This document shows positions 1-64,000 of a stretch of DNA of 64,000 nucleotides, in pieces. The notes under the pieces were generated by a model. The model was not told where the DNA came from. It was given only the letters and a program-made list of their open reading frames with translations, and ran no database searches. The DNA is from Kineococcus rhizosphaerae (GTDB lineage Bacteria; Actinomycetota; Actinomycetes; Actinomycetales; Kineococcaceae). How positions within the stretch are numbered: position 1 is the first letter of the stretch; each line of letters starts with the position of its first letter. The position numbers and the translations under genes were made by a program. The DNA is taken from NCBI RefSeq assembly GCF_003002055.1, contig NZ_PVZF01000004.1, forward strand, positions 124,001-188,000, given 5' to 3'.

Positions 1-99
1 GGCCGACAGGTCGGCCTTGGAGAGGATGTCCGAGGCGTAGATCCCGGCCGGTCCGGCTCCCACGACGGCGACGCGCAGCGGACGGTTCGAATCGGTCAC
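1..99 (-). CDS. FAD/NAD(P)-binding oxidoreductase, ferredoxin-NADP reductase (FprA-like), N-terminal fragment
   Basis: Only the first 33 codons lie in the window; the rest is beyond the left edge. The visible part begins VTDSNRPLRV and continues into VAVVGAGPAGIYASDIL, the dinucleotide-binding GxGPAG loop (residues 14-19) that opens FprA / adrenodoxin-reductase-type flavoproteins. These pass electrons between NADPH and ferredoxin. The family call rests on this one motif, so other FAD-dependent oxidoreductases are possible. The start is uncertain: GTG at 99 is used here, but an in-frame ATG at 135 adds 12 residues and lies 9 bases after a TAGGCT that could be a -10, which would make the mRNA nearly leaderless. 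Confidence 0.7.
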   Translation of the reverse strand, partial: MTDSNRPLRVAVVGAGPAGIYASDILSKADLSA

Positions 100-136
100 A
101 GCTCTCGGTGTCCCTGTCTCTCGAGGAGGATTCATC

Positions 137-152
137 CGTAGGCAAGCCTAAA
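137..152. promoter_or_regulatory. Iron-box-like (DtxR/IdeR-type) palindrome between divergent genes
   Basis: TAGGC at 139-143 and GCCTA at 146-150 form an interrupted palindrome. With its flanks it resembles the actinobacterial IdeR/DtxR consensus (TTAGGTTAGGCTAACCTAA-like), although the outer bases diverge. Read leftward it contains TAGGCT, a plausible -10 for the flavoprotein gene. Iron control of this reductase is inference from this similarity only. Confidence 0.3.
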
Positions 153-189
153 CGCCGGGCGCCACCACCACGAACGCGACGATGACCCC

Positions 190-1161
190 GTGACCCCCGT
201 GGACCAACCCCCCGCCGGCCCTGCACGAACCGTCCACACCCGCAGCGGGGTCCTCGCCGGGGCGGCCGCCTACGGGCTGTGGGGGCTGTTCCCCTTCTAC
301 TTCCACGCCCTGCGCTCGGCCGGCGCCCTGGAGATCCTCGCCTGGCGCGTCGTGTTCTCCCTCGCGCTGTCCGCGGTCCTCGTCACGGCGCTGCGCCGCT
401 GGGGGCGCGTCGCCGCCGTCGCGCGCTCGCGCGAGCAGCGCACCCTGCTCGCGGCGGCCGCCGTCGCCGTGGCCGTCAACTGGGGCGTCTACGGCCTGGC
501 CGTGGTGGACGGGCACGTCCTGGAGGCCGCGCTGGGGTACTTCGTCAACCCGCTGCTGACCGTCCTGCTCGGGGTCCTCGTCCTGCGCGAACGGCTGCGG
601 CCCGGGCAGTGGGCCGCGGTCGGCGTCGGGCTCGCGGCCGTCGTCGTCATCACCGTCGACCTGGGCCGGCTGCCGTGGATGGCGCTGACCGTGGCGGTCT
701 CCTTCGCCGCCTACGGGCTGCTGAAGAACCAGCTCGGCCGCCGCGGCGGCGGGGTGGACCCGCTGACCGGGCTGACGGTGGAGACCACCGTCCTCGTCGT
801 GCCCGCCGTCGTGGCCCTGCTCGTGCTGGGGCCGCGGGTGACGTTCGCCACCGAGGGGCCGCTGCACGCGGGCCTGCTCGTGCTGGCCGGCCCCACGACG
901 CTGGTGCCGCTGGTCCTGTTCGCCACCGCCGCCTCCCGGGTGCCGCTGACCGTCATCGGGATGCTGCAGTACGTCACCCCCGTCCTGCAGTTCGTGGCGG
1001 CGCTGCTGCTCGGGGAGACCATGCCGGCCTCGCGCTGGATCGGCTTCGGGCTCGTCTGGCTGGCCCTGGCCGTGCTCACCGTCGACGTGGTGCGCCACCA
1101 GCGGCTGGGAGCGCGCCGGGAGTCCGCCGGGAGCACACCCGTCACGGTGCACGAGCGGTGA
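190..1161 (+). CDS. rarD: RarD-type EamA family transporter
   Basis: The 323-residue protein is almost entirely hydrophobic, with about ten predicted membrane segments in two EamA-like halves. The stretch RSGVLAGAAAYGLWGLFPFY near residue 17 matches the start of RarD proteins (chloramphenicol-sensitivity protein RarD in older annotation). RarD proteins are usually about 300 residues, so a start slightly downstream of GTG 190 cannot be excluded. Members of the drug/metabolite transporter superfamily move small metabolites across the cytoplasmic membrane; the substrate cannot be read from sequence. The gene stands alone between a divergent flavoprotein gene and the MprF-like gene 22 bases downstream. 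Confidence 0.85.
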   Translation: MTPVDQPPAGPARTVHTRSGVLAGAAAYGLWGLFPFYFHALRSAGALEILAWRVVFSLALSAVLVTALRRWGRVAAVARSREQRTLLAAAAVAVAVNWGVYGLAVVDGHVLEAALGYFVNPLLTVLLGVLVLRERLRPGQWAAVGVGLAAVVVITVDLGRLPWMALTVAVSFAAYGLLKNQLGRRGGGVDPLTGLTVETTVLVVPAVVALLVLGPRVTFATEGPLHAGLLVLAGPTTLVPLVLFATAASRVPLTVIGMLQYVTPVLQFVAALLLGETMPASRWIGFGLVWLALAVLTVDVVRHQRLGARRESAGSTPVTVHER

Positions 1162-1183
1162 TCCACCCGGCAGACTGCTGAGA

Positions 1184-2905
1184 GTGCTGCCCCCGCTCCT
1201 GGCCCGGCGCGCCCGACGGGCCCGCACCCGCCGCCTCGGCGCCGTCTTCGTCGTCGTCCTCGCGGTCGTCGGTGTCCTGTCCGCGGTGACCCCGCCGTTC
1301 CGGGAGCGCTTCGGCCCCCTCCTGGAGGTCCTGCCCCTCGGGGTCCCGCTGCTGACCAAGACGGTCCTGGTCCCCGTCTCCATCGCGCTGCTGCTGCTGG
1401 CCCGCGGGCTGCGGCAGGGGCAGCGGCTGGCGTGGGTCGTCACGCTCGTCCTGCTCGCCACCTCCGCCGTCCTGCACCTGCTGAAGGGCATCGACGTCGA
1501 GGAGGCCGTCCTCGACGTCGTCCTGCTCGTGTGGCTGTCCGCCAACGCCCGCTCGTTCCCCGTGCTGCCCAGCGCCGCCCGCACCCGGCGCGCGGCGCGC
1601 GTCCTGACCATCGGCGCCGTCCTCACCCTCGCCGTCAGCGCCGCCCTCGTCGTCGCCGTCGGGGAGGAGCGCCACCCGCGCGAGACGACCGCCGCCGTCG
1701 TCGAACGGCTCGTCGGGGACAGCAGCCGCCCGCTGCCGGTGCTGCGCGGGGACGAGAGCCACGTCTTCCTGCCGCTGCTCAACCCCTCGCTGCTGGCCCT
1801 GGGCATCACCCTCGTGGTGGTCCTGGGCTGGGTGCTGTTCAGCCCGCACCGCCCCGAGACCCTCAGCCCCGAGCAGCGGCTGGCCGAACGCGAACGCGCC
1901 CGCGCCGTCGTCCTGGCCCACGGCGGCGACACCCTCGACTACTTCGCGCTGCGCGACGACAAGGACTTCTTCTTCGTCACCTTCCCCGAGGGCGAGGGGG
2001 TCGTGGCCTACAGCGTCCGCAACGGCGTCTGCCTCGTCTCCCCCGACCCCATCGCCCCGCCGGAGCGCGGCGGCGCGCTGCTCACCGAGTTCCTCGACCT
2101 CGTCGAGCGCAGCGGCTGGTCCGTCGCCGTCGTCGGCGCCGGCACCGACTGGCTGCCCTCCTACGAGGCCGTCGGGCTGCGCCCGGTCTACCTGGGCGAC
2201 GAGGCCGTGCTGGACTGCACGAAGTTCTCCCTCAAGGGCTCGTCGATGAAGAGCCTGCGCGGGTCGGTGAACCGCGTCACCAAGGCCGGGATCAGCGTCG
2301 AGTTCCTCGACGGCCCCACGGTGCCCGCCGAGGTGAAGGCCGAGCTGCTCGCCATCTCCGGGCAGTCCCGCCAGGGCGAGGCCGAGCGCGGGTACTCGAT
2401 GACGCTCTCGCGCCTGTTCGACCCCGCCGACACCGGCGTCCTGGTCAGCGTGGCCCGCTTCGACGACGGCCGGCCCGCCGGGTTCATCCAGTGGACCCCC
2501 GCCGCGAAGGTCGAGGGGTACTCCCTGGACGTCATGCGCCGCTCGACGGCCGAGGACGTCCCCAACGGCCTGACCGACGCCCTCATCGTCGCCACCGCCG
2601 CGCACCTGGCCGAGAACGGCGGGCGGGGCCTGGGCCTGAACTTCGCCGTGCTGCGCGAACTGGTCGCCGGTGAGCGCGAGGGCGCCGTCGCCGACCTGGG
2701 CCGCCGCGCCCTGCACGCGCTGTCGCGCAGCGCCCAGATCGAGTCGCTGTGGAAGTTCAACGCCAAGTACGACCCGACCTGGAAACCCCGCTACGTCGTC
2801 CTGGACTCCGTCGAGTTCGCGGCCGCGCAGGGCCTGACGATCGCCGGCGCCGAAGGGGTCGCGGAACTGCCCGTCGTGGGCCGGTTCCTCGGACGCCGCC
2901 CGTGA
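1184..2905 (+). CDS. MprF-like membrane protein with C-terminal DUF2156 (aminoacyl-phosphatidylglycerol synthase fold)
   Basis: The N-terminal 240 residues hold about six membrane segments. From about residue 240 a soluble domain begins (LDYFALRDDKDFFF) and runs through SLKGSSMKSLRGSVNRV and GYSLDVMRRS to GLGLNFAVLREL. That is the DUF2156 / GNAT-like catalytic region of MprF and LysX-type lysyl-phosphatidylglycerol synthases. Such enzymes move an amino acid from tRNA onto phosphatidylglycerol and alter membrane charge. The N-terminal part is much shorter than the flippase of full MprF, so synthase activity without a full flippase is the likely arrangement. Amino-acid specificity cannot be read. 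The stop overlaps the next start (GTGA). Confidence 0.75.
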   Translation: MLPPLLARRARRARTRRLGAVFVVVLAVVGVLSAVTPPFRERFGPLLEVLPLGVPLLTKTVLVPVSIALLLLARGLRQGQRLAWVVTLVLLATSAVLHLLKGIDVEEAVLDVVLLVWLSANARSFPVLPSAARTRRAARVLTIGAVLTLAVSAALVVAVGEERHPRETTAAVVERLVGDSSRPLPVLRGDESHVFLPLLNPSLLALGITLVVVLGWVLFSPHRPETLSPEQRLAERERARAVVLAHGGDTLDYFALRDDKDFFFVTFPEGEGVVAYSVRNGVCLVSPDPIAPPERGGALLTEFLDLVERSGWSVAVVGAGTDWLPSYEAVGLRPVYLGDEAVLDCTKFSLKGSSMKSLRGSVNRVTKAGISVEFLDGPTVPAEVKAELLAISGQSRQGEAERGYSMTLSRLFDPADTGVLVSVARFDDGRPAGFIQWTPAAKVEGYSLDVMRRSTAEDVPNGLTDALIVATAAHLAENGGRGLGLNFAVLRELVAGEREGAVADLGRRALHALSRSAQIESLWKFNAKYDPTWKPRYVVLDSVEFAAAQGLTIAGAEGVAELPVVGRFLGRRP

Positions 2906-3699
2906 GCCTGGCGCTGGGGGCCGCGCTGCTCGCGGCGCTCGCGTACGCGGGGGCCTCGATCCTGCAGGCCCTCGGCGTGCGCGGGGGGTCGTCGGCGGCG
3001 GCGCTGACCCGGTCCCCGCTCTACCTCGCCGGCCTCGGGCTCGACGGGCTCGCGTGGCTGCTCTCGCTCGTGGCGCTGCGGCGGCTGCCGACGTTCGCCG
3101 TCCAGTCGCTGCTCGCGGGCTCGCTGGCCCTGACGGTCCTGCTGGCGCGGGTGGTCCTGCGCTCGCGGTTGCGGACGCGGGACACCGTCGCGGTCCTGCT
3201 GCTCGTGGGCGCCCTCGGGGTCGTCGGCGGGGCCGGGACCGAGCAGCCCGCCCCCCTCGTGCCCGCCCCGGTGCTCGTCGCGCTGTGCGTGGCGGCCGGG
3301 CTGTGCCTGTCCGCGGTGCTCGCGCTGCGGCGCAGCGGGTCCACGGTGTTCGCGGTCCTGGCGGGGCTGGGGTACTCGGTGGCCGCCCTCGGGGCCCGGG
3401 CCGTCGAGGTCCCCCCGGCCTGGTGGCGGGTCGCGCTGGAACCGGTCGCGTGGGCCGTCGTCGTCGCCGGCGTCGCGGGGACCCTGGCGTACGCCGCGGC
3501 GCTGGAGAAGGGGTCGGTCGGGGCCGCCACCGCGCTGCTGTGGTCGGTGGAGGTCGTCGTCCCGGCCGTGGCGGGGTTCGCGCTGCTCGGCGACGAGGTG
3601 CGCCCCGGGTGGTTCGGGGCCGCGGTCGCGGCGCTGGTCGTCGTGGTCGGGTGCTCGGTGGTGCTCGCGGGCTCCCCCGCGATCCCCGAGGAGGGCTGA
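2902..3699 (+). CDS. DMT/EamA-like multi-pass membrane protein
   Basis: This 265-residue protein has nine or ten hydrophobic segments in a drug/metabolite-transporter-like pattern. A segment near the end (EKGSVGAATALLWSVEVVVP, then LLGDEVRPGW) recalls the last helices of EamA/DMT permeases. The start is taken as GTG 2902 because it overlaps the upstream stop by four bases and gives a first residue directly ahead of helix 1; the open frame extends further upstream only as a shadow of the previous gene. Coupling to the MprF-like gene suggests co-expression, but not a shared substrate. It ends 12 bases before a long palindrome shared with the converging DUF998 gene. Confidence 0.7.
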   Translation: MSLALGAALLAALAYAGASILQALGVRGGSSAAALTRSPLYLAGLGLDGLAWLLSLVALRRLPTFAVQSLLAGSLALTVLLARVVLRSRLRTRDTVAVLLLVGALGVVGGAGTEQPAPLVPAPVLVALCVAAGLCLSAVLALRRSGSTVFAVLAGLGYSVAALGARAVEVPPAWWRVALEPVAWAVVVAGVAGTLAYAAALEKGSVGAATALLWSVEVVVPAVAGFALLGDEVRPGWFGAAVAALVVVVGCSVVLAGSPAIPEEG

Positions 3700-3711
3700 G
3701 ACCCCGCCGGA

Positions 3712-3760
3712 GGCACACCTCCCGCCCGCGGGTGCGGGTCCGGAGGGCGCGAGGTGTGCC
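3712..3760. terminator. Long hairpin between convergent genes (palindrome family B, copy 1)
   Basis: Terminal arms GGCACACCTC (3712-3721) and GAGGTGTGCC (3751-3760) pair perfectly, and inner CGCCC/GGGCG extends the stem to about 16 pairs with one mismatch. It sits between convergent stops at 3699 and 3762, as expected of a bidirectional terminator. There is no T-tract. A closely related copy occurs at 24213-24261. Confidence 0.6.
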
Positions 3761-3761
3761 G

Positions 3762-4397
3762 TCAGCGGGAGGGGGCCCGGCGCCGGTGCAGGGTCCCCCA
3801 GCTCACGACCTCCAGCACGATCCACGACGAGACCGCCAGGACCTGCCAGCGCTGGGAGTCCCCGCCCCCGCCGTTGCCGCCCTGGAAGAACGTGACGACC
3901 TCGTAGAGCCCGCAGCCCGTCGAGACGAGCGCGACGAGCAGCGCCAGCGCGCGCAGCACCCCCGAGGTGCGCCAGACGAGCTCGGCCCCGGCGAGCACGG
4001 CCGCGGCGGTGCCGAGGACGGACACCCCGTCGTGGACGAGCTCGGCGCCCACCGACGACGCCGGGCACGGCCCGAGCGAGGGCGCGCACGTCACCGGGAC
4101 CAGCGCCGAGACGAACGTGCCGAGACCGAACACGGCCAGGCACACCGCCCGGAACCGCGCGTGCCGGGGCCCGCTGCGCCACAGCGGCAGCGCCAGCAGG
4201 GCCGTGAGCAGACCCGCGCTGCCGTCGCCCAGGCGGAACCAGATCGAGCCCGGCTCGGTCGGCACCGACAGCTCGCTGATGACCCCCACCGCCAGGTCGA
4301 CGCGCGCCCCCACGAACGGGGCGAGCAGGAAGTTCGCGTTGGCCAGCGCCGCGACGACGGCCACCGGCAGCCAGCCGGGGTGGGCGGCACGCCTCAC
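3762..4397 (-). CDS. DUF998 family integral membrane protein
   Basis: The 211-residue product has about six membrane segments. It shows the DUF998 arrangement: helix 1 in WLPVAVVAALANANFLLAP, a loop containing DGSAGLLTALLALPLW, then GAELVHDGVSVLGTAAAVL. Two cysteines in one external-looking loop (TCAPSLGPCPAS) could form a disulphide. DUF998 proteins have no assigned biochemical role. The start GTG 4397 overlaps the stop of the sugar-acid kinase gene by four bases (GTGA), so the two genes are probably translated together. It ends facing the DMT gene across a long hairpin. Confidence 0.7.
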   Translation of the reverse strand: MRRAAHPGWLPVAVVAALANANFLLAPFVGARVDLAVGVISELSVPTEPGSIWFRLGDGSAGLLTALLALPLWRSGPRHARFRAVCLAVFGLGTFVSALVPVTCAPSLGPCPASSVGAELVHDGVSVLGTAAAVLAGAELVWRTSGVLRALALLVALVSTGCGLYEVVTFFQGGNGGGGDSQRWQVLAVSSWIVLEVVSWGTLHRRRAPSR

Positions 4398-5563
4398 CGC
4401 AGCGCCCGCACCGCGTCCACGATCGCCGACGGCCCGCCGACGTTGCCCGGCACGACGACCTGCCGGACCTCCCGGCCGTCCACGGGCAGCCGCCACACCG
4501 AGACCCCGGGCGCGACCTGCCCCTCGACGACGGCCTCGCGCGCCCCCAGGCCCGTGCGGGCGACCTCGGCGGCCGTGATGCCGCCCTTGCTGACCACGGC
4601 GTCGACGCGCGGGCGCAGGAGGCGGACGGCCTCCACGAGCGCGGCCATGACGCGCTCCCCGTGGTCCAGCGTGCCGTGGTCGGCGGCGCGGACGCGTTCG
4701 GTGGCGAGCACGACGAGGTCGCCCGTCGCCCGCGCGGCCAGTTCCCGTCCCGCCGCGAGCGGGTCCGCGAGCGCCGCCGCGGTCGGCAGGACGAGCCGGG
4801 TGCCTCCCCCGTCCCCGGCGAGGGCCTCCAGCTGGACCCGCGCGCCCTCGGTGTGCGACCCGCAGACCACCAGGACGCGCCGGGCCGTCGGCAGCCGGTC
4901 CAGGTACCCGGTGCTGGCCACCCCCGCCAGTTCCGCCGCCAGAGGGGCCGCGCAGCGCACCACGACACCCCGTCCGTCCCGCTCGGCCCGTTCGAGGTCG
5001 GCGGCCAGCGCCCGCACGTCGTCGTCGTCGCGCACGTCGGGCACGACGACGGCCCCGGCCGGGGCCTGCTCCAGCGGTCCCCGGAACGGGGTGCGCGAGG
5101 ACTTCTCCCGCACGTAGTCCTCCAGCCGGGAACTGGTGAACCCGAAGACGGGGTCGGCGGCGTACTCGCTCTCGGCGGCCGGGACACCGCCCACGAGGTG
5201 CACGCCGTCGATCGTCGTGCGGCCCCCGGCCGGGAACGCCGGCACGAACAGGACCACGTCGTCGGGGCCGGTGAACACGTCGGTCTCGGCGAAGACGTGC
5301 CCGCGCAGGGTGGAGTCCCCGCGCAGCACGAAGCGCACCCGCACCCCGAGGCGGCCGGCCGCGGCGAGGACGTCGTCGCGGATCGAGGTCACGAGCGCGA
5401 CCGCCGCCGCCTCGGTCAGGGCCCGCGAGTTCGTCTGGACGTACACGGCGTCCACCTCGCGCAGCGTGCGCTCCAGGACGGCGGCGTCCCACGCCAGCAG
5501 GACCCGCACCCCCGTCGCCGACTGCGTCCCCGTCGGATCGTCGTCCAGCACCACCGTCTTCAC
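4394..5563 (-). CDS. Four-carbon acid sugar kinase family protein (DUF1537, OtnK/DtnK-like)
   Basis: The 389-residue protein opens with VKTVVLDDDPTGTQ, the DDPTGT motif of the DUF1537 N-terminal substrate domain. It carries LRGDSTLRGH near residue 90, and ends in the nucleotide-binding domain (VVSKGGITAAEVA, then VPGNVGG). Characterised relatives phosphorylate four-carbon acid sugars such as 3-oxo-tetronate, threonate or erythronate. The usual partner genes (OtnC aldolase, OtnI isomerase, DtnL dehydrogenase) are not next to it; its only operon partner is a DUF998 membrane protein. The substrate therefore remains open. The GTG at 5563 gives the canonical N-terminus. Confidence 0.85.
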   Translation of the reverse strand: MKTVVLDDDPTGTQSATGVRVLLAWDAAVLERTLREVDAVYVQTNSRALTEAAAVALVTSIRDDVLAAAGRLGVRVRFVLRGDSTLRGHVFAETDVFTGPDDVVLFVPAFPAGGRTTIDGVHLVGGVPAAESEYAADPVFGFTSSRLEDYVREKSSRTPFRGPLEQAPAGAVVVPDVRDDDDVRALAADLERAERDGRGVVVRCAAPLAAELAGVASTGYLDRLPTARRVLVVCGSHTEGARVQLEALAGDGGGTRLVLPTAAALADPLAAGRELAARATGDLVVLATERVRAADHGTLDHGERVMAALVEAVRLLRPRVDAVVSKGGITAAEVARTGLGAREAVVEGQVAPGVSVWRLPVDGREVRQVVVPGNVGGPSAIVDAVRALR

Positions 5564-5618
5564 GCTCCGCAGTGAACCAGACCTCGTGCGGGTGTCCGGG
5601 GTGCGGCACAGTGGGGGC

Positions 5619-6680
5619 GTGGACCTGCCGGTGAACCCGCCCGTCGAGCCGATGCTCGCCAAGGCGGCCGGGGCCGTCCCGGCCCAGCCCGACGGCGAGC
5701 CCGCGTGGCTGTACGAGCCCAAGTGGGACGGGTTCCGCTGCATCGTGTTCCGCGACGGCGACGAGGTGGAGCTGGGCTCGCGCGGCACGAAACCCCTCAC
5801 GCGGTACTTCCCCGAGGTCGTCGCGGCCGTCCTGGCCGAACTGCCGCCGCGGTGCGTCGTCGACGGCGAGCTGTTCGTCCCGCAGCCCGGCGGCGGCCGG
5901 CTGGCGTGGGACCTGCTGTCCCAGCGCATCCACCCCGCTGCCAGCCGCGTCGAGAAGCTGGCCGTCGAGACGCCCGCGCAGTTCGTGGCCTTCGACCTGC
6001 TGGCCCTCGGCGACGAGGACCTCACGTCCCGGCCCGCGGGGGAACGTCGCGAACGGCTCGTGGCGGCGCTCGCGGGCTGCGGTCCGGTGACGCACGTGAC
6101 GACGGCGACGTCCGACGCCGCGGTGGCCGCGGACTGGTTCACGCGGTTCGAGGGGGCCGGGCTGGACGGGGTCGTCGCCAAACCCCTCGGCGAGCCGTAC
6201 CGCCCGAAGGAGCGGGTCATGACGAAGGTGAAGCACCGCCGCACGGCCGACTGCGTCGTCGTGGGGTACCGGCTGCACAAGAGCCTGCCCGGGATCGGGT
6301 CGATGCTGCTGGGCCTGCACACCGACGACGGGGTCGTGTCCGTGGGCGGGGCGGCGGCGTTCACGGCCGCGCGGCGGGTGGAACTGCTGGAACTGCTGCA
6401 GGAGCTGCGCACGGGCGACGAACCCGCGCAGGGCGAGAAGAACCGATGGAACGCCCGCCGGGACGACTCGTGGATCCCCGTCCGGAACGAGCTCGTGTGC
6501 GAGGTGGAGTACGACCAGCTGGAGGGGCGGCGGTTCCGGCACAACCCGCGGTTCCTGCGCTGGCGGCCGGACAAGGAGCCCGGGCAGTGCCGGCTGGACC
6601 AGCTCGACGTCCCGGCCGACTACGACCTGACCGACGTGCTGTCGGGCGCCGCGGGAGCCTCGGCGGGGGGTTCGCGGTGA
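5619..6680 (+). CDS. ligC: ATP-dependent DNA ligase, LigC type
   Basis: The 353-residue enzyme has the ATP-ligase motifs in order: motif I YEPKWDGFR with nucleotidyl lysine K35, motif III VVDGELFV, motif IV LDGVVAKP and motif V MTKVKHRR. These are followed by an OB-fold region (ADCVVVGYRLHK onward) ending near LRWRPDKEPGQCRLDQL. This size and layout match mycobacterial LigC, a stand-alone ligase acting on nicked or gapped DNA in repair. The stop overlaps the start of the polymerase gene by four bases. The start GTG 5619 gives the short N-terminus typical of LigC; no clear Shine-Dalgarno precedes it. Confidence 0.9.
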   Translation: MDLPVNPPVEPMLAKAAGAVPAQPDGEPAWLYEPKWDGFRCIVFRDGDEVELGSRGTKPLTRYFPEVVAAVLAELPPRCVVDGELFVPQPGGGRLAWDLLSQRIHPAASRVEKLAVETPAQFVAFDLLALGDEDLTSRPAGERRERLVAALAGCGPVTHVTTATSDAAVAADWFTRFEGAGLDGVVAKPLGEPYRPKERVMTKVKHRRTADCVVVGYRLHKSLPGIGSMLLGLHTDDGVVSVGGAAAFTAARRVELLELLQELRTGDEPAQGEKNRWNARRDDSWIPVRNELVCEVEYDQLEGRRFRHNPRFLRWRPDKEPGQCRLDQLDVPADYDLTDVLSGAAGASAGGSR

Positions 6681-7708
6681 GTTCCAAGGCCCCGGCCGAG
6701 GAGATCGACGTCGACGGGATCGCGGTCCGGCTGACGAGCCCGGACAAGGTCTACTACCCCAGCCTCGGGGGCGCGGGCCGCAAGCGGGACGTCGTCGACC
6801 ACTACCGCCTCGTCGCCCCCGCGCTGCTGAGCGCCCTGCGGGACCGCCCGACGCACCTGCAGCGGTTCCCCGACGGGATCGAGGGCGAGGAGGTGTACCA
6901 GAAGCGCGTCCCGAAGTTCGCGCCCGAGTTCGTGGAGACCGTGAACGTGACGTTCCCGTCGGGACGGACGGCCGACGTGATCCGCCCCACGACCACCGCC
7001 GCGCTCGTGTGGGCGGCGCAGCAGTCGACGATCACGTTCCACCCCTGGCCCTGCACGGCCCCCGACGTGGACCACCCCGACGAGCTGCGCGTCGACCTCG
7101 ACCCCCAGCCGGGCACGGGGTTCACCCAGGCCCGCGCCGTGGCCCGCGACGTCCTGAAGCCCCTCCTCGACGAACTCGGGATCGAGGGTTTCGTCAAGAC
7201 GTCCGGCGGCCGCGGGGTCCACGTGTTCGTGACGATCGAACCGCGCTGGACGTTCACCGAGGTCCGGCGGGCGGGCATCGCCCTGGCCCGGGAGGTCGAA
7301 CGCCGCGCCGACGGCCTGGTGAGCACGGCGTGGTGGAAGGAGGAGCGCGGCGAGACGGTGTTCGTCGACTACAACCAGAACGCCAGGGACCGGACGATGG
7401 CCAGCGCCTACTCGCTGCGCCGCACGGCCCGGGCCACGGTGTCGACCCCGTTGCGCTGGGACGAGCTGGCCGGCGACCTCGACCCCGACGACGTCACGCT
7501 CACCACGTTCCCCGCCCGCTTCGCCGAGGTCGGCGACCTGTGGGCGCACCGCCGCGACCGGGCGTTCTCCCTGGAACCGCTGCTCGCCCTCGCCGACCGC
7601 GACGCCGGGGACGGCCTGGGGGACCTGCCGTACCCGCCGACCTACCCGAAGATGCCGGGCGAGCCGAAGCGCGTGCAGCCCTCGCGGGCCAGGAACCCCC
7701 CGGACTGA
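6677..7708 (+). CDS. LigD-like polymerase/primase domain protein (PolD, archaeo-eukaryotic primase fold)
   Basis: The 343-residue protein equals the stand-alone polymerase domain of LigD (PrimPol type). Catalytic aspartates are seen in RVDLDPQPG (D140, D142) and VFVDYNQN (D231), and [12 protein letters not shown] near residue 174 matches the nucleotide-binding region. Such polymerases add ribo- or deoxynucleotides at gaps and breaks in end joining and excision repair. In mycobacteria PolD1 is encoded beside LigC1, and the four-base overlap here (GTGA at 6677) repeats that pairing. No Ku gene is in the window. Confidence 0.9.
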
Positions 7709-7713
7709 CCGGC

Positions 7714-7741
7714 TCAAGTCCGGGTGGCACAGGGCCGAAGG
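7714..7741 (+). promoter_or_regulatory. Sigma-28 (FliA/WhiG)-like promoter upstream of the chemotaxis receptor
   Basis: TCAAGTCC at 7714-7721 and GCCGAAGG at 7734-7741 are separated by 12 bases. They resemble the flagellar/chemotaxis sigma-28 consensus (TAAAGTTT, about 11 bases, GCCGATAA), with GCCGA intact. They lie 46 bases upstream of the receptor start. The match was judged by eye. Confidence 0.5.
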
Positions 7742-7787
7742 AGTGGTGACCGGTGGACCGCCGGTCCTGCCCCCCGGAGGAACCCCG

Positions 7788-9407
7788 ATGTCGAGCGCCC
7801 TGCCCGTGAGCACCTCCCGCACCACCCGCGTCTTCGCCGACCGCAGCGTGCGCACGAAGGTGCTCAGCGCCCTGGGCGCCCTCGGGCTGGTGACGATCGG
7901 CGTCAGCGCCGGCTCGCTCGTGGCCCTGGACGAGGGCGCGCAGCGCGCGGACGCCACCTACCAGGACACCGTCCTGGGGCTCACCGCCCTGGGCCGCGTC
8001 CACCAGGAGGAGCTCAAGACGCGGATGCTGGTCGCCCAGCACGCCGCGACCCCGGACGCCGAGGGCAAGGCGAAGGTCGCGCAGAAGATCAAGGACAGCG
8101 ACGCCGAGCTCGACACGTGGGCCGCGAAGTACTCCGCCAGCCCGCTGGCCGACGCCGCCGACTGGAAGAGCTTCACCGACACCTGGGCGCAGTGGCGCCA
8201 GGCCCGCGACACCCAGCTCCTGCCGCTGTCCGAGGCCGGCGACCAGGCCGGCTGGGCCAAGGCCAACGCCGACGTGGCCCAGCCGCTGGTCAGCAGCGCC
8301 GCGGACGCCCTCGACGCCGTCGAGGGCGCCGAGAACAAGGTCGCGGAAGCCAGCGCCGCCGCCTCGCGCACCACGGCGAAGGACTCGCGCAACCTCATCC
8401 TGGCCGCCCTCGCCCTGGGCCTGGGCCTGTCCGGCGCCCTCGGGCTGGCGGTCGTCCGCTCCATCGTCCGTCCCCTGCACGAGGTGTCGGCCTCGCTGGA
8501 GGCCATGGCCGAGGGCGACCTGACCGTCGCCGCGCGCGTCGAGTCCCGCGACGAAGTCGGTCAGATGGCCGCCTCCCTGGAGAAGGCCCGCGCCAGCGTC
8601 CGCGGCACCGTCTCGGCCATCGCGTCGTCCTCGCAGTCGCTGCTGCTGGCCTCCGACCAGCTGACCGCCGACAGCGAGCGCATCGGCGGCACCGCCGGCC
8701 AGACCGCCTCGGCCGCCGCGTCGGCCGCCGACACCGCGGCCACCGTGTCCGCCAGCGTCTCGACCGTCGCCATGGGCGCCGACGAGATGCAGGCCGCGAT
8801 CCGCGACATCGCCAACGGGGCCTCCGAGGCCACCGCCGTCGCCGCCCGCGCCGACGAGCTGGCCGGTCGCGCCGGGGAGACCGTCGCGCGCCTGGGCGTC
8901 AGCTCCGCCCAGATCGGCGACGTCGTCAAGGCCATCACCGCCATCGCCGAGCAGACCAACCTGCTGGCCCTGAACGCGACCATCGAGGCCGCGCGCGCCG
9001 GGGAGGCCGGCAAGGGCTTCGCCGTGGTCGCCGGGGAGGTCAAGGAGCTGTCCGCCCAGACCGCGCGCGCCACCGAGGACATCGCCGCCCGCGTCGGGTC
9101 CATCCAGACCGACACCGCCGAGGCGGTGCGGGCCATCGAGAGCATCGCCGAGGTCATCGGCGAGATCGGCAACCACCAGACGACGATCGCCTCGGCCGTC
9201 GAGGAGCAGTCGGCGACGACGGCCGAGATGAGCCGCAGCGTCGGCGAGGCGGCCGCCGGCTCGGAGCGGATCGCCGACAGCATCCGCGGGATCACCGGCT
9301 CGGCCGCCACGACGGCCGAGGTCGTCGCCGGGTCCCGCACCGCCGCCGACGACCTGGCGCGGTTGTCCGGCGAGCTCAGCTTCCTGGTGACGCGCTTCAA
9401 GGTCTGA
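7788..9407 (+). CDS. Methyl-accepting chemotaxis protein
   Basis: The 539-residue receptor has a first membrane helix at about 23-46, a periplasmic-side four-helix-bundle-like sensor (about 50-205, 4HB_MCP type) and a second helix ending near VVRSIVRP (about residue 225). A HAMP segment follows, then a long coiled-coil signalling domain. The conserved hairpin tip is clear in [20 protein letters not shown] and [18 protein letters not shown]. It should pass signals to CheA/CheW at the cell pole; the ligand is unknown. The start ATG 7788 has a good GGAGG eight bases upstream. No other chemotaxis gene is nearby, so it is probably one of several orphan receptors. Confidence 0.93.
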
Positions 9408-9425
9408 GGCTCGGCCCGCTCGCGG

Positions 9426-9484
9426 GAACGGCACGTTGCCTCCGCGGTCCCGATGAACGGGACCGCGGAGGCAACGTGCCGTTC
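9426..9484. repeat. Perfect 27-base-pair palindrome (family A, copy 1), likely bidirectional terminator
   Basis: Arms 9426-9452 and 9458-9484 are perfect inverted copies with a five-base loop (ATGAA). The element sits 19 bases after the receptor stop and 5 bases before the stop of the converging TetR gene. A second copy of the same family lies at 42319-42371 in the opposite orientation. The pairing is far longer than an ordinary terminator and has no T-tract. Confidence 0.8.
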
Positions 9485-9488
9485 GGCG

Positions 9489-10094
9489 TTACCGGGCGCT
9501 CGGTGCGGCGACGTGGGCGGGCAGCTCGGCCACGACGGCGTCGAGGTGCTGCCCGAGCGTGCCGGCCCGGCCGGCGTCGGCGATCCAGCGCCGGTAGCCC
9601 TCCCGCCAGACGGTGAGGGTGAGCCCGGCGGCGAGGGCCGCGTCGGCCCGCGGCACGCCCTCGGCGCTCAGGAAGTCCTCGGCCTGCTGCTGCCAGCGCA
9701 GCTGCTGGGCGAGGTCGCGGGCGCGCAGCGCGGGGTGGGCGTCGAGCACCTGCTCGCGCAGGCACTTGACGTCGGGGGCCTGTTCGGCGTGCTCGACCAG
9801 GGCCCGCACACCGGTCAGGAGCCGGGCGAAGGGCGGCAGGTCGCCGGCGCCGGTGGCGGCCTCGACGACGGTGTCGAAGACGTCCTCGTCGGCCGCGAAC
9901 AGGGCGTCGTCCTTGTCGCGGACGTGCCGGAAGAAGGTGCGCGTGGACAGGTCGGCGGCGTCGGCGATGTCGGCGACGGTGGTGCTCTCGTACCCCTGCG
10001 CGGCGAACAACCGCAGGGCGTGCTCGGCGAGCGCGCGGCGGGTCGCCGCGTGACGGCGTTCGCGGGGGGTGGGGCGCTCGGTCACGTCCGACAT
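9489..10094 (-). CDS. TetR family transcriptional regulator
   Basis: The 201-residue protein has a TetR N-terminal DNA-binding domain at about residues 12-60, with the helix-turn-helix read as STTVADIADAADLSTRTFFRH. A helical ligand-binding C-terminal part follows (acyl-CoA-type TetR_C layout, not identifiable further). ATG 10094 is chosen over upstream in-frame codons because it starts just before the HTH region, as in the family. It is divergent from a short-chain dehydrogenase gene 73 bases away, and an inverted repeat lies between them. It probably represses that gene and itself. Confidence 0.88.
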   Translation of the reverse strand: MSDVTERPTPRERRHAATRRALAEHALRLFAAQGYESTTVADIADAADLSTRTFFRHVRDKDDALFAADEDVFDTVVEAATGAGDLPPFARLLTGVRALVEHAEQAPDVKCLREQVLDAHPALRARDLAQQLRWQQQAEDFLSAEGVPRADAALAAGLTLTVWREGYRRWIADAGRAGTLGQHLDAVVAELPAHVAAPSAR

Positions 10095-10105
10095 TCCACC
10101 ACACC

Positions 10106-10135
10106 TTGACACTCGAGGTCCTTCTGTCACATCGT
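10106..10135 (+). promoter_or_regulatory. Candidate TetR operator overlapping a promoter for the dehydrogenase
   Basis: TGACA (10107-10111) and TGTCA (10125-10129) form an inverted repeat 23 bases long. The left half is part of TTGACA (10106-10111), a perfect -35; a weak -10 (CATCGT, 10130-10135) follows 18 bases on. A repressor bound here would block RNA polymerase at the dehydrogenase promoter. Confidence 0.45.
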
Positions 10136-10167
10136 GCCACTACGTCACGAATCGACAGGAGAACACC

Positions 10168-10953
10168 GTGAACCTCACCGGACAGACCGCCCTCGTCACC
10201 GGGGCCTCGGGCGGGATCGGAGCGGGGATCGCCACGGCGCTCGCCGCCCGGGGCGCCGACCTCGTCCTCGTCGCCCGCAGCGCCGACAAGCTGCAGGCCC
10301 TCGCCGCGGACCTGCGCGCCCGGCACGGCCGTGACGTCCTCGTCGTGCCCACCGACCTGTCCGCCCCGGGTGCCGCCGGGCACCTGGCCGACACCCTGGC
10401 CGACCGCCCCGTCGACGTCCTCGTCAACAACGCGGGCTTCGGCCTCGGCGGCCGGCTCGCCGAGACCCCCGACCCGGCCCGGCTCAGCGCCATGGTCACC
10501 CTCAACTGCACGACGCTCACCGAGCTCACCGCCCGGTTCCTGCCGGCGATGGTCGCGCGCCGGCGCGGAGCCGTCGTCAACGTCGCCAGCCTCGCCGGCT
10601 ACTACCCCGTCCCCGGCCTGGCCGCCTACGCCGCCACCAAGGCCTACGTCCTGTCGCTGACCGAGGCGCTGTGGGCCGAGACCCGCGGCACCGGGGTCCG
10701 CGTCGTCGCCGTCTCCCCCACCGTCACCGAGACCGGGTTCTTCGACGTGGCCGGCGAGGGGGCCGGGGCGGGGATGCGCCGGCGCAGCGTGGACCAGGTC
10801 GTCGCCACGTTCCTGGACGCCCTCGACGGCGACCGGCCCGTCGTCGCCGACGGACGGGCCACCGAGGTCGTGGCCGCCCTGGCCCGTCGCGCCCCTCGCG
10901 GCGCGCTGCTGCGGCTGGCTGGGCCGCGGTTCGCCGACCGCGCCTCCCGCTGA
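10168..10953 (+). CDS. Short-chain dehydrogenase/reductase (classical SDR)
   Basis: The 261-residue protein shows the classical SDR features in order: the cofactor loop TGASGGIGAGIA (about 11-22), NNAG at about residue 90, the catalytic serine in VNVASLAGYYP and the YAATK tyrosine/lysine pair. The residues after strand 2 (LVARSADKL) suggest NADP(H). Substrate unknown. The start GTG 10168 follows AGGAGA with seven-base spacing; the frame is open further upstream across the intergenic region but without another ribosome-binding site. Divergence from a TetR gene suggests induction by the substrate or a related compound. Confidence 0.9.
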   Translation: MNLTGQTALVTGASGGIGAGIATALAARGADLVLVARSADKLQALAADLRARHGRDVLVVPTDLSAPGAAGHLADTLADRPVDVLVNNAGFGLGGRLAETPDPARLSAMVTLNCTTLTELTARFLPAMVARRRGAVVNVASLAGYYPVPGLAAYAATKAYVLSLTEALWAETRGTGVRVVAVSPTVTETGFFDVAGEGAGAGMRRRSVDQVVATFLDALDGDRPVVADGRATEVVAALARRAPRGALLRLAGPRFADRASR

Positions 10954-10977
10954 GCGGCGCTCACCCGCCCCCGGCCG

Positions 10978-11319
10978 TCACCCCGCACCCGAACCGTTCC
11001 CCCACAGCGGGTGTGTCGAGACCTCCGCGGTGACCACCGCGGCGCCGGCGAGCAGGAGGAGGGACCGGACCCCGGCCCCGGCGGACGGGCGGTCGGGGCC
11101 GGTGAGGAGGCGGTGCCCGAGGTGGGCCGCGCTGACCACCCCAACGAGCACCGCCCACACCAGCAGCACCCACCCCAGCAGCCAGGCCGGGGTGGACAGC
11201 GACTCCGCCCGGTCGCTGCGGAAGCCCACCGCGTCGGCGGCACCGAGCAGGACTGCGGCGCCGGCGGCCAGGGCGAGGGTGAGCACGGCACCCACCGGTG
11301 GTGAGGAGGTCCGCGTCAC
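10978..11319 (-). CDS. Small multi-pass membrane protein of unknown function
   Basis: The 113-residue product has three hydrophobic segments: VLTLALAAGAAVLLGAADAV, LGWVLLVWAVLVGVVSAA and SLLLLAGAAVVTAEV. It has a short polar N-terminus and a small C-terminal tail. No family was recognised. It lies between the SDR gene and the polyprenyl diphosphate synthase gene, whose stop is 53 bases away on the same strand, and could be the gene before or after that operon. Coding is supported by hydrophobic periodicity and strong third-position G+C in this frame, but the call is moderate because of length. Confidence 0.6.
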   Translation of the reverse strand: MTRTSSPPVGAVLTLALAAGAAVLLGAADAVGFRSDRAESLSTPAWLLGWVLLVWAVLVGVVSAAHLGHRLLTGPDRPSAGAGVRSLLLLAGAAVVTAEVSTHPLWGNGSGAG

Positions 11320-11372
11320 GCGACCACGCTAGAGCGCGACGGGAGCCGTGCCCAGAGGTCGCGGGACCGGGC

Positions 11373-12410
11373 TCAGACCACGCGGTCGGCGATCGTCGCC
11401 GCGTACGTCTCCAACGCCTCGCGCGCCGGGCTCGGCGGCAGGGCCGCCAGGTGCGTCGAGGCGCGGTGGGCCCACTCGCGCGCCGTCCGCCGGGCCTGGT
11501 CGGTGACCGGGTGCCGGCGCAGGGCGGCGACGGCCTCGGCCAGGACCGCGTCGTCGCCCAGGCGCCCGGAGTCCAGCAGCTCCACGACCCGCTGGGCCGC
11601 GGCGTCGCCCTCGGCGCCCGCGCGGCGGGCCAGCAGCACCGGCAGCGTCGGGACGCCCTCGCGCAGGTCGGTCCCGGGACGCTTGCCGGACTCGCCGACG
11701 TCGCTCGTCAGGTCGAGCACGTCGTCGGCGAGCTGGAAGGCGACCCCCACGTCCTCGCCGTAGCGGATCATCGCCTGCACCACGTCGTCGGAACCGCCCG
11801 CGAACACCGCCCCGAACCGGCCGGCCGTCGCGATGAGCGAGGCCGTCTTGTCGGACAGGACGTCGAGGTAGTGCACGACGGCGTCCTCGCCGGGCCGCGG
11901 GCCGACGGTCTCGTGCAGCTGCCCCAGGCACAGCCGCTCGAACGTCTCGGCCTGCACCTTCACGGCCACCGGCCCGAGCGCGGAGACGACGTTGGACGCG
12001 CGCGCGAACAGCAGGTCGCCCGTCAGGATCGCGACGTTGTTGCCGTAGAGGTGCTGCGCCGCAGGGGCTCCGCGCCGTGTGGGCGCCGAGTCCATGACGT
12101 CGTCGTGGTAGAGCGAGGCCAGGTGCGTCAGCTCGCAGACCACGGCCGCGTCCACGACCTCCTCGGGCACGCGAGCCCCCGGGTTCGCCAGGTGCGCGCC
12201 CAGCAGCGTGAGCATCGGCCGCACCCGCTTGCCGCCGGCCTCGACGAGGTGGCGCGAGGGCGCGTCGGCGATCGGGTCGGCGTTGGCGACGGCGGCCCGC
12301 AGCTTCGCCTCCACGAGGTCGAGGCCGGCGCGCAGGGCGTCCTCGAGGGCGGGGTCGGTCGTGGGCAGCGCACCGGAGGTGCCGGCCGGGGTGTTGACGG
12401 AGGTGTTCAC
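11373..12410 (-). CDS. Long-chain polyprenyl diphosphate synthase (menaquinone side chain)
   Basis: The 345-residue trans-prenyl synthase carries the first aspartate-rich motif in YHDDVMD (D103, D104, D107) and the second in LADDVLD (D229, D230, D233). It also has GGKRVRP near residue 60 and KTASLI near 188. It condenses isopentenyl diphosphate to an all-trans chain; a C40-C45 product for menaquinone is likely from position but not provable. The start GTG 12410 overlaps the stop of the reductase gene by four bases, and MenG and MenD lie just upstream on the same strand. The first residues (VNTSVNTP) come from a short direct repeat, so a start six codons on is possible. Confidence 0.88.
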   Translation of the reverse strand: MNTSVNTPAGTSGALPTTDPALEDALRAGLDLVEAKLRAAVANADPIADAPSRHLVEAGGKRVRPMLTLLGAHLANPGARVPEEVVDAAVVCELTHLASLYHDDVMDSAPTRRGAPAAQHLYGNNVAILTGDLLFARASNVVSALGPVAVKVQAETFERLCLGQLHETVGPRPGEDAVVHYLDVLSDKTASLIATAGRFGAVFAGGSDDVVQAMIRYGEDVGVAFQLADDVLDLTSDVGESGKRPGTDLREGVPTLPVLLARRAGAEGDAAAQRVVELLDSGRLGDDAVLAEAVAALRRHPVTDQARRTAREWAHRASTHLAALPPSPAREALETYAATIADRVV

Positions 12411-13693
12411 GAGGCAGGGGCCAATCGCTTCAGCGCCACGACCACGCGGTCGGTGGCGTCCTTCGACGTGGGGTCGGCCAGGTTGGCCAGGAGCTTCACG
12501 ACGAGCTTCATCAACCCCGGCCGCGGCAGGCCGAAGCGCGTGGCGACGCGCATGACCTCGGGGTGACCGATGAGGGCGACGAACGCGCGACCGAGCGTGT
12601 AGTACCCGCCCAGGTCGGCGCGCACAGCCGCCGGGTAGGACTGCAGCGCGCGCTCGCGGGCGCGCTCGTCGCGGGCGGCCAGCGCCTCGTCGACCGAGCG
12701 GGCGGCCAGCCGGGCGGACTGCATGGCGTAGGCGATGCCCTCGCCGTTGAACGGGTTGACCATGCCGCCGGAGTCGCCGACCAGGACGAGCCCGCGCGTG
12801 TAGTGCGGGGTCCGGTTGAAGGCCATCGGCAGGGCCGCGCCGCGGATCGGGCCGACCTGGTCCTCCTCGCGGAACCGCCACTCCGGGGGCATCCCCGCCA
12901 GCCAGCGGCGCAGGAGCTGGCGCCAGTCGACGTCACCGGAGCCCGCGTCGGCGTCCAGCACCCCGAGGCCGACGTTCGAGGTGCCGTCCCCGACGCCGAA
13001 CACCCACCCGTACCCGGGCAGCAGGGGACCGTTCGCGGAGTCCTGCTCGCGCAGCTCCAGCCAGCTCTCCAGCCAGTCGTCGTCGTGGCGCGGGCTGGTG
13101 AAGTAGGTGCGGACGGCGATGCCGAGCGGGCGGTCCTCGCGCCGGGTCAGGCCCATCGAGACGGCCATCCGGCTGCCGACGCCGTCGGCGGCGACGACCA
13201 CGGGCGCGCGGTAGGTGCGTTCCGCACCGGCCTTGCGGCCCTTGTCGTCCACGGGCCGGGCGGTGACGCCGACGACGTGGCCGGTCCGCTCGTCGAGGAC
13301 GGGGCCGGTGACGCTCGTGCGCTCCAGGACGCTCGCGCCGCCGTCGCGGGCGTGCTCGGCGAGGGTCTGGTCGAACCGGTGACGGGTCTGGACGAGGCCG
13401 TGGCCGGGGAAGTCGGAGATCTCGGGCCACGGGACCTGCAGGCGGACCCCGCCACCGAGCAGGCGCAGGCCGCGGTTGCGGATCCAGCCGTCGCGTTCGG
13501 GGGTCTTGACACCGAGCAGGTCGAGCTCGTGGACCGCGCGGGGGGTCAGGCCGTCGCCGCAGACCTTCTCGCGCGGGAAGGCGGACTTCTCCAGCACCAG
13601 GACGCTGCGGCCGGCGTCGGCGAGGTGGCGTGCCAGCGTCGAGCCCGCCGGCCCGGCTCCGACGACCAGCACGTCGGCGTCCTGCGTGTCCAT
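12407..13693 (-). CDS. Geranylgeranyl reductase family flavoprotein (MenJ-like menaquinone reductase)
   Basis: The 428-residue FAD protein begins MDTQDADVLVVGAGPAGSTLA, with the GxGxxG loop at residues 12-17. It has KVCGDGLTPRAV (the family cysteine motif, about 44-55), VVAADGVGSR and the second FAD motif LVGDSGGMVNPFNGEGI near residue 280. This pattern is geranylgeranyl-reductase-family. In mycobacteria the relative MenJ saturates one isoprene unit of menaquinone-9. Position next to the polyprenyl synthase and MenG makes that role likely here. ATG 13693 is chosen because GGAGGGG precedes it; an upstream in-frame start would add nine residues without a better site. Confidence 0.87.
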   Translation of the reverse strand: MDTQDADVLVVGAGPAGSTLARHLADAGRSVLVLEKSAFPREKVCGDGLTPRAVHELDLLGVKTPERDGWIRNRGLRLLGGGVRLQVPWPEISDFPGHGLVQTRHRFDQTLAEHARDGGASVLERTSVTGPVLDERTGHVVGVTARPVDDKGRKAGAERTYRAPVVVAADGVGSRMAVSMGLTRREDRPLGIAVRTYFTSPRHDDDWLESWLELREQDSANGPLLPGYGWVFGVGDGTSNVGLGVLDADAGSGDVDWRQLLRRWLAGMPPEWRFREEDQVGPIRGAALPMAFNRTPHYTRGLVLVGDSGGMVNPFNGEGIAYAMQSARLAARSVDEALAARDERARERALQSYPAAVRADLGGYYTLGRAFVALIGHPEVMRVATRFGLPRPGLMKLVVKLLANLADPTSKDATDRVVVALKRLAPAS

Positions 13694-13739
13694 CGCCCCT
13701 CCGCTCGTGAAAACTTTCACGAAGTCTAGTGCCCCGCCG

Positions 13740-14465
13740 TCAGGACTGCGCGCGAACGGCGCGGTGCAGCGCGACGACCCCGAAGGACAGGTTGCGCCAC
13801 GCCACGCGCTCCCACCCGGCGTCGGCGATGCGCAGCGAGAGCTCGGCCTGGTCCGGCCACGCGTCGATCGAGTCGACGAGGTACTCGTACGCCTCGGCGT
13901 GCGAGCTCACGAGCCGGGCCACCCGCGGCAGACCGTGGTGCAGGTACGCCCGGTACGCGCTGCGCAGCAACGGGTTCGGGATCGTCGAGAACTCGCAGAC
14001 GACGAGCCGTCCCCCCGGGCGCACGACCCGCGCCATCTCGGCCAGCCCCGCGTCCGGGTCCACGACGTTGCGCAGCCCGAAGGAGATCGTCGCGGCGTCG
14101 AAGACCCCGTCGGCGAACGGCAGCCGCGTCGCGTCGCCCACCACGAAGCCCAGGTCGGGGCGACGTCGCTTGCCCGCACGGACCATGCCGGTGGAGAAGT
14201 CGCACGGGACCGTCAGGACGCCGCGGTCGGCGAACGGCTCGCTGGAGCGGCCGGTCCCGGCCGCCAGGTCCAGGACCTTCTCCCCCGGCCGGGCGTCGAC
14301 GGCCTCGAGCACGGCCCGCCGCCACAGCCGGTCCTGGCCCGCGGACAGCACGTCGTTGGTGCGGTCGTACTTCTCCGCGACGTCGTCGAACATCCCCGCG
14401 ACCTGGGACGGTCGCTTGGACAGGTCGGCCAGTTCGCGCTGGGTCTGCACGTCGGAGGTACCCAT
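13740..14465 (-). CDS. menG: Demethylmenaquinone methyltransferase
   Basis: The 241-residue protein carries the UbiE/MenG signatures: [20 protein letters not shown] near residue 25, SAM motif [10 protein letters not shown] near 65 and [12 protein letters not shown] near 125. It methylates demethylmenaquinone with S-adenosylmethionine as the last ring step in menaquinone synthesis. ATG 14465 follows GGTGAG; upstream in-frame sequence is repeat DNA and not part of the gene. The reductase start is 46 bases beyond its stop on the same strand, and the menD stop is upstream across the repeat array at 14539-14751. Confidence 0.93.
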
Positions 14466-14538
14466 CTCACCAGTCTGGCAGCCACCCGCGATCCCGCCGT
14501 CCACGCTGGGGTCCTGCCGACGTGACTCCCGCCACCCC

Positions 14539-14751
14539 GCGATCGACGACTCCCCCGCGATCGAGGAGACGCGCACCGCGATCGAGGAGACGCGCACCGC
14601 GATCGAGGACCCGACTGCCTCAGGATCTCGCGCAGTCCTCGATCGCGGAGCGGAAGTCCTTGATCGCGGAGCGGAAGTCCTTGATCGCGGAGCGGAAGTC
14701 CTTGATCGCGGAGCGGAAGTCCTTGATCGCGGTGGGGGATTCCTCGATCGC
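14539..14751. repeat. Converging array of GATC-centred repeats, mostly 21-base spacing
   Basis: Four copies of GCGATCGA start at 14539, 14557, 14578 and 14599 (spacing 18, 21, 21). Six copies of the inverse form, T(C/T)GATCGC, start at 14639, 14660, 14681, 14702, 14723 and 14744 (spacing exactly 21). In the right arm the whole 21-base unit repeats (AGCGGAAGTCCTTGATCGCGG), nearly identical four times; in the left arm GCGATCGAGGAGACGCGCAC is repeated. The arms point at each other around 14622, so the locus is a large imperfect inverted repeat. It fills the gap between menG and menD. In both arms the unit keeps a seven-codon frame, but no start, ribosome-binding site or wider coding signal supports translation. 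Confidence 0.9.
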
Positions 14752-14756
14752 GGGGG

Positions 14757-16433
14757 TCAGGCGTCGAGGACCGCCGCGCGGACGGCGGCGGTGATCCGCT
14801 CCAGGCGCGGGCGCACGGTGGCGCGGTCGACGACGAGCTCGACGACGCGCAGCCCGGCGGGGCGCGCGCCGATCGCCGCGGCGGCCTCGGCCCGCGTCGC
14901 GGGCCGCACGTGCGGGACGCCGTACGCCGCGCACAGCGCGGCGACGTCCACGCCGTGCGGGGTGGCCACGACCCGCTCGAACGTCGCGCGGTCCACCGCG
15001 GCGGCGTGCTCGAGCGTCTCGAAGATCCCGCCGCCGTCGTCGTTGACGAGGACGACGGTCAGGTCCGGGCGCTGCTCCCCCGGCACGGGCAGCAGCGCGT
15101 TGACGTCGTGCAGGAAGGCGAGGTCGCCCACGAGCAGCCGCGTCGGCCCCAGCCCCAGGGCGACCCCCTCGGCGGTGGCCAGCGTCCCGTCGATCCCGGC
15201 CAGCCCGCGGTTGGACACCGTCCGCACGCCCAGCGGCCGGCCCGCCAGGTCGACGTCGCGCACGGCGTTGCTGGCCGCGACCACCAGGGCCGACCCGTCG
15301 GCGGCGCAGGCGTCCACGACCTCCCGGCCGGCCCACGGGCCGGTCAGGGCGTCCTCGTCGTCGACGACCGCGTCGATGGCGTCGGCGGCCAGCTTGGCGG
15401 CCCGGTCCCAGCGGGCGGCGAAGTCGTGCTCGGCCTCGCTGGCGGGACCGTCGACGGTCACCGCGGGCAGCACGCGGGCGGCGCGGAAGCCCGCGTCCGG
15501 CCACGCCCCGGTCGCGCTGACCACGACGAGGTCGACGTCGTCGCGGGCCAGCAGCCGCGTGACGGGCCGCGACAGCGTGGGGTGGCCGAACAGCACGACG
15601 CGCTCCACCGCGCCCAGCGGGCCCTGGGAGTCGAGCGCGTCCAGGAGCAGCCGGTAGGCGCCGACGGCCCGTTCGCCGCCGCGCGCCCCCGAACTCGGTT
15701 CGGCCAGCAGCGGCCAGCCGGCGTGCTCGGCCAGGTCGCGGGCGGCCCGCCCCGTCGCCGGGTCGGGGGCGTCCCCGGCCAGCACCAGGGTCCGCTCCCC
15801 GCGGGGCAGCGCGACCGGCTGCGGCGCAGGCAGTCCCGCGACCTCCGTCAGCCCCGTGGTCGACTCGGGGAGCACGTCGGGCGACGGGGTGAGGGGGTCG
15901 GCGAAGGCCACGTCGAGGTGCACCGGACCCGGGCCATCACCGCGCAGGCCCCGCGCGGCCGCCACGGCCCGCGAGACGACCGAGCGCCAGGCGGGGGCCT
16001 GCGCCCGCGGGTCCACGGGCGCAGGCAGGTCGGCGCTGAAGCGCACCGACGGCAGGAACATCCGGGGCTGGGCCTCGGCGGTCTGGCTGGCCCCCGAGCC
16101 GCGCAGCTCGTGCGGGCGGTCGGCGGACAGCACGACGAGCGGCACCCCCGCGTGGTGGGCCTCCAGGACGGCCGGGTGCAGGTTCGCGACCGCCGTCCCG
16201 CTGGTCGTGACGACGGCGACGAGTTCACCCGCCCGGGCGAGCCCGAGGGCGAGGAACCCGGCGGAGCGCTCGTCGACCCGCACGTGCAGCCGCAGGCGGC
16301 CGGAGTCCGCGGCGCGGGCGGCCGCGTAGGCCAGCGGGGCGCTGCGGGAGCCGGGGCTGAGCACGAGGTGTCGCAGGCCGAGCCGCACGAAGGCGTCGAC
16401 GAGGACCGTCGCGAAGGCGGTCGAGGGGTTCAC
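14757..16433 (-). CDS. menD: 2-succinyl-5-enolpyruvyl-6-hydroxy-3-cyclohexene-1-carboxylate synthase
   Basis: The 558-residue thiamine-diphosphate enzyme starts NPSTAFATVLVDAFVRLGLRH and has the SEPHCHC-synthase landmarks LSPGSRSAPLAYAAA (about 24-38), the ThDP-activating glutamate region RVDERSAGFLALGLAR, TSGTAVANLHPAVLEA and, near the C-terminus, the ThDP/Mg2+ motif GDLAFLHDVNALL followed by VVLVNDDGGGIF. It joins isochorismate and 2-oxoglutarate, the committed menaquinone step. The start GTG 16433 follows GGAGGG. It is divergent from a thioesterase gene with only 41 bases between starts. Isochorismate synthase (MenF), its usual supplier, is not in the window. Confidence 0.95.
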   Translation of the reverse strand: MNPSTAFATVLVDAFVRLGLRHLVLSPGSRSAPLAYAAARAADSGRLRLHVRVDERSAGFLALGLARAGELVAVVTTSGTAVANLHPAVLEAHHAGVPLVVLSADRPHELRGSGASQTAEAQPRMFLPSVRFSADLPAPVDPRAQAPAWRSVVSRAVAAARGLRGDGPGPVHLDVAFADPLTPSPDVLPESTTGLTEVAGLPAPQPVALPRGERTLVLAGDAPDPATGRAARDLAEHAGWPLLAEPSSGARGGERAVGAYRLLLDALDSQGPLGAVERVVLFGHPTLSRPVTRLLARDDVDLVVVSATGAWPDAGFRAARVLPAVTVDGPASEAEHDFAARWDRAAKLAADAIDAVVDDEDALTGPWAGREVVDACAADGSALVVAASNAVRDVDLAGRPLGVRTVSNRGLAGIDGTLATAEGVALGLGPTRLLVGDLAFLHDVNALLPVPGEQRPDLTVVLVNDDGGGIFETLEHAAAVDRATFERVVATPHGVDVAALCAAYGVPHVRPATRAEAAAAIGARPAGLRVVELVVDRATVRPRLERITAAVRAAVLDA

Positions 16434-16474
16434 CCCTCCATGGTGCGCCCCTGCGGGTGTGGCAACCTGCCGCG

Positions 16475-16909
16475 GTGACGCAACCGACGCCTCCCCTGGA
16501 CGAGATCCTCGCCACGTTCGCGACCGGGACGCTCATCGACCGCATGGGCATCCGGCTCGTGGAGGCCACCCCCGAGCACCTCGTCGGGACGATGCCGGTC
16601 GAGGGCAACACCCAGGTGGCGGGGTTCCTGCACGGCGGCGCGAGCTGCGTGCTGGCCGAGACGCTGGGGTCGGTCGGGGCGTTCCTGCACGTGTGGCCGG
16701 GCGGGCTGGCGCTGGGCACCGACATCAACGCCACGCACCACCGGTCGGTGCGCTCGGGGATCGTGACGGGGGTGGCCACGGCCATCACGCTCGGCCGGAC
16801 CCTGACCAGCCACGAGGTCGTGATCTCCGACGAGGAGGGCCGGCGGTTGTGCACGGCCCGGATCACGAACTACGTGCGCGCGGCCGAGCCCGGGCCGTCC
16901 ACGTCCTGA
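16475..16909 (+). CDS. Hotdog-fold thioesterase, candidate 1,4-dihydroxy-2-naphthoyl-CoA hydrolase (MenI)
   Basis: The 144-residue protein is a PaaI-type hotdog thioesterase: GNTQVAGFLHGGASCVLAETLGS contains the HGG motif and the catalytic acidic residue, and NATHHRSVRSGIVTG is the second family block. Such enzymes hydrolyse aryl- or naphthoyl-CoA esters. Its place head-to-head with menD makes a DHNA-CoA hydrolase the best guess; this is inference from context. GTG 16475 is chosen; GTG 16457 in frame would add six residues. The last 40 bases overlap the 3' end of the converging AraC gene. Confidence 0.8.
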   Translation: MTQPTPPLDEILATFATGTLIDRMGIRLVEATPEHLVGTMPVEGNTQVAGFLHGGASCVLAETLGSVGAFLHVWPGGLALGTDINATHHRSVRSGIVTGVATAITLGRTLTSHEVVISDEEGRRLCTARITNYVRAAEPGPSTS

Positions 16910-17877
16910 CCGCGGCGGTTCGCCGCGGCGGACCCGGTGTCCCGGGGCGCCAGGGTCGCGCGACGCCGGAACTCACTGGGGGTCAGTCCGCGGACCCGCT
17001 TGAACGCCGCACTGAAGGCGAAGGGGTCGGAGTAGCCCACGGCCCGGGCGACCTCGGCGACGGTCGCGCCCGGGCGCTCGGCGAGCAGGTCCGTGGCGAG
17101 GGTCGTGCGCCAGCGCGTGAGGTAGGTCAGGGGCGGTTCGCCCACCAGGTCGCTGAACCGCTTGGCCAGCGTCGCGCGCGAGACCCCGGTGCGCCGGGCC
17201 AGGGCGGCCACCGTCCACGCCGCCGCGGGCTCGCCGTGCAGCAGCCGCAGCGCGGCCCCGGCGACCGGGTCGTGCTGCGCCGCCCACCAGGACGGGGCCT
17301 GCGCCCCGGCGCGGTCGAAGAACTCGCGCAGCGTGCAGACGAGCAGCCAGTCCAGCAGCCGGTCCAGGACGACCTGCTGCCCGGGAGCGTCGACGGCGAC
17401 CTCGGCGGCGAGGTGGTCCAGCACCGGGTCGACGCTCCCCCCGGCGGTCACGTGCAGCACGGGCGGAAGCGCGTCGAGCAGGCGCCGGCTGATCTCGCCG
17501 TGCACCGGGTAGGCGCCGACGACGAAGGTCGTCGTGCCCCCCTGCGCGCCGGGGTCGTACCAGCCCAGGCGGTGCCGGGTGCCGCCCTGCTCGGGGACGG
17601 CGCACTCCACCCCGCAGTCCACCGGCACGGCCGCGGTGCCGACCTCGTCGACGAAGCCGAAGGTTCCCGGCCCGCGCACGAGCACGGTGTCGTAGGCGTC
17701 GAGGCGAACCGGGGGGCCGTCGTCGGGCACGACCCACCCCGCCCCGCGCACGGCGGTGCACAGGCTCAGCGGCGGTCCGTCGACGAAGCGCAGGGACCAC
17801 GGCGGGGTCAGGGTCGTGCTGCCGAACAGCGAGCCATGGGCCCGGACCCCCCGGAGCAGGTCGCTGAACGCATCCAC
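16870..17877 (-). CDS. AraC family regulator with cupin-like sensor domain
   Basis: The 335-residue protein has an N-terminal cupin-like region (about 5-190; DLLRGVRAHGSLFG onward, AraC_binding/cupin_6 type). The C-terminal AraC double helix-turn-helix spans about 215-310, read from WTVAALARRTGVSRATLAKRF to VGYSDPFAFSAAFKRVRGLTPSEFRR. The tail after the HTH is low complexity. It is divergent from a quinone-reductase-like gene whose start is 119 bases away; paired AraC(cupin_6)/oxidoreductase genes are common in actinobacteria and the regulator most likely controls that neighbour. The start is GTG 17877. Its 3' end overlaps the thioesterase gene by 40 bases. Confidence 0.87.
   Translation of the reverse strand: MDAFSDLLRGVRAHGSLFGSTTLTPPWSLRFVDGPPLSLCTAVRGAGWVVPDDGPPVRLDAYDTVLVRGPGTFGFVDEVGTAAVPVDCGVECAVPEQGGTRHRLGWYDPGAQGGTTTFVVGAYPVHGEISRRLLDALPPVLHVTAGGSVDPVLDHLAAEVAVDAPGQQVVLDRLLDWLLVCTLREFFDRAGAQAPSWWAAQHDPVAGAALRLLHGEPAAAWTVAALARRTGVSRATLAKRFSDLVGEPPLTYLTRWRTTLATDLLAERPGATVAEVARAVGYSDPFAFSAAFKRVRGLTPSEFRRRATLAPRDTGSAAANRRGQDVDGPGSAART
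16920..16938. terminator. Short perfect hairpin inside the AraC gene 3' end
   Basis: CCGCGGCG (16920-16927), loop GTT, CGCCGCGG (16931-16938). It lies 10 bases after the thioesterase stop and within the coding end of the opposing AraC gene. It could end thioesterase transcription; no T-tract. Confidence 0.4.
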
Positions 17878-17996
17878 CTACCTGACGCTAGACGATCACC
17901 GGGGTTCTTCGGCGCCACACCCATGGATGCGTCCAGCACGAAGGCTTTGGATGGGCTCCACGGAACTGTCCCACCGAGCGCGAACGGAGTCCCGCC

Positions 17997-18806
17997 GTGA
18001 CCATCGCCCACCCCCCGACCCCGGGGACGGCCCTGTGGGTGCACGCCCACCCCAGCCCGTCCTCCCTCAACGGTCACCTCCTGCGGGCGGGGGTGCGGGC
18101 CCTGTCCGCCGACCGTGAGGTGACGGTCTCGGACCTGTACGCCCAGGGCTTCGACCCCGTCCTGGACCCCGGAACCCTGATCGACGGCGCCCCCGGGAGC
18201 GAGGCGGGACCCGCGGGCCTCGCCGACCTCCTCGGCGACGCGCACGCCCACGACCGGTTGCCGGCGGACGTGGTCCGCGAGCAGGAGGCGCTGGCCCGGG
18301 CCGAGCTGCTGGTGCTGCAGTTCCCCCTGTGGTGGTACGGGCCCCCGGCGATCCTCAAGGGCTGGTTCGACCGCGTCCTGACCGCCGGGTTCGCCTTCGG
18401 CGACGTCGACGACCGGGGGGTGCCCCGCCGCTACGGCGACGGCGGCCTGAGCGGGCGCCGGGCGCTCGTCGTGGTGACCGCCGGGGAGGACGCCGCCTCG
18501 ATCGGCCCGCGCGGCGTCAGCGGGGACCTGGAGTCCCTGCTGTTCCCCCTGACCCACGGCGTGCTCTGGTACGTCGGGATCGAACCGCTCGACCTGCACG
18601 TGGTCCACGACGCCGACGCGCTGGGGGCCGACGGGCTCGCACGGGAGGTCGAGCGCCTGATGCACCGGCTGCGCACGCTCGACGACGAACCGGGTCGCCC
18701 CTACCGCCGCCTGCGCGACGGCGACTACCGCGGCACCCGCGCCCTGCGCGAGGACCTGCTGCCGGGACGGACCGACCTGGGCATCCACCGTCTCCCCGCC
18801 GGCTGA
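17997..18806 (+). CDS. NAD(P)H dehydrogenase (quinone)/flavodoxin-like fold oxidoreductase
   Basis: The 269-residue protein has the NQO1/MdaB flavodoxin-like fold: WVHAHPSPSSLNGHLLRAG near residue 15 for the phosphate-binding loop and VLQFPLWWYGPPAILKGWFDRVLTAGFAF near 105, the most conserved block in the family. It is expected to bind FAD or FMN and reduce quinones or electrophiles with NAD(P)H. Relatives are about 200-280 residues, so it is full length. The start is GTG 17997. The divergent AraC gene is the likely regulator. Confidence 0.88.
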   Translation: MTIAHPPTPGTALWVHAHPSPSSLNGHLLRAGVRALSADREVTVSDLYAQGFDPVLDPGTLIDGAPGSEAGPAGLADLLGDAHAHDRLPADVVREQEALARAELLVLQFPLWWYGPPAILKGWFDRVLTAGFAFGDVDDRGVPRRYGDGGLSGRRALVVVTAGEDAASIGPRGVSGDLESLLFPLTHGVLWYVGIEPLDLHVVHDADALGADGLAREVERLMHRLRTLDDEPGRPYRRLRDGDYRGTRALREDLLPGRTDLGIHRLPAG

Positions 18807-18816
18807 GCCCGGTCCC

Positions 18817-20004
18817 TCACCGCAGGCCGCGGAACGTGGCGCGGATGTCGTCGACGAGCAGGCCGGGCTGTTCCAGCAGGGCGAAGTGGCCGCCGCGGGC
18901 GACCTCGTTGAAGTGCACGAGGTTCGGGTAGCGGCGTTCGGCCCACCGCCGGGACCGGCGCACGTACTCACCCGGCATGACGCTGAGCCCGACCGGGACG
19001 GTGAGGGGTTCGTCGAGGCTGCCCGGGGTGGCCCATCCCGTCCTCGCGCTCTCCCAGTACATCCGCGCGGCGGAGGCGGCGGTGTTCGGCAGCCAGTAGA
19101 GCATCACGTCGTCGATGACCTCGTCGAGGTCGAAGACGGCCTCGACGTCGCCGTGCTCGTCGTGGGAGCCCCCGACGTCCTGGAACATCGCGTAGATCCA
19201 GGCGGCCAGGCCGACCGGGGAGTCGGCCAGGGAGTACCCGACGGTCTGCGGCCGGGTCGCCATCTGCTGCGAGTAGGCGGACAGTTCCCGCCAGTAGTGG
19301 CCGGTCTCGCGCAGCATCTGCTGCTCCTCGGCGGTGGCGTCGCGCACCTCCTCCTCGCTGGGGGAGAACAGGGCCATGTTCAGGTGGACGCCGGCCAGCC
19401 CGATCGGGGTGGTGGCCTGCAGGGCGGCGAGCTCGGCGGTGACGGAGGCGCCGAGGTCCCCACCCTGGGCGAACCAGTCCACGTACCCGAGGCGGTCCAT
19501 CAGGACGGCCCAGGCCCGCGCGGTCCGCCGCAGGGTCCAGCCGGTGGTGGTGGGTTTCCCGGAGAACCCGAAACCGGGCAGGCTCGGGACGACGACGTGG
19601 AAGGCGTCCTCGGCGGTGCCGCCGTGAGCCAGCGGGTCGGTCAGGGGCCCGACGGCGTGCCGGAACTCCAGGACGGACCCGGGCCAGCCGTGGGTCAGGA
19701 GCAGCGGGCGCGCGCCGGGGACGGCGGAGCGCACGTGCAGGAAGTGGATCTCCAGGCCGTCGATCGTGGTGGTGCCCTGGCCCCAGCCGTTGAGCAGCGC
19801 CTCGGTCCGGCGCCAGTCGTAACCGGTCGCCCAGTGCTCGACGAGGGCGCGGACCTTCTCCAGCCGGGGTCCCTGGGAGGTGTCCAGGACGGTCTCGCGG
19901 TCGGGCCAGCGGGTGGCGTTCAGCCGCCGCCGGAGGTCGTCGAGGTCGGCGTCGGGGACGTCGAGGGTGAAGGGCGTGATCGCGGTGGTGCCGGTCGTGG
20001 TCAC
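18817..20004 (-). CDS. Epoxide hydrolase family alpha/beta hydrolase
   Basis: The 395-residue protein has the epoxide-hydrolase N-terminal lid (FTLDVPDADLDDLRRRLNATRWPD), the oxyanion HGWPGS at 105-110 and the nucleophile in QGGDLGAS (D183). The terminal catalytic histidine is in ARGGHFALLE, close to the end. This matches the juvenile-hormone/microsomal epoxide hydrolase-like group common in actinobacteria. Physiological substrate unknown. The start GTG 20004 follows AGGAG with good spacing. It is divergent from a MarR regulator whose control region (20005-20180) holds a palindrome, so it may be in the same regulon. It converges on the quinone reductase gene with 10 bases between stops. Confidence 0.88.
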   Translation of the reverse strand: MTTTGTTAITPFTLDVPDADLDDLRRRLNATRWPDRETVLDTSQGPRLEKVRALVEHWATGYDWRRTEALLNGWGQGTTTIDGLEIHFLHVRSAVPGARPLLLTHGWPGSVLEFRHAVGPLTDPLAHGGTAEDAFHVVVPSLPGFGFSGKPTTTGWTLRRTARAWAVLMDRLGYVDWFAQGGDLGASVTAELAALQATTPIGLAGVHLNMALFSPSEEEVRDATAEEQQMLRETGHYWRELSAYSQQMATRPQTVGYSLADSPVGLAAWIYAMFQDVGGSHDEHGDVEAVFDLDEVIDDVMLYWLPNTAASAARMYWESARTGWATPGSLDEPLTVPVGLSVMPGEYVRRSRRWAERRYPNLVHFNEVARGGHFALLEQPGLLVDDIRATFRGLR

Positions 20005-20140
20005 GGGTCGTCTCCTGGGTGGGTGCGGATCGTGGGGGCGGGTCGCGAGAGCGGGTCGTGGGGGCGGGTCGTGAGGGCCTCGCCGGACGGAGGAGGTCGT
20101 CGCTCACGGCGGCGCCAGCACCCATCTTGCCGTAAAACCA

Positions 20141-20173
20141 TCTTTGCGCAAGACGATCTCTTTCGCGTACAGT
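20141..20173 (+). promoter_or_regulatory. MarR promoter with overlapping palindromic operator (leaderless)
   Basis: The near-palindrome TCTTTGCGCAAGA (20141-20153) has the perfect core TTGCGCAA (20144-20151). Its TTGCGC serves as a -35, 17 bases from TACAGT (20168-20173), and the MarR GTG begins seven bases after that -10. So the message is probably leaderless and the operator covers the -35, a classic autorepression layout. A further TCTTGC at 20125-20130 makes a second half-site. Confidence 0.6.
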
Positions 20174-20180
20174 CCTACCC

Positions 20181-20732
20181 GTGACGACTCCACCGCAGGG
20201 CACCGCGGCGGCCTCCCCGCCCGAGATCGACTGGGACGCGCAGGGGATCGAGACCGAGCTCGGCTGGGCCCTGCCGGCCGTGTACCAGGGCTTCTCCCGC
20301 TCGGCGACGGGCGCGGTCGCCGACGTGCCCGCCGGGCCCCGGGGGTACCAGGTGCTCGTGGCGATCACCACCGAGGAACCCTCCTCGCAGCTGGCGCTCG
20401 CCCAGCGCCTGGGCATCGACAAGACGCAGATGACCTACGTGGTGGACGCGCTGGAGGACGGGGGGTTCGTCGAACGCCGCCCCCACCCCGGCGACCGGCG
20501 CGTGCGCCAGGTCCTGCCGACCCCGGCGGGCCGAGCGCTGCTCACCTCGGCCCGCGCCGCCCTGCGCGAGGTCGAGGCCGGACTCATGCGGCACCTCAGC
20601 GGTGAGGAGCAGACCCAGCTGCGCCGGCTCCTGGCCCGGGTCGCGCTCACCGCCGGTGACGTCGTGGCCTGCACCCCCGGCGACCCGCTCGCCACCACGG
20701 ACGCCCACTCCCCCGCCTCCCCGAAGGACTGA
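20181..20732 (+). CDS. MarR family winged-helix regulator
   Basis: The 183-residue protein has a MarR winged-helix core: SSQLALAQRLGIDKTQMTYVVDALEDGGFVERR at about residues 67-100 (recognition helix and wing start), then the wing HPGDRRVRQVLPTPAGRALL. The C-terminal 25 residues are low complexity. MarR proteins repress divergent or downstream oxidative-stress or catabolic genes and release on ligand binding. GTG 20181 has no ribosome-binding site, in keeping with the leaderless promoter at 20168. The next gene (NmrA-like) starts 10 bases after the stop, so they form an operon. Confidence 0.88.
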   Translation: MTTPPQGTAAASPPEIDWDAQGIETELGWALPAVYQGFSRSATGAVADVPAGPRGYQVLVAITTEEPSSQLALAQRLGIDKTQMTYVVDALEDGGFVERRPHPGDRRVRQVLPTPAGRALLTSARAALREVEAGLMRHLSGEEQTQLRRLLARVALTAGDVVACTPGDPLATTDAHSPASPKD

Positions 20733-20742
20733 GACGCACCCC

Positions 20743-21639
20743 GTGACCACCACCGTCCTGCTCGCCGGTGCCACCGGCGACCTCGGTCGCCGCACCCTGC
20801 GCGAACTCCTGCACCACGACGTGCGCCTACGGGTCCTCACCCGTCCCGGCGGCACGGCGGCCCGCGTCGACGACCCCCGCGTCGAGGTCATCAGCGCCGC
20901 CTACTCCGACCACCGCGCCCTCACCGCCGCCGCCGCGGGCGCCGACGTGGTCGTGTCCACCGTCAGCGGGGTGCGGCCCGTGGTCGTCGACGCGCAGCGG
21001 GCCCTGCTCGCCGCGGCGCTCGCGGCCGGCGTCGAGCGGTTCGTGCCCTCGGACTACTCCGCCGACTACCGCCGGGTCGCCCCGGGCGGCAACCGGAACT
21101 TCGAACTGCGCCGGGAGTTCGCCGCCGACCTCGACGCCGCTCCCCTGCGGGCGACGTCGGTCCTCAACGGCATGTTCACCGAGCTGCTCACCGGCGAGGC
21201 GCCGATGGTCCTGTTCGCGCGCCGGCGGGTCCTGTTCTGGTCCTCCGCCGACCAGGTCCTCGACTTCACCACCAAGGACGACGTCGCCCGCACCACCGCC
21301 CTGGTCGCCCTCGACCCCACCGCCCCGCGGGTCGTCGAGGTCGCCGGCGACCGGGTCAGCGCCCGCGACGTCGCCCGGACGCTGACCGACCTGACCGGTA
21401 CCCCCTTCCGGCTGCAGTGGGCCGGCACCGCCGGGACCCTCTCGCTCGCCGGCCGCGTCGGGCGCCTCCTGGCGAAGGACCGCGACGAGACGTTCCCGGC
21501 CTGGCAGGGCATGCAGTACTTCGCCGACATGTTCAGCGGCCGGGCGCAGCTGCACCACGTCGACAACGACCGCTACGGCCCCCACGCCTGGACGAGCGTG
21601 CGCGACGTGCTCGGGCAGCACCTCGCCCGGAACTCCTAG
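20743..21639 (+). CDS. NmrA-like NAD(P)-binding protein (atypical SDR)
   Basis: The 298-residue protein starts VTTTVLLAGATGDLGRRTLREL, with the GATGxxG cofactor loop of atypical SDR/NmrA proteins, followed by ADVVVSTVSGVRPVVVDAQ and RFVPSDYSADY. Members either reduce or isomerise substrates or act as redox-sensing regulators; nothing here decides which. The canonical active-site YxxxK is not apparent in the expected place; SDYSADYRR lies there instead. GTG 20743 is chosen as the start nearest the beta strand; the frame extends upstream inside the MarR gene. It is the second gene of the MarR operon and converges on the DUF1648 gene, their stops overlapping by four bases. Confidence 0.82.
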   Translation: MTTTVLLAGATGDLGRRTLRELLHHDVRLRVLTRPGGTAARVDDPRVEVISAAYSDHRALTAAAAGADVVVSTVSGVRPVVVDAQRALLAAALAAGVERFVPSDYSADYRRVAPGGNRNFELRREFAADLDAAPLRATSVLNGMFTELLTGEAPMVLFARRRVLFWSSADQVLDFTTKDDVARTTALVALDPTAPRVVEVAGDRVSARDVARTLTDLTGTPFRLQWAGTAGTLSLAGRVGRLLAKDRDETFPAWQGMQYFADMFSGRAQLHHVDNDRYGPHAWTSVRDVLGQHLARNS

Positions 21640-22721
21640 GACACCCCGGAGAGCACCAGGGGCAGGACGAGGCCGACGGCCACCAGCACCAGCAACCCCA
21701 CGCCGATCACCGCCCCGACGCGGTGCCCGAAGTTCAGCGTCCACCCCACCCCGACGCGCTTGGGCACGAGCAGCGCCGGGTCGTCGCGGTTGACGTAGAA
21801 CAACCCCGCCCGCCAGAACCGGTCGTCGTCGGGGGCCTGCGCCCCGCCCGCCGGGGACGGGGTGGCGGGCACGCGCGAACGCACGGCGCACACCACGACC
21901 GCCACGACGGTCCCCGCCCCGAACACCCCCAGCGCCGGGCCGAAGAACTCCAGCCGCCGCGGGTGCAGCCAGCCGTCGGCGGCCAGGGCGCAGATGAGGG
22001 CGGTCGCGAGCAGCGTCACCGAACCCAGCAGCGACTGGGCGGCGCGCTCGCGGGCCAGCGGCAGCGCCAGCGGGTCGGCGTCCCCGGCCCGCGGGCGCAG
22101 CGGCGCGACCCGGACGAGCCGGGTCAGCACCAGCAGGAAGAGCAGGACCGCCGCGCCGGCGACCAGGGGGCCGAACACGCTCCAGAAACCCTTCGCGGAG
22201 TACGCGTCGGGAACCCCGGCACCGCCCCAGTGCGTGGGGAACGGGTCGGGCAACTCGTCGTAGCGGGTCCAGCCGAACGCGGCCGTGGCGACGAGGACGC
22301 CGGCCGAGGCGGCGTACCAGAACACCGGGACCGGGGGCCGAGAAACGCCCCCGACCCCGGCGACGAGGCGCACCGGGACGTCGCGGAACCACCCCCGGGT
22401 TTCCTTCGCCGAGCGGATCGGTCTGCGGCACACGACGAACGCCACGGTTCCCGTCACCAGCAGCAGGTAGGTCGGCAGGACGAGGAACCGGCCCGCGACC
22501 GCGGCGAGCACCGCCAGCACCGCCAGCACGGCGACGGCGACGCGGTAGGTCCGCACCGCCCGGCGCACGACGGGTTCGGTGACGCGCTCGCGCGGGACGG
22601 AGACCCCCAGCGGCAGCGTCGGCGCCGACAGGGTCGGCACGAGCAGCAACGTCAGCGCCACGAGCAGGACGCTGCCGACGCCCACGGCGGTGTTCAGACC
22701 GGTGTTCAGAGCGGTGTTCAC
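21636..22721 (-). CDS. DUF1648/SdpI-like membrane protein
   Basis: The 361-residue protein has about eight membrane segments. Between helices it has the DUF1648 block TRYDELPDPFPTHWGGAGVPD (about residues 153-173), and a C-terminal DUF5808-like part (RFWRAGLFYVNRDDPALLVPKRVGVGWTLNFGH). Such proteins are often paired with small GntR regulators in actinobacteria, as here: the start GTG 22721 overlaps the GntR stop by four bases. Function unknown; SdpI relatives give immunity to a membrane toxin in Bacillus, but that role cannot be assumed. The first residues (VNTALNTGLNT) come from a short direct repeat. Confidence 0.78.
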   Translation of the reverse strand: MNTALNTGLNTAVGVGSVLLVALTLLLVPTLSAPTLPLGVSVPRERVTEPVVRRAVRTYRVAVAVLAVLAVLAAVAGRFLVLPTYLLLVTGTVAFVVCRRPIRSAKETRGWFRDVPVRLVAGVGGVSRPPVPVFWYAASAGVLVATAAFGWTRYDELPDPFPTHWGGAGVPDAYSAKGFWSVFGPLVAGAAVLLFLLVLTRLVRVAPLRPRAGDADPLALPLARERAAQSLLGSVTLLATALICALAADGWLHPRRLEFFGPALGVFGAGTVVAVVVCAVRSRVPATPSPAGGAQAPDDDRFWRAGLFYVNRDDPALLVPKRVGVGWTLNFGHRVGAVIGVGLLVLVAVGLVLPLVLSGVS

Positions 22722-23113
22722 GAAGGCCTCCCGAAGTTCCCGACGACCTGCGCGCACTCCCCCAGGACGTCGGGAACCCCCTGGGCGTGCCCTTCGGCGA
22801 GGAGCGTGAGCAACCGTTCCCGCCAGTCCGCGGCGACGTGCGGCGCGGCCGGTCCGCTGCCGGGTCCGCGCGCGACGACGGACCCGGACTTGCTCGTGGT
22901 GCGCAGGAGACCCTCGCCGCGCAACCGGTCGTAGGCCTTGGCGACGGTGGCGGTGTTGACGCCGAACTCGGCCGCGAGGGCGCGCACCGAGGGCAGCGGC
23001 GCACCGACGGGCAGGGTCCCGTGCGCGATCGCTTCGACCACGCGGTCGCGGATCTGCTGGTAGATCGGCACCTCGGACAGGGGGTCCAGTTCCAGGACCA
23101 CGGGACCGGGCAT
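22718..23113 (-). CDS. GntR family regulator, YtrA-like short form
   Basis: The 131-residue protein has the GntR winged-helix domain at about residues 8-75 (VPIYQQIRDRVVEAIAHGTL, then SVRALAAEFGVNTATVAKAYDRLRGEGLL). Its C-terminal extension of about 50 residues is too short for a FadR or HutC sensor, which fits the YtrA subfamily. ATG 23113 is preferred because GGGAGG ends eight bases before it; an upstream GTG overlaps that ribosome-binding site. A perfect inverted repeat lies 15-41 bases upstream, and the DUF1648 gene follows with a four-base overlap, so the unit is probably autoregulated. Confidence 0.88.
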   Translation of the reverse strand: MPGPVVLELDPLSEVPIYQQIRDRVVEAIAHGTLPVGAPLPSVRALAAEFGVNTATVAKAYDRLRGEGLLRTTSKSGSVVARGPGSGPAAPHVAADWRERLLTLLAEGHAQGVPDVLGECAQVVGNFGRPS

Positions 23114-23127
23114 CACGGGCACCTCCC

Positions 23128-23154
23128 ATCTGTACCACCAAGAGTAGTACAGAT
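23128..23154 (-). promoter_or_regulatory. Candidate GntR/YtrA operator
   Basis: ATCTGTAC (23128-23135) and GTACAGAT (23147-23154) are perfect eight-base inverted arms with an 11-base centre, just upstream of the GntR start and in an A/T-richer patch. The GTAC-centred arms match the layout of YtrA-type operators. The menC stop lies nine bases beyond it. Confidence 0.6.
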
Positions 23155-23162
23155 AGGACAGA

Positions 23163-24176
23163 TCACACCAGGTGCGCGTGCGCGGCGGCGATCCGCTCGC
23201 GCCACCAGGCCCGCCGATCGGCGGGGGCCCGGAACCGTTCCAGGAGGCCGGGGTCGGCCGTGACGGCCCCCACGCGCAGCGCCCCGTCGACGGGCAGCAG
23301 CGGCTCGGCGACGACGTCGGCCGCCAGCAGGGCCGCCGTGCCCAGCCCGCACGCGAACGGCAGCTCGGGCAGCGCGGCCGCGAGCGCCGTCCCGGCCGCG
23401 ATGCCGACGCTGGTGTCGAGCGCGGAGGACACCACGACGGGCAGCCCGCAGCCCTGCGCCACCTCCAGGGCCCGGCGGACCCCCGACAGCGGGGCGACCT
23501 TGACGACGACGACGTCGGCCGCCTCCAGCCCGGCCACGCGCAGCGGGTCCTCGGCCTTGCGCACGCTCTCGTCGGCGGCGAGCAGCACGGGCGTCCCGGC
23601 GCGGGCCAGGCGGCGGCGCAGCTCGGCCATCTCCTCCAGCGTCGCGCAGGGCTGTTCGGCGTACTCCAGGCGGTGCGGGGCGAGCTCGGTGAGGGCGCGT
23701 TCGGCCTGCTCGAGCGTCCACCCGGCGTTGGCGTCGACGCGGACCCTGCCGGCCGGGCCCAGCGCCTCGCGGACGGCGGCGACGCGCGCGACGTCCTCGC
23801 GCAGCCGGGTCGGGAAGTCGGCGCCGGCCTCGGCGACCTTCACCTTCGCGGTGCGGCAGCCGGGGAAGCGGGCCAGGACGGCGGGCACGTCGTCGGCGGG
23901 GACGGCGGGCACGGTCGCGTTGACCTCGACCCGCTCCCGCCGGGCGACGGGGAACCCCTGCCAGGCGGCCTCGATCCCGGCGGCGAGCCAGCGGGAGGAC
24001 TCTGCGGGCCCGTACTCCAGGAACGGCGCGAACTCCCCCCACCCGGCCGGGCCGTCGAGCAGGACGGCCTCGCGCTCGACGATCCCGCGGAACCGGCGGC
24101 GCAGCGGGAGGCGGACGACGTGGGCGCGGTCGAGCAGGTCGGTGAGGTCGGGGAGGTCGGGGAGGTCGGGGAGCAC
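23163..24176 (-). CDS. menC: o-Succinylbenzoate synthase
   Basis: The 337-residue enolase-superfamily enzyme has the barrel residues expected of OSBS: the KxK-type pair in AKVKVAEAG (about residue 110), the metal ligands in RVDANAGWT (D148 region), EYAEQP and ADESVRK, and the opposite lysine in VVVKVAPLSG. It dehydrates the MenD/MenH product to 2-succinylbenzoate. GTG 24176 is the start; the first 13 residues (LPDLPDLPDLTDL) come from a nine-base tandem repeat, so a slightly later start is possible. It is divergent from menB, with a 49-base palindrome between them. Confidence 0.93.
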   Translation of the reverse strand: MLPDLPDLPDLTDLLDRAHVVRLPLRRRFRGIVEREAVLLDGPAGWGEFAPFLEYGPAESSRWLAAGIEAAWQGFPVARRERVEVNATVPAVPADDVPAVLARFPGCRTAKVKVAEAGADFPTRLREDVARVAAVREALGPAGRVRVDANAGWTLEQAERALTELAPHRLEYAEQPCATLEEMAELRRRLARAGTPVLLAADESVRKAEDPLRVAGLEAADVVVVKVAPLSGVRRALEVAQGCGLPVVVSSALDTSVGIAAGTALAAALPELPFACGLGTAALLAADVVAEPLLPVDGALRVGAVTADPGLLERFRAPADRRAWWRERIAAAHAHLV

Positions 24177-24212
24177 ACCCCCAGCATCCCCCGACCCCGC
24201 GACCGGGCCGGA

Positions 24213-24261
24213 GGCACACCTCCCGCCCTCCCCGGGGCCCGGGGAGGGCGGGAGGTGTGCC
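24213..24261. repeat. Perfect 21-base-pair palindrome (family B, copy 2) between menC and menB
   Basis: Arms 24213-24233 and 24241-24261 pair perfectly over 21 bases around a seven-base loop. The outer GGCACACCTCCCGCCC matches family B copy 1 (3712-3760), but here the neighbours are divergent, so a terminator role for either gene is unlikely. It lies 22 bases upstream of the menB -10. Confidence 0.85.
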
Positions 24262-24282
24262 CGCGGCCCGAGGGCGCTGGCC

Positions 24283-24295
24283 TACCCTGCAGGAC
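24283..24295 (+). promoter_or_regulatory. menB promoter -10 (leaderless)
   Basis: TACCCT at 24283-24288 is seven bases ahead of the GTG at 24296. No convincing -35 was seen. The same TACCCTGC string precedes menE. Confidence 0.5.
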
Positions 24296-25237
24296 GTGTC
24301 GGCCCTGGACGGTGTGAGCGAGACCTTCGACCCCTCGGCGTGGGCGGAGGTGCCCGGTTTCGAGGACCTGCAGGACATCACGTACCACCGCAGCACGGTG
24401 GAGGGTGCGGCGCGCGGGACCGTCCGCATCGCCTTCGACCGGCCCGAGGTCCGCAACGCGTTCCGGCCCGGGACGGTCGACGAGCTGGCCCGCACCCTCG
24501 ACCACGCCCGCCGCACCCCCGACGTCGGCTGCGTCCTGCTGACGGGCAACGGCCCGAGCCCGAAGGACGGCGGGTGGGCGTTCTGCTCCGGCGGCGACCA
24601 GCGCATCCGCGGGCGCTCGGGGTACCAGTACGCCGACGGCGAGACGGCCGACACCGTCGACGAGCGCCGCACGAAGGCCGAGGGCGGGCGGCTGCACGTC
24701 CTGGAGGTGCAGCGGCTCATCCGGTTCATGCCGAAGGTCGTCATCGCCGTCGTCCCCGGCTGGGCCGCCGGCGGCGGGCACTCCCTGCACGTCGTCGCGG
24801 ACCTGACGCTGGCGAGCGCCGAGCACGCCCGGTTCAAGCAGACCGACGCCGACGTCGGCTCGTTCGACGCGGGCTACGGGTCGGCGTACCTGGCCCGGCA
24901 GGTGGGGCAGAAGTTCGCCCGCGAGATCTTCTTCCTGGGCCGGCCCTACACCGCCGAGCAGGCGCACGCGATGGGCATGGTCAACGCCGTCGTCCCGCAC
25001 GCCGAGCTGGAAACCGTTGCGCTGCAGTGGGCCGCGGAGATCAACGGCAAGTCTCCGACGGCGCAGCGGATGCTGAAGTTCGCGTTCAACGCCGTCGACG
25101 ACGGCATGGTCGGCCAGCAGGTGTTCGCCGGGGAGGCGACGCGGCTGGCGTACATGACCGACGAGGCCGTCGAGGGCCGCGACGCGTTCCTGGGCAAGCG
25201 GGAGCCGGACTGGTCGCCGTTCCCCTGGTACTTCTGA
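24296..25237 (+). CDS. menB: 1,4-Dihydroxy-2-naphthoyl-CoA synthase
   Basis: The 313-residue crotonase-superfamily enzyme has all the MenB marks: RNAFRPGTVDEL near residue 60, the oxyanion segment FCSGGDQRIRG near 100, VPGWAAGGGHSLHVVADLTLAS near 160, TDADVGSFDAGYGSAYLAR near 185 and the C-terminal EGRDAFLGKREPDWSPFPWY. It closes the second ring from o-succinylbenzoyl-CoA. Actinobacterial MenB proteins carry the N-terminal extension seen here. Start GTG 24296 fits a leaderless message; GTG 24314, six codons on, is an alternative. Confidence 0.95.
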   Translation: MSALDGVSETFDPSAWAEVPGFEDLQDITYHRSTVEGAARGTVRIAFDRPEVRNAFRPGTVDELARTLDHARRTPDVGCVLLTGNGPSPKDGGWAFCSGGDQRIRGRSGYQYADGETADTVDERRTKAEGGRLHVLEVQRLIRFMPKVVIAVVPGWAAGGGHSLHVVADLTLASAEHARFKQTDADVGSFDAGYGSAYLARQVGQKFAREIFFLGRPYTAEQAHAMGMVNAVVPHAELETVALQWAAEINGKSPTAQRMLKFAFNAVDDGMVGQQVFAGEATRLAYMTDEAVEGRDAFLGKREPDWSPFPWYF

Positions 25238-25250
25238 GGCGCCCGCGGGT

Positions 25251-26084
25251 TCAGAGCGGGGAGTAGACGACGAGCACCTGCTCCGGGGCCCCGGCGACCG
25301 TGAACGAGGCGTGCGACAGGGAGATGCGGCCCCGCACGGGGTGCCGCAGCTCCTTGGTGCCCGCCCCGGACCCGGCGATGTCGTAGCGGGGCCACCAGGC
25401 GTCGGCCTCGGCGCTGCCGGTGCGCAGCTCCCGTTCCAGCGCCGCGAAGGCGGCGTCCCCCCGGTGGCGGCCGGCGGCGGCGCGGACGCGGGCCAGCACC
25501 GACTGCGCGACGTCGATCCACTCCACGAGCACCTCGCGCGCGGCGGGGTCCAGGAACACCCAGCAGGCGAGGTTCGGCACCCGGCCGGTGCCGTCGGCCC
25601 GGTCGAGGAAGCCGGGGAAGAACTCCGCGGCGGCCGCGTTCCAGGCCAGGACGTCGGTCGTGCGGCCCGTGACGTAGCTGGGAGCGGGCCCCAGCAGGGC
25701 GGGCACGGCGGCCACCTCGGGGGCCAGCACCTCGGGAGCGGCCGGCGCGGTCCGGCCCCCGGCGAGGGTGAACAGGTGCTCGCGGGCCACCGGGTCCAGC
25801 CGCAGCGCCTCGGCGACCGCGGCGAGCACGTCGTCGGAGGGCTGCACGTCCCGGCCCTGCTCCAGGGACGCGTACCAGGTGGCGGAGATGCCGGCCAGGG
25901 TCGCGAGCTCCTCGCGGCGCAGCCCCGGGGTGCGGCGGCGGGCCGTGCGCGGCAGGCCCAGCGCCACAGGGTCGCTCCCCTCCCGGCGGGCGCGCAGGAA
26001 CGCGCCCAGCTCGCGGCGGGAGGCGCGCCGGTCGGCGGAGGCGCTGGTCGGGGCGCTGGTGGGGGTGCTCATCGGCTCGCTCAT
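25251..26084 (-). CDS. XRE-type regulator with MmyB-like ligand-binding domain
   Basis: The 277-residue protein has an N-terminal helix-turn-helix (GLRREELATLAGISATWYASLEQGRDVQPSDDVLAAVAEAL, about 53-95) and a C-terminal MmyB-like sensor domain that includes DVLAWNAAAAEFF and ends in LSHASFTVAGAPEQVLVVYSPL. In this large actinobacterial family the regulator usually sits beside, and controls, one oxidoreductase gene. Here a zinc-type dehydrogenase gene starts 68 bases away on the opposite strand. ATG 26084 is used; the low-complexity N-terminus leaves some doubt. Confidence 0.9.
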   Translation of the reverse strand: MSEPMSTPTSAPTSASADRRASRRELGAFLRARREGSDPVALGLPRTARRRTPGLRREELATLAGISATWYASLEQGRDVQPSDDVLAAVAEALRLDPVAREHLFTLAGGRTAPAAPEVLAPEVAAVPALLGPAPSYVTGRTTDVLAWNAAAAEFFPGFLDRADGTGRVPNLACWVFLDPAAREVLVEWIDVAQSVLARVRAAAGRHRGDAAFAALERELRTGSAEADAWWPRYDIAGSGAGTKELRHPVRGRISLSHASFTVAGAPEQVLVVYSPL

Positions 26085-26152
26085 CCTGGTGCTCGCAGTG
26101 CCTGCGTCGAGCGGCTCTGGATGCGCTCGCCGGATCGCCGTGGACTGGGCCC

Positions 26153-27229
26153 GTGAAGGCCTGGCAGATGTTCTCACCCGACGACGGGCTGCGGCTCGTC
26201 GAAGTCCCCGACCCCTCGGAGGCGCCCGTGCGCGGCGGCGGCGTCGTCCTCGACGTCCTCGCCGCGCACGTCCCCGCCTACACCGACGTCCTCGTGGCCG
26301 GTGGCCGCGGCGGGTTCCCGACCCCGATCGTCCTGGGCCCCGGCGGGATCGGCCGGGTGCGGGCCGTGGCCGACGACGTGTTCGGGGTCCGCCCCGGCGA
26401 CGTCGTCGTCGTGGACGGCCTGTTCCGCACCGGCCGCGCCGAGGACCCCGAGGAGGCCATCCTCGGCTGGACGGGCCTCGGCGGGGACCGGCCCACACCC
26501 ACGACGGACCGCGTCCGGGACGTGTGGCGCGACGGGACGTTCGCCCAGCGGGCCGTCCTGCCCGAGCGCTGCCTCGTGGCGCTGCCGGGCGCGGCCGGCC
26601 ACGACCCGGTCCGGCTGGCCTTCCTGCCGTGGCTGGCCATCGCGGGCGAGGCCGTCGAGCGCGGCGGGGTCGCGGCCGGGCAGTCGGTCGCGGTCGTCGG
26701 GGCGACGGGGTCGCTGGGGACCGCGGCCCTGCTCGTGGCCCTGTCGCGCGGGGCGGGCACGGTCGTCGCCGCCGGTCGCGACCGCGCGGTCCTGGCCGAG
26801 CTCGCGGCGCTGGACCCGCGGGTGCGCACGGTCGCCCTCACCGGGTCGCGGGAGGTCGACGGCCCGGCCCTGCGCGCGGCCGCCGGTCCCGTGGACGTCG
26901 TGGTGGACGCCCTCGGCGCGGTCCCGCACGCCGAGGCGACCATGAGCGGGTACGACGCCGTGCGCACCGACGGCACGTGGGTCCTCGTCGGCGGCGTGCG
27001 CCAGGACCTGCCGATCCCCTACGGGCAGTTCATGCACCGCCGGCTCACGCTGCGCGGGTCGTGGATGGCGCGGCCGGCCACGACGACGGCCCTGTGGCGC
27101 TCGATCCGCGCCGGGGTGCTGGACCTGTCCGGGCTGCGTCCGCAGGTCGTCGACCTGGCCGACCCCGGCGCCGCCCTGCGGGTGGCCGCCGCGACCGGGG
27201 GCCCGAGCTACGCGGTCCTCGTGCCCTGA
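26153..27229 (+). CDS. Medium-chain dehydrogenase/reductase (zinc-binding alcohol dehydrogenase / quinone oxidoreductase family)
   Basis: The 358-residue protein has the MDR layout: an N-terminal GroES-like part (AAHVPAYTDVLVAGGRGG, then GPGGIGRVRAVADDVFGVRPGDVVVVD) and a Rossmann domain with VAVVGATGSLGTAALLVAL near residue 180. The catalytic-zinc cysteine of true alcohol dehydrogenases is not obvious at the usual N-terminal site, so a zinc-free reductase is likely. The start is GTG 26153. The divergent MmyB-like regulator is the probable controller. The last 22 bases overlap the converging GGDEF-EAL gene. Confidence 0.82.
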   Translation: MKAWQMFSPDDGLRLVEVPDPSEAPVRGGGVVLDVLAAHVPAYTDVLVAGGRGGFPTPIVLGPGGIGRVRAVADDVFGVRPGDVVVVDGLFRTGRAEDPEEAILGWTGLGGDRPTPTTDRVRDVWRDGTFAQRAVLPERCLVALPGAAGHDPVRLAFLPWLAIAGEAVERGGVAAGQSVAVVGATGSLGTAALLVALSRGAGTVVAAGRDRAVLAELAALDPRVRTVALTGSREVDGPALRAAAGPVDVVVDALGAVPHAEATMSGYDAVRTDGTWVLVGGVRQDLPIPYGQFMHRRLTLRGSWMARPATTTALWRSIRAGVLDLSGLRPQVVDLADPGAALRVAAATGGPSYAVLVP

Positions 27230-28713
27230 GCAGTCCCCTGAGCGGTCCCCCGAGCGGCGTCCTGAGCCGTGCCCCGGGCGGTGAGCTCGGCCCGCAGCCG
27301 CCGCAGGTCGGCGACCGCCGCCTCGAGCGGCTGGGGCCGGGCGTGCAGGTACCCCTGCTGCGTGGGGGCGCCCATGCGCTGCAGGAGGTCCGCCTGGCCC
27401 TGCGTGTCGACGCCCTCGACGACCAGGCCGAGGCCGACGGTCGCCGCGAGGAGCACGAGTCCCTCCACGAGGGCCCGGGTGCGGGGGTCGGTCTCGATCT
27501 CCCGGACGTAGGACCGGTCGACCTTGAACGCCGAGAAGGGCCGCCGGCGCAGGTAGGCGAGCGTGGCGTACCCGGTGCCGAAGTCGTCGACCGTCAGGTG
27601 CCCGCCGGCCGCGACGAGGGCGTCGAGGGCCTGCGCGGTGGCGTCGTCCTCGGCGACCAGGACGCTCTCGGTCATCTCCAGCACGAGCCTGCCGTCGCCC
27701 AGCCCCGCCACGGCCCGTGCGACCGCGGGCGCCAGGCGCGGGTCCTGCAGCTGGGGAGCCGAGACGTTGACGGCGAGCACGAGGGGGTGGCCGGCGGCGG
27801 CGCGCAGGGCGGGCAGGTCCGCGACGGCCCCCTCGAGGACCAGCAGCCCCAGGTCGCTCACCAGGCCGTGGCGCTCGGCGAGCGGAACGAACTCCTCGGG
27901 CCCGACCAGCCGCCCGTCGCGGTGCCAGCGCACCAGGCACTCCACCCCCGTCACGGCGAGGGACTCCACGTCGACGGTCGGCTGGTAGTGCCGTTCCAGG
28001 TGGTTGCCGGGCGTCGGCGCGCACACGGCGGCGCGCAGCGCCTCGACGGTCCTGCGGGTCCGCTCCCCGCGCAGGTCCTCGGCCTCGTCCCAGACCCGCA
28101 CGCACGCACCCCCGGCCGCCTTGGCCCGGGCCAGGGCCGCTTCGGCGGCGCGCAGCAGGTCGGCGCCGGCCGCGCGCGAGTGCGCGACCCCGATCGCGGC
28201 CCGCACCTGCACGCGCGCGCCGGCGACCTCGTGGGGTTCGGCCAGCACCGCGAGCAACCGGACCGCGACGTCGACGGCGGCGTCGGGGTCGGTCAGCAGG
28301 ACGGCGAACTCGTCACCCCCGAGCCGGGCCAGCTCGTCGGCGCCCCGCACGGCCCTGCGCAGCCGGCGGGCGACCTCGACCAGGACCGCGTCCCCCGCGG
28401 CCCGGCCGTGCGTGCCGTTGACGGTGCGGAAGCCGAGCAGGTCCACGTGCAGCAGCGCGACCGGGGGCCCGGAGCGGGCGGCGGCGACGACCGCGGCGAA
28501 CGCGACCCCGCGGGGCAGCCCCGTGACCGGGTCGACCTCCACCGAGCGCCGGTCCTGCTCCAGGGCCGTCAGCCGGGCCCGGACCGCGGCCAGCGCGCAC
28601 CGCGTGCTGACGGTGCGCCGCCACAGGCTCCCGGCCACCACGACGGCCCCGGCCGCCACGACGACGGCCGTTCCCGCGACGACGGGGGCGAGCGAGGGGT
28701 CCAGCACCTGCAC
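27208..28713 (-). CDS. Membrane-anchored GGDEF-EAL protein with degenerate GGDEF features
   Basis: The 501-residue protein has one N-terminal membrane helix (about 10-30), a GGDEF domain (about 55-215) and an EAL domain (about 235-475). LGGDEFAVLL is present, but the upstream metal/substrate block reads HVDLLGFRTVNGTHGRAAGD in place of the usual DxDxFKxxNDxxGHxxGD, losing the second aspartate, the ND pair and GH. The EAL domain has ECLVR (ExLxR kept), NVSAPQL, EMTESVL, DDFGTGYATLAYL, FKVDRS and VEGVD (EGVE expected). Cyclase activity is doubtful, phosphodiesterase activity possible. C-terminal GTAQ repeats come from tandem DNA repeats. It lies 60 bases downstream of a second GGDEF-EAL gene. 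Confidence 0.85.
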   Translation of the reverse strand: MQVLDPSLAPVVAGTAVVVAAGAVVVAGSLWRRTVSTRCALAAVRARLTALEQDRRSVEVDPVTGLPRGVAFAAVVAAARSGPPVALLHVDLLGFRTVNGTHGRAAGDAVLVEVARRLRRAVRGADELARLGGDEFAVLLTDPDAAVDVAVRLLAVLAEPHEVAGARVQVRAAIGVAHSRAAGADLLRAAEAALARAKAAGGACVRVWDEAEDLRGERTRRTVEALRAAVCAPTPGNHLERHYQPTVDVESLAVTGVECLVRWHRDGRLVGPEEFVPLAERHGLVSDLGLLVLEGAVADLPALRAAAGHPLVLAVNVSAPQLQDPRLAPAVARAVAGLGDGRLVLEMTESVLVAEDDATAQALDALVAAGGHLTVDDFGTGYATLAYLRRRPFSAFKVDRSYVREIETDPRTRALVEGLVLLAATVGLGLVVEGVDTQGQADLLQRMGAPTQQGYLHARPQPLEAAVADLRRLRAELTARGTAQDAARGTAQGTAQGTRTA

Positions 28714-28773
28714 GTCCCTCCTGCCGGGTGGGTCCTGCGATCCTGCGGCAGACGCCGCCGGAGCGCCAGGGGG

Positions 28774-31173
28774 TCAGGCGCTGAGCTGCGGGGTGACGGG
28801 GGCGTCGAGGACGTCGGCGATCTCGTCGACGGCCAGCGGCCGGCAGTACAGGTGCCCCTGGGCGAGCTGGCAGCCCATCTCCCGCAGGATCCGGGCCTGC
28901 TCGACGTGCTCGACGCCTTCGGCGACGATCGTCAGGCCCAGGGCCTGCCCCATCTTGACCATGCCCTCGACCAGGGCGCGGGCCGTGGGTTCGGTCGCGA
29001 TGTCCCGCACGAAGCTGCGGTCGATCTTGAACGACGAGAACGGCCGGTGCCGCAGGTACCCCAGCGAGGAGAACCCCGTCCCGAAGTCGTCGATGGTCAG
29101 CTGCGCGCCCGTCTCGGCCAGGTCGCGCAGGCGGTCGACGGTGTCGTCGTCGATCATCACCGACTCGGTCATCTCCAGGTGCAGCCGGCAGCCGCTGGCG
29201 GCGGTCTGGCGCACCGCGGCCGCGACCCGCTCGGTGAAGTCGGGGTGGCGCAGCTGCACGGGCGAGACGTTGACCATCAGGTCCAGCCGGCGTCCCGCGT
29301 GCTCCTGGATCTGCGAGGCGTCGCGCGCGACCTGGCGCAGCACGGAGTCCCCGATGCCGATGACGGTCCCCGAGCGCTCGGCCAGGCCGATGAACTCGTC
29401 GGGACCGACGAGGGGTTCGACGGCACCGCCGCGGTCGCGGCGCCAGCGGACCAGCGCCTCCAGGCCCACGATGGGTGCGCCCACGGCCCCCGGTTCGGCC
29501 GACTGCAGGTCCACGATCGGCTGGTAGTGCACGACGAACGCCTCGGCGGGCGCCTGCTGGAGGTCCTCGATGACCTGCAGCCGGGCGATCTCCTCCTCCA
29601 GCAGCTCGGGGCGGAACTCGACCCAGCGGTTCTTGCCCGTGGCCTTGGCGCGGTACATCGCGGTGTCGGCGTTGCGCAGCAGCGTCCCCACGTCGTCGCC
29701 GGGGCGGGCGCGGGACAACCCGATGGACCCCTGCACGCGCAGCACGTGACCGCGCATGCGGACCTCGACCCGCAGGGCCACCAGGACCCGGCGGCACAGC
29801 CCCTCGACGTCCAGGCACTCCGGCAGCAGCACCGCGAACTCGTCGCCGCCCAGGCGGGCCACGGTGCTGCCCCCGCGCAGGGTGTCGCGCAACCGCGACC
29901 CGACCAGGCGCAGCAGTTCGTCACCGGCCTCGTGCCCGAACCGGTCGTTGACGCCCTTGAAGCCGTCGAGGTCGAGGTAGAGGACGACGAGCCGGTCGAG
30001 CCGGCCCGCCTCGCGGGCCCGCTCCAGCTCGGCGGCGAGCCGCTCGGAGAACTGCAGGCGGTTCGGCAGGCCCGTCACGACGTCGCGGCGGGCCAGGCCG
30101 TGCATCTCCTCGCTGGCGCTGACGCGGAAGAACGCGGCCTCGCCCACCGAGGCCAGCGCCTCCAGGGCCTTCTCGTCCGAGGCCCGCTGGGCGGGGTCGC
30201 GGCGCCGCGGGGCGGTGATGTGCAGGACGACGCCGTCACCGGCCACGACCGGCACGCCGATCTCGCCCTCGCCCGGCCCCACGGAGCGGACCATCGCGGC
30301 GGGGGTCCCCGCCACCATCCGCGCGTGCTTCTGCAGCGCGCGGGCCAGGTCGGCGCGCCGGCCCTGGGTGTGCAGCGCGGTGGCCGCCTCGAACAGGGCC
30401 TCGCTGCGCCGGGCCACGTCGCGGGTCTGGCGCATGGCGCGCGTGGCGACCATCGTCACGACCATCGGGATGACGAGCAGCAGCGCCGCCCACGGCGTGA
30501 CCTTGTAGTAGACGAGGCCCCCGAGGTAGCCGAGCCCGCCGACGGCGACGCTGGTCCCCATCGCGAGCCACGCGCCGGTGTGCAGCAGCTCGGCCTTGAT
30601 GGAGGTGCGTTCCTGCACGGCCACCGACACGGCCGAGACGGCCACGTCGACGACGAAGACCGCGGCGACGGCGGCGGCGACGGCGAGGAGTTCGCGCGCG
30701 TCCATGTCCAGCGGGATGGCGCGCCAGTCCTCTTGCGCGTTGGGCCCGGGTGTCCCCAGGACCGTCAGGACCGCGATCGCGATCGGCAGGAAGAGCACCC
30801 CGATGCTCGCGTTGTAGACGCGGCTCACCCAGCTCTTGCGCTGCAGCAGGTTGGTGGGGACCACGCACAGGCACCACGCGAGGGCGGCGACCTCGGGGCG
30901 CTTGAAGCAGAGCAGGAAGATCAGGACGCCGACGTCGAACTGGACCTCGATGCCCGCGTGCTTGGTGTTGATCTGGAACGGGAACCGCGTCAGCAGCTGC
31001 ATGAGCGGGAAGCCGAGGACGAGGCAGAGCGCGAGGTCGCGCCACTGCCCCGGCTGGCCGGTGCGTGCGAAGAGCACGGCGGACACCACGACGGTCGCGA
31101 GGGCGGCGACGGTGACGACCCCGTCGTACACGACGCTCGCCACCGGCCGGCGCTCCCGCACGGCTCCGCTCAT
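28774..31173 (-). CDS. Multi-pass membrane GGDEF-EAL protein (c-di-GMP turnover)
   Basis: The 799-residue protein has about eight N-terminal membrane segments (residues 10-260), a GAF-like or linker region (about 270-360), then GGDEF (about 365-520) with intact LDLDGFKGVNDRFGHEAGD and ARLGGDEFAVLLPE, and EAL (about 545-790) with GLEALVRW, NVSPVQL, EMTESVM, DDFGTGFSSLGYL, FKIDRSFV and AEGVE. Both halves keep the catalytic residues, so it could make or break c-di-GMP. ATG 31173 is chosen because GGGGGAGG stands just upstream; two earlier in-frame starts lack this. It is followed by a second, partly degenerate GGDEF-EAL gene. Confidence 0.92.
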   Translation of the reverse strand: MSGAVRERRPVASVVYDGVVTVAALATVVVSAVLFARTGQPGQWRDLALCLVLGFPLMQLLTRFPFQINTKHAGIEVQFDVGVLIFLLCFKRPEVAALAWCLCVVPTNLLQRKSWVSRVYNASIGVLFLPIAIAVLTVLGTPGPNAQEDWRAIPLDMDARELLAVAAAVAAVFVVDVAVSAVSVAVQERTSIKAELLHTGAWLAMGTSVAVGGLGYLGGLVYYKVTPWAALLLVIPMVVTMVATRAMRQTRDVARRSEALFEAATALHTQGRRADLARALQKHARMVAGTPAAMVRSVGPGEGEIGVPVVAGDGVVLHITAPRRRDPAQRASDEKALEALASVGEAAFFRVSASEEMHGLARRDVVTGLPNRLQFSERLAAELERAREAGRLDRLVVLYLDLDGFKGVNDRFGHEAGDELLRLVGSRLRDTLRGGSTVARLGGDEFAVLLPECLDVEGLCRRVLVALRVEVRMRGHVLRVQGSIGLSRARPGDDVGTLLRNADTAMYRAKATGKNRWVEFRPELLEEEIARLQVIEDLQQAPAEAFVVHYQPIVDLQSAEPGAVGAPIVGLEALVRWRRDRGGAVEPLVGPDEFIGLAERSGTVIGIGDSVLRQVARDASQIQEHAGRRLDLMVNVSPVQLRHPDFTERVAAAVRQTAASGCRLHLEMTESVMIDDDTVDRLRDLAETGAQLTIDDFGTGFSSLGYLRHRPFSSFKIDRSFVRDIATEPTARALVEGMVKMGQALGLTIVAEGVEHVEQARILREMGCQLAQGHLYCRPLAVDEIADVLDAPVTPQLSA

Positions 31174-31336
31174 CGCCACCTCCCCCGACGTCGCCAGAAC
31201 GTGGCTCATCCTGACACTGAGAAACCGTGCGGTCACGCTCGATCGAAGATCAGCGAACTGCCTCTACCCGATCGGAGCAACCCGGAGCCGCACTGACCTG
31301 CAAGGTCTCACTCACAGCGAGATAGAACAACTGACC

Positions 31337-31378
31337 GTTGATTCTAGAACATTCAACCGCCTGACCTACCCTGCCCCC
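31337..31378 (+). promoter_or_regulatory. menE promoter with candidate operator (leaderless)
   Basis: TACCCT at 31367-31372 is six bases ahead of the menE GTG (31379). Upstream, GTTGA (31337-31341) and TCAAC (31353-31357) form an inverted repeat around the palindrome TTCTAGAA (31342-31349), where the -35 would lie. The surrounding 205-base divergent region is noticeably richer in A/T than the genes. Confidence 0.45.
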
Positions 31379-32551
31379 GTGCGCCCCCTGCTCCCCCTGG
31401 CCGTGCCCGCCGGCGACGCCGTCCTGGGCCTGCTGCCCACCCTGGCCCGCGCGCTGGACGGCGACCTGCCCCACGCCCTGCTGCCCCACGCCGACCGGGA
31501 CGCGCCCCCGGCCACGCTGGCCCCGGGCACCGCCCTGACCCCGGCCGAGGACGACCCCGACGACCCCACCGCCGTCGTCGTCGCCACCTCCGGCTCCACC
31601 GGCACCCCCAAGGGCGCGCTGCTGCCCGCGGGCGCGCTGCGCGCCTCGGCCGCCGCGACCGCCGCCCGGCTGGCCCCCGGCCCCGGCGCCCAGCAGTGGG
31701 TCCTGGCCCTGCCCGCCCACCACGTCGCCGGACTGCAGGTGCTGCTGCGCTCGGTGCGGGCCGGGACCGAACCCGTCGTCCTGCCCGCCGGGCCCTTCGG
31801 CGCCGACGCCTTCGTCGCCGCGCTGGAGCGGACCACCGGCGCGCAGCTCCTGACCTCCCTCGTGCCCACCCAGCTCGTCCGGCTGCTCGACGCCGGCCCC
31901 GCCGCGCTGCAGGCCCTGCGCCGGTTCGCGGCCGTCCTCGTCGGCTCGGCCGCCACCCCCGCCCCCCTGCTCGAGCGCGCCCGCGCCGCGGGCGTGCGCG
32001 TCGTGACCACCTACGGCTCCAGCGAGACCTGCGGGGGCTGCGTCTACGACGGCGTGCCCCTCGACGGCGTCGAGGCGGACCTGGACGCCGACGGCCGCCT
32101 CGTCCTCGCCGGCCCCGTCGTGGCCCGCGGCTACCGCGGGATGCCCGGCCACCCCGCCTTCGCGGACGGGCGGTTCCGCACCGACGACACCGCCGTCCTG
32201 ACCGGCGGCCGCGTCCGCGTCCTCGGTCGCGTCGACGACCTCGTCACCACCGGCGGCCTGAAGGTCGCCCCCGCCCTCGTCGAGGACGCCCTGGCGGGCA
32301 CCCCGGGCGTCGGCGAGGTCGTCGTCGTCGGCGTCCCCGACCCCGAGTGGGGCCAGCGCCTCGTCGCCTGCGTGGTGCCCGCCGGGACCCCGCCCACCCT
32401 GCAGGAGGTCCGCGAGCGCGTCGGGACCGCCGTGGCCCGCCACGCCGCCCCGCGCCAGCTGCTGCTGCTGGACGCCCTGCCGCTGCGCGGCCCCGGCAAA
32501 CCCGACCGCACGCGGTTGCGCGAACTGGCCCTGGGCCGGGCCCCGGGCTGA
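31379..32551 (+). CDS. menE: o-Succinylbenzoate-CoA ligase
   Basis: The 390-residue adenylate-forming enzyme has the ATP-binding loop VVATSGSTGTPKGAL (about 67-81), LPAHHVAGLQVLL, TYGSSETCGGCVYDG near residue 215, RFRTDDTAVL with GRVDDLVTTGGLKVAP (hinge) near 285, and the C-terminal lysine in GKPDRTRL. It is short, as actinobacterial MenE proteins are, because the N-terminal part is reduced. It activates o-succinylbenzoate for MenB. The start GTG 31379 fits the leaderless promoter; upstream in-frame sequence is the intergenic region. Confidence 0.92.
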   Translation: MRPLLPLAVPAGDAVLGLLPTLARALDGDLPHALLPHADRDAPPATLAPGTALTPAEDDPDDPTAVVVATSGSTGTPKGALLPAGALRASAAATAARLAPGPGAQQWVLALPAHHVAGLQVLLRSVRAGTEPVVLPAGPFGADAFVAALERTTGAQLLTSLVPTQLVRLLDAGPAALQALRRFAAVLVGSAATPAPLLERARAAGVRVVTTYGSSETCGGCVYDGVPLDGVEADLDADGRLVLAGPVVARGYRGMPGHPAFADGRFRTDDTAVLTGGRVRVLGRVDDLVTTGGLKVAPALVEDALAGTPGVGEVVVVGVPDPEWGQRLVACVVPAGTPPTLQEVRERVGTAVARHAAPRQLLLLDALPLRGPGKPDRTRLRELALGRAPG

Positions 32552-32593
32552 GCCCGCGGTGGGGCGTGCGCCCCTCCGGTGACAGACTGGGGC

Positions 32594-32854
32594 ATGGTCA
32601 GAATCCTGCCGACGCTGCTGGTCCTGGCCCTCACGGTGTGGTGCCTGGTCAGCCTGGTGCAGGCCCCCGAGGGGTCGGTGCGCAACCTGCCGAGGTGGGC
32701 CTGGATCCTGCTCGTCCTCTTCTTCCCCCTCGCCGGTGGCATCGCCTACGTCCTGGCCGGCCGCCCCGTCGAGGGGTACGGACCCGGCCCCCGTCGCCCG
32801 CGCCAGGCCCCCCGCGGCCCGGACGACGACGAGGAGTTCCTGCGAGGACTGTGA
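32594..32854 (+). CDS. Small membrane protein with phospholipase D N-terminal (PLDc_N) type segment
   Basis: The 86-residue protein has two membrane helices, VRILPTLLVLALTVWCLVSLV and RWAWILLVLFFPLAGGIAYVLAGRP, with the W-x-x-x-x-x-FFPLAGGIAYxxxGRP pattern of the PLDc_N family, and an acidic C-terminal tail (DDDEEFLRGL). Function unknown; the family is often found near menaquinone and cytochrome c genes in actinobacteria, as here between menE and menA. ATG 32594 is preferred; GTG 32579 adds five residues. Confidence 0.75.
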   Translation: MVRILPTLLVLALTVWCLVSLVQAPEGSVRNLPRWAWILLVLFFPLAGGIAYVLAGRPVEGYGPGPRRPRQAPRGPDDDEEFLRGL

Positions 32855-32898
32855 CCCCGTGACGCGGCGCGCAGGAGAGCTTGGGAGGATCGACCCTC

Positions 32899-33819
32899 GT
32901 GTCCGACCCCGCTGACCTGCCCCTGCCCTCCGCCCCGGTGACGCACCGCCGGGCCACCCCGAAGCAGTGGGTCGCCGCGGCCCGCCCCCGCACGCTGCCC
33001 GCGGCCGTCACCCCCGTGCTCGTCGGGACCGGAGCCGCGGCGGCGATCGGCGGCGTCGCGTGGGTCCCCGCGGTCCTCGCGCTCGTCGTGTCCCTCGCCC
33101 TGCAGGTCGGCGTGAACTACGCCAACGACTACTCCGACGGCATCCGCGGCACCGACGACGACCGCGTCGGCCCGTTCCGCCTCGTCGGCTCCGGCGCCGC
33201 CGAACCGCGGCACGTGCGCGACGCCGCCTTCGCCTGCTTCGCCGTCGCGGCCCTGGCCGGGCTCGCCGTCGTCGCGCTGTCCGGCGCGTGGTGGCTGCTG
33301 GCCGTCGGGGCGGCGAGCGTGGCGGCCGCCTGGTACTACACCGGCGGCAGGCGCCCCTACGGGTACTCGGGTCTGGGCGAGGTCTTCGTCTTCGTCTTCT
33401 TCGGGCTCGTCGCGGTCATGGGCACGACGTTCGTGCAGGCGGGCCGCATCGGCGGGTCCGCCGTCGCGGGCGCGTTCTGCGTCGGGTTCCTGGCCTGTGC
33501 GATCCTCGTGGCGAACAACCTGCGCGACGTCCCCACCGACGCGCAGGTCGGCAAGCGCACCCTCGCGGTGCGGCTCGGGGAGCGGCGCACCCGCACCCTC
33601 TACGCGGCCCTCGTCGTCGGCGCGTTCGTGGCGGCGCTGACGACGGTGCCGCGGCACCCGTTCGCGCTGCTCGTCCTGCTGGCCCTCGTGCTCGCGCAGC
33701 GGCCGCTGCGGACCGTGCTGGGCGGTGCGACGGGCCGCGACCTGATCGGAGTCCTCAAGGACACCGGCCTGCTGGAACTGCTCACCGGGGCCCTGCTCGC
33801 GCTCGGACTGGCGCTGTGA
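32899..33819 (+). CDS. menA: 1,4-Dihydroxy-2-naphthoate polyprenyltransferase
   Basis: The 306-residue UbiA-superfamily enzyme has about eight membrane helices. The prenyl-diphosphate motif NYANDYSDGIRGTDDDRVGP is at about residues 73-92 (N76, D77, D80, then D86-D88). The second motif is visible as NNLRDVPTDAQVGKRTLAVRLG near 205. It attaches the polyprenyl chain to 1,4-dihydroxy-2-naphthoate in the membrane. GTG 32899 follows GGGAGG at ten-base spacing. Its N-terminal RPRTLPAAVTPVLVGTG is characteristic of MenA. Confidence 0.95.
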   Translation: MSDPADLPLPSAPVTHRRATPKQWVAAARPRTLPAAVTPVLVGTGAAAAIGGVAWVPAVLALVVSLALQVGVNYANDYSDGIRGTDDDRVGPFRLVGSGAAEPRHVRDAAFACFAVAALAGLAVVALSGAWWLLAVGAASVAAAWYYTGGRRPYGYSGLGEVFVFVFFGLVAVMGTTFVQAGRIGGSAVAGAFCVGFLACAILVANNLRDVPTDAQVGKRTLAVRLGERRTRTLYAALVVGAFVAALTTVPRHPFALLVLLALVLAQRPLRTVLGGATGRDLIGVLKDTGLLELLTGALLALGLAL

Positions 33820-33843
33820 GCGGCGGCGCGGGACAGTTCGCGC

Positions 33844-34122
33844 ATGGGTGAGATCGACGTGGTCGCGGACGGCGAGCACCGCTACCGCGCAGCGCTGGTG
33901 ACGGCCGACGGTGCCCGCTCCGAGCACGTCGTCACCAGCGACTCCGAGCTGCTGGAGCGGGTGCGCGCCACCGAGGCCGAGGAGCCGTTCCTCGTGCGCC
34001 GGGTCCTGGAGGTCCTGCTGGAGGCGTCGGAGAACTCCGGGAACCCCGTGCCGCCCGTCGTCGACCTGCGTCAGCTCGACCGCGAACGCCCCGAGCTGCT
34101 GCCGAGCGTCCCCCTGCGCTGA
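33844..34122 (+). CDS. Small acidic hypothetical protein
   Basis: A 92-residue soluble protein with no recognised domain: MGEIDVVADGEHRYRAALVTADGARSEHV suggests a short beta-rich start and ELLERVRATEAEEPFLVRRVLEVLLEASE a helix. It starts 24 bases after menA and stops seven bases before the DUF4229 stop on the other strand. Frame statistics and the tight fit between neighbours favour a real gene. Function unknown. Confidence 0.6.
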   Translation: MGEIDVVADGEHRYRAALVTADGARSEHVVTSDSELLERVRATEAEEPFLVRRVLEVLLEASENSGNPVPPVVDLRQLDRERPELLPSVPLR

Positions 34123-34128
34123 CCGGGC

Positions 34129-34407
34129 TCAGTCCTCGGCGGCGTTGTCCTCGTCGAGAGCGCGGGAGAACCGCGACCTCTTCGCCGTGCCGTTCTGGCG
34201 GGCCTCTATGCGCCCGTCGATGCGCTGCTGCAGCGCGGCCGCCATCTGCTCGCGCTGCTTGCGCAGCAGCACGACCGACAGCAGGACCGAGACGACGGCG
34301 GCGATGGCCAGGCCCAGCCAGCCCTTGGCGCCGAGGGCGTTGACGCCGATGAGGACCAGGACGAAGATCCCCAGCCGCATCGCGGTGTACCGGAACGTGA
34401 CACCCAT
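34129..34407 (-). CDS. DUF4229 family membrane protein
   Basis: The 92-residue protein has two membrane helices (RLGIFVLVLIGVNALGAKGW and GLAIAAVVSVLLSVVLLRKQ). The conserved RKQREQMAAALQQRI that follows the second helix marks DUF4229, and a charged tail ends the protein. No function is known. Its ATG at 34407 is two bases after the ccsB stop, so it is the last gene of the long heme/cytochrome c operon. Confidence 0.82.
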   Translation of the reverse strand: MGVTFRYTAMRLGIFVLVLIGVNALGAKGWLGLAIAAVVSVLLSVVLLRKQREQMAAALQQRIDGRIEARQNGTAKRSRFSRALDEDNAAED

Positions 34408-34409
34408 CG

Positions 34410-35393
34410 TCAGACCCCCGCGTAGGAGTGCAGGCCGGGGAAGAAGATGTTCACGACCAGGTAGTTGAAGAGCATGCAGGCGAACCCGAGGACCGACAGC
34501 CACGCGGCGCGCCGGCCGTCCCAGCCGCGGGTGGCGCGCGCGTGCAGGTAGGCGGCGTAGACGACCCAGATGACGAACGTCCAGACCTCCTTGGAGTCCC
34601 AGTTCCAGTAGCGGTTCCAGGCCACCTGGGCCCAGACGGCCCCGGCGATGAGGGTGAACGTCCACATGACGAACGCCACGGCGTTGAGGCGGAACGCGGT
34701 GCGCTCCAGCTCCACGGACCCGGGCAGCGCGTCCATGAACACGCCCCCGGCGCGGGCACCGGCGGCCTTCACGCGGTCGCGCTTCTCCTGGACGAGCTGC
34801 AGGACCGTCGCCGAGAAGCCCAACGTCGACAGCGCCGTCGCCAGGATCGCGACGAAGACGTGGATGACCAGCCAGTAGCTGTCCAGGGCCGGGACGAGCT
34901 GGGCGGCGACGACGTAGAACTTCACGAGCGCGATGCCGAGGGTCACCAGGATCGGGCCGGTGACGAACGTGCCCAGGTAGCGGGCGTCGCGCCCCCCGCC
35001 CAGGCCGGCGCGGTGCGCCCGCAGGACCGCGACGAGGTACCCGACGGCCACGACGCACGTGCCGGTCAGGGCGAACTCGAACATGTTGCCCCACGGCACG
35101 CGGTGCACCGAGAGCCCGCGGGTGACGACCGAGCCGACGTGCAGGGCGGTGGCCAGCACGAACAGCGAGGTGCCGATGGCGGCCGCACGACGGCGGCGGC
35201 CCACGGCGGGCTTCTCCAGGGTCGTCGTGCCGCCCCCGGCGGAGGCCTGGGCGCGGCGCGCCTCGCGGGACCTGATCTCCTTGCCGCCCTCGGCGAGGTC
35301 GGCGGCGTAGGCGATGAAGGAGAACAGGTAGGCGGTCATGCCGCCGTACAGCAGGACGTTGCTGATCCTGGCGATGTTCTCGTCGACGGTCAC
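34410..35393 (-). CDS. ccsB: Cytochrome c biogenesis protein CcsB/CcsA (System II heme handler)
   Basis: The 327-residue protein has about eight membrane segments. The tryptophan-rich heme-handling motif (WAQVAWNRYWNWDSKEVW) runs at about 254-271. Histidines expected to bind heme are visible at H85, H178 and H285. With ResB it forms the heme export/ligation complex that joins heme to apocytochrome c outside the membrane. The start GTG 35393 overlaps the resB stop by four bases. Confidence 0.94.
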   Translation of the reverse strand: MTVDENIARISNVLLYGGMTAYLFSFIAYAADLAEGGKEIRSREARRAQASAGGGTTTLEKPAVGRRRRAAAIGTSLFVLATALHVGSVVTRGLSVHRVPWGNMFEFALTGTCVVAVGYLVAVLRAHRAGLGGGRDARYLGTFVTGPILVTLGIALVKFYVVAAQLVPALDSYWLVIHVFVAILATALSTLGFSATVLQLVQEKRDRVKAAGARAGGVFMDALPGSVELERTAFRLNAVAFVMWTFTLIAGAVWAQVAWNRYWNWDSKEVWTFVIWVVYAAYLHARATRGWDGRRAAWLSVLGFACMLFNYLVVNIFFPGLHSYAGV

Positions 35394-37123
35394 GGACTCT
35401 CCTCGGGAACGTGCGCGGGTGCTCCATGGTCTCCCACGGCAGGGACTGCTGGCGAACCGTCCGGCTCCTGCGGGGCGTCGGGACCGCCGGGCGGTTCGCC
35501 CAGCGCCTCCCGCAGCCGGCGCAGGACGGCGTCGACCTCCTCGGCCAGACCCGCGTCGTTGCCGCGGGCCAGCCCCGCGACCTCGACCGCCGAGCCCGCG
35601 CCGGTGCCCGAGGCGGTCGCCTTCACCCAGACGCGGCGGCGGGGCAGGAACAGCGACAGGACCAGGCCCAGGGCGGCGAGCAGGGCGAAGACGAGCGCCG
35701 CGCTCTGGCCGGGGGTGGAGCGGACGTCGAAGCTGGCGAACCGCTCGACGCCCGTGAACTCGACGGTGCCCAGGCCGTTCGGCAGGGTCACGACGTCACC
35801 GGGTTTCATGGTCAGGGCCACGGGCTGGCCGTCGGCGCCGGTGACCTCGCTCATCCGCGTCGTGTCGAGCGTGTAGACGTTCTGGGCCACGCCCTCGTCG
35901 AGCCCGAGGTCGCCGGTCCAGACCTTGGCCACGAGCACGGGGTTGGCGGCACCCGGGAACGACGAGACGGGCGAGCCGTCGGCGTTCTGCGAGGCCGTCG
36001 GCAGGAAGACGCCCTGGATGCCGAGCTGCACGGGGCGACCGTCCGCGTCGACCGCGTCCGGGACCTTCACGACCCCGGTGGAGTCGTAGTTCGCCGTCTG
36101 CGGCAGGAACGGCGTCGCCCCGTCCTGCACGACGTCGCCCTGCCCGTCGCGCACCACGATGACGGGCGCGTAGCCGTTCCCGGACAGCGAGATCTGCGTG
36201 TGGCCGACCTTGGCCGGGTGGTTGACGCGGATGGTCTCCCGCTGCGCCCGCCCCCCCGGGGCGTCGGTGAGCGTGACGTTGGCGGCGAAGGTGCGCGGTT
36301 GGCCGATCTGCGCGGTCTGCTGCGCCTCGAACGAGACGTCCATCGAGTCCAGCCGCAGGGTGAACGGCGGGACGTCGTCGGCGGTCGTCCAGGTGCCGCC
36401 GGAGAAGCTGTCCATCGTGGTGCCGACCATCGTGCCGCCGGTCGTCACCAGCCGCTGGCCCGAGTAGGAGAACAGCGAGCTGGACGCGATGGCGACGAGC
36501 AGCCCCACGAGCGAGAGGTGGAACAGCAGGTTGCCCGTCTCGCGGTGGTGGCCCTTCTCGGCCGCCACCGAGCCCTCGCGCAGCTCGGCCCGGAACCGGC
36601 GCCGGGCCAGGACCGCGCGGGCGGCCTCCAGCACCTCCTGGGGTGCGGCCCCCACCTCGGCGCTGCGGTGCTCGGGCAGCTTGCCCAGCCGGGCCGGGGT
36701 GCGCGGCGGCTTCGCGCGCAGCGAGCGCCAGTGCACGCCGACGCGCGGGGTCACGCAGCCGATGAGGGAGATGAACAGCAGCAGGTAGACCGCCGAGAAC
36801 CAGACCGAGGAGTACACGTGGAACCCCTGCAGCCGCTCCACCCACGGCCCGGCGCTCGGGTGGTCGGCCATCCAGGCCGCGACGCCCGCGGGGTCGTTGT
36901 TCTCCTGTGGGAACGTCGAGCCCGGCACGGCCGCGACGGCCAGCAGCATCAGCAGGAACAGCGCCGTGCGCATGCTCGTCAGCTGCCGCCAGCAGTACCG
37001 CACGAACTCGCGCGGCGCCATCTCCGAGGCCAGTTCGCGCCGGGGCCTGGGTGCGGCGGGCTCGGCGCTGTCGCGGTAGGCGTCGCGCAGGTCGTCGAGG
37101 TGGGTCTCGTCGGTTCGGGCCAT
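35390..37123 (-). CDS. resB: Cytochrome c biogenesis protein ResB
   Basis: The 577-residue protein has the ResB pattern: membrane helices at about 50-70 (TALFLLMLLAVAAVPGSTFPQ), 108-128 and 190-210 (GNLLFHLSLVGLLVAIASSS). A large external beta-rich domain spans about 215-505, and a last helix (SAALVFALLAALGLVLSLFLPRRRVWV) comes before a low-complexity tail of about 60 residues. It is the partner of CcsB. ATG 37123 is two bases after the ccdA stop. Part of the hemL-to-DUF4229 operon. Confidence 0.93.
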   Translation of the reverse strand: MARTDETHLDDLRDAYRDSAEPAAPRPRRELASEMAPREFVRYCWRQLTSMRTALFLLMLLAVAAVPGSTFPQENNDPAGVAAWMADHPSAGPWVERLQGFHVYSSVWFSAVYLLLFISLIGCVTPRVGVHWRSLRAKPPRTPARLGKLPEHRSAEVGAAPQEVLEAARAVLARRRFRAELREGSVAAEKGHHRETGNLLFHLSLVGLLVAIASSSLFSYSGQRLVTTGGTMVGTTMDSFSGGTWTTADDVPPFTLRLDSMDVSFEAQQTAQIGQPRTFAANVTLTDAPGGRAQRETIRVNHPAKVGHTQISLSGNGYAPVIVVRDGQGDVVQDGATPFLPQTANYDSTGVVKVPDAVDADGRPVQLGIQGVFLPTASQNADGSPVSSFPGAANPVLVAKVWTGDLGLDEGVAQNVYTLDTTRMSEVTGADGQPVALTMKPGDVVTLPNGLGTVEFTGVERFASFDVRSTPGQSAALVFALLAALGLVLSLFLPRRRVWVKATASGTGAGSAVEVAGLARGNDAGLAEEVDAVLRRLREALGEPPGGPDAPQEPDGSPAVPAVGDHGAPAHVPEESP

Positions 37124-37125
37124 GC

Positions 37126-37869
37126 TCAGATCACCGGCTGGAAGTTGGAGACGAGGTGGGCCTGCATCCAGCTCACCAGGGACTGGAACTGCCCCGTGAC
37201 CAGGAGCAGCCCGATGACGATGAGGAGGACCGCGCCGAAGCGGTCCAGGGCGACGCGGTGCCGGCGCAGCGCCCCGAGGACGCGCATGCCCCGCCCGTAG
37301 GCCACCGCCACGAGGACGAAGGGGATGCCCAGCCCGAGGCAGTAGACGAGGCCGAGGCCCGTGGCGCGCGAACCGCTGCCCGTGGTGAACGCCATCGCGG
37401 AGATCGCCGCGAAGATCGGCCCGATGCACGGGGTCCACCCCAGGCCGAAGAGGAAGCCGAGCACCGGTGCCCCCAGGAGGCCCGCCCGCGGGCGCCACCG
37501 GACCTTCAGCTCGCGCTGGGCCCACAGGGGTGAGAACAGCAGGAGCAGCCCGCCGGCCAGCACCACCACGCCGAGGAGGCGCTGGAGCCCGTGCTGGTAC
37601 TGCTTCAGCACGTCGCCCACCGCCCCGGCCGTGAAGCTGATCAGCACGAAGACGACCGAGAACCCCAGCACGAACAGCAGGGCCCCGAGGAACATCCGCC
37701 CCCGCCGCTGCTGCTCCAGGTTCCCGCCCGACAACCCCGTCACGTACGCCAGGAACCCCGGGACCAGCGGCAGCACGCACGGGGACAGGAAGGACACGAG
37801 CCCGGCGAGCGCGGCGAGCGGGACCGCCAGGAGCAGCGGCCCGTGCTGGACGTAGTCGGGGAGGGTCAT
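37126..37869 (-). CDS. ccdA: CcdA thiol-disulphide membrane transporter
   Basis: The 247-residue protein has six membrane segments and the two redox cysteines of CcdA: C31 in SFLSPCVLPLVPGF and C147 in FGLGWTPCIGP. It carries reducing equivalents across the membrane to the ResA-like thioredoxin that keeps apocytochrome c reduced. The ATG at 37869 overlaps the upstream lipoprotein gene stop by four bases (ATGA), and resB follows two bases after its stop. Confidence 0.95.
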   Translation of the reverse strand: MTLPDYVQHGPLLLAVPLAALAGLVSFLSPCVLPLVPGFLAYVTGLSGGNLEQQRRGRMFLGALLFVLGFSVVFVLISFTAGAVGDVLKQYQHGLQRLLGVVVLAGGLLLLFSPLWAQRELKVRWRPRAGLLGAPVLGFLFGLGWTPCIGPIFAAISAMAFTTGSGSRATGLGLVYCLGLGIPFVLVAVAYGRGMRVLGALRRHRVALDRFGAVLLIVIGLLLVTGQFQSLVSWMQAHLVSNFQPVI

Positions 37870-38444
37870 GCGGGCGCCGCCCCCGCGTCGTCGAGCATCC
37901 CGGACAGCGTCAGCGGCCGGACGATCCCCGAGGCGCGCGCCGCGACCCGGCCCTCGGTGTCCAGGACGAGCGTGGTCGGCGTGGCCTGCGGGGAGTACGT
38001 GCGCAGCGCGAGCATGGCCGCACCGGAGTCCGCGTCCAGGATCGAGGGGTAGGTGATCCCGAACTTGTCCTGGAACGCCCGCGCGACGGCGGCCGTGTCG
38101 TAGGTGTTGATGCCGAGGAACTGCACGTTCCGGCCCTGGTACTGCTTCCACACCGACTCCACGTCGGGCGCCTCGGTGCGGCACGGGGCGCACCCGGCGA
38201 ACCAGGTGTTGAGCACGACGACCTGGCCGCGGTACTGCGACACGTCGACCTTCGTCCCGTCGACCAGGGTGCCGGTGAACTCGACGGGGTCCTTGCGCTC
38301 GGCGGCCGCCCACCGCGCCGTCGTGCCGTCGCCCTCGATGTAGTTCTGGCCCTGGGACTTCGGCAGGCCGTCGCCGCTGGAGCAGCCCGCGACGACGAGC
38401 GACGACAGGGCGGCGAGGCCGAAGGCCCGGCGGGTCGGTGCCAT
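37866..38444 (-). CDS. ResA/TlpA-like lipoprotein thioredoxin
   Basis: The 192-residue protein has a twin-arginine-free lipoprotein signal (TRRAFGLAALSSLVVAGCSS, acylated C21). Its thioredoxin-like domain has the active-site pair WFAGCAPCRTEAP (C85, C88), INTYDT, and the cis-proline segment SPQATPTTLVLD. It should reduce haem-binding cysteines of apocytochrome c on the outer face, fed by CcdA. The start ATG 38444 shares one base with the phosphatase stop. Confidence 0.92.
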   Translation of the reverse strand: MAPTRRAFGLAALSSLVVAGCSSGDGLPKSQGQNYIEGDGTTARWAAAERKDPVEFTGTLVDGTKVDVSQYRGQVVVLNTWFAGCAPCRTEAPDVESVWKQYQGRNVQFLGINTYDTAAVARAFQDKFGITYPSILDADSGAAMLALRTYSPQATPTTLVLDTEGRVAARASGIVRPLTLSGMLDDAGAAPA

Positions 38445-39082
38445 CAGGCGCCCGGGACCGGGTCGGCGCCGACGAGCAGGTCGGCGGCGGGTTCGGTGTA
38501 GGCGACCGAGACGAGGGTGCGGCCGGAGAACTCCAGCGAGGTCACCGACGCCAGGGCGCACTGCCGCTTGCGGGGGTCGTGCACGAGCGGGCGGTGCTCG
38601 GCGCGCAGCCGCGTCACCCACACCGGCAGCTGGTGGCTGACGAGCACCGACTCCCGGCCCGGGAAGGCGTCGCGCACGTCGCGCACGACGGCGCTCATCC
38701 GGGCCACCTGCTGCTCGTACGGCTCGCCCCAGCTGGGCTGGAACGGGTTCCACAGCCGCGGCCACACGCGGGGGTCGCGGATCGAGCCCGCCCCCTCGGT
38801 GACCTTGTGGCCCTCGAAGCTGTTCGCGGCCTCGATGAGCCGCGCGTCGGTGCCCAGCGGCAGGTCGTGGACGCGGGCCACGGGCGTCGCGGTCTCCTGG
38901 GCGCGCTGCAGCGGCGAGGCCGTGACCGAGGCCACGTCGCGGTCGGCGAAGAACTCCCCGAGCCGCTCGGCCATGGCCCGCCCGCGCTCGGACAGCCGGA
39001 AGTGCAGCAGCCGGCCGTACAGGACGCGCTCGGGGTTGAAGACCTCGCCGTGGCGGACGAGGTGGACCGTGGTGCGGCTCAC
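38444..39082 (-). CDS. Histidine phosphatase family protein
   Basis: The 212-residue protein has the phosphoglycerate-mutase-like RHG motif in [21 protein letters not shown] at about residues 6-26, [12 protein letters not shown] near 55 and [13 protein letters not shown] near 145, giving the second catalytic histidine. These enzymes act on a wide range of phosphate esters; substrate unknown. It stands between hemL and the ResA-like gene with overlapping ends (four bases with hemL), a placement seen in other actinobacteria, which hints at a role linked to heme or cytochrome assembly without proving one. Confidence 0.88.
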
Positions 39083-40425
39083 AGCGAACCACTCCCTTCC
39101 GCAGCGGCCCGCGCCGCGCCCGGCAGCGCCTCGAGGATCCGCCCGATCGCGGTCTCGTCGTGGCTGGCGGACAGGAACCACGCCTCGAACGCGCTCGGCG
39201 GCAGGTGGACGCCGGCGTCGAGCATCGCGTGGAAGAACGCCCGGAACGCGCCGAGGTCCTGCCGGCGGGCCTCGTCGTAGTTCGTGACGGCGTCCAGGCC
39301 GGTGAAGAAGACGCTGAACATCGACCCCGCCGTGTTCACCAGGTGCGGGACCCCGGCCTCGCTGAGCGCGGCGCTCGCGGCGTCGCGCACGGTGGCCGCG
39401 TTGCGCTCGACCGCCGCGTACACCTCGGGCGTCGTGCCGCGCAGCGTCGCCAGTCCGGCGGCCGTCGCGATCGGGTTCCCCGACAGCGTGCCCGCCTGGT
39501 AGACGGGACCGGCCGGGGCCAGGTGCGCCATGACGTCGGCGCGGCCCCCGAAGGCCGCGGCCGGGAAGCCGCCGCCCATGACCTTGCCGAACGTCAGCAG
39601 GTCCGGGGCGTGCTCGGGGCCCAGGCCCTCGTAGCCGTACCAGCCGGCCGCGCTGACGCGGAAGCCCGTCATGACCTCGTCGGAGACCAGCAGGGCGCCG
39701 TGCTCGCGGGTGGTCCGGCGCAGCTCGGCGGTGAAGCCGGGCTGCGGCCGCACGACACCCATGTTCCCGGCGGCGGCCTCGGTGATGACGCACGCGATGC
39801 GCTCGCCGTGGGCGCGGAACACCTCGGCCAGGGCCTCGGGGTCGTTGTACGGGATGACGATCGTGTCGGCGGCGGCCGTCCCCGTCACCCCGGGGGTGTC
39901 CGGCAGCGCGAACGTCGCCAGGCCCGACCCGGCCGAGGCCAGCAGGGCGTCGACGTGCCCGTGGTAGTGCCCGGCGAACTTCACGACGACGGGACGGCCC
40001 GTGAACCCGCGGGCCAGGCGGATGGCGCTCATGGTCGCCTCGGTGCCCGAGCTGACCAGGCGCACCTGCTCGACCGGCTCGACGCGCGCGACGATCTCCT
40101 CGGCCAGCAGCACCTCGCGCTCGGTGGGGGTGCCGAAGGAGAAGCCGTCGAGCGCGGCCGTCCGCACGGCCTCCAGGACGTCGGGGTGCGCGTGCCCCAG
40201 GATCATCGGACCCCACGAGCACAGCAGGTCGACGTACTCCCGGCCGTCCACGTCGCGCAGGTACGGGCCCTGCGCCGAGGCGATGAAGCGGGGGGTGCCG
40301 CCGACGGCGCGGAAGGCGCGCACGGGCGAGTTCACCCCACCGGGGATCACCTGCGCCGCCCGCTCGAACAGGGCGGCGGAGGCGGGAGCGGCTGAGGTCG
40401 TCGGGACGGACGTCGACGGGGTCAC
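39079..40425 (-). CDS. hemL: Glutamate-1-semialdehyde 2,1-aminomutase
   Basis: The 448-residue PLP enzyme has the aminomutase marks: [21 protein letters not shown] (about 27-47), [20 protein letters not shown], the aspartate region [12 protein letters not shown], and the PLP lysine K281 in [19 protein letters not shown]. It makes 5-aminolevulinate from glutamate-1-semialdehyde, the step after HemA. It is the first gene of the leftward operon that continues into the cytochrome c maturation genes. The start is GTG 40425. Confidence 0.95.
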
Positions 40426-40489
40426 GGGCTCCAGTGTCGCAAGCTCCGGGGGGTGCGGCCGCCCCAGGGGCGTCTACGACGGCGTGTCG

Positions 40490-40511
40490 GAGGTCCGGCG
40501 TGACGGACCTC
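40490..40511 (-). terminator. Hairpin between the hypothetical gene and hemL
   Basis: GAGGTCCG (40490-40497), loop GCGTGA, CGGACCTC (40504-40511): a perfect eight-base stem 48 bases past the hypothetical gene stop and upstream of hemL. Probable factor-independent terminator lacking a T-tract. Confidence 0.45.
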
Positions 40512-40558
40512 ACGTCCCACCCGTTCGGCCCACCCGCCCGGTCGGCGCGCCGGGGTCC

Positions 40559-41128
40559 TCAGTCCCACCACAGGTACCACCCCGCCCGGCCCGTGCGCCG
40601 GCACTGCCGGGGCACGATCAGCTGCGGGGCGTGGTCGGCGTCGGCCAGCCCGAAGGACGCCTGCACCGAGGACCAGAACGCGACGTGCTCGCAGCCCGTC
40701 ACCTCGCACGGCTCCTCGGAGTCCACGATCCGGAACTCCTCCAGCTCGGGGTGGTCGTAGACCACGATCCCCTCCGCCGTGATCCGCTCGTCGCTGCGCG
40801 AGGGCGGCACGAGGTAGCCGTGGACCTCGACCTCGCGCGGGTGCCCCACGGACGCCACGAGGACCGACCCGAGCGAGGGGGCGCCGTTCTGCTTGTCGGC
40901 CAGCCGCTCGCGCGGCAGCAGCTGCAGGAGCCGAGCCGCCGCGGTCCACGGCAGGTCGCGGAAGCGGGCGATGTCGCCGGGGTGCGCGGGCCGGTCCAGG
41001 ACGTAGGGCTCCACGACCTCCAGGAGGTCGTGCGTCCAGCCCGACCCCTCGTCCTGGAGCCGGCGCCAGACCTGCTCGAGGGTCTCGCGGGGCCGGGCGG
41101 GGCGGGTGGGCAGCGTGTCCGGGGTCAT
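40559..41128 (-). CDS. Hypothetical protein
   Basis: The 189-residue soluble protein begins MTPDTLPTRPARPRETLEQVWRRL and ends RAGWYLWWD. It includes TAEGIVVYDHPELEEF and two cysteines in PCEVTGCEHV. I do not recognise a family; charged helices in the first half and beta-like segments in the second suggest a compact globular protein. ATG 41128 has only a weak ribosome-binding site. It is not obviously linked to hemL, from which it is separated by a hairpin. Confidence 0.65.
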   Translation of the reverse strand: MTPDTLPTRPARPRETLEQVWRRLQDEGSGWTHDLLEVVEPYVLDRPAHPGDIARFRDLPWTAAARLLQLLPRERLADKQNGAPSLGSVLVASVGHPREVEVHGYLVPPSRSDERITAEGIVVYDHPELEEFRIVDSEEPCEVTGCEHVAFWSSVQASFGLADADHAPQLIVPRQCRRTGRAGWYLWWD

Positions 41129-41287
41129 GCCGCCACCCTGCGGCGCGCGGGCCGCTCCCCCGCGCCGGTCCGGTCGCCGCTGTGGACGACACGCCACACC
41201 CCGCACCTGGGGACCCCGCGGCGCCCCGCTCCCCCGCCGTCCACAGCTCTCGCGCCCCTGCCCCGCACCGCTGTCCCGTGCCCCGCG

Positions 41288-41343
41288 CATCGCACACGAA
41301 GGACCCCGCCCGACCCGGTTCCGAGGGCCCGAGGTGTGCGATG
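41288..41343. repeat. Palindrome related to family B in a gene-free stretch
   Basis: CATCGCACAC (41288-41297) and GTGTGCGATG (41334-41343) pair perfectly, and the right arm is preceded by GAG as in family B. The inner part is imperfect. It lies in the 272-base gap 41129-41400, which also holds CTGTGGACG (41180) and CGTCCACAG (41238), a nine-base inverted pair. No gene was seen in the gap. Confidence 0.5.
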
Positions 41344-41400
41344 AGCCCCGGACGGACCGGCGGGGAGGTCCGACGTGTGCGTTGCGTGCGACGGGGCGCG

Positions 41401-41826
41401 TCAGGACCGGGAGGCGGCGGCCGCCAGGGGCTGGTTGAAGCGGAGCTGGTTGCCGGAGGGGTCGCGGACGCCGAAGTCGCGGACGCCGTACTGCTGGTCG
41501 ACCGGCTCCGACGTGATCTCCGCGCCGCCGGCGGACAGCCTGTCGTGCAGGGCGTCGACGTCGTCGGTGGTGAAGACCAGCCGCGACATGAGGCCCTTGG
41601 CCAGCAGGTCCGCGGCGGCCTCGCGGTCGGCCGGGGACGCGTCCGGCCACGACTGCGGGGTCTCCAGGACGATGTGCACGTCGGCGCCGGGCGGGGTCAC
41701 CGTGACCCAGCGCATGCCCTCGTAGGAGACGTCCTGGGTCACCGCGAAACCGAGCAGGTCGCGGTAGAACTCCAGGGCCTCGTCGTGGTCGTGGACGGTC
41801 AGCAGGACGTTCGAGACGGTCACCAT
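41401..41826 (-). CDS. VOC superfamily (glyoxalase/bleomycin resistance-like) protein
   Basis: The 141-residue protein has two beta-alpha-beta-beta-beta units: VSNVLLTVHDHDEALEFYRDLLGF at the start and RLVFTTDDVDALHDRL in the second half, with metal-site-like residues H12-type and E near RDPSGNQLRFNQP. Reaction unknown. It starts 20 bases after the AraC gene stop and is likely its co-transcribed partner; such AraC/VOC pairs are frequent in actinobacteria. Confidence 0.85.
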   Translation of the reverse strand: MVTVSNVLLTVHDHDEALEFYRDLLGFAVTQDVSYEGMRWVTVTPPGADVHIVLETPQSWPDASPADREAAADLLAKGLMSRLVFTTDDVDALHDRLSAGGAEITSEPVDQQYGVRDFGVRDPSGNQLRFNQPLAAAASRS

Positions 41827-41846
41827 GGGCCCGACGCTAGGACCGC

Positions 41847-42263
41847 TCACGTCCGCTGCGCTTCTCCGATCCTGCGCGGTCTGGCCGCGCGCGCGAGCAC
41901 GCAGCTCGGGATGCCCGCGGCCGCCGAGTGGTCGCGCGCCCGGTAGGCGCTGGGCGTCTCCCCCACCAGCCGCGTGAACCGCGCGCTGAACGAGCCCAGC
42001 GACGAGCACCCCACCGCGAAGCACGCCTCGGTCACCGACACGTCCCCGCGCCGCAGCAGCGCCTTGGCCCGCTCGACGCGGCGGGTCATCAGGTAGTCGT
42101 ACGGCGTCACGTCGAAGGCGGCCTTGAAGCTGCGGGAGAAGTGCCCCGGCGACATGAGCGCCTGGTGGGCCAGGACCGCCACGTCCAGCGGCTGCGCGTG
42201 GTCGCGGTCGATGCGGTCCCGGACCCGCCGCAACCGCACGATGTCGTCCCGCGACAGAGGCAC
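41847..42263 (-). CDS. Single-domain AraC family regulator
   Basis: The 138-residue protein is little more than the AraC DNA-binding domain: PLDVAVLAHQALMSPGHFSRSFKAAFDVTPYDYL (first HTH) and VTEACFAVGCSSLGSFSARFTRLVGETPSAYR (second). It has no sensor domain, so ligand response, if any, must come from a partner. The start GTG 42263 is chosen because upstream in-frame sequence runs into a long palindrome. Operon with the VOC gene. Confidence 0.85.
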   Translation of the reverse strand: MPLSRDDIVRLRRVRDRIDRDHAQPLDVAVLAHQALMSPGHFSRSFKAAFDVTPYDYLMTRRVERAKALLRRGDVSVTEACFAVGCSSLGSFSARFTRLVGETPSAYRARDHSAAAGIPSCVLARAARPRRIGEAQRT

Positions 42264-42318
42264 GTCCCGAGTGTGGCCCGGCGGCGGACCCGACCGCCAC
42301 CCTCGGCCGGGCGGGAAA

Positions 42319-42371
42319 CGGCACGTTGCCTCCCCGGTCCCCTTCATCGGGACCGGGGAGGCAACGTGCCG
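42319..42371. repeat. Perfect 23-base-pair palindrome (family A, copy 2)
   Basis: Arms 42319-42341 and 42349-42371 pair perfectly around a seven-base loop. Read on the other strand it matches copy 1 at 9426-9484 except for loop changes and one stem pair, which is G-C in one and C-G in the other. It lies between the methyltransferase stop and the AraC start, both leftward, so it may end methyltransferase transcription. Confidence 0.8.
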
Positions 42372-42378
42372 CAACCCC

Positions 42379-43020
42379 TCAGTCCCGGCGCAGCTCCCAC
42401 AACCCGTACCGCACGACGTAGGAGTACTCCTCGTGCCGCCACGCGGGCACGTACCGGTAGGTCCACGGCGACAACCCCGCCGCCGTGACCGCCGCGAGCT
42501 GCACGCCCGCGTCGTAGCAGTGCATGTCGATCCCGGGCAGCCCGTCGGCGGAGAACTCCCGGCGGCCCGTCCCCACCGACCGGTCCTCGACGGCCCCCAC
42601 GAGCAGCCGCGCCCCGGGCGCGCACGCTGCGGCGAGGTTCGCCAGCGTCGCGGTCAGGTCCCGGCAGAACTCCAGGCACCCCACGGCGAGGACGACGTCG
42701 AACCTCCCCCAGGCCGCCGGGACCGGGTCGTGCAGGTCGAGCAGCTCGTAGCGGCCCTGCGGGCGCCCGGCGCGGGCCGCGGCGAGCATCTGCGGGGACA
42801 CGTCGGTGCCCGTCACCGCGACGTCCGGGGCGAGGTCGCGGGTCAACTGCCCCGGCCCGCAACCGATCTCGAGGACCCGGCACTCCGGCGTCACCGCGCG
42901 CAGCAAGAAGTCGGCGACGAGCGGGCCGTAGTACTGGATCGAGCGCCAGCCGGGGACGTAGTGGTCGGCGAAGTCGTCGTAGTAGTCGCGGACGGCGTCC
43001 GCCGGTCCGTTCACCGTCAT
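42379..43020 (-). CDS. Class I SAM-dependent methyltransferase
   Basis: The 213-residue protein has SAM motif I VLEIGCGPGQLT at about 48-59, the acidic post-I residue in VTGTDVSPQMLAAAR, and FDVVLAVGCLEFCRDL for motif II. The N-terminus AVRDYYDDFADHY is typical of small-molecule methyltransferases. Substrate unknown. It starts five bases after the hemB stop, so it belongs to the rex-hem operon; a tetrapyrrole-related substrate is possible but unproven. Confidence 0.82.
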   Translation of the reverse strand: MTVNGPADAVRDYYDDFADHYVPGWRSIQYYGPLVADFLLRAVTPECRVLEIGCGPGQLTRDLAPDVAVTGTDVSPQMLAAARAGRPQGRYELLDLHDPVPAAWGRFDVVLAVGCLEFCRDLTATLANLAAACAPGARLLVGAVEDRSVGTGRREFSADGLPGIDMHCYDAGVQLAAVTAAGLSPWTYRYVPAWRHEEYSYVVRYGLWELRRD

Positions 43021-43025
43021 GGGCC

Positions 43026-44006
43026 TCAGCCCAGCCACTCCCGCGCCGCCTCGAGCGCCCAGTAGCTCAGGACGATCTGCGCCCCGCCGCGCCGCAGCGC
43101 CAGCAGCGACTCCAGCACCACCCGTTCGCGGTCCACGGCCCCGGCCTGCGCCGCGAACTCGACCATCGCGTACTCCCCCGACACCTGGTAGCTGGCGACG
43201 GGGACATCGGCGACGTCGGCGACGGCGCGCAGGACGTCGAGGTAGGGCAGCCCGGGTTTGACCATCACCATGTCCGCGCCCTCGTCGAGGTCGAGGCGCA
43301 CCTCGCGCAGCGCCTCGGCGACGTTCGCGGCGGGGTCCTGCTGGTAGGTGCGGCGGTCGCCCTTGAGCTGGGAGTTCACAGCCTCGCGGAACGGGCCGTA
43401 GAAACCGCTGGCGTACTTCACGGCGTAGGCGAACAGCGACACGTCGTCGAAACCGCCGGAGTCCAGCGCCTCGCGCAGGAACGCGATCTGCCCGTCCATC
43501 ATCCCGCTCGGCCCGAGCACGTGGGCCCCGGCGGTGCTCTGCGCCAGCGCCATCGACGCGTACCGGTCCAGGGTGGCGTCGTTGTCGACCCGCCCGCGGG
43601 AGTCCAGGACCCCGCAGTGGCCGTGGTCGGTGAACTCGTCCAGGCACAGGTCGGCCATGACGACGATCTCGTCGCCGACGGCGTCGCGGACGTCCTTCAG
43701 CGCGACGTTGAGGATCCCGTCCGGGTCGTCGGCGCCCGAACCCGTCGCGTCCAGCTCCTCGGGCACCCCGAAGAGCATGATCCCGCCCAGGCCCGCCGCG
43801 ACGGCCTCCTTCGCCGTGGCCACCAGCGACTCGCGGGTGTGCTGCACGACCCCGGGCAGGGTCCGGATCGGCTGGGGGGCGCTGATGCCCTCCCGCACGA
43901 ACACCGGCAGGACGAGGTCACCCGGGTGCAGGTGCACGTCCGTCACTAGCCGGCGCATGGCCGGGGTGGCGCGCAGACGGCGCGGGCGGATCGGCAACTG
44001 CACCAC
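43026..44006 (-). CDS. hemB: Delta-aminolevulinic acid dehydratase (porphobilinogen synthase)
   Basis: The 326-residue enzyme has both Schiff-base lysine regions (SLFAYAVKYASGFYGPFREA and MVMVKPGLPYLD) and the metal loop VMADLCLDEFTDHGHCG near residue 118. The loop has CLD where zinc enzymes have CxC, pointing to a Mg2+-dependent type. It condenses two 5-aminolevulinates. The start GTG 44006 follows GAGAGG. It is 21 bases after the hemD stop. Confidence 0.96.
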   Translation of the reverse strand: MVQLPIRPRRLRATPAMRRLVTDVHLHPGDLVLPVFVREGISAPQPIRTLPGVVQHTRESLVATAKEAVAAGLGGIMLFGVPEELDATGSGADDPDGILNVALKDVRDAVGDEIVVMADLCLDEFTDHGHCGVLDSRGRVDNDATLDRYASMALAQSTAGAHVLGPSGMMDGQIAFLREALDSGGFDDVSLFAYAVKYASGFYGPFREAVNSQLKGDRRTYQQDPAANVAEALREVRLDLDEGADMVMVKPGLPYLDVLRAVADVADVPVASYQVSGEYAMVEFAAQAGAVDRERVVLESLLALRRGGAQIVLSYWALEAAREWLG

Positions 44007-44027
44007 GGGGGAACCTCTCGACGGGAC

Positions 44028-45914
44028 TCAGCGCGCCCGGCGGCGCGCGGACGACTTCTTCTGGCTGGGCCGCAGGACGGGTTCGCCCGCCTCGACCGCG
44101 GCGGCGCGCAGCACGTTGCCGTACGAGGCGAGGGCCTCGACGAGCGACTCAGCGCTGGGTTCGGCGGCGAGCACGTCGACGCGCAACCCGTGCTCCTCGG
44201 CCGTCTTGGCCGTCGCCGGGCCGATGCAGGCCACGACGGTCGACGGGTGCGGTTTGCCCGCGATCCCGACGAGGTTGCGCACGGTCGAGCTCGACGTGAA
44301 GACGACCGCGTCGAACGCGCCGGTCTTGATGGCGTCGCGCACGGGCGCGGCGGGCGGGGCCGCCCGCACGGTCCGGTAGGCCGTGACGTCGTCGACCTCC
44401 CAGCCGTTCTCGACCAGGCCCGCGACGAGAGTGTCGGTGGCGATGTCGGCGCGCGGCAGGAACACCCGGTTGATGGGGTCCAGGACGTCGTCGTAGGGCG
44501 GCCACGCCTCGAGCAGACCGGCCGCCGACTGCTCCGTCTCCGGCAGCAGGTCCGGTTCGATCCCCCACTCGCGCAACGCCTCGGCGGTGACGCCGCCGAC
44601 CGCAGCGACCTTCAGGCCGGAGAACGCGCGGGCGTCGAGGCCGTACTCGGTGAACTTCTCGCGCACGGCCTTGACGGCGTTGACGGACGTGAAGCCGATC
44701 CACTCGTAGCGGCCCGTGACCAGGCCCTTGACGGCCTTCTCCATCTGCTGCGGGGTGCGCGGCGGTTCCACGGAGATGGTCGGCACGACCTCGGCGGTGG
44801 CGCCGTGGCCGGACAGCCGGGCGGTGATCCCGCCGGCCTGCTCCTTGGTGCGCGGCACCAGGACCCGCCAGCCGAACAGCGGTTTCGTCTCGTACCAGGA
44901 GTTCTGCTCGCGCAGGGCGACGACGTCGCCGACGACGGCCGTGGTGGGCGAGGAGTCCAGTCCGGCGACGGCGGCGGCGAGCTTGCCCAGCGTGGTCGTG
45001 GTCGTCGTCTGGCCCGTCGTCGTGCCGTGCGAGGTGAGCGCGACGGGCGTCGCGGCGCCCCGGCCGGCCCCGAGCAGCCCGGCGGCGGCGGCGGCGATGT
45101 CGTCCCCGGAGCCGAGCACGACGACCGTGGCGTCGGCGTCGGCGTGGCGCGACCAGTCCAGCGAACGGCCCGCGGGGTGCACGACGTTGACGCTGGAGGT
45201 GCCCGGCGTCGTCATGGGGATGCCCGCGTACGTCGGGACGGCGTTGACGGCGGAGACGCCCGGCACGACGTCGAACGTGACCCCGGCCTTGCGGCAGGCC
45301 GCGACCTCGTCGACGAGCCCGGTGAAGGTGGAGGGGTCCCCGTCCATGAGCCGCACGACCCGGCCACCGGCCTTGGCCGCCCTGACGACGAGCTTGGCGC
45401 GCGCGGCCCGGGCCAGCGGCTGGCCGTCGTCGCCGAAGGCGGCGTCGAGGACCTCCACCCCGGGCCGGGCGAAGCGGGCGACGAGGTCCTCACGGCTGCC
45501 CTGGTCGAGCACGACGACGTCGGCCGCGCCGAGCAGGTCCACGGCGCGCACGGTCAGCAGCCCCGGGTCGCCGGGGCCGGCCCCGACGAACGAGACGTGC
45601 CCGAGGTCCTTGTCGGTCTTGTCGCCCTTGAGCGTCTTCTCCGAGCTCCTGGCCGCCTTGGACCCGGACCGGCCCGCGGCCTTCTTCGCCCGCGACTGCG
45701 CGGGCACCTCGGACTTCTTGGCGTCGAGGACCTCGCTCAGGTCGCTCACCTCGGCGGGGGCGTCCACCAGTGCGCCGGCCGGCGTCTCGGCGGGCGCCTG
45801 GACCAGCAGGTCGACCGGGGTGCTCACCGGGGTGTCGACCGGGGCCTCGACGGCTTCGAGGACCGGTTCGACGAGGACCGGTGCGGTGACCGGGCTGTTC
45901 GTCATCGTGCTCAC
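44028..45914 (-). CDS. hemD: Fused uroporphyrinogen-III methyltransferase-like / uroporphyrinogen-III synthase
   Basis: The 628-residue protein has three parts: an unusual N-terminal extension (1-100, Val/Pro/Glu-rich then Lys/Ser-rich), a CobA-like tetrapyrrole methylase domain (about 104-340; VSFVGAGPGDPGLLTVRAVDLL) and HemD (about 360-600; WRVLVPRTKEQAGG, then YEWIGFTSVNAVKAV). It ends in a Lys/Arg-rich tail. The methylase has VVRLMDGDPSTFTG for the usual VRLKGGDPFxFGRG, and GIPMTTPG for GIPxTHRG, so SUMT activity is doubtful. HemD closes the tetrapyrrole ring. The start GTG 45914 overlaps the hemC stop by four bases. Confidence 0.92.
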   Translation of the reverse strand: MSTMTNSPVTAPVLVEPVLEAVEAPVDTPVSTPVDLLVQAPAETPAGALVDAPAEVSDLSEVLDAKKSEVPAQSRAKKAAGRSGSKAARSSEKTLKGDKTDKDLGHVSFVGAGPGDPGLLTVRAVDLLGAADVVVLDQGSREDLVARFARPGVEVLDAAFGDDGQPLARAARAKLVVRAAKAGGRVVRLMDGDPSTFTGLVDEVAACRKAGVTFDVVPGVSAVNAVPTYAGIPMTTPGTSSVNVVHPAGRSLDWSRHADADATVVVLGSGDDIAAAAAGLLGAGRGAATPVALTSHGTTTGQTTTTTTLGKLAAAVAGLDSSPTTAVVGDVVALREQNSWYETKPLFGWRVLVPRTKEQAGGITARLSGHGATAEVVPTISVEPPRTPQQMEKAVKGLVTGRYEWIGFTSVNAVKAVREKFTEYGLDARAFSGLKVAAVGGVTAEALREWGIEPDLLPETEQSAAGLLEAWPPYDDVLDPINRVFLPRADIATDTLVAGLVENGWEVDDVTAYRTVRAAPPAAPVRDAIKTGAFDAVVFTSSSTVRNLVGIAGKPHPSTVVACIGPATAKTAEEHGLRVDVLAAEPSAESLVEALASYGNVLRAAAVEAGEPVLRPSQKKSSARRRAR

Positions 45915-46918
45915 GAGCCACTCTCCGGATCGGGACGTGGACCGTCGTCGGAACGGTCCTGGGGGTGGTTCTCCAACGTGACTTCGGGGTCCCCGCCGCG
46001 AGCGGCGGAAGTGTGCGGGCGCAGCTCGTGCTGCAGGAGGTCGCGGGCGATCTCGGCGCCCAACGTACGCGCGGAGGGCTCGTCGGGGACAGTCGCGAAC
46101 GGCCGGGCGCGGCGCACCAGGACCCCGGCGTGGTCCTCGACGGCCACGTGCAGGGTCTCCTCACCGGCGTGGGCGCCGACGGGGGCCGAGCAGCCGGCCT
46201 CCAGGGAGGCGAGCACCTGGCGCTCGGCGGCCACGGCCCGGCGCACGTGCGGGGCGTCGATGGCGGCCAGCACCTGCAGGACCTCGGCGTCGCCGCTGCG
46301 GCACTCCACGGCCAGCGCGCCCTGGCCGGGGGCCGGGACGTACTCGGTGGGGTCGAAGAACTCGGTGACGTCCCCGAGCCGGCCGAGGCGGGCCAGGCCG
46401 GACGCGGCCAGGACGACGGCGTCGAGCTCGCCGGCGGTCACGAACCCGATCCGGGTGTCGACGTTGCCGCGGATGGCGACGACGTCGAGGTCCGGGCGCA
46501 GCGCCCGCAGCAGGGCCGTGCGGCGGGGCGAGCCGGTGCCGACGCGGGCCCCGGCGGGCAGGTCGGCCAGGGTGCGCCCGCCCGAGGCGACGAGCGCGTC
46601 GCGCGGGTCCTCGCGCTCGGGGACGGCGCCCAGGACGAGCCCGTCGGCGGCCGCCGTCGGCAGGTCCTTCAGGGAGTGCACGGCGAGGTCGACCGCGTCG
46701 GCGAGCAGCGCGTCGCGCAGCGCCGAGACGAACACACCCGTCCCGCCGATCTGGGCCAGCGGCGCGCGGTTGACGTCGCCGTGGGTCGTGACCTCGACGA
46801 GCTCGACCTTGGACCCGTTGGCGCGCAGCAGGTCCGCGACCCACGTGCTCTGGGTGGTGGCCAGGGCGCTGCGCCGGGTGCCGAGCCGGAGGACGCGCGT
46901 CTGCGACACGGGGGTCAC
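45911..46918 (-). CDS. hemC: Porphobilinogen deaminase (hydroxymethylbilane synthase)
   Basis: The 335-residue enzyme shows LRLGTRRSALATTQ at the start, AVHSLKDLPT (about 79-88), GTGSPRRTALL, IRGNVDTR, and the cofactor cysteine C243 in LEAGCSAPVGAH. It polymerises four porphobilinogens on a dipyrromethane cofactor. The start GTG 46918 overlaps the hemA stop by four bases, and its own stop overlaps hemD by four. Confidence 0.96.
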   Translation of the reverse strand: MTPVSQTRVLRLGTRRSALATTQSTWVADLLRANGSKVELVEVTTHGDVNRAPLAQIGGTGVFVSALRDALLADAVDLAVHSLKDLPTAAADGLVLGAVPEREDPRDALVASGGRTLADLPAGARVGTGSPRRTALLRALRPDLDVVAIRGNVDTRIGFVTAGELDAVVLAASGLARLGRLGDVTEFFDPTEYVPAPGQGALAVECRSGDAEVLQVLAAIDAPHVRRAVAAERQVLASLEAGCSAPVGAHAGEETLHVAVEDHAGVLVRRARPFATVPDEPSARTLGAEIARDLLQHELRPHTSAARGGDPEVTLENHPQDRSDDGPRPDPESGS

Positions 46919-48246
46919 GACACGCGTCCCACCGCGTCGGCGACGGTCCCGGACAGCGGGGCGTCCCCGGGCAGGGCTCCCCCGCCGATCCCGACCTCGA
47001 GGTCGAACAGGGCCCGCAGCGCAGCGGCGTACCCGACGCCGCCGGGGGCCTCGGCGAGCTGCTTCACCCGCACCGTCGGGGTGTGCAGCAGCTTCTCGAC
47101 GATCCGGTGCACCGTGCGGTCGACCTCCGCGCGGGCCGCGGCGTCCAGGTCGACCCGGCTGGCGAGGCGGCGCATCTCGGCCTCGACGACGTGGCGGGCC
47201 TGGGCCCGCAGCGCCACGACCGTGGGGGCGACGTCGGCCGCGCGCAGCGAGGCGGCGTGGGAGGCGACCTCCTCGGCGACGATGGCCCGCACCGAGCGCA
47301 GGTCGTCGGCGACGGCGGAGGCGGCCAGGTCGGCCCCCAGGCCCTCGAGGTCGACGAGGTGCACCCCGCGCAGGGTGGCGACGTCGGGCTGCACGTCGCG
47401 CGGCAGGGCGAGGTCGGCGACGAGCAGCGGCCGCTGCGGGCGGTCCAGGACGGCGGCGGCGACCGTCGCGACGTCCAGGACGTGCCCGACGGCGCCGGTG
47501 CAGCTAGCGACGAGGTCCGCGGCGGCGACCTCGGCGCGCAGGTCCTCCAGGCCGGTGGCCCGGCCCCCGACGGCCGCGGCCAGGCGCTGCGCGCGCTCGG
47601 GCGTGCGGTTGGCGACCACGACGTCCATGCCCGCGCGGGCGAACGTCGTCGCGACCAGCGCGCTCATCGCCCCGGCGCCCACGACGAGGGCGCGGCGACC
47701 GGCCAGCGGCCCGCCCACGACGTCGACCGCGCGGCGCATGGCGGCCTCCACCAGCCCGGCCCCCGCGGCGTCCAGTCCCGTCTCGGAGTGGGCGCGCTTG
47801 CCCACGCGCAGGGCGTTCTGCAGCAACCGGTCCAGCGTCCCGCCGGCCAGCCCGCGCTCGTGCAGGTCGCGCAGCGCCAGGCGCAGCTGGCCGAGGATCT
47901 GGCTCTCGCCGACCGCCATGGAGTCCAGCCCGCAGGCGACCCGGAACAGGTGCTCGACGCCGGCGTCCTCGTAGTGGACGTACAGCTGCTCGCCGAGCTG
48001 GTCCACGCCGAGCCCGATGCGGCGGCACAGCGCGTCACCGACGTCGGCGACCCCGCCGTGGAAGCGCGAGACGTCGCAGTACAGCTCGACGCGGTTGCAC
48101 GTGGAGAGGACGAAGACCTCCTCGACGTGCGGGGACGCCGTCAGCTCCTCGACGACCCGGGCGGCGGCGGCCGCGTCGAAGCTGGCGCGTTCGAGGACGT
48201 CGAGGGAGGCCGTCCGGTGCGACAGGCCCACGACCATGAGCGCCAC
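46915..48246 (-). CDS. hemA: Glutamyl-tRNA reductase
   Basis: The 443-residue enzyme starts MALMVVGLSHRTASLDVLE and has the catalytic cysteine C50 in VLSTCNRVELY, then GESQILGQLRLAL. The NADPH domain follows (RRALVVGAGAMSALVATTFARAG) and a C-terminal helical dimerisation domain ends the protein. It begins C5 heme synthesis by reducing glutamyl-tRNA. Start GTG 48246 adjoins the rex stop directly; ATG 48237 is a close alternative. The dehydrogenase and dimerisation domains are complete. Confidence 0.96.
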   Translation of the reverse strand: MALMVVGLSHRTASLDVLERASFDAAAAARVVEELTASPHVEEVFVLSTCNRVELYCDVSRFHGGVADVGDALCRRIGLGVDQLGEQLYVHYEDAGVEHLFRVACGLDSMAVGESQILGQLRLALRDLHERGLAGGTLDRLLQNALRVGKRAHSETGLDAAGAGLVEAAMRRAVDVVGGPLAGRRALVVGAGAMSALVATTFARAGMDVVVANRTPERAQRLAAAVGGRATGLEDLRAEVAAADLVASCTGAVGHVLDVATVAAAVLDRPQRPLLVADLALPRDVQPDVATLRGVHLVDLEGLGADLAASAVADDLRSVRAIVAEEVASHAASLRAADVAPTVVALRAQARHVVEAEMRRLASRVDLDAAARAEVDRTVHRIVEKLLHTPTVRVKQLAEAPGGVGYAAALRALFDLEVGIGGGALPGDAPLSGTVADAVGRVS

Positions 48247-49011
48247 TCAGACCACCTCCCCGATCCGTTCGCCGACGGTGGCGGTGGGCGCGGGGACGCT
48301 GGAGCGCACGGCGCGGCGCTGGGCGTGGAAGGCGAGGATCTGGAGCTCCGAGGCGAGGTCGACCTTGCGCACGTCCACGTCGGCGGGGACGCGCAGCACG
48401 GTGGGGGCGAAGTTCAGGACGCTGGTCACACCGGCCGCGACGAGGCGGTCGCAGACGCCCTGGGCGTGCTCGACCGGGACGGCGAGCACGCCGATGGTGG
48501 GTTCCCCGGGGCGCACGACGGCTCCGAGGTCGGCCAGCGGACGCACCCGCAGGCCGTTGACGACCTCGCCGACCACCTGGGTCCCGTCGTCGAACAGACC
48601 GACGACGCGGAAGCCGCGGGAGGCGAACCCGCCGTAGCCGGCGAGGGCGTGGCCGAGGTTGCCGATGCCGACGATGACGACGTTCCAGGGCGTGGTCTGC
48701 CCGAGCCGGTCCGCGATCTGGCGGTGCAGGCCGGCGACGTCGTACCCGACGCCGCGGGTGCCGTAGCTGCCCAGGTGCGAGAGGTCCTTGCGGAGCTTGG
48801 CCGACCCGACGCCGACGGCCTCGGCGAGGGCCTCGGAGGACACCGTCCGCAGACCGGCGTCGGCCAGGGCGGCGAGGGCGCGCAGGTACTGCGGCAGTCG
48901 CGCCACGGTGGCCTCGGGGACGTCGACCGTCCCCACCTCGTCCTCGTCCACAGCGGTCAGACCGGCATCCTCGTACGCGTTGCTCAGGCTCCGGGCAGAC
49001 CCCGGAACCAC
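48247..49011 (-). CDS. rex: Redox-sensing transcriptional repressor Rex
   Basis: The 254-residue protein has the Rex winged helix (about 30-98; ATVARLPQYLRALAALADAG, then GVGSAKLRKDLSHLGSYGTRGVGYDV). The NAD(H)-binding Rossmann fold follows, with VVIVGIGNLGHALAGYGGF, and a C-terminal domain-swap helix (ASELQILAFHAQRR). Rex leaves DNA when NADH rises. It heads the rex-hemA-hemC-hemD-hemB operon, and a Rex-type operator overlaps its own promoter. In Streptomyces coelicolor a rex-hemACD operon is known to be Rex-controlled. Start GTG 49011. Confidence 0.95.
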   Translation of the reverse strand: MVPGSARSLSNAYEDAGLTAVDEDEVGTVDVPEATVARLPQYLRALAALADAGLRTVSSEALAEAVGVGSAKLRKDLSHLGSYGTRGVGYDVAGLHRQIADRLGQTTPWNVVIVGIGNLGHALAGYGGFASRGFRVVGLFDDGTQVVGEVVNGLRVRPLADLGAVVRPGEPTIGVLAVPVEHAQGVCDRLVAAGVTSVLNFAPTVLRVPADVDVRKVDLASELQILAFHAQRRAVRSSVPAPTATVGERIGEVV

Positions 49012-49026
49012 TGGTCGTGCCCCAGC

Positions 49027-49055
49027 AGCCTAGGCTCTTGTGAAGCCGCGCACAA
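49027..49055 (-). promoter_or_regulatory. rex promoter with Rex operator
   Basis: TTGTG (49038-49042) and CACAA (49051-49055) with an eight-base centre match the Rex operator (TTGTGAA-N4-TTCACAA type). On the minus strand TTGTGC (49055-49050) and TAGGCT (49032-49027) form a -35/-10 pair 17 bases apart, 15 bases ahead of the rex GTG. The operator covers the -35, so autorepression is expected. Confidence 0.8.
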
Positions 49056-49148
49056 AGTCGTGACGGGCCCGCGTGACGAGCGCCACGTCCACCCTGAGTC
49101 CCCCCTGAGCTGCGGCTTCGGAGGCAGGGAAGGCTCACCTGACCTCGC

Positions 49149-49424
49149 TCAGCGCCCCCGGCGCCGCCACCAGCGCCGTCCCGCCAGCGCCTGCTCCAGC
49201 CGTGCGGCGTCCAGCCGGCCGAAGTCGCGCTCGACACCGTCCACGAGCACCACGGGGACCTTGTCGGAGTACCGGCGCAACAGCTCCGGGTCGGCGTCCA
49301 CGTCGACCTCCGACCACGTCACCCCGCGGGCCCCGGCGACCGCCCGGACCACCTCCCGGCCGTCGTCGCACAGGTGGCAGCCCACCCGCGAGACCAGCAC
49401 CACCCGAGCCCGTTCCCCGTCCAC
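49149..49424 (-). CDS. Glutaredoxin-like (DUF836) protein
   Basis: The 91-residue protein has a thioredoxin-fold start RVVLVSRVGCHLCDDGREVV with the CxxC pair at residues 16 and 19, then VPVVLVDGVERDFGRLD around the cis-proline. The tail is Arg-rich. It is likely a small dithiol oxidoreductase. GTG 49424 follows GGAGGAGGGG. It sits upstream of rex on the same strand, and the HAD gene diverges from it 39 bases away; this order is common in actinobacteria. Confidence 0.85.
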   Translation of the reverse strand: MDGERARVVLVSRVGCHLCDDGREVVRAVAGARGVTWSEVDVDADPELLRRYSDKVPVVLVDGVERDFGRLDAARLEQALAGRRWWRRRGR

Positions 49425-49451
49425 GACCCCTCCTCCGCACCGACCCGGGCC

Positions 49452-49463
49452 TACGATGCCGCA
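49452..49463 (+). promoter_or_regulatory. Promoter -10 for HAD gene (leaderless)
   Basis: TACGAT at 49452-49457 is six bases before the GTG at 49464. No -35 was recognised. Same layout as the menB, menE and marR starts. Confidence 0.45.
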
Positions 49464-50258
49464 GTGCCCCGGCCGACGACGCCCCCCGTGACGCCCCCCG
49501 TCCCGCCGGGGGTCGACGCGGCCTTCTTCGACCTGGACAACACCATGGTCCGCGGGGCCTCGATGTTCTACTTCGCCCGGGGGCTGGCCGCCCGCGGCTT
49601 CTTCTCCCGCCGCGAGCTGCAGCGCTTCGCCCGCCGCGCCCTGCACTTCACGCTGCGCGGCGAGAACCTCGGGCACCTCGGGGAGATCCGGGAACTGGCC
49701 CTGGCCTTCGTCGCCGGGCACTCCAGCGAGCAGATCCGGCAGATCGGCGAGGAGGTCTACGACGAGCACGTCGAGGCCAGGGTCAGCGCCGGCACCCGGG
49801 CCCTCGCCCGCCACCACCTGGCCGCCGGGGCCCCGGTCTGGCTCGTCACCGCCGCCCCCGTCGAGCTCGCCGACGTCGTCGCGCGCCGCCTGGGGCTCAC
49901 CGGGGCGCTGGGGACGGTCGCCGAGACCGTCGACGGCACCTACACGGGCCGGCTGCGGGGCGAGCCGCTGCACGCGCAGGCCAAGGCCGACGCCGTGCGC
50001 GCGCTCGCGGCGCGCTCGGGGTTCGACCTCGCGCGCTGCGCGGCCTACTCCGACTCCGCCAACGACCTGCCGCTGCTGTCGATGGTCGGTTCGCCCGTCG
50101 TCGTGAACCCCGACCGGGTGCTGCGCCGGCACGCGGGCGCGCACGGCTGGCCCGTCCACGAGTTCCGGCAGTGGCAGCGCGCGGCCCGCTGGAGCGCGCG
50201 CGCCGGGGTCCTGGCCGTGGGGACGGTGGCCGTGGTGGGGCTGTGGCGGCGGCGCTGA
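49464..50258 (+). CDS. HAD-IB family phosphatase (SerB-like) with C-terminal membrane helix
   Basis: The 264-residue protein has the HAD motifs: AAFFDLDNTMVRGASMF with DxDxT (about residue 20), VWLVTAAPVELA for motif II, the lysine in QAKADAVRAL, and YSDSANDLPLL for motif IV. The last 20 residues (AGVLAVGTVAVVGLWRRR) form a membrane helix. The substrate may be a phosphoester of serine, a lipid or a sugar. Start GTG 49464 is favoured by the leaderless promoter; in-frame codons upstream lie in the neighbouring promoter. Confidence 0.85.
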   Translation: MPRPTTPPVTPPVPPGVDAAFFDLDNTMVRGASMFYFARGLAARGFFSRRELQRFARRALHFTLRGENLGHLGEIRELALAFVAGHSSEQIRQIGEEVYDEHVEARVSAGTRALARHHLAAGAPVWLVTAAPVELADVVARRLGLTGALGTVAETVDGTYTGRLRGEPLHAQAKADAVRALAARSGFDLARCAAYSDSANDLPLLSMVGSPVVVNPDRVLRRHAGAHGWPVHEFRQWQRAARWSARAGVLAVGTVAVVGLWRRR

Positions 50259-50330
50259 CGTGACGCAGGTGTGGTGCACGTCACACCCGAGAACGCTCAG
50301 GTCCCGTCCGCCGCGGGTCGAGGATGCGGC

Positions 50331-51542
50331 GTGCCCCGACTGAGCGCCCTCGCCCCCCGGATCGCCGCCGTGACCGCGGTCGCCGGCCTCGTCGCCGGCG
50401 CCGCCACCGCCGTCACGACCCTCGACACCCCCCGCGCGGCCGCGGCCGCCGCGATCTGCGACCAGTACGGCAAGGCGACGACCGCCGACGGCCGCTACGT
50501 CGTGCAGAACAACCGCTGGGGCACCTCCGCCGAGCAGTGCGTGGAGCCGACCGCCACCGGCTTCCGCCTGAGCAGGGCCGACGGCGCCGTGCCGACCTCC
50601 GGCGCACCCAAGAGCTACCCGTCGATCTACTGGGGCTGCCACTACGGGACCTGCACGCCCGGCTTCTCCCCCGTCCAGGCCTCCAGCAGCACCTTCGGCG
50701 ACGTCCGCACGAGCGTGTCCATGACCTACCCGACCAGCGGCGAGTGGGACGCGGCCTACGACCTGTGGTTCGACCCGACCCCCCGCCTCGACGGCCAGAA
50801 CACCGGCGCCGAGGTCATGGTGTGGCTCAACCACGCCGGCCGTCCCCAGCCCGTCGGGTCCAAGGTCGCCACCGTGACGCTGGCCGGCGCCACCTGGGAC
50901 GTGTGGTTCGGCAACACGGGCTGGAACGTCGTGTCCTACGTGCGCACCAGCGCCACCGGCTCGGCCGACTTCGCCGTCCGCACGTTCTTCGACGACGCGC
51001 TGTCCCGTGGCTACGTGCAGCGCTCCTGGTACCTCACGAGCGTCCAGGCCGGGTTCGAGCCCTGGGTGGACGGCGCTGGCCTGGCGGTGACGTCGTTCTC
51101 CGCCGGCACCGGCTCGACGCCCACCCCGGCACCCACCGGCACGCCCACCCCGAGCCCCACCAGCCCGACGATCAGCCCCACCACCAGCCCCACGACCAGC
51201 CCCGTCCCGACGGTGACCCGCTCGCCGCGCCCGACGTCGGGCCGCCCCGTCTGCACCGCCACCGGGCGCACCGAGTCGGCCTGGGGCGCCGGCGCCGTCC
51301 AGACCGTCACCGTCACCAACGGCGCGCAGGCCCGCTCGGGCTGGACGGCCGTGGCGACCCTGCCCGCCGGGCAGACGGTGACGAACCTGTGGAACGGGAC
51401 CTGGACGCAGACCGGCCGCACGCTGACCGTGCGCAACGCCTCCTACAACGGCACCCTCGCCGCGGGAGGCTCGGCGACGTTCGGCTACCAGCTCGCCGCG
51501 ACCGGCAGCACCGCCACCCCCACGACGATCACCTGCACCTGA
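50331..51542 (+). CDS. Secreted GH12 endoglucanase with C-terminal CBM2
   Basis: The 403-residue protein has a Sec signal (about 1-40, cut near AAAAA), a GH12 domain (about 42-258), a Pro/Thr-rich linker (262-305) and a CBM2 carbohydrate-binding module (308-403; CTATGRTESAWGAGAVQTVTVTNG). GH12 catalysts are visible: nucleophile E161 in GAEVMVWLNH and acid/base E243 in QAGFEPW. CBM2 tryptophans W319, W342 and W361 are in place. Substrates would be beta-1,4-glucan or xyloglucan. GTG 50331 follows GAGG at seven bases. It is the only clear plant-polymer enzyme here and stands alone. Confidence 0.9.
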   Translation: MPRLSALAPRIAAVTAVAGLVAGAATAVTTLDTPRAAAAAAICDQYGKATTADGRYVVQNNRWGTSAEQCVEPTATGFRLSRADGAVPTSGAPKSYPSIYWGCHYGTCTPGFSPVQASSSTFGDVRTSVSMTYPTSGEWDAAYDLWFDPTPRLDGQNTGAEVMVWLNHAGRPQPVGSKVATVTLAGATWDVWFGNTGWNVVSYVRTSATGSADFAVRTFFDDALSRGYVQRSWYLTSVQAGFEPWVDGAGLAVTSFSAGTGSTPTPAPTGTPTPSPTSPTISPTTSPTTSPVPTVTRSPRPTSGRPVCTATGRTESAWGAGAVQTVTVTNGAQARSGWTAVATLPAGQTVTNLWNGTWTQTGRTLTVRNASYNGTLAAGGSATFGYQLAATGSTATPTTITCT

Positions 51543-51554
51543 GCGCCGGGCGGG

Positions 51555-52244
51555 TCAGGACGCGAAGACCACGACGTTGTCCCGGTAGTGGCCCGTCGCC
51601 CGGTCGAACGAACCGCCGCAGGTGATCAGCCGCAGCACCGGGCCGGGCGCCGGGCCGTAGACGGCACCGGTCGGGAAGGCGTCCTTGGGGTACTGCTGGA
51701 CACCGTCGACCGTGAAGGACCGGTCGGCACCGTCCGCCGCGGTGACGACGACCCGGGCCCCGACGGACAGGTCCCGCAGGCGGAAGAACGGGGCCGGGCC
51801 GTCCTTGCTGTCCACGTGCCCGGCGATGACGGAGGGGCCGGTGTCCCCGGGGGCGGCGCTCCCGGTGAACCACCCGACCTGCTGGTAGTCGGCCGGGACC
51901 TCGAGCGAACCGTCGGGGTTGGTGCCGAGCCGGATCAGCGGCACGTCGACCCCGATGGACGGGACCTGCAGGCGGACCGGGACCTTCGCCGGGTCCAGCG
52001 CCCGCACCGGGTCCCCGACCGCCGGCACGGCGCCGCCCCCGTCCGAGGACGACGGCGATGGTCCGGCGGGTCCCGACGGGGCCTCCGGGGGCCCCGCAGG
52101 CCTCGCGGACGGGGACGTGCTCTCCGTCGGTGGTGCGCCGGCCGACCGGCTCTCCGCGAGGGACGAGGAGCACCCCGCCGCCGCGCCCAGCACCCCCAGG
52201 CCCAGCAGGAGGACGGCGCGTCTGCCCGGGACGGACCGGCTCAC
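51555..52244 (-). CDS. Class F sortase, lipoprotein-like
   Basis: The 229-residue protein has a possible lipoprotein signal (VLLLGLGVLGAAAGCSSS, C25), a Ser/Pro-rich spacer to about residue 80 and a sortase domain with catalytic H143 (VIAGHVDSKDG), C209 (LRLITCGGSF) and R221 (YRDNVVVFAS). It joins surface proteins to peptidoglycan or to each other by transpeptidation. The start GTG 52244 overlaps the stop of the DUF4397 gene by four bases. The usual actinobacterial partner of class F sortases is exactly such a DUF4397-type surface protein. Confidence 0.88.
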   Translation of the reverse strand: MSRSVPGRRAVLLLGLGVLGAAAGCSSSLAESRSAGAPPTESTSPSARPAGPPEAPSGPAGPSPSSSDGGGAVPAVGDPVRALDPAKVPVRLQVPSIGVDVPLIRLGTNPDGSLEVPADYQQVGWFTGSAAPGDTGPSVIAGHVDSKDGPAPFFRLRDLSVGARVVVTAADGADRSFTVDGVQQYPKDAFPTGAVYGPAPGPVLRLITCGGSFDRATGHYRDNVVVFAS

Positions 52245-53134
52245 GAGGCGTGCGACACCGTCGCCCGCCGGCGTGCGAGCAGCCCCAGACCGCCGACGAC
52301 GAGGAACGCGGCGAGCCCCGCGGCGACCTCCCGTCCCGGCACCCACGAGGTGGAGCCGACACCCCCGGACGCGGTCCCGCCCCCGCCGGTCTGCGCACCG
52401 CCGACCGGCATGGTCGCAGCCCCCGCGGCATCGGTGACGACCTGGACGCCGAGCCCGCCGTCGCGGTCGACCACGGCCAGCGTGTAGATGCCGCCGGCGG
52501 TCAGGTCGACGTCCGTGCTCGCCGCGGCGAGACCCTCGGCGGAGGCCTGCAGGGTCCACTTCCCGGCCGGGACGGAGGCGTAGCGCGTGGGCTGGCCGAA
52601 GACGGCGTCCTGGGCGAGGACGGGCCCGTTCGCCGCCTGCACCGTCACCGCGGCGGCCGACGACGCGGCGGGCAGCAGCCGGACGCTCACGGTCCCGGGC
52701 GCGGGAGGGGTCAGGTCGTCCTGCAGCGTGGCCAGCCGCGGCGACTGCAGGGAGCCGAGCCCGGCGAGGGTGTACGCGGCGCCCGAGGTGGCGCTGAAGG
52801 TGCTCGACAGGACGGGCGTCGTCGTCAGGGCAGCACCGGCCGGACGCAGCTCGACGGTGTAGTCACCCGGGGTGAGGCGCTGGTAGGGGGCCACGTCACC
52901 GTAGGCCGCCGACGCGGCCAGGACCACCGGGTCACCGCCGGCGGCGGGACGGGCGGTGACCTCCATGGCCCCGAGCCCGGGCACCAGGTGCGCGGCCCGG
53001 ACCCAGGCGTCACCGGGGACGGCGGCCGAGGCCGGACGGGCGCAGGACAGCGAGACCAGCAGCAGGGCCAGCACGGCGACGACCACCGCCCACGCACGGG
53101 ACTGCGGGCGGGCGCGAGGGGGTGTGACCAGCAC
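52241..53134 (-). CDS. DUF4397 domain surface protein, putative sortase F partner
   Basis: The 297-residue protein has a signal helix (AWAVVVAVLALLLVSLSCARPASA, about 13-36), two DUF4397-like beta domains (about 40-150 and 150-245, with AAHLVPGLGAMEVTA and VSVRLLPAASSAAAVTV), a Gly-rich spacer and a C-terminal membrane helix with RRR tail (AAGLAAFLVVGGLGLLARRR). The end has a sortase-substrate shape but no LPxTG; GSTSWVPG precedes the helix instead. The start GTG 53134 follows GGAGGAG. It overlaps the sortase start. Confidence 0.82.
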   Translation of the reverse strand: MLVTPPRARPQSRAWAVVVAVLALLLVSLSCARPASAAVPGDAWVRAAHLVPGLGAMEVTARPAAGGDPVVLAASAAYGDVAPYQRLTPGDYTVELRPAGAALTTTPVLSSTFSATSGAAYTLAGLGSLQSPRLATLQDDLTPPAPGTVSVRLLPAASSAAAVTVQAANGPVLAQDAVFGQPTRYASVPAGKWTLQASAEGLAAASTDVDLTAGGIYTLAVVDRDGGLGVQVVTDAAGAATMPVGGAQTGGGGTASGGVGSTSWVPGREVAAGLAAFLVVGGLGLLARRRATVSHAS

Positions 53135-53525
53135 GACGGACTCCTCCGGTGGGACGGGTGCGTTCACGGGCACCCGGACTCGGACCAGCGCGAGCGCCTC
53201 CGAGGACCGCCCGGGTGCCGCGCGTGCCCCCAGTGTGCGCCAGACCGGGAGGCCTCGCACGCATGAGCGGCCGGCTCCGCACAGGTTGACTTCACGTGAG
53301 GCTCGAACTACTGGGAGTTCCCGGACGAGCCCCGGAACGGTCCTGGGAATTCACTCAGGGTGCATCTGATATCACACTGCGAAGTACTTTTCCAGAACCC
53401 CCATCCAACCGGGTGACTGGTCCGAACTCGCGGGGAAAAGGGACCTAGCGTTCGTCGACGAGGCCGCTCCACGGCCCGGGGAACCTCGACGGCGCGGACC
53501 CTGAAAACCCGTCGAGAGGTTCACC
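53135..53525. promoter_or_regulatory. Divergent 391-base intergenic region with leader hairpin before the GT2 gene
   Basis: No gene is visible. It is more A/T-rich at 53281-53450 than its surroundings. TAGCGT (53446-53451) is a candidate -10 for rightward transcription, followed by the palindrome TCGTCGACGA (53452-53461). CTCGACGG (53485-53492) and CCGTCGAG (53509-53516) form a perfect eight-base hairpin whose 3' arm overlaps the GAGAGG ribosome-binding site (53514-53519) of the GT2 gene, so translation may be gated. Leftward, the DUF4397 ribosome-binding site GGAGGAG is next to 53134. Confidence 0.55.
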
Positions 53526-54482
53526 ATGGTCTCCCCCGTCGCTGTCCGTCCTTCCCACCCGTCGGTGACGATCGTCGTGCCGGCGTGGAACGAGGCCCGC
53601 AACCTGGAGATCGTGCTCCCCAAGCTGCCGGACGTCCATGAGGTCATCGTCGTCGACGGGAACTCCACCGACGACTCGGCGGAGGTCGTCGCCCGCGTCC
53701 TGCCGCAGGCGAAGTTCCTGCAGCAGACCCGGCGCGGCAAGGGGAACGCCCTCGCGGTGGGGTTCGAGGCCGCGACCGGTGACGTCGTCGTCATGTTCGA
53801 CGCCGACGGGTCCGCCGACGCCGCGGAGATCGCCGACTTCGTGGCCGCCCTCGTCGCGGGCGCGGACTTCGCCAAGGGCAGCCGGGTGCTCGCGGCCGGC
53901 GGCAGCGACGACATCACCCTGGTGCGCGACACCGGCAACCGGGTCCTGACGGCGATCACGAACGTGTTGTTCCGCACCAGGTACACCGACCTGTGCTACG
54001 GCTACAACGCGTTCTGGCGCGACGTGCTGCACCACATGTCGATCCCGTCGTCGCGCTACGACACCGCGCAGTGGGGCGACGGCTTCGAGATCGAGACGCT
54101 CATCAACTGCCGCGTCGCGGCCGCGGGCCTGCAGATCCACGAGGTGCCCAGCGTCGAGCTGCGACGCATCCACGGGGAGAGCAACCTGCACGCCGTGCGG
54201 GACGGCATCCGCGTCCTGCGCACCATCCTGACCGAGCGGTTCCAGCACGGGCGCAGCACCACCCCGACGCCCAGCGCCGACCTGCTCACCCACGCCCACG
54301 CCGACTCCGCCCACGCCGAGGCCACCGAGCGCGTGCTCGACGCCGTCGCGAACGGCTCGGCCGACGCGCCACTGCTGGCCGCCGACATGCCGATGGTCCA
54401 GGTCATCGACCTGCGCACCCCCGCGGAGCAGGTCGTGCTCCCCGAGCAGGGTCGCGACGTGCCTGCTCGGGAGAACGCGTGA
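53526..54482 (+). CDS. Family 2 glycosyltransferase (dolichyl-phosphate mannosyltransferase-like)
   Basis: The 318-residue GT-A enzyme has VTIVVPAWNEARNLEIVLPKL at the start, VIVVDGNSTDDS near residue 40, the DxD equivalent in VVMFDADGSADAAEI (about 88-102) and the acceptor block CYGYNAFWRDVL. The C-terminal 75 residues are Ala/His-rich and variable. It probably moves a sugar from a nucleotide donor to a lipid or growing chain. ATG 53526 follows GAGAGG. The stop overlaps the next glycosyltransferase start by four bases. Confidence 0.88.
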   Translation: MVSPVAVRPSHPSVTIVVPAWNEARNLEIVLPKLPDVHEVIVVDGNSTDDSAEVVARVLPQAKFLQQTRRGKGNALAVGFEAATGDVVVMFDADGSADAAEIADFVAALVAGADFAKGSRVLAAGGSDDITLVRDTGNRVLTAITNVLFRTRYTDLCYGYNAFWRDVLHHMSIPSSRYDTAQWGDGFEIETLINCRVAAAGLQIHEVPSVELRRIHGESNLHAVRDGIRVLRTILTERFQHGRSTTPTPSADLLTHAHADSAHAEATERVLDAVANGSADAPLLAADMPMVQVIDLRTPAEQVVLPEQGRDVPARENA

Positions 54483-55744
54483 GCCCCACCGCCGCGGCGG
54501 GCGGGAACCGCCGGACGCGGGTCCTGGTCGTCGGGTCGGGCTGGCGCTTCACCTCCGGCATCAGCTACTACACCTGCCGCCTGGCGAACGCCTTCGCCGA
54601 ACGGACCCCCACCAGCGTCGTGCTCATGCGCCGGCTGGTGCCCCGGGCCCTGTACCCGGGCCGTTCACGGGTGGGCTCGGTCGTCAACGACATCGACTAC
54701 TCCCCCGGGATCGACGTGTTCGACGGGGTCGACTGGTACTGGGGACCCAGCACCCGGGGGTTGCCGACGTTCCTGCGGCGCACGTCCCCCGACGTCGTCG
54801 TCCTGCAGTGGTGGACCGGCGCGGTGCTGCACTCCTACCTGCTGCTGACCCAGCTGGTGCGCCGGCGCGGCGCCAAGGTCGTCGTGGAGTGGCACGAGGT
54901 GCAGGACACCGGCGAGGCCCGCGTCCCCGGGGTCGTCCGCTACGTGCGGTCGGCGATGAAGACGATGCTGCGCCGGGTCGACGCCCACGTCGTGCACTCC
55001 GAGTACGACTCCGAACTCCTGCAGGGCGCCTACGGGCTGGATCCGGAGTCGATCACGGTCATCCCGCACGGGCCGTACGACCACGTCCTGGACACCACGG
55101 CGGAACGCACGGGGACGTCGACGGCGCAGACCCCGCTGCGGTTGCTCTTCTTCGGGACGATCCGCCCCTACAAGGGGCTCGAGGACCTCGTGGAGGCGTT
55201 CTCCTCGCTGCCGCGCGAGGTGGCCGAGGAGTTCCGGCTCACGATCGTCGGTGAGACCTGGGAGGGGTGGACCGGACCGCTGGACGCGGTGCGGGACAGT
55301 CCGCACCGCGACCGCATCGACCTCGTGAACCGGTACGTCACCGACGCGGAGGTCCGCACGCACTTCGCCGCGGCCGACGCCGTGGTGTTGCCCTACCGGC
55401 GGTCGTCCTCCTCCGGTCCGCTGCAGATGGCCATGAGCGCCGGGCTGCCCACCGTGGTGACCGCGGTCGGCGGTCTGGTCGAGGCCGCCCGGGAGTACGA
55501 GGGAGCTGTGTTCGTCCCCCCGGCGTCTCCCCGCGAACTCGCAGACGCCCTGCGCGGACTGCTCGAACGCCGGGGAGTCCGCTACGCGGACCCGCACTCG
55601 TGGGACACCTCGGTCAGCCGTTTCGCGCGCGTCTTCCGGGAACTCGGCGTGCCCGGGACCCTGGACGAACCCGGCGGGAACCGGGTCACGTCCCACGAGC
55701 AGAGCGACCGGCACGCCGAGGTCACCCGGGACGTCGTGGCCTGA
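54479..55744 (+). CDS. Family 4 (group 1) glycosyltransferase
   Basis: The 421-residue GT-B enzyme has a variable N-terminal domain (RVLVVGSGWRFTSGISYYT) and a donor domain with LRLLFFGTIRPYKGLEDLVEAF (about 220) and MAMSAGLPTVVTAVGGLVEAAREYEGA near residue 315. The usual E-x7-E motif is modified (LQMAMSAGLP), which is worth noting. It acts in the cytoplasm on a carrier-linked acceptor. The start GTG 54479 overlaps the GT2 stop (GTGA), so both are one operon. Confidence 0.87.
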   Translation: MSPTAAAGGNRRTRVLVVGSGWRFTSGISYYTCRLANAFAERTPTSVVLMRRLVPRALYPGRSRVGSVVNDIDYSPGIDVFDGVDWYWGPSTRGLPTFLRRTSPDVVVLQWWTGAVLHSYLLLTQLVRRRGAKVVVEWHEVQDTGEARVPGVVRYVRSAMKTMLRRVDAHVVHSEYDSELLQGAYGLDPESITVIPHGPYDHVLDTTAERTGTSTAQTPLRLLFFGTIRPYKGLEDLVEAFSSLPREVAEEFRLTIVGETWEGWTGPLDAVRDSPHRDRIDLVNRYVTDAEVRTHFAAADAVVLPYRRSSSSGPLQMAMSAGLPTVVTAVGGLVEAAREYEGAVFVPPASPRELADALRGLLERRGVRYADPHSWDTSVSRFARVFRELGVPGTLDEPGGNRVTSHEQSDRHAEVTRDVVA

Positions 55745-55797
55745 GGGCCCGCGACAGGCCGCCCCGCGGAGCAGTCCACCGGTGCAGGGGCACGACC

Positions 55798-57003
55798 TCA
55801 CTCCCCCGCGAACCCCCGGGCCAGCCGCGCGGTGACGTCGAACAAGGGGTCGCGGTCGGCCCGCACGACGTCGTAGCCGTCCGTTTCCGCCGTGCTGTAG
55901 TGCCACACCAGGTACCCGGAGGCTCCCGCGGCGAAGGCGGCCTCGGCCTTGGCCCGCAGGAGTTCCGCGCGCCGGCCGCGGCCGCCGGCGTCGTCCGCGG
56001 AGATGCCCGCCTCACCGACGACGATCGGTTTGCCGAGCTCTTCGGCGATGGCGAAGGAACACGCGACGGGTGCCGTCCGGGACCGGCAGGTCGACGAGTC
56101 CACCGCGGGCAGGGTCCCGTCGGAACCGGCTCCGGGCATCGCCTCGGTGTCCGACCCGTACCGGGCCCAGTCGTGGACCTCCACGAAGTCGAGGTCGGAC
56201 TGGTTGTAGACCTCGCGCAGGTCCGCGCCGCTGGCCCCGGGAGCGCCGTTGCCCTGCGTCCCCAGGGTGACGAGGTGGTTCGGGTCGACCGAGTGCACCA
56301 ACCCCGCGACGTCACCGGCGAAACTCACCAGGACCGATCGCCCGCGCTCGTCGCGGGCCGTGGTCTCCGCCTCGTTCACGAGCATCCACGCGACGATGGT
56401 CGGTTCGTCCCGGTAGTGCCGGGCCATGACCTCGGCGTACTCGCGGAACGACAACCGGGCGCTGCCGTACGGTTCGCGGTACCCCTGGGTGAACCAGGCC
56501 CCCTGGTCGGCCTCGGACAGCGGAACTCCCGGTTCGCCCGTGCTGCAGTCCCCCGGCCCGTCCTCCAGGACGGGGATCACCCGGATGCCGGTGGCCCGCG
56601 CGGCGGCCAGGACGGCGTCGACGGCGCTGAAGTCGCGGCCGGAGGCGGTGTACGTCTGGTAGGCCCAGAACCGGATGACGGTGACCCCCGCCTCGTCGTG
56701 CAGCCAGCGGAACTGCGCCTGCAGGTCCTCGGGTGGGATCCGGGAGGCGGGACGGCAGGAGTACCGGTCGCTGGCGGCGGCGTCGTACAGGTTGAAACCC
56801 ACGAACCGGAACGGTTCACCGTCGACGGTGAACTCCCGCCCGTCCCGCTGCACGAACTCGTCGGCGCGGTCCGCGCAGGACGTCAGCCCGGCCCCGACCA
56901 GCGCGAGCAGGCTCAGCGCGGCGACGGGTCCGATCCCCGCCCGGCGACGGGACGGGCCAGCTCGTCCAGGACGGGAGCCATGCGGTCGACGACGCGTTCC
57001 CAC
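55798..57003 (-). CDS. Exported GH5-like glycoside hydrolase, lipoprotein
   Basis: The 401-residue protein has a long positive N-terminus and a lipoprotein signal (VAALSLLALVGAGLTSC, C43). A clan GH-A barrel follows with FVGFNLYDAAASDRY near residue 70, acid/base E211 in WMLVNEAET and nucleophile E331 in IVVGEAGI, as in mannanase-like GH5 proteins. It lies in a glycosyltransferase cluster, so it may trim the surface polysaccharide. GTG 57003 is chosen because GGGAGGAG stands five bases before it, although this places the first 91 bases inside the upstream gene. Confidence 0.82.
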   Translation of the reverse strand: MGTRRRPHGSRPGRAGPSRRRAGIGPVAALSLLALVGAGLTSCADRADEFVQRDGREFTVDGEPFRFVGFNLYDAAASDRYSCRPASRIPPEDLQAQFRWLHDEAGVTVIRFWAYQTYTASGRDFSAVDAVLAAARATGIRVIPVLEDGPGDCSTGEPGVPLSEADQGAWFTQGYREPYGSARLSFREYAEVMARHYRDEPTIVAWMLVNEAETTARDERGRSVLVSFAGDVAGLVHSVDPNHLVTLGTQGNGAPGASGADLREVYNQSDLDFVEVHDWARYGSDTEAMPGAGSDGTLPAVDSSTCRSRTAPVACSFAIAEELGKPIVVGEAGISADDAGGRGRRAELLRAKAEAAFAAGASGYLVWHYSTAETDGYDVVRADRDPLFDVTARLARGFAGE

Positions 57004-58079
57004 GTGAACTCCTCCCGGACCCGCGCACGCGCCGTGGCGGCCATCGAGGAACTGCTGGCGGGGTCGGCCAAGGATCGCACGAGCGCTTCGGCGAGCGCCC
57101 GCGGGTCGTTCGGGGGGACGAGGCGGCCCTCGACCTGGTCGCGGACGACGTCCGGGATCCCGCACGACGCGGTCGTCACGATCGGCACCCCGCGGTCCAT
57201 GGCCTCGAGCAGGACCAGCGGGAGGGGGTCGAAGATCGACGGCAGGACGAACACGTCGGCCTGGGCGTAGAGGCGGTCGACGTGCTCGCGGTCGTGGATG
57301 CGGCCGAGCACCTCGACGCCGGGTTGCGCCGGGACGTCGGGACGGGTCCCGACCAGGCGCAGCGTCGCGCCGGGGAACCGGCGGCGGACCTCGGCGAAGG
57401 CGACCAGCAGGTCCGGTCCCCCTTTGCGGGCGAAGTCGTTGCCGATGAACAGCAGGTTCGGCGCCGCTCCCGGCGCACGGTCCTCCCGGGCCGGTCCGCG
57501 GCCCGGGTCGCCGTTCGCCCCGGCCCACACGACGGTGACCCGGCCGGGTTCCACGCCGTACTCCCCCACGAGGGAGTCCCGCGTCGCGGAACTGAACGCG
57601 AAGATGTGCCGGGCGCTGCGGTAGGCCGCCGTCTCGCGGGCGTACCAGCGCTCGAGGGCTCTGCCCCGCAGGGGGTTCCAGGGCGCCCACCCGGCGGCCG
57701 ACTGGCGGTGGGTGCAGTCGACGTACAGCAGGCTCCCGGCTCCGCCGGCCACGTCGAACAGGGCGTGGACCTGCAGGACCGGGGCGAGCGGGTCGGGCGA
57801 GCGTCGGCGCAGGGCCTCGGCGTTGCGCGACCGCAGGGCGTGACCCAGGCCGCTCTTGTAGAACTGCTCGGCCCACTGGACGCGGGAGGGCCGGAACGTC
57901 GCGGCGGCCACGGCGAGCCGCTGCCACTGCGTGAGGTCGGTCTGCAGAACCCCCGAGACGGGGTACCGACGGTGGATCTCGGCGAACAGGAACGGCGTCA
58001 GCGCGTCTCCCCGGGACGCGAGCAGCAGACCGCCCGGGGGTGCCACCCCGGTCGGGGCGGGACCGACTTCCACGACCAC
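56913..58079 (-). CDS. Family 4 glycosyltransferase
   Basis: The 388-residue GT-B enzyme has NLLFIGNDFARKGGPDLLVAF (about 222-242) and PSIFDPLPLVLLEAMDRGVPIVTT near residue 300, with the conserved E-x7-E glutamates around the LLEAMDRG segment. The N-terminal half contains FAFSSATRDSLVGEYGV, the donor-domain hinge. GTG 58079 is taken; GGAGGGG lies about 11 bases upstream, and GTG 58073 is a near alternative. The open frame upstream of this point has no family similarity. It overlaps the following hydrolase gene by 91 bases. Confidence 0.85.
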   Translation of the reverse strand: MVVEVGPAPTGVAPPGGLLLASRGDALTPFLFAEIHRRYPVSGVLQTDLTQWQRLAVAAATFRPSRVQWAEQFYKSGLGHALRSRNAEALRRRSPDPLAPVLQVHALFDVAGGAGSLLYVDCTHRQSAAGWAPWNPLRGRALERWYARETAAYRSARHIFAFSSATRDSLVGEYGVEPGRVTVVWAGANGDPGRGPAREDRAPGAAPNLLFIGNDFARKGGPDLLVAFAEVRRRFPGATLRLVGTRPDVPAQPGVEVLGRIHDREHVDRLYAQADVFVLPSIFDPLPLVLLEAMDRGVPIVTTASCGIPDVVRDQVEGRLVPPNDPRALAEALVRSLADPASSSSMAATARARVREEFTWERVVDRMAPVLDELARPVAGRGSDPSPR

Positions 58080-58258
58080 GGGCGCGACGCCCCCTCCTGC
58101 TCGACGATCGTCCGCCGCGCGACGGACGGACCCCTCCCCAGTTTCCCCCAGTTTCCCCGCCGTGCGGTCGCACAGCCAGACCCTGTCCGGGTGACGCCGG
58201 GTCGTGACGGTGCGTCGCGGGAAGGTCCCGGACCGTCCCGCGACCGGACACCTCGTGA

Positions 58259-58284
58259 CCGCCCGTCGCGGACTCGTCGGGCGG
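58259..58284 (-). terminator. Hairpin just after the GH5-like gene stop
   Basis: CCGCCCG (58259-58265) and CGGGCGG (58278-58284) pair around a 12-base loop, one base past the hydrolase stop at 58286. No T-tract. Possible terminator in the 206-base gap 58080-58285, which otherwise holds a direct repeat of CCCAGTTTCC. Confidence 0.4.
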
Positions 58285-58285
58285 C

Positions 58286-59848
58286 TCAGGCCGGGCACGT
58301 CCCGGTGACCCCCGGCCGGACGGCGCCGGACCACGCACCCTGGACGCCGCGGACCGAGATGCCGGCGACGCGGTACTCGAAGGACTTGCCCGCCGTGGCG
58401 GTGGTGTCGCTCCACAGCGCCCCGCCCGCGGGCAGGACCACCTGGTCGCGGGCCTGCGCGGTGAGCCCTTGCCACGAGGTCGTCGACCCGGCCGGCCGGC
58501 GCTGCACCGCGTAGCGGACCGCCGGGGCCGCACCCCGCCAGCGCAGACCGGTGCCGCCGGAGGCGGGGACCTGGGTCAGACCGCAGGGCGCGGGCGGCGC
58601 GACGTCGGTCGGCGCGGACCCCGACAGGGTCGTGGCGAAGGAGCGCAGCAGGTCCGTGCGGTTCCGTTCGTCGTCGTCACGACCGGGGAAGAAGAACTGG
58701 AAGCCGTCGTCGTGGTCCACGAACCCGGCGGTGTCCGCGTGCGGCACCACCGACCAGCTGAGCGCACCGACGGCACCCGACGTGCGGACGGCGTCGAGGA
58801 ACTGGGTCAGGGGGACGCCGCCGCGGTGGTTGTTCCAGTCGTACTCCCCCACGAGGTAGGCCTTCTGGTGACGGGCGGCCGTCTGCGCGGCCGAGAGCAC
58901 CCGGTCGGTCTGCATCGGGTAGAAGTGGTCGTCGACGACGTCGACGGACGCGATGTCCAGGCTGGGCTCGTGCAGGCACCCCGTCCGGCAGGACGGGTCG
59001 GTGCCGTGGCCGTCGATGACCAGCTGCTGGGGCGCCACCGATCGGACGTGGTCCGCCACCGCCCGGGTCCAGGAGCCGTCCCAGTAGTTCCCCGCGCACG
59101 TCTGGCACCACATCTCGTTGCCCGTCTCCCACGCCATGATGGTCGGGTCGTCGCGATAGGCGAGCTTCGTGTAGGGGTTCACGTGCTGCACGAAGTGGGT
59201 GATGTACGCCTGGTAGTCGGCGATGACGCCGGGGTCGGAGAAGAACGCCCACTCCGGCAGCCCGCGCCAGCCGGTGTAGGTGAGCTTGCTGCCGTGGTAG
59301 TAGTCCCAGTTGTCGACCAGGGTGATGACCAGCCGCTGGCCGTGGCGGGCGGCCGAGGCCACGGCGTAGTCGATGGAGTCGAACGCGGAGTCCTGGAACT
59401 GCCCCCGGTGCGGCTCGATGCACTTCGGGCACCCGACGAGACCGCCCCAGGTGCGGACGACCGTCCCCCCGGAGGCCTGCGCGGCCCGGAAGGCGTCGTC
59501 GATGCGGAAGCGGGTCGGGACCGTCGGCTGCCCCGCGGCGTCCCGCACGTTGTCGTCCAGGCCGAGCCAGTAGACGTTGGTCCCCGAGAAGCGGAAGGGC
59601 TTGCCGTCAAGCGTCAGCTGGGTGCCCGCGCGACGCACGAACGCACCCGTCGGGGGCACCGCGGCGACCGAGCGGGTCGTGGCGACCGAGCGCGTCGTGG
59701 CCCTGACGGTCGCCGGGCCGCTGAAGGCCTCCGCCGCGCTCGGCACCCCGGCAGCCGTCAGCACCCCCGCCAGCAGCGCCAGGCACACCGCGAGGACGGG
59801 GCTGCGCAGGGGGCCGGGAGCGGTGGAGGTCGATCGGCGACGACGCAT
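58286..59848 (-). CDS. Secreted GH5-like (mannanase-type) hydrolase with C-terminal fibronectin-III-like domain
   Basis: The 520-residue protein has a Sec signal (about 1-41), an Ala/Thr-rich stretch with two ATTRSVA repeats and a catalytic barrel (about 68-410) opening FVRRAGTQLTLDGKPFRFSGTN. The acid/base is E245 (MAWETGNEMWC) and the nucleophile E335 (YLVGEYDWN). A beta-sandwich (about 415-520; GTGLRWRGAAPAVRYAVQRRPAG) resembles fibronectin type III. Several cysteine pairs (C140/C143, C248/C251, C287/C291) suggest disulphides outside the cell. Fungal-type mannanases share this layout. It belongs to the polysaccharide cluster. Confidence 0.85.
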   Translation of the reverse strand: MRRRRSTSTAPGPLRSPVLAVCLALLAGVLTAAGVPSAAEAFSGPATVRATTRSVATTRSVAAVPPTGAFVRRAGTQLTLDGKPFRFSGTNVYWLGLDDNVRDAAGQPTVPTRFRIDDAFRAAQASGGTVVRTWGGLVGCPKCIEPHRGQFQDSAFDSIDYAVASAARHGQRLVITLVDNWDYYHGSKLTYTGWRGLPEWAFFSDPGVIADYQAYITHFVQHVNPYTKLAYRDDPTIMAWETGNEMWCQTCAGNYWDGSWTRAVADHVRSVAPQQLVIDGHGTDPSCRTGCLHEPSLDIASVDVVDDHFYPMQTDRVLSAAQTAARHQKAYLVGEYDWNNHRGGVPLTQFLDAVRTSGAVGALSWSVVPHADTAGFVDHDDGFQFFFPGRDDDERNRTDLLRSFATTLSGSAPTDVAPPAPCGLTQVPASGGTGLRWRGAAPAVRYAVQRRPAGSTTSWQGLTAQARDQVVLPAGGALWSDTTATAGKSFEYRVAGISVRGVQGAWSGAVRPGVTGTCPA

Positions 59849-59913
59849 CCCGTCCCATCGGCACCCGGCGCCCCACCCTTGACGGCCTCAGTGCGGGCGC
59901 CGGCGGGACGAGG

Positions 59914-61050
59914 TCAGGCGGGCGCCGGGCGCCCGCGACGGGACCGGGCCCGCTGCTCCTCGTAGACGGCGTCGACGGCCGCGGCGGTGCGCCGCGCGTC
60001 GTAGCGCTGCACCACGGCGGGCGGGACGGGACGACGGTGCAGCCCGCGGGCGGTGAGCAGGTCGAGCGCCCCGCGCAGCGCCTCCGGTCCCCCGCCGGCG
60101 GCCCGGACGACCCCGTCGGGCAGGTCCCCGAGCTCCTCCAGCGCGGGGCACTGCACGAACACGGCCGGCAACCCCCCGGCGACCGCCTCCAGGACCGCCA
60201 GGCCGAACGTCTCGTCGCGCGAGGCGCTGACGAGGACGTCCGCCGCGGCGAGCACCGCGGGGACGTCGTCGCGCGCCCCCAGCCAGCGCACGGACGCCGC
60301 GACCCCCAGCTCCTCGGCCCGGGCCGCCAACGCGACCCGCAGCCCGCCCGCACCGGCCACGAGCAGCACGTGGCCGCCGCCGCGCAGCCTCGGCGCGAGC
60401 GCCTCCAGGACCTCGTCGACGCGCTTGACCGGGTCCAGCCGTCCCACGACCACGTGGACCGTCACCCCGTCGTCCACCCCCAGCTCGGCCCGGACCCGGC
60501 GCCGGTCCTCCTCCCGGGGACGGGCGGCGTCCAGGTCGATCCCGTTGTCCACCACGGTGATGCGGTCCCGGGGGACGCCCCAGGCCACGAGCCGGTCCGC
60601 CGTCGTCGCCGAGACGGCCACGGTGTGGTCGGTCAGCGACTCCAGCCCCCGGTACAGGCGCCGCAGCCAGGGGGTCAGCGGCCGTCCCTCGATCGAGTCG
60701 GCCATCAGGGAGTGCTCGCTGGAGACGACGACCGGGACGCCGGCCAGTCGCGCGGCGGGTATCCCCCACAGCTGCGCGGCCAGCAGGTGGACGTGCACGA
60801 CGTCGGGCCGCAGCCGCCGCAGCCGGCGGGCGAGGCGGGCGACGGCCAGGGGTTTGCGCCACCCCTCCATGCCCAGCACCTCGACCGGGTGCCCCCGCCG
60901 GCGCACGGCGTCGGCCACGGGCCCCCCCTCGTACAGGCACAGGGTCCGCGCCTGCGCCGCCGAGCGGTCGAGCAGGAGCTCCAGCTGCCGCTCGGCCCCC
61001 CCGGTGGTGAGCGTGGTGATGACGTGGACGACCCGGAGCGGGCGGTTCAC
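59914..61050 (-). CDS. Family 4 glycosyltransferase
   Basis: The 378-residue GT-B enzyme begins VNRPLRVVHVITTLTTGGAE, with the GG loop of GT4, and has DVVHVHLLAAQLWG near residue 85, VVVGRLDPVKRVDEVLEAL near 200 and SASRDETFGLAVLEAVAGGLPAV (E-x7-E) near 285. It is close to the WbpH/EpsD-like transferases. The start GTG 61050 overlaps the upstream glycosyltransferase stop by four bases. It lies 65 bases ahead of the secreted hydrolase gene stop-to-start. Confidence 0.88.
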   Translation of the reverse strand: MNRPLRVVHVITTLTTGGAERQLELLLDRSAAQARTLCLYEGGPVADAVRRRGHPVEVLGMEGWRKPLAVARLARRLRRLRPDVVHVHLLAAQLWGIPAARLAGVPVVVSSEHSLMADSIEGRPLTPWLRRLYRGLESLTDHTVAVSATTADRLVAWGVPRDRITVVDNGIDLDAARPREEDRRRVRAELGVDDGVTVHVVVGRLDPVKRVDEVLEALAPRLRGGGHVLLVAGAGGLRVALAARAEELGVAASVRWLGARDDVPAVLAAADVLVSASRDETFGLAVLEAVAGGLPAVFVQCPALEELGDLPDGVVRAAGGGPEALRGALDLLTARGLHRRPVPPAVVQRYDARRTAAAVDAVYEEQRARSRRGRPAPA

Positions 61051-62180
61051 CGGGTGCCCCCGCCCAGGACGGTCCGGTACACCGCAGCGGTGGCCTCGAC
61101 GCTGGACTCCCACGTGGGCAGCGCCAGCGCCCGCGGGACGTGCGGCACGTCCCCGCGCGCGCGGGTCGCCGTCAGCTCCTCCACGAGCGCGGCGGCCACG
61201 GTGGCGGTGTCGGCACCGCGCACCACGCCCCGCACCAGCCCGTCCTCGACGAGGTCGCCGATGCCGGCCTCGTCGCTGCCCACCACCGGCAGCCCCAGGG
61301 TCAGCGCCTCCATGACGCCCACGGGGTGCGCCTCGTAGTCGGACAGGGCGGCCATCACGGCGGCGCGGGCGAGCTCGCCGGCCATGGCCGCGCGGTCCGC
61401 CGGGGGCAGCGCGCGGAACTGCACGTGGTCCGCGACCCCGCACCGGCGGGCGGTGTCCCGCAGCTCCTGCTCGTAGGGGCCGCTGCCGAGGACGACGACG
61501 TGCGCCTCCGGCACCCGGCGGCGCACCAGGGGCAGGGCCTCGACGACCCGCTGGTGCCCCTTGTAGCGCTCGAGGCGGCCGCTGGTCACGATCCGTCCCG
61601 GCACCGGCGGCACCGCGACGGGCGAGGGGGGCAGGGCACCGCCGTTGGGGATGACGCTGAAGCGGTCCTCGGGCAGGCCCGTCACCGCGGCGAAGGCCGA
61701 CCGCTCGAAGCGGCTGACCGCGATGAGGCGGGCTGCGCGGCGCAGCAGCGGGGCGAGCACCCGGTACTGCACCCCGCGGCCCGCGGTCCGGACCGGGGAG
61801 GAGTGACCACCGCTGTGGAAGGTCAGCACGTACGGCGTGCGGGCCGCGAGCGCGGCGAGCATCCCCACCGGCGGGGTCAGCGTGTTGACGCCCTGGACGT
61901 GCACGAGGTCCCAAGCGCCGCGCAGCACCGGCACCGGCAGGCCGGGCGAGAGGTACAGGTCCCCCTCGCGGGGCCAGGAACGGCGGCGCAGCACCGGGAT
62001 GCCGTTGACGACGTCGCGCCGGGCCAGGGCGCCGCTGCGGTCGGTGGCCAGCACGGTGACGTCGAACTCCCCGGTGGCCGCCAGCCGGCGGGTGATCTCG
62101 GCGACGTGCGTCTCCAGACCACCCATCTCGGGGAAGTAGCGCTGCACGACGTGCAGGACGCGGGGTCGACGGACGCTCAC
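61047..62180 (-). CDS. Family 4 glycosyltransferase
   Basis: The 377-residue GT-B enzyme starts SVRRPRVLHVVQRYFPEMGGLETHVAEI (PxxGGxExxV acceptor loop) and has IVTSGRLERYKGHQRVVEAL near residue 195 and SDYEAHPVGVMEALTLGLPVVGSD (E-x7-E) near 280. It overlaps its neighbours by four bases at each end, so three or more genes form one translational unit. Donor and acceptor are unknown. Confidence 0.9.
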   Translation of the reverse strand: MSVRRPRVLHVVQRYFPEMGGLETHVAEITRRLAATGEFDVTVLATDRSGALARRDVVNGIPVLRRRSWPREGDLYLSPGLPVPVLRGAWDLVHVQGVNTLTPPVGMLAALAARTPYVLTFHSGGHSSPVRTAGRGVQYRVLAPLLRRAARLIAVSRFERSAFAAVTGLPEDRFSVIPNGGALPPSPVAVPPVPGRIVTSGRLERYKGHQRVVEALPLVRRRVPEAHVVVLGSGPYEQELRDTARRCGVADHVQFRALPPADRAAMAGELARAAVMAALSDYEAHPVGVMEALTLGLPVVGSDEAGIGDLVEDGLVRGVVRGADTATVAAALVEELTATRARGDVPHVPRALALPTWESSVEATAAVYRTVLGGGTR

Positions 62181-62938
62181 CGGTTCACCACCAGGGTTCG
62201 CAGGGGCTGGACCTGCCCGGGGTTGTTGACGGTCACCAGCACCCGCCCCCGGACGGGGACGACGACCGTGGTCCGCACGGTGCCGCCGGCGGGGACGCTC
62301 AGCAGGGGGTAGGTGACGACGGACCCGTCACCGGGGTCGGTGCGCAGCTCCAGGGGGCCGGTGGCGTCACCGCTCGACACCTCGACGACGGCCTCGGCGC
62401 CGTCGAGGGAGGCCAGCGACATCTGCAGCGGCGGGGTCGAGCTGTCCTGGACGCTGCGCACGGACACGACGAGCGCCGCCACCACGACCACGACCGCGGC
62501 GAGCGCCCACGGCGACGTGCGCAGCACCGCCCGGCGCACGGACCCCTCGGCCCGGGGCGCCGGCGGGGACGACGGCTCGTGGGCGCGGCCGGCACCGACG
62601 GCACGCACGCCGAGGGCGAGGAGAGCGGTCGCGCCCAGCCCGATCGCCCACGTGCGCGGCCGCAACCCGACACCGCTCACCCCCAGGGCGACCCCCACCA
62701 GGACGAGGGCCACCAGGACGCCGCCGACCCCGGCCAGCACGCGGTCCACGACGCTGCGCCGCCACCCCCACCCGGCCAGGGGCACGGCCGTGGCGACCGC
62801 GGCGAGCAGCACCAGCGGGGCACGCACCGCCACCGGCGCGTCCAGCAGCACGGCCGCGACGGCGGCGACGACCAGGACGCCCGCTGCGGCGAGCAGGGGC
62901 AGGCCGGTCCGGCGCCGGCCGGGGAGCGGAGGGGTCAC
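62177..62938 (-). CDS. Multi-pass membrane protein with exported C-terminal domain, function unknown
   Basis: The 253-residue protein has four membrane helices in the first 110 residues, a further one at about 143-160 (WALAAVVVVVAALVVSV) and a C-terminal beta-rich part (about 165-253; MSLASLDGAEAVVEVSSGD). Similar proteins occur in actinobacterial polysaccharide clusters, but I cannot name a family. Overlap with the glycosyltransferase gene (62180) and with the next protein (62938) by four bases each places it in the operon. Confidence 0.7.
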   Translation of the reverse strand: MTPPLPGRRRTGLPLLAAAGVLVVAAVAAVLLDAPVAVRAPLVLLAAVATAVPLAGWGWRRSVVDRVLAGVGGVLVALVLVGVALGVSGVGLRPRTWAIGLGATALLALGVRAVGAGRAHEPSSPPAPRAEGSVRRAVLRTSPWALAAVVVVVAALVVSVRSVQDSSTPPLQMSLASLDGAEAVVEVSSGDATGPLELRTDPGDGSVVTYPLLSVPAGGTVRTTVVVPVRGRVLVTVNNPGQVQPLRTLVVNR

Positions 62939-64000
62939 CGGGACAGCTCCGAAAGGTCGTAGACGGCGATGGCGCCGTTGTCGTAGACGCGGTCGACGCC
63001 GGGGACGTCGTCGAACTTCTGCAGCGCGGCCGCCGGGACGGGCGCGGTCCGGTCCTGGCCCCCGAACTCACCGCTCTCGATGTAGACGCCCTGGTTGGGC
63101 AGCCCGTTGGCGTCCCGGCGGTCCACGACGAGGTAGCGGATGCCGGCCCGGCGGATGAGGTCGACGTCGTCCTGGCCGAACTCCGGGTCGAGGATCAGGC
63201 GGGAGGCGTCGATGCCGGTGCTGATGTGCCGGACCGTGAACATCCCGCCGTCGGCCGCCACGAGCAGGCCGCTGACGCGGTCGGCGTAGACCCGGGTCTC
63301 CGGCGGCAGGGTCCGGCCCATCCAGTCGGCGGCGGCGATGTTGTCCGCGTCGACGCTGCGGGCGTCGGCGGAGACGAGGAACGGACCGGGCAGCTGCGCG
63401 CTGACCGTCCCCGACCCCAGGACCACGCCCCCGAGGAACGCCACCGTGGCGGCCGCCCCGAACAGGCCCGCGGCCCGCCGGGACGCCGCGCGGCGCACCA
63501 GCCACCAGGCCACGACGAAGCCGACGCCGAGGAACACGAAGCCCGCGGCCCGGTCCCCGACCTCCGAGGTCGCCCGCGCGACGTGGCCGCCGGGCACGAG
63601 GGGCCACAGCACGGCCGTCAGCACCAGGACGACGGCCAGGGGGACGCGGACCCGGACCCACGCCCTGGCCGCCCAGAGGGAGGGGACGAGGGCCGCCGCG
63701 GTGATGACCAGCCCGCCGAGCAGCAGCCCCTGCTCCCACCAGGCCGGGCCGACGCCGGCGGTGTTCGCGAACAGCGCCTTGGTCTGGCGGCCCTCGAAGA
63801 AGGCGCCGAGGTCGCTGGAGGAGCTGGTGACGATGGAGCCGAGGTAGCTGCCCAGGGTGTTGCCGGGGTTGAGCAGCGTCGCGGCGAAGCAGACGGCACC
63901 GACGAGCGTCATGACCGCCAGGGCCCGCGCGTCGCTGCCCGGCGGCACGGCCACCACCCCCCCGACCTGCTCGGACCCGCCGGCCGCGCGGCGACGCACC
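62935..64000 (-). CDS. Large membrane protein of polysaccharide cluster, C-terminal part
   Basis: The frame is open to the right edge, so at least 355 C-terminal residues are present. Visible are membrane helices ALAVMTLVGAVCFAATLL, EQGLLLGGLVITAAALVPSLW, VPLAVVLVLTAVLWPLVPGG, FVFLGVGFVVAWWLV and AAATVAFLGGVVLGSG. A soluble part follows (DADNIAAADWMGRTLPPETRVYADR, then RYLVVDRRDANGLP and DNGAIAVYDL). The soluble end recalls the extracytoplasmic region of membrane glycosyltransferase-like or O-antigen-ligase-type proteins, but no family is certain. A GTG at 63999 may be internal. Confidence 0.65.
   Translation of the reverse strand, partial: VRRRAAGGSEQVGGVVAVPPGSDARALAVMTLVGAVCFAATLLNPGNTLGSYLGSIVTSSSSDLGAFFEGRQTKALFANTAGVGPAWWEQGLLLGGLVITAAALVPSLWAARAWVRVRVPLAVVLVLTAVLWPLVPGGHVARATSEVGDRAAGFVFLGVGFVVAWWLVRRAASRRAAGLFGAAATVAFLGGVVLGSGTVSAQLPGPFLVSADARSVDADNIAAADWMGRTLPPETRVYADRVSGLLVAADGGMFTVRHISTGIDASRLILDPEFGQDDVDLIRRAGIRYLVVDRRDANGLPNQGVYIESGEFGGQDRTAPVPAAALQKFDDVPGVDRVYDNGAIAVYDLSELSR

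Follow-up and report, generated by a model that had tools for sequence, protein, structure and literature searches.

Dispersed converging arrays of short tandem units in Kineococcus rhizosphaerae and their association with a nuclease-like gene

The window analysed here is a 64,000-nucleotide stretch of the Kineococcus rhizosphaerae genome (5.61 Mb; designated G000), in which an array of short tandem units occupies the space between menG and menD. Four forward units and six inverted units, placed by unit reading and scoring, converge upon a short centre as follows.

13740..14465, minus strand: menG (UbiE/COQ5 methyltransferase), downstream of the array and in the same direction as menD
14537..14753, no strand: the whole gene-less converging array, which folds as RNA
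14537..14609, plus strand: left arm, four forward units (14537-14549, 14555-14567, 14576-14588 and 14597-14609; steps 18, 21, 21) with spacers CTCCC and then GACGCGCA twice
14610..14635, no strand: centre of 26 bases between the innermost facing cores
14636..14753, minus strand: right arm, six inverted units (starts 14636, 14657, 14678, 14699, 14720 and 14741; five steps of exactly 21) with spacers AGCGGAAG four times and then TGGGGGAT
14757..16433, minus strand: menD (thiamine pyrophosphate enzyme domains)

The array is separated from the 3' end of menD by a gap of 3 bases and from the likely ATG of menG (14465, by eye) by 71 bases. The first-pass annotation had described four units facing six, with steps of 18, 21 and 21 on one side and five of 21 on the other, converging on position 14622; unit reading and scoring bear out this description, with a dyad at about 14622.5 and an array end at 14753, 2 bases beyond the end given there. 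Both arms are detected at period 21 by Tandem Repeats Finder, and the array is confirmed as real and far beyond chance. As RNA it forms a long hairpin from either strand (-142.0 kcal/mol for the plus strand and -127.7 for the minus strand), and the plus-strand hairpin has a z score of -9.3 against 40 shuffles. No T-rich tail follows the array, in agreement with the earlier opinion that it is not terminator-like, and the two facing arms and the 8-base spacers repeated within an arm equally uphold the opinion that it is not a CRISPR array. A pattern scan found no T-tailed terminators and no sigma-70 promoters; the scan allows loops of 3-8 bases only, and the window hairpin is therefore invisible to it. 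Rfam gave two microRNA-type matches and one sRNA match, all far below gathering scores, and no phage or plasmid records similar to the DNA of the locus were found. Elsewhere in the window, a 13-base tandem repeat, GTGGGGGCGGGTC (20019-20078), lies directly upstream of an epoxide hydrolase-like reading frame (by eye).

The window array is one of about 30 in G000. Its core, CCGCGATCRAGGA, occurs in 108 exact copies in the whole genome, where the reversed core has none, and in 3 to 14 copies in each of ten other Kineococcus genomes. The search for other genomic copies that the first-pass annotation had recommended is thus strongly positive, and a one-off neutral expansion is rejected on this ground. 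Neutral local tandem expansion would account for the identical spacers within an arm, which represent local duplication, but the same core and period recur with different spacers at about thirty other loci, so that this explanation is hardly credible. The facing pair CGATCRAGGA N8-37 TCCTYGATCG is found at 21 places in G000, two of which overlap in one array, and its reversed pattern at none; a converging pair of shortened G000 cores is absent from all ten other Kineococcus genomes. In the stretches fetched around the matches, 31 clusters comprise 151 units at up to 2 mismatches, and steps between units of the same direction are exactly 21 in 85 of 93 cases, one array having six units at period 19. 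The commonest plan is at least two forward cores facing at least two inverted cores. Lone matches at L037, L039 and L041, apparently intragenic, are left out of the folding, cluster and centre counts. Nine proteins encoded around the three neighbouring arrays of L044 are ordinary enzymes and transporters.

The conserved G000 unit exceeds GCGATCGA and comprises CSGCGATCRAGGA and, in addition, some spacer positions that are conserved in part (L047, L048 and L060 are also left out of this comparison of units). The cores are near-constant and most spacer positions are variable: core positions carry 1.0-2.0 bits and seven of the eight scored flanking positions 0.1-0.7 bits, values that are partly circular because the clusters were picked by core similarity. 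Core and period, and not spacers, are what the roughly 30 loci have in common. Centre lengths cluster at 8, 16-19 and 25-29 bases, and distances across the dyad at 21, 29-32 and 38-42. The long centres are unrelated in sequence; 17 of them are barely more alike than shuffled sequences (0.431 vs 0.414), and they are not buried hairpins (mean z -0.06 for the 17). The short centres are slightly more alike than shuffled ones in two sets (0.542 vs 0.468, n = 4; 0.492 vs 0.404, n = 5).

Other sequences occupy the menD-menG gap in two related genomes, namely a converging array of a different unit, GTGCTTGATCACCG, at period 16 in Kineococcus G008, and a long palindrome with GGAAAACACNCTTTCC in Kineococcus G006; the menD-based branching of G000, G008 and the pair G006 and G005 does not separate their order. 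The G008 core, GTGATCAAGCAC, has 121 copies in G008 and 0-2 in each of ten other genomes. The 34 G008 clusters that were fetched extend to 3.29 Mb (100 of the 121 places), and their steps are exactly 16 in 84 of 87 cases. Units of both G000 and G008 contain SGYGATCRAGSA, in which S and R are the two positions that vary in either genome. Ten converging G008 loops are alike (mean identity 0.874), whereas the G000 loops differ from each other. A few sites carry arrays in both genomes, other sites being empty in one of them, and the number of common sites is undercounted because the G008 clusters beyond 3.29 Mb are missing. At one G000 array site, an unrelated hairpin stands in G008 instead (by eye). 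A tandem GATCRAG pattern searched in 297 relatives gives 90 matches in G000, 109 in G008 and 1-12 in the rest of the genus; matches in other families reach 45 (in the 9.4-Mb genome G124), so that the pattern says little beyond the genus.

Several further repeats were seen in these comparisons. Seven G008 hairpins (L093, L097, L104, L106, L108, L112 and L118) have the loop TCCTGTCCACAA, with at most one base different and on either strand, and we take this loop to resemble the actinobacterial DnaA box. The word GGAAAACACNCTTTCC occurs 50 times in G006, is absent from ten other Kineococcus genomes, and belongs to a separate dispersed palindrome family (L248-L267) in which facing copies are mostly 42 bases apart. 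Palindromes containing GATCAAGGA occur in Micromonospora (L130, L145, L166 and L177) and Actinomadura (L143, L160, L167 and L194); several lie directly after apparent stop codons and are possibly further families of the array kind, although the scan that yielded them returned at least 118 stretches, many of which look coding.

The position of the arrays relative to genes and their folding bear on another possible function. In 21 of 27 G000 arrays (L041 and the doubtful L059 are left out here and in the gap count), no more than 12 bases separate an edge from a predicted stop codon, and convergent gaps are enriched in both genomes, holding 13 of 27 arrays vs about 13 of 117 other gaps in G000, and 12 of 34 vs about 11 of 98 in G008; genes were predicted by a simple codon model, and the context of a single array may be wrong. 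Folding is strong, with z below -2 in 26 of 28 G000 and 29 of 34 G008 arrays (plus strand, 40 shuffles each). Spacers are more complementary within a locus than across loci, at means of 4.73 and 3.81 of 8 positions (22 loci; permutation p 0.00025). These observations, together with the exchange of one G000 array for an unrelated G008 hairpin, speak for a selected function as bidirectional terminators or 3'-end stabilisers, that is, hairpins after stop codons that are free of U-tracts, with the core as a by-product of sequence exchange. On the other hand, a hairpin does not need a core fixed throughout the genome, and one-sided arrays (L051 and L063 in G000, L115 in G008) do not fold. Complementarity of at least 6 of 8 is found in 8 of 11 simple four-unit arrays and is mostly missing from the expanded ones (2 of 11; our own sorting), and in G008 a predicted stop codon lies 12 bases or less from the edge of only 10 of 34 arrays. 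The arrays are followed by about 2 T within 15 bases, and their hairpins lack the T run of an intrinsic terminator. Some fold follows menD in 9 of 9 genomes, an observation of little weight in G+C-rich DNA and made without shuffles. As the selected function of the arrays, transcript termination or stabilisation therefore seems rather unlikely.

At two clusters, one in G000 (L051) and one in G008 (L119), a gene lies between the converging arms. The two proteins are 50% identical; their matches to the MTES_1575, DUF559 and AbiEi models are weak and fall short of the curated Pfam cut-offs. The L119 site is occupied in G000 by L050: G008 has an array, the gene and a second array, where G000 has a single array with a 16-base centre. 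This contrast ties gene-less arrays to the gene-bearing form, whichever of the two is older. Homologues of the L051 protein are found in 5 of 11 Kineococcus genomes at E values up to 1e-10, and those of the L119 protein in 8 of 11, with G001, G005 and G006 added at 1e-12 to 1e-15 only; the G006 homologues are distant only. Where a Kineococcus genome has a close copy of the gene, it has just one, that of G010 being in two pieces; these pieces (L276 / L336) lie in two overlapping frames, and the gene looks broken or misassembled.

In total, a homologue occurs in 166 of 248 relatives, with at most 10 candidates scored per genome, as well as in five plasmid records and in no phage records. G026 has three copies with 46-50% identity to the query, and the flanks of one were fetched. 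Among 20 aligned proteins, Pfam matches at E up to 0.01 comprise MTES_1575 (17), AbiEi_1 (13), AbiEi_4 (6) and DUF559 (5). Eight residues are invariant in all 20 (E165, D198, E209, D211, G212, H216, R228 and R229), as expected for the PD-(D/E)XK-like nuclease class, and five of them (E165, D198, E209, D211 and H216) are of catalytic type. No related solved structure was found for the protein.

Arrays also flank homologues in other genera. In a flank test for which a 13-mer had to occur in two or more converging copies both to the left and to the right of the gene, taking the best locus per genome (n = 29) and leaving out L342, which is cut by a contig end, and duplicate loci of one genome, 17 of 29 loci passed, or 16 of 29 when G081, which has irregular steps, is dropped. 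None of 280 random windows passed (0/120 and 0/160), and in a gene-centred control only 1 of 220 predicted genes comparable in size did so, which proved to be the G033 nuclease gene itself. Periods are constant within most of the genomes that passed and differ between them (16, 18, 20, 22, 31, 32 and others), spanning about 18 to 40 beside the homologous genes of genomes other than G000 and G008. By reading, the flanking units start inward as CCGTGATC..., CCGCGA... or a similar head, followed by genome-specific tails, and those of six genomes (G139, G136, G222, G084, G185 and G094) contain no GATC. Thirteen of the 29 loci do not pass, eight of which show nothing convincing; the Nonomuraea homologue has no flanking arrays. 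G000 itself does not pass the strict test, with one copy on the left and six on the right, a second, more diverged left unit being visible, and neither does G080 (5 and 1). G003, G009 and G010, also among those that do not pass, have single palindromes with GTGATC, which flank the gene left and right in G003 and G009 and on one side in G010, where the other side reads N.

Arrays away from the gene occur in some further genomes. G185, a genome of another genus, has 15 exact GCCGAGGTAGTG copies at four places in 200 kb away from the gene (control 0), including one compact facing array (L386). G010 has two palindromes in 300 kb away from the gene, G009 no further exact copy of its gene-flanking palindrome in 230 kb, and G003 none in 58 kb beyond the gene flanks. 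In G033, three units stand in a row with no facing copy within the 20-kb stretch. At another G185 place (L384:5979-6451), five forward and, with a looser word, five inverted units of the GCCGAGGTAGTG type surround about 300 bases, an interior that is too short for a full nuclease gene.

These data bear on two other suggestions in the first-pass annotation. GATC and a spacing of two helical turns had been regarded as the essence of the array; with period 19 in one G000 array, period 16 and another core in G008, periods of about 18-40 elsewhere and six genomes whose units have no GATC, neither GATC, nor the period, nor helical phasing can be its essence. A role in chromosome structure or replication, in which proteins would bind sites aligned on the same face of the helix, would fit the steps of 21 in G000 and facing distances near 21, 31 and 40 that are kept despite unrelated long centres. 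The same variety of periods argues against it, as do sites that are occupied in one relative and empty in another, and we consider it improbable. The idea of a decayed repeat peptide fails since neither 16 nor 20, which both occur as periods, is divisible by three.

Of the systems already described, REP elements come closest (PMC3733652; PMC3116915). Like REPs, BIMEs and REPINs, the arrays are short, palindromic, dispersed, species-specific and often located downstream of genes, with an enzyme gene flanked by repeats, and they are extragenic inverted doublets able to form hairpins, as REPINs are. The first-pass statement that the array is not REP-like is therefore only half right: the RAYT transposase is lacking, but position and palindromic form are REP-like. 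Movement by a RAYT (Y1) transposase would suit these traits and the similarity of the ten G008 loops. However, Y1_Tnp (PF01797) is found in 0 of 11 Kineococcus genomes, with 5 of 14 control genomes positive, and the characteristic tags near the array edge are rare (GTAG in 1 of 30 and CGTC in 3 of 30 G000 arrays; 0 of 34 and 3 of 34 in G008), so that membership of RAYT-borne elements is rejected and this origin is very unlikely. CGTC-tagged REPs without a known transposase are likewise described (PMC3733652). The arrays further differ from REP-type repeats in their head-to-tail units with a fixed short period, their converging arms and an enzyme of an unrelated class.

Another comparison is with the DNA uptake sequences of the Neisseriaceae, which form dialects that differ from one relative to the next and can stand as inverted pairs close to the ends of genes (PMC3630211). 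Uptake sequences there number in the thousands, roughly a thousand or more copies being expected with many of them single, whereas about 110-150 units (108 exact cores) are found here, mostly in arrays, and arrays flank a nuclease-like gene; an uptake function thus has very little probability. In MITEs, too, inverted repeats without a gene match the termini of a form that carries one, here L051 and L119, but the G000 arrays have no conserved interior and the ends are tandem arrays. Moreover, there is no sign of target-site duplication, the longest word shared by the two edges averaging 2.33 bases vs 2.26 for cross pairs. The ends of Tn7-like elements contain several transposase-binding sites, and the repeated, mutually facing sites at both ends are reminiscent of the present arms; the gene between the arms differs in not being TnsB-like by Pfam matches. 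The AbiEi antitoxins of type IV toxin-antitoxin systems are similar to the N-terminal part of the protein. AbiEi-family proteins bind 23-bp inverted repeats, four of which stand in tandem at one promoter (PMC7319586). By contrast, the AbiEi-like part is here fused to a nuclease-like domain, and the arrays are dispersed and lie on both sides of the gene.

The units are dispersed, their sequence and period are genome-specific, and in G000 they stand mostly beside stop codons. The presence of arrays on both sides of a nuclease-like gene suggests a type of small mobile DNA about which little is known. Genes between converging regular arrays, which define the nuclease-associated array elements proposed here, are observed, and the window copy is gene-less. 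The best reading of the window array is that of a member of a mobile or REP-like, nuclease-associated family that perhaps also serves as a 3'-end hairpin. Probably it lacks the gene, is non-autonomous and belongs to a family of array elements that in full would comprise an AbiEi-like plus PD-(D/E)XK-like (MTES_1575/DUF559) gene between two converging arrays of short tandem units. The earlier suggestion of a sequence-recognising protein on the array is likely to be correct. Unit binding by the AbiEi-like part can fairly be inferred from the binding of inverted repeats by this family (PMC7319586); cleavage of the units, their multiplication through repair and the transfer of arrays to other sites lie one step beyond this inference. 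In this model of a nuclease-linked element, the AbiEi-like part would bind the array units and the nuclease part would nick or cut them, and repair of the breaks would expand units locally and carry arrays to new sites. Unit and protein specificity would drift together and give each species its own dialect. Behind a gene, an array can fold into a long hairpin and perhaps stop transcription arriving from either direction, which would render it tolerated or useful. A terminator role is compatible with this model; it may account for the arrays that stand after stop codons in G000, though not for the common private core.

Some observations count against the nuclease-linked model. There is no sign of target-site duplication, the flanks being no richer in shared direct words than cross pairs. 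The 13 homologue loci that do not pass the flank test, the Pfam matches below cut-off, the lack of a related solved structure, the missing further copies in G009 and G003, the unrelated palindrome family of G006 and the small share of G008 arrays near stop codons weigh in the same direction. The long G000 centres are hardly alike, which is odd for copies of one element, and a single close gene copy per Kineococcus genome leaves movement of the gene without support there. Neither the arrays nor the link between gene and arrays is reported among the open-access papers listed, which is weak evidence of absence, and the K. radiotolerans genome paper (PMC2587704) makes no mention of repeats, palindromes, intergenic elements or terminators. 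In a broader and more tentative form, the model may describe a new class of mobile element extending over many actinobacterial families, in which a single AbiEi-like/PD-(D/E)XK-like protein recognises a unit with a near-constant, CCGYGA-like head and a genome-specific tail, lies between converging arrays of this unit and seeds gene-less arrays along the chromosome, the tail changing with the protein and the arrays doubling as species-specific 3'-end hairpins.

The Pfam names matched by the homologues are only "protein of unknown function" and a putative restriction enzyme, and through the link to dispersed, species-specific arrays this branch of homologues gains a testable role. If the model is true, a nuclease of another class would stand beside the RAYTs as a partner of bacterial palindromic repeats. 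It could explain genome-wide differences in gene-end hairpins between related species, and it would offer natural pairs of protein and DNA unit for the study of how recognition changes.
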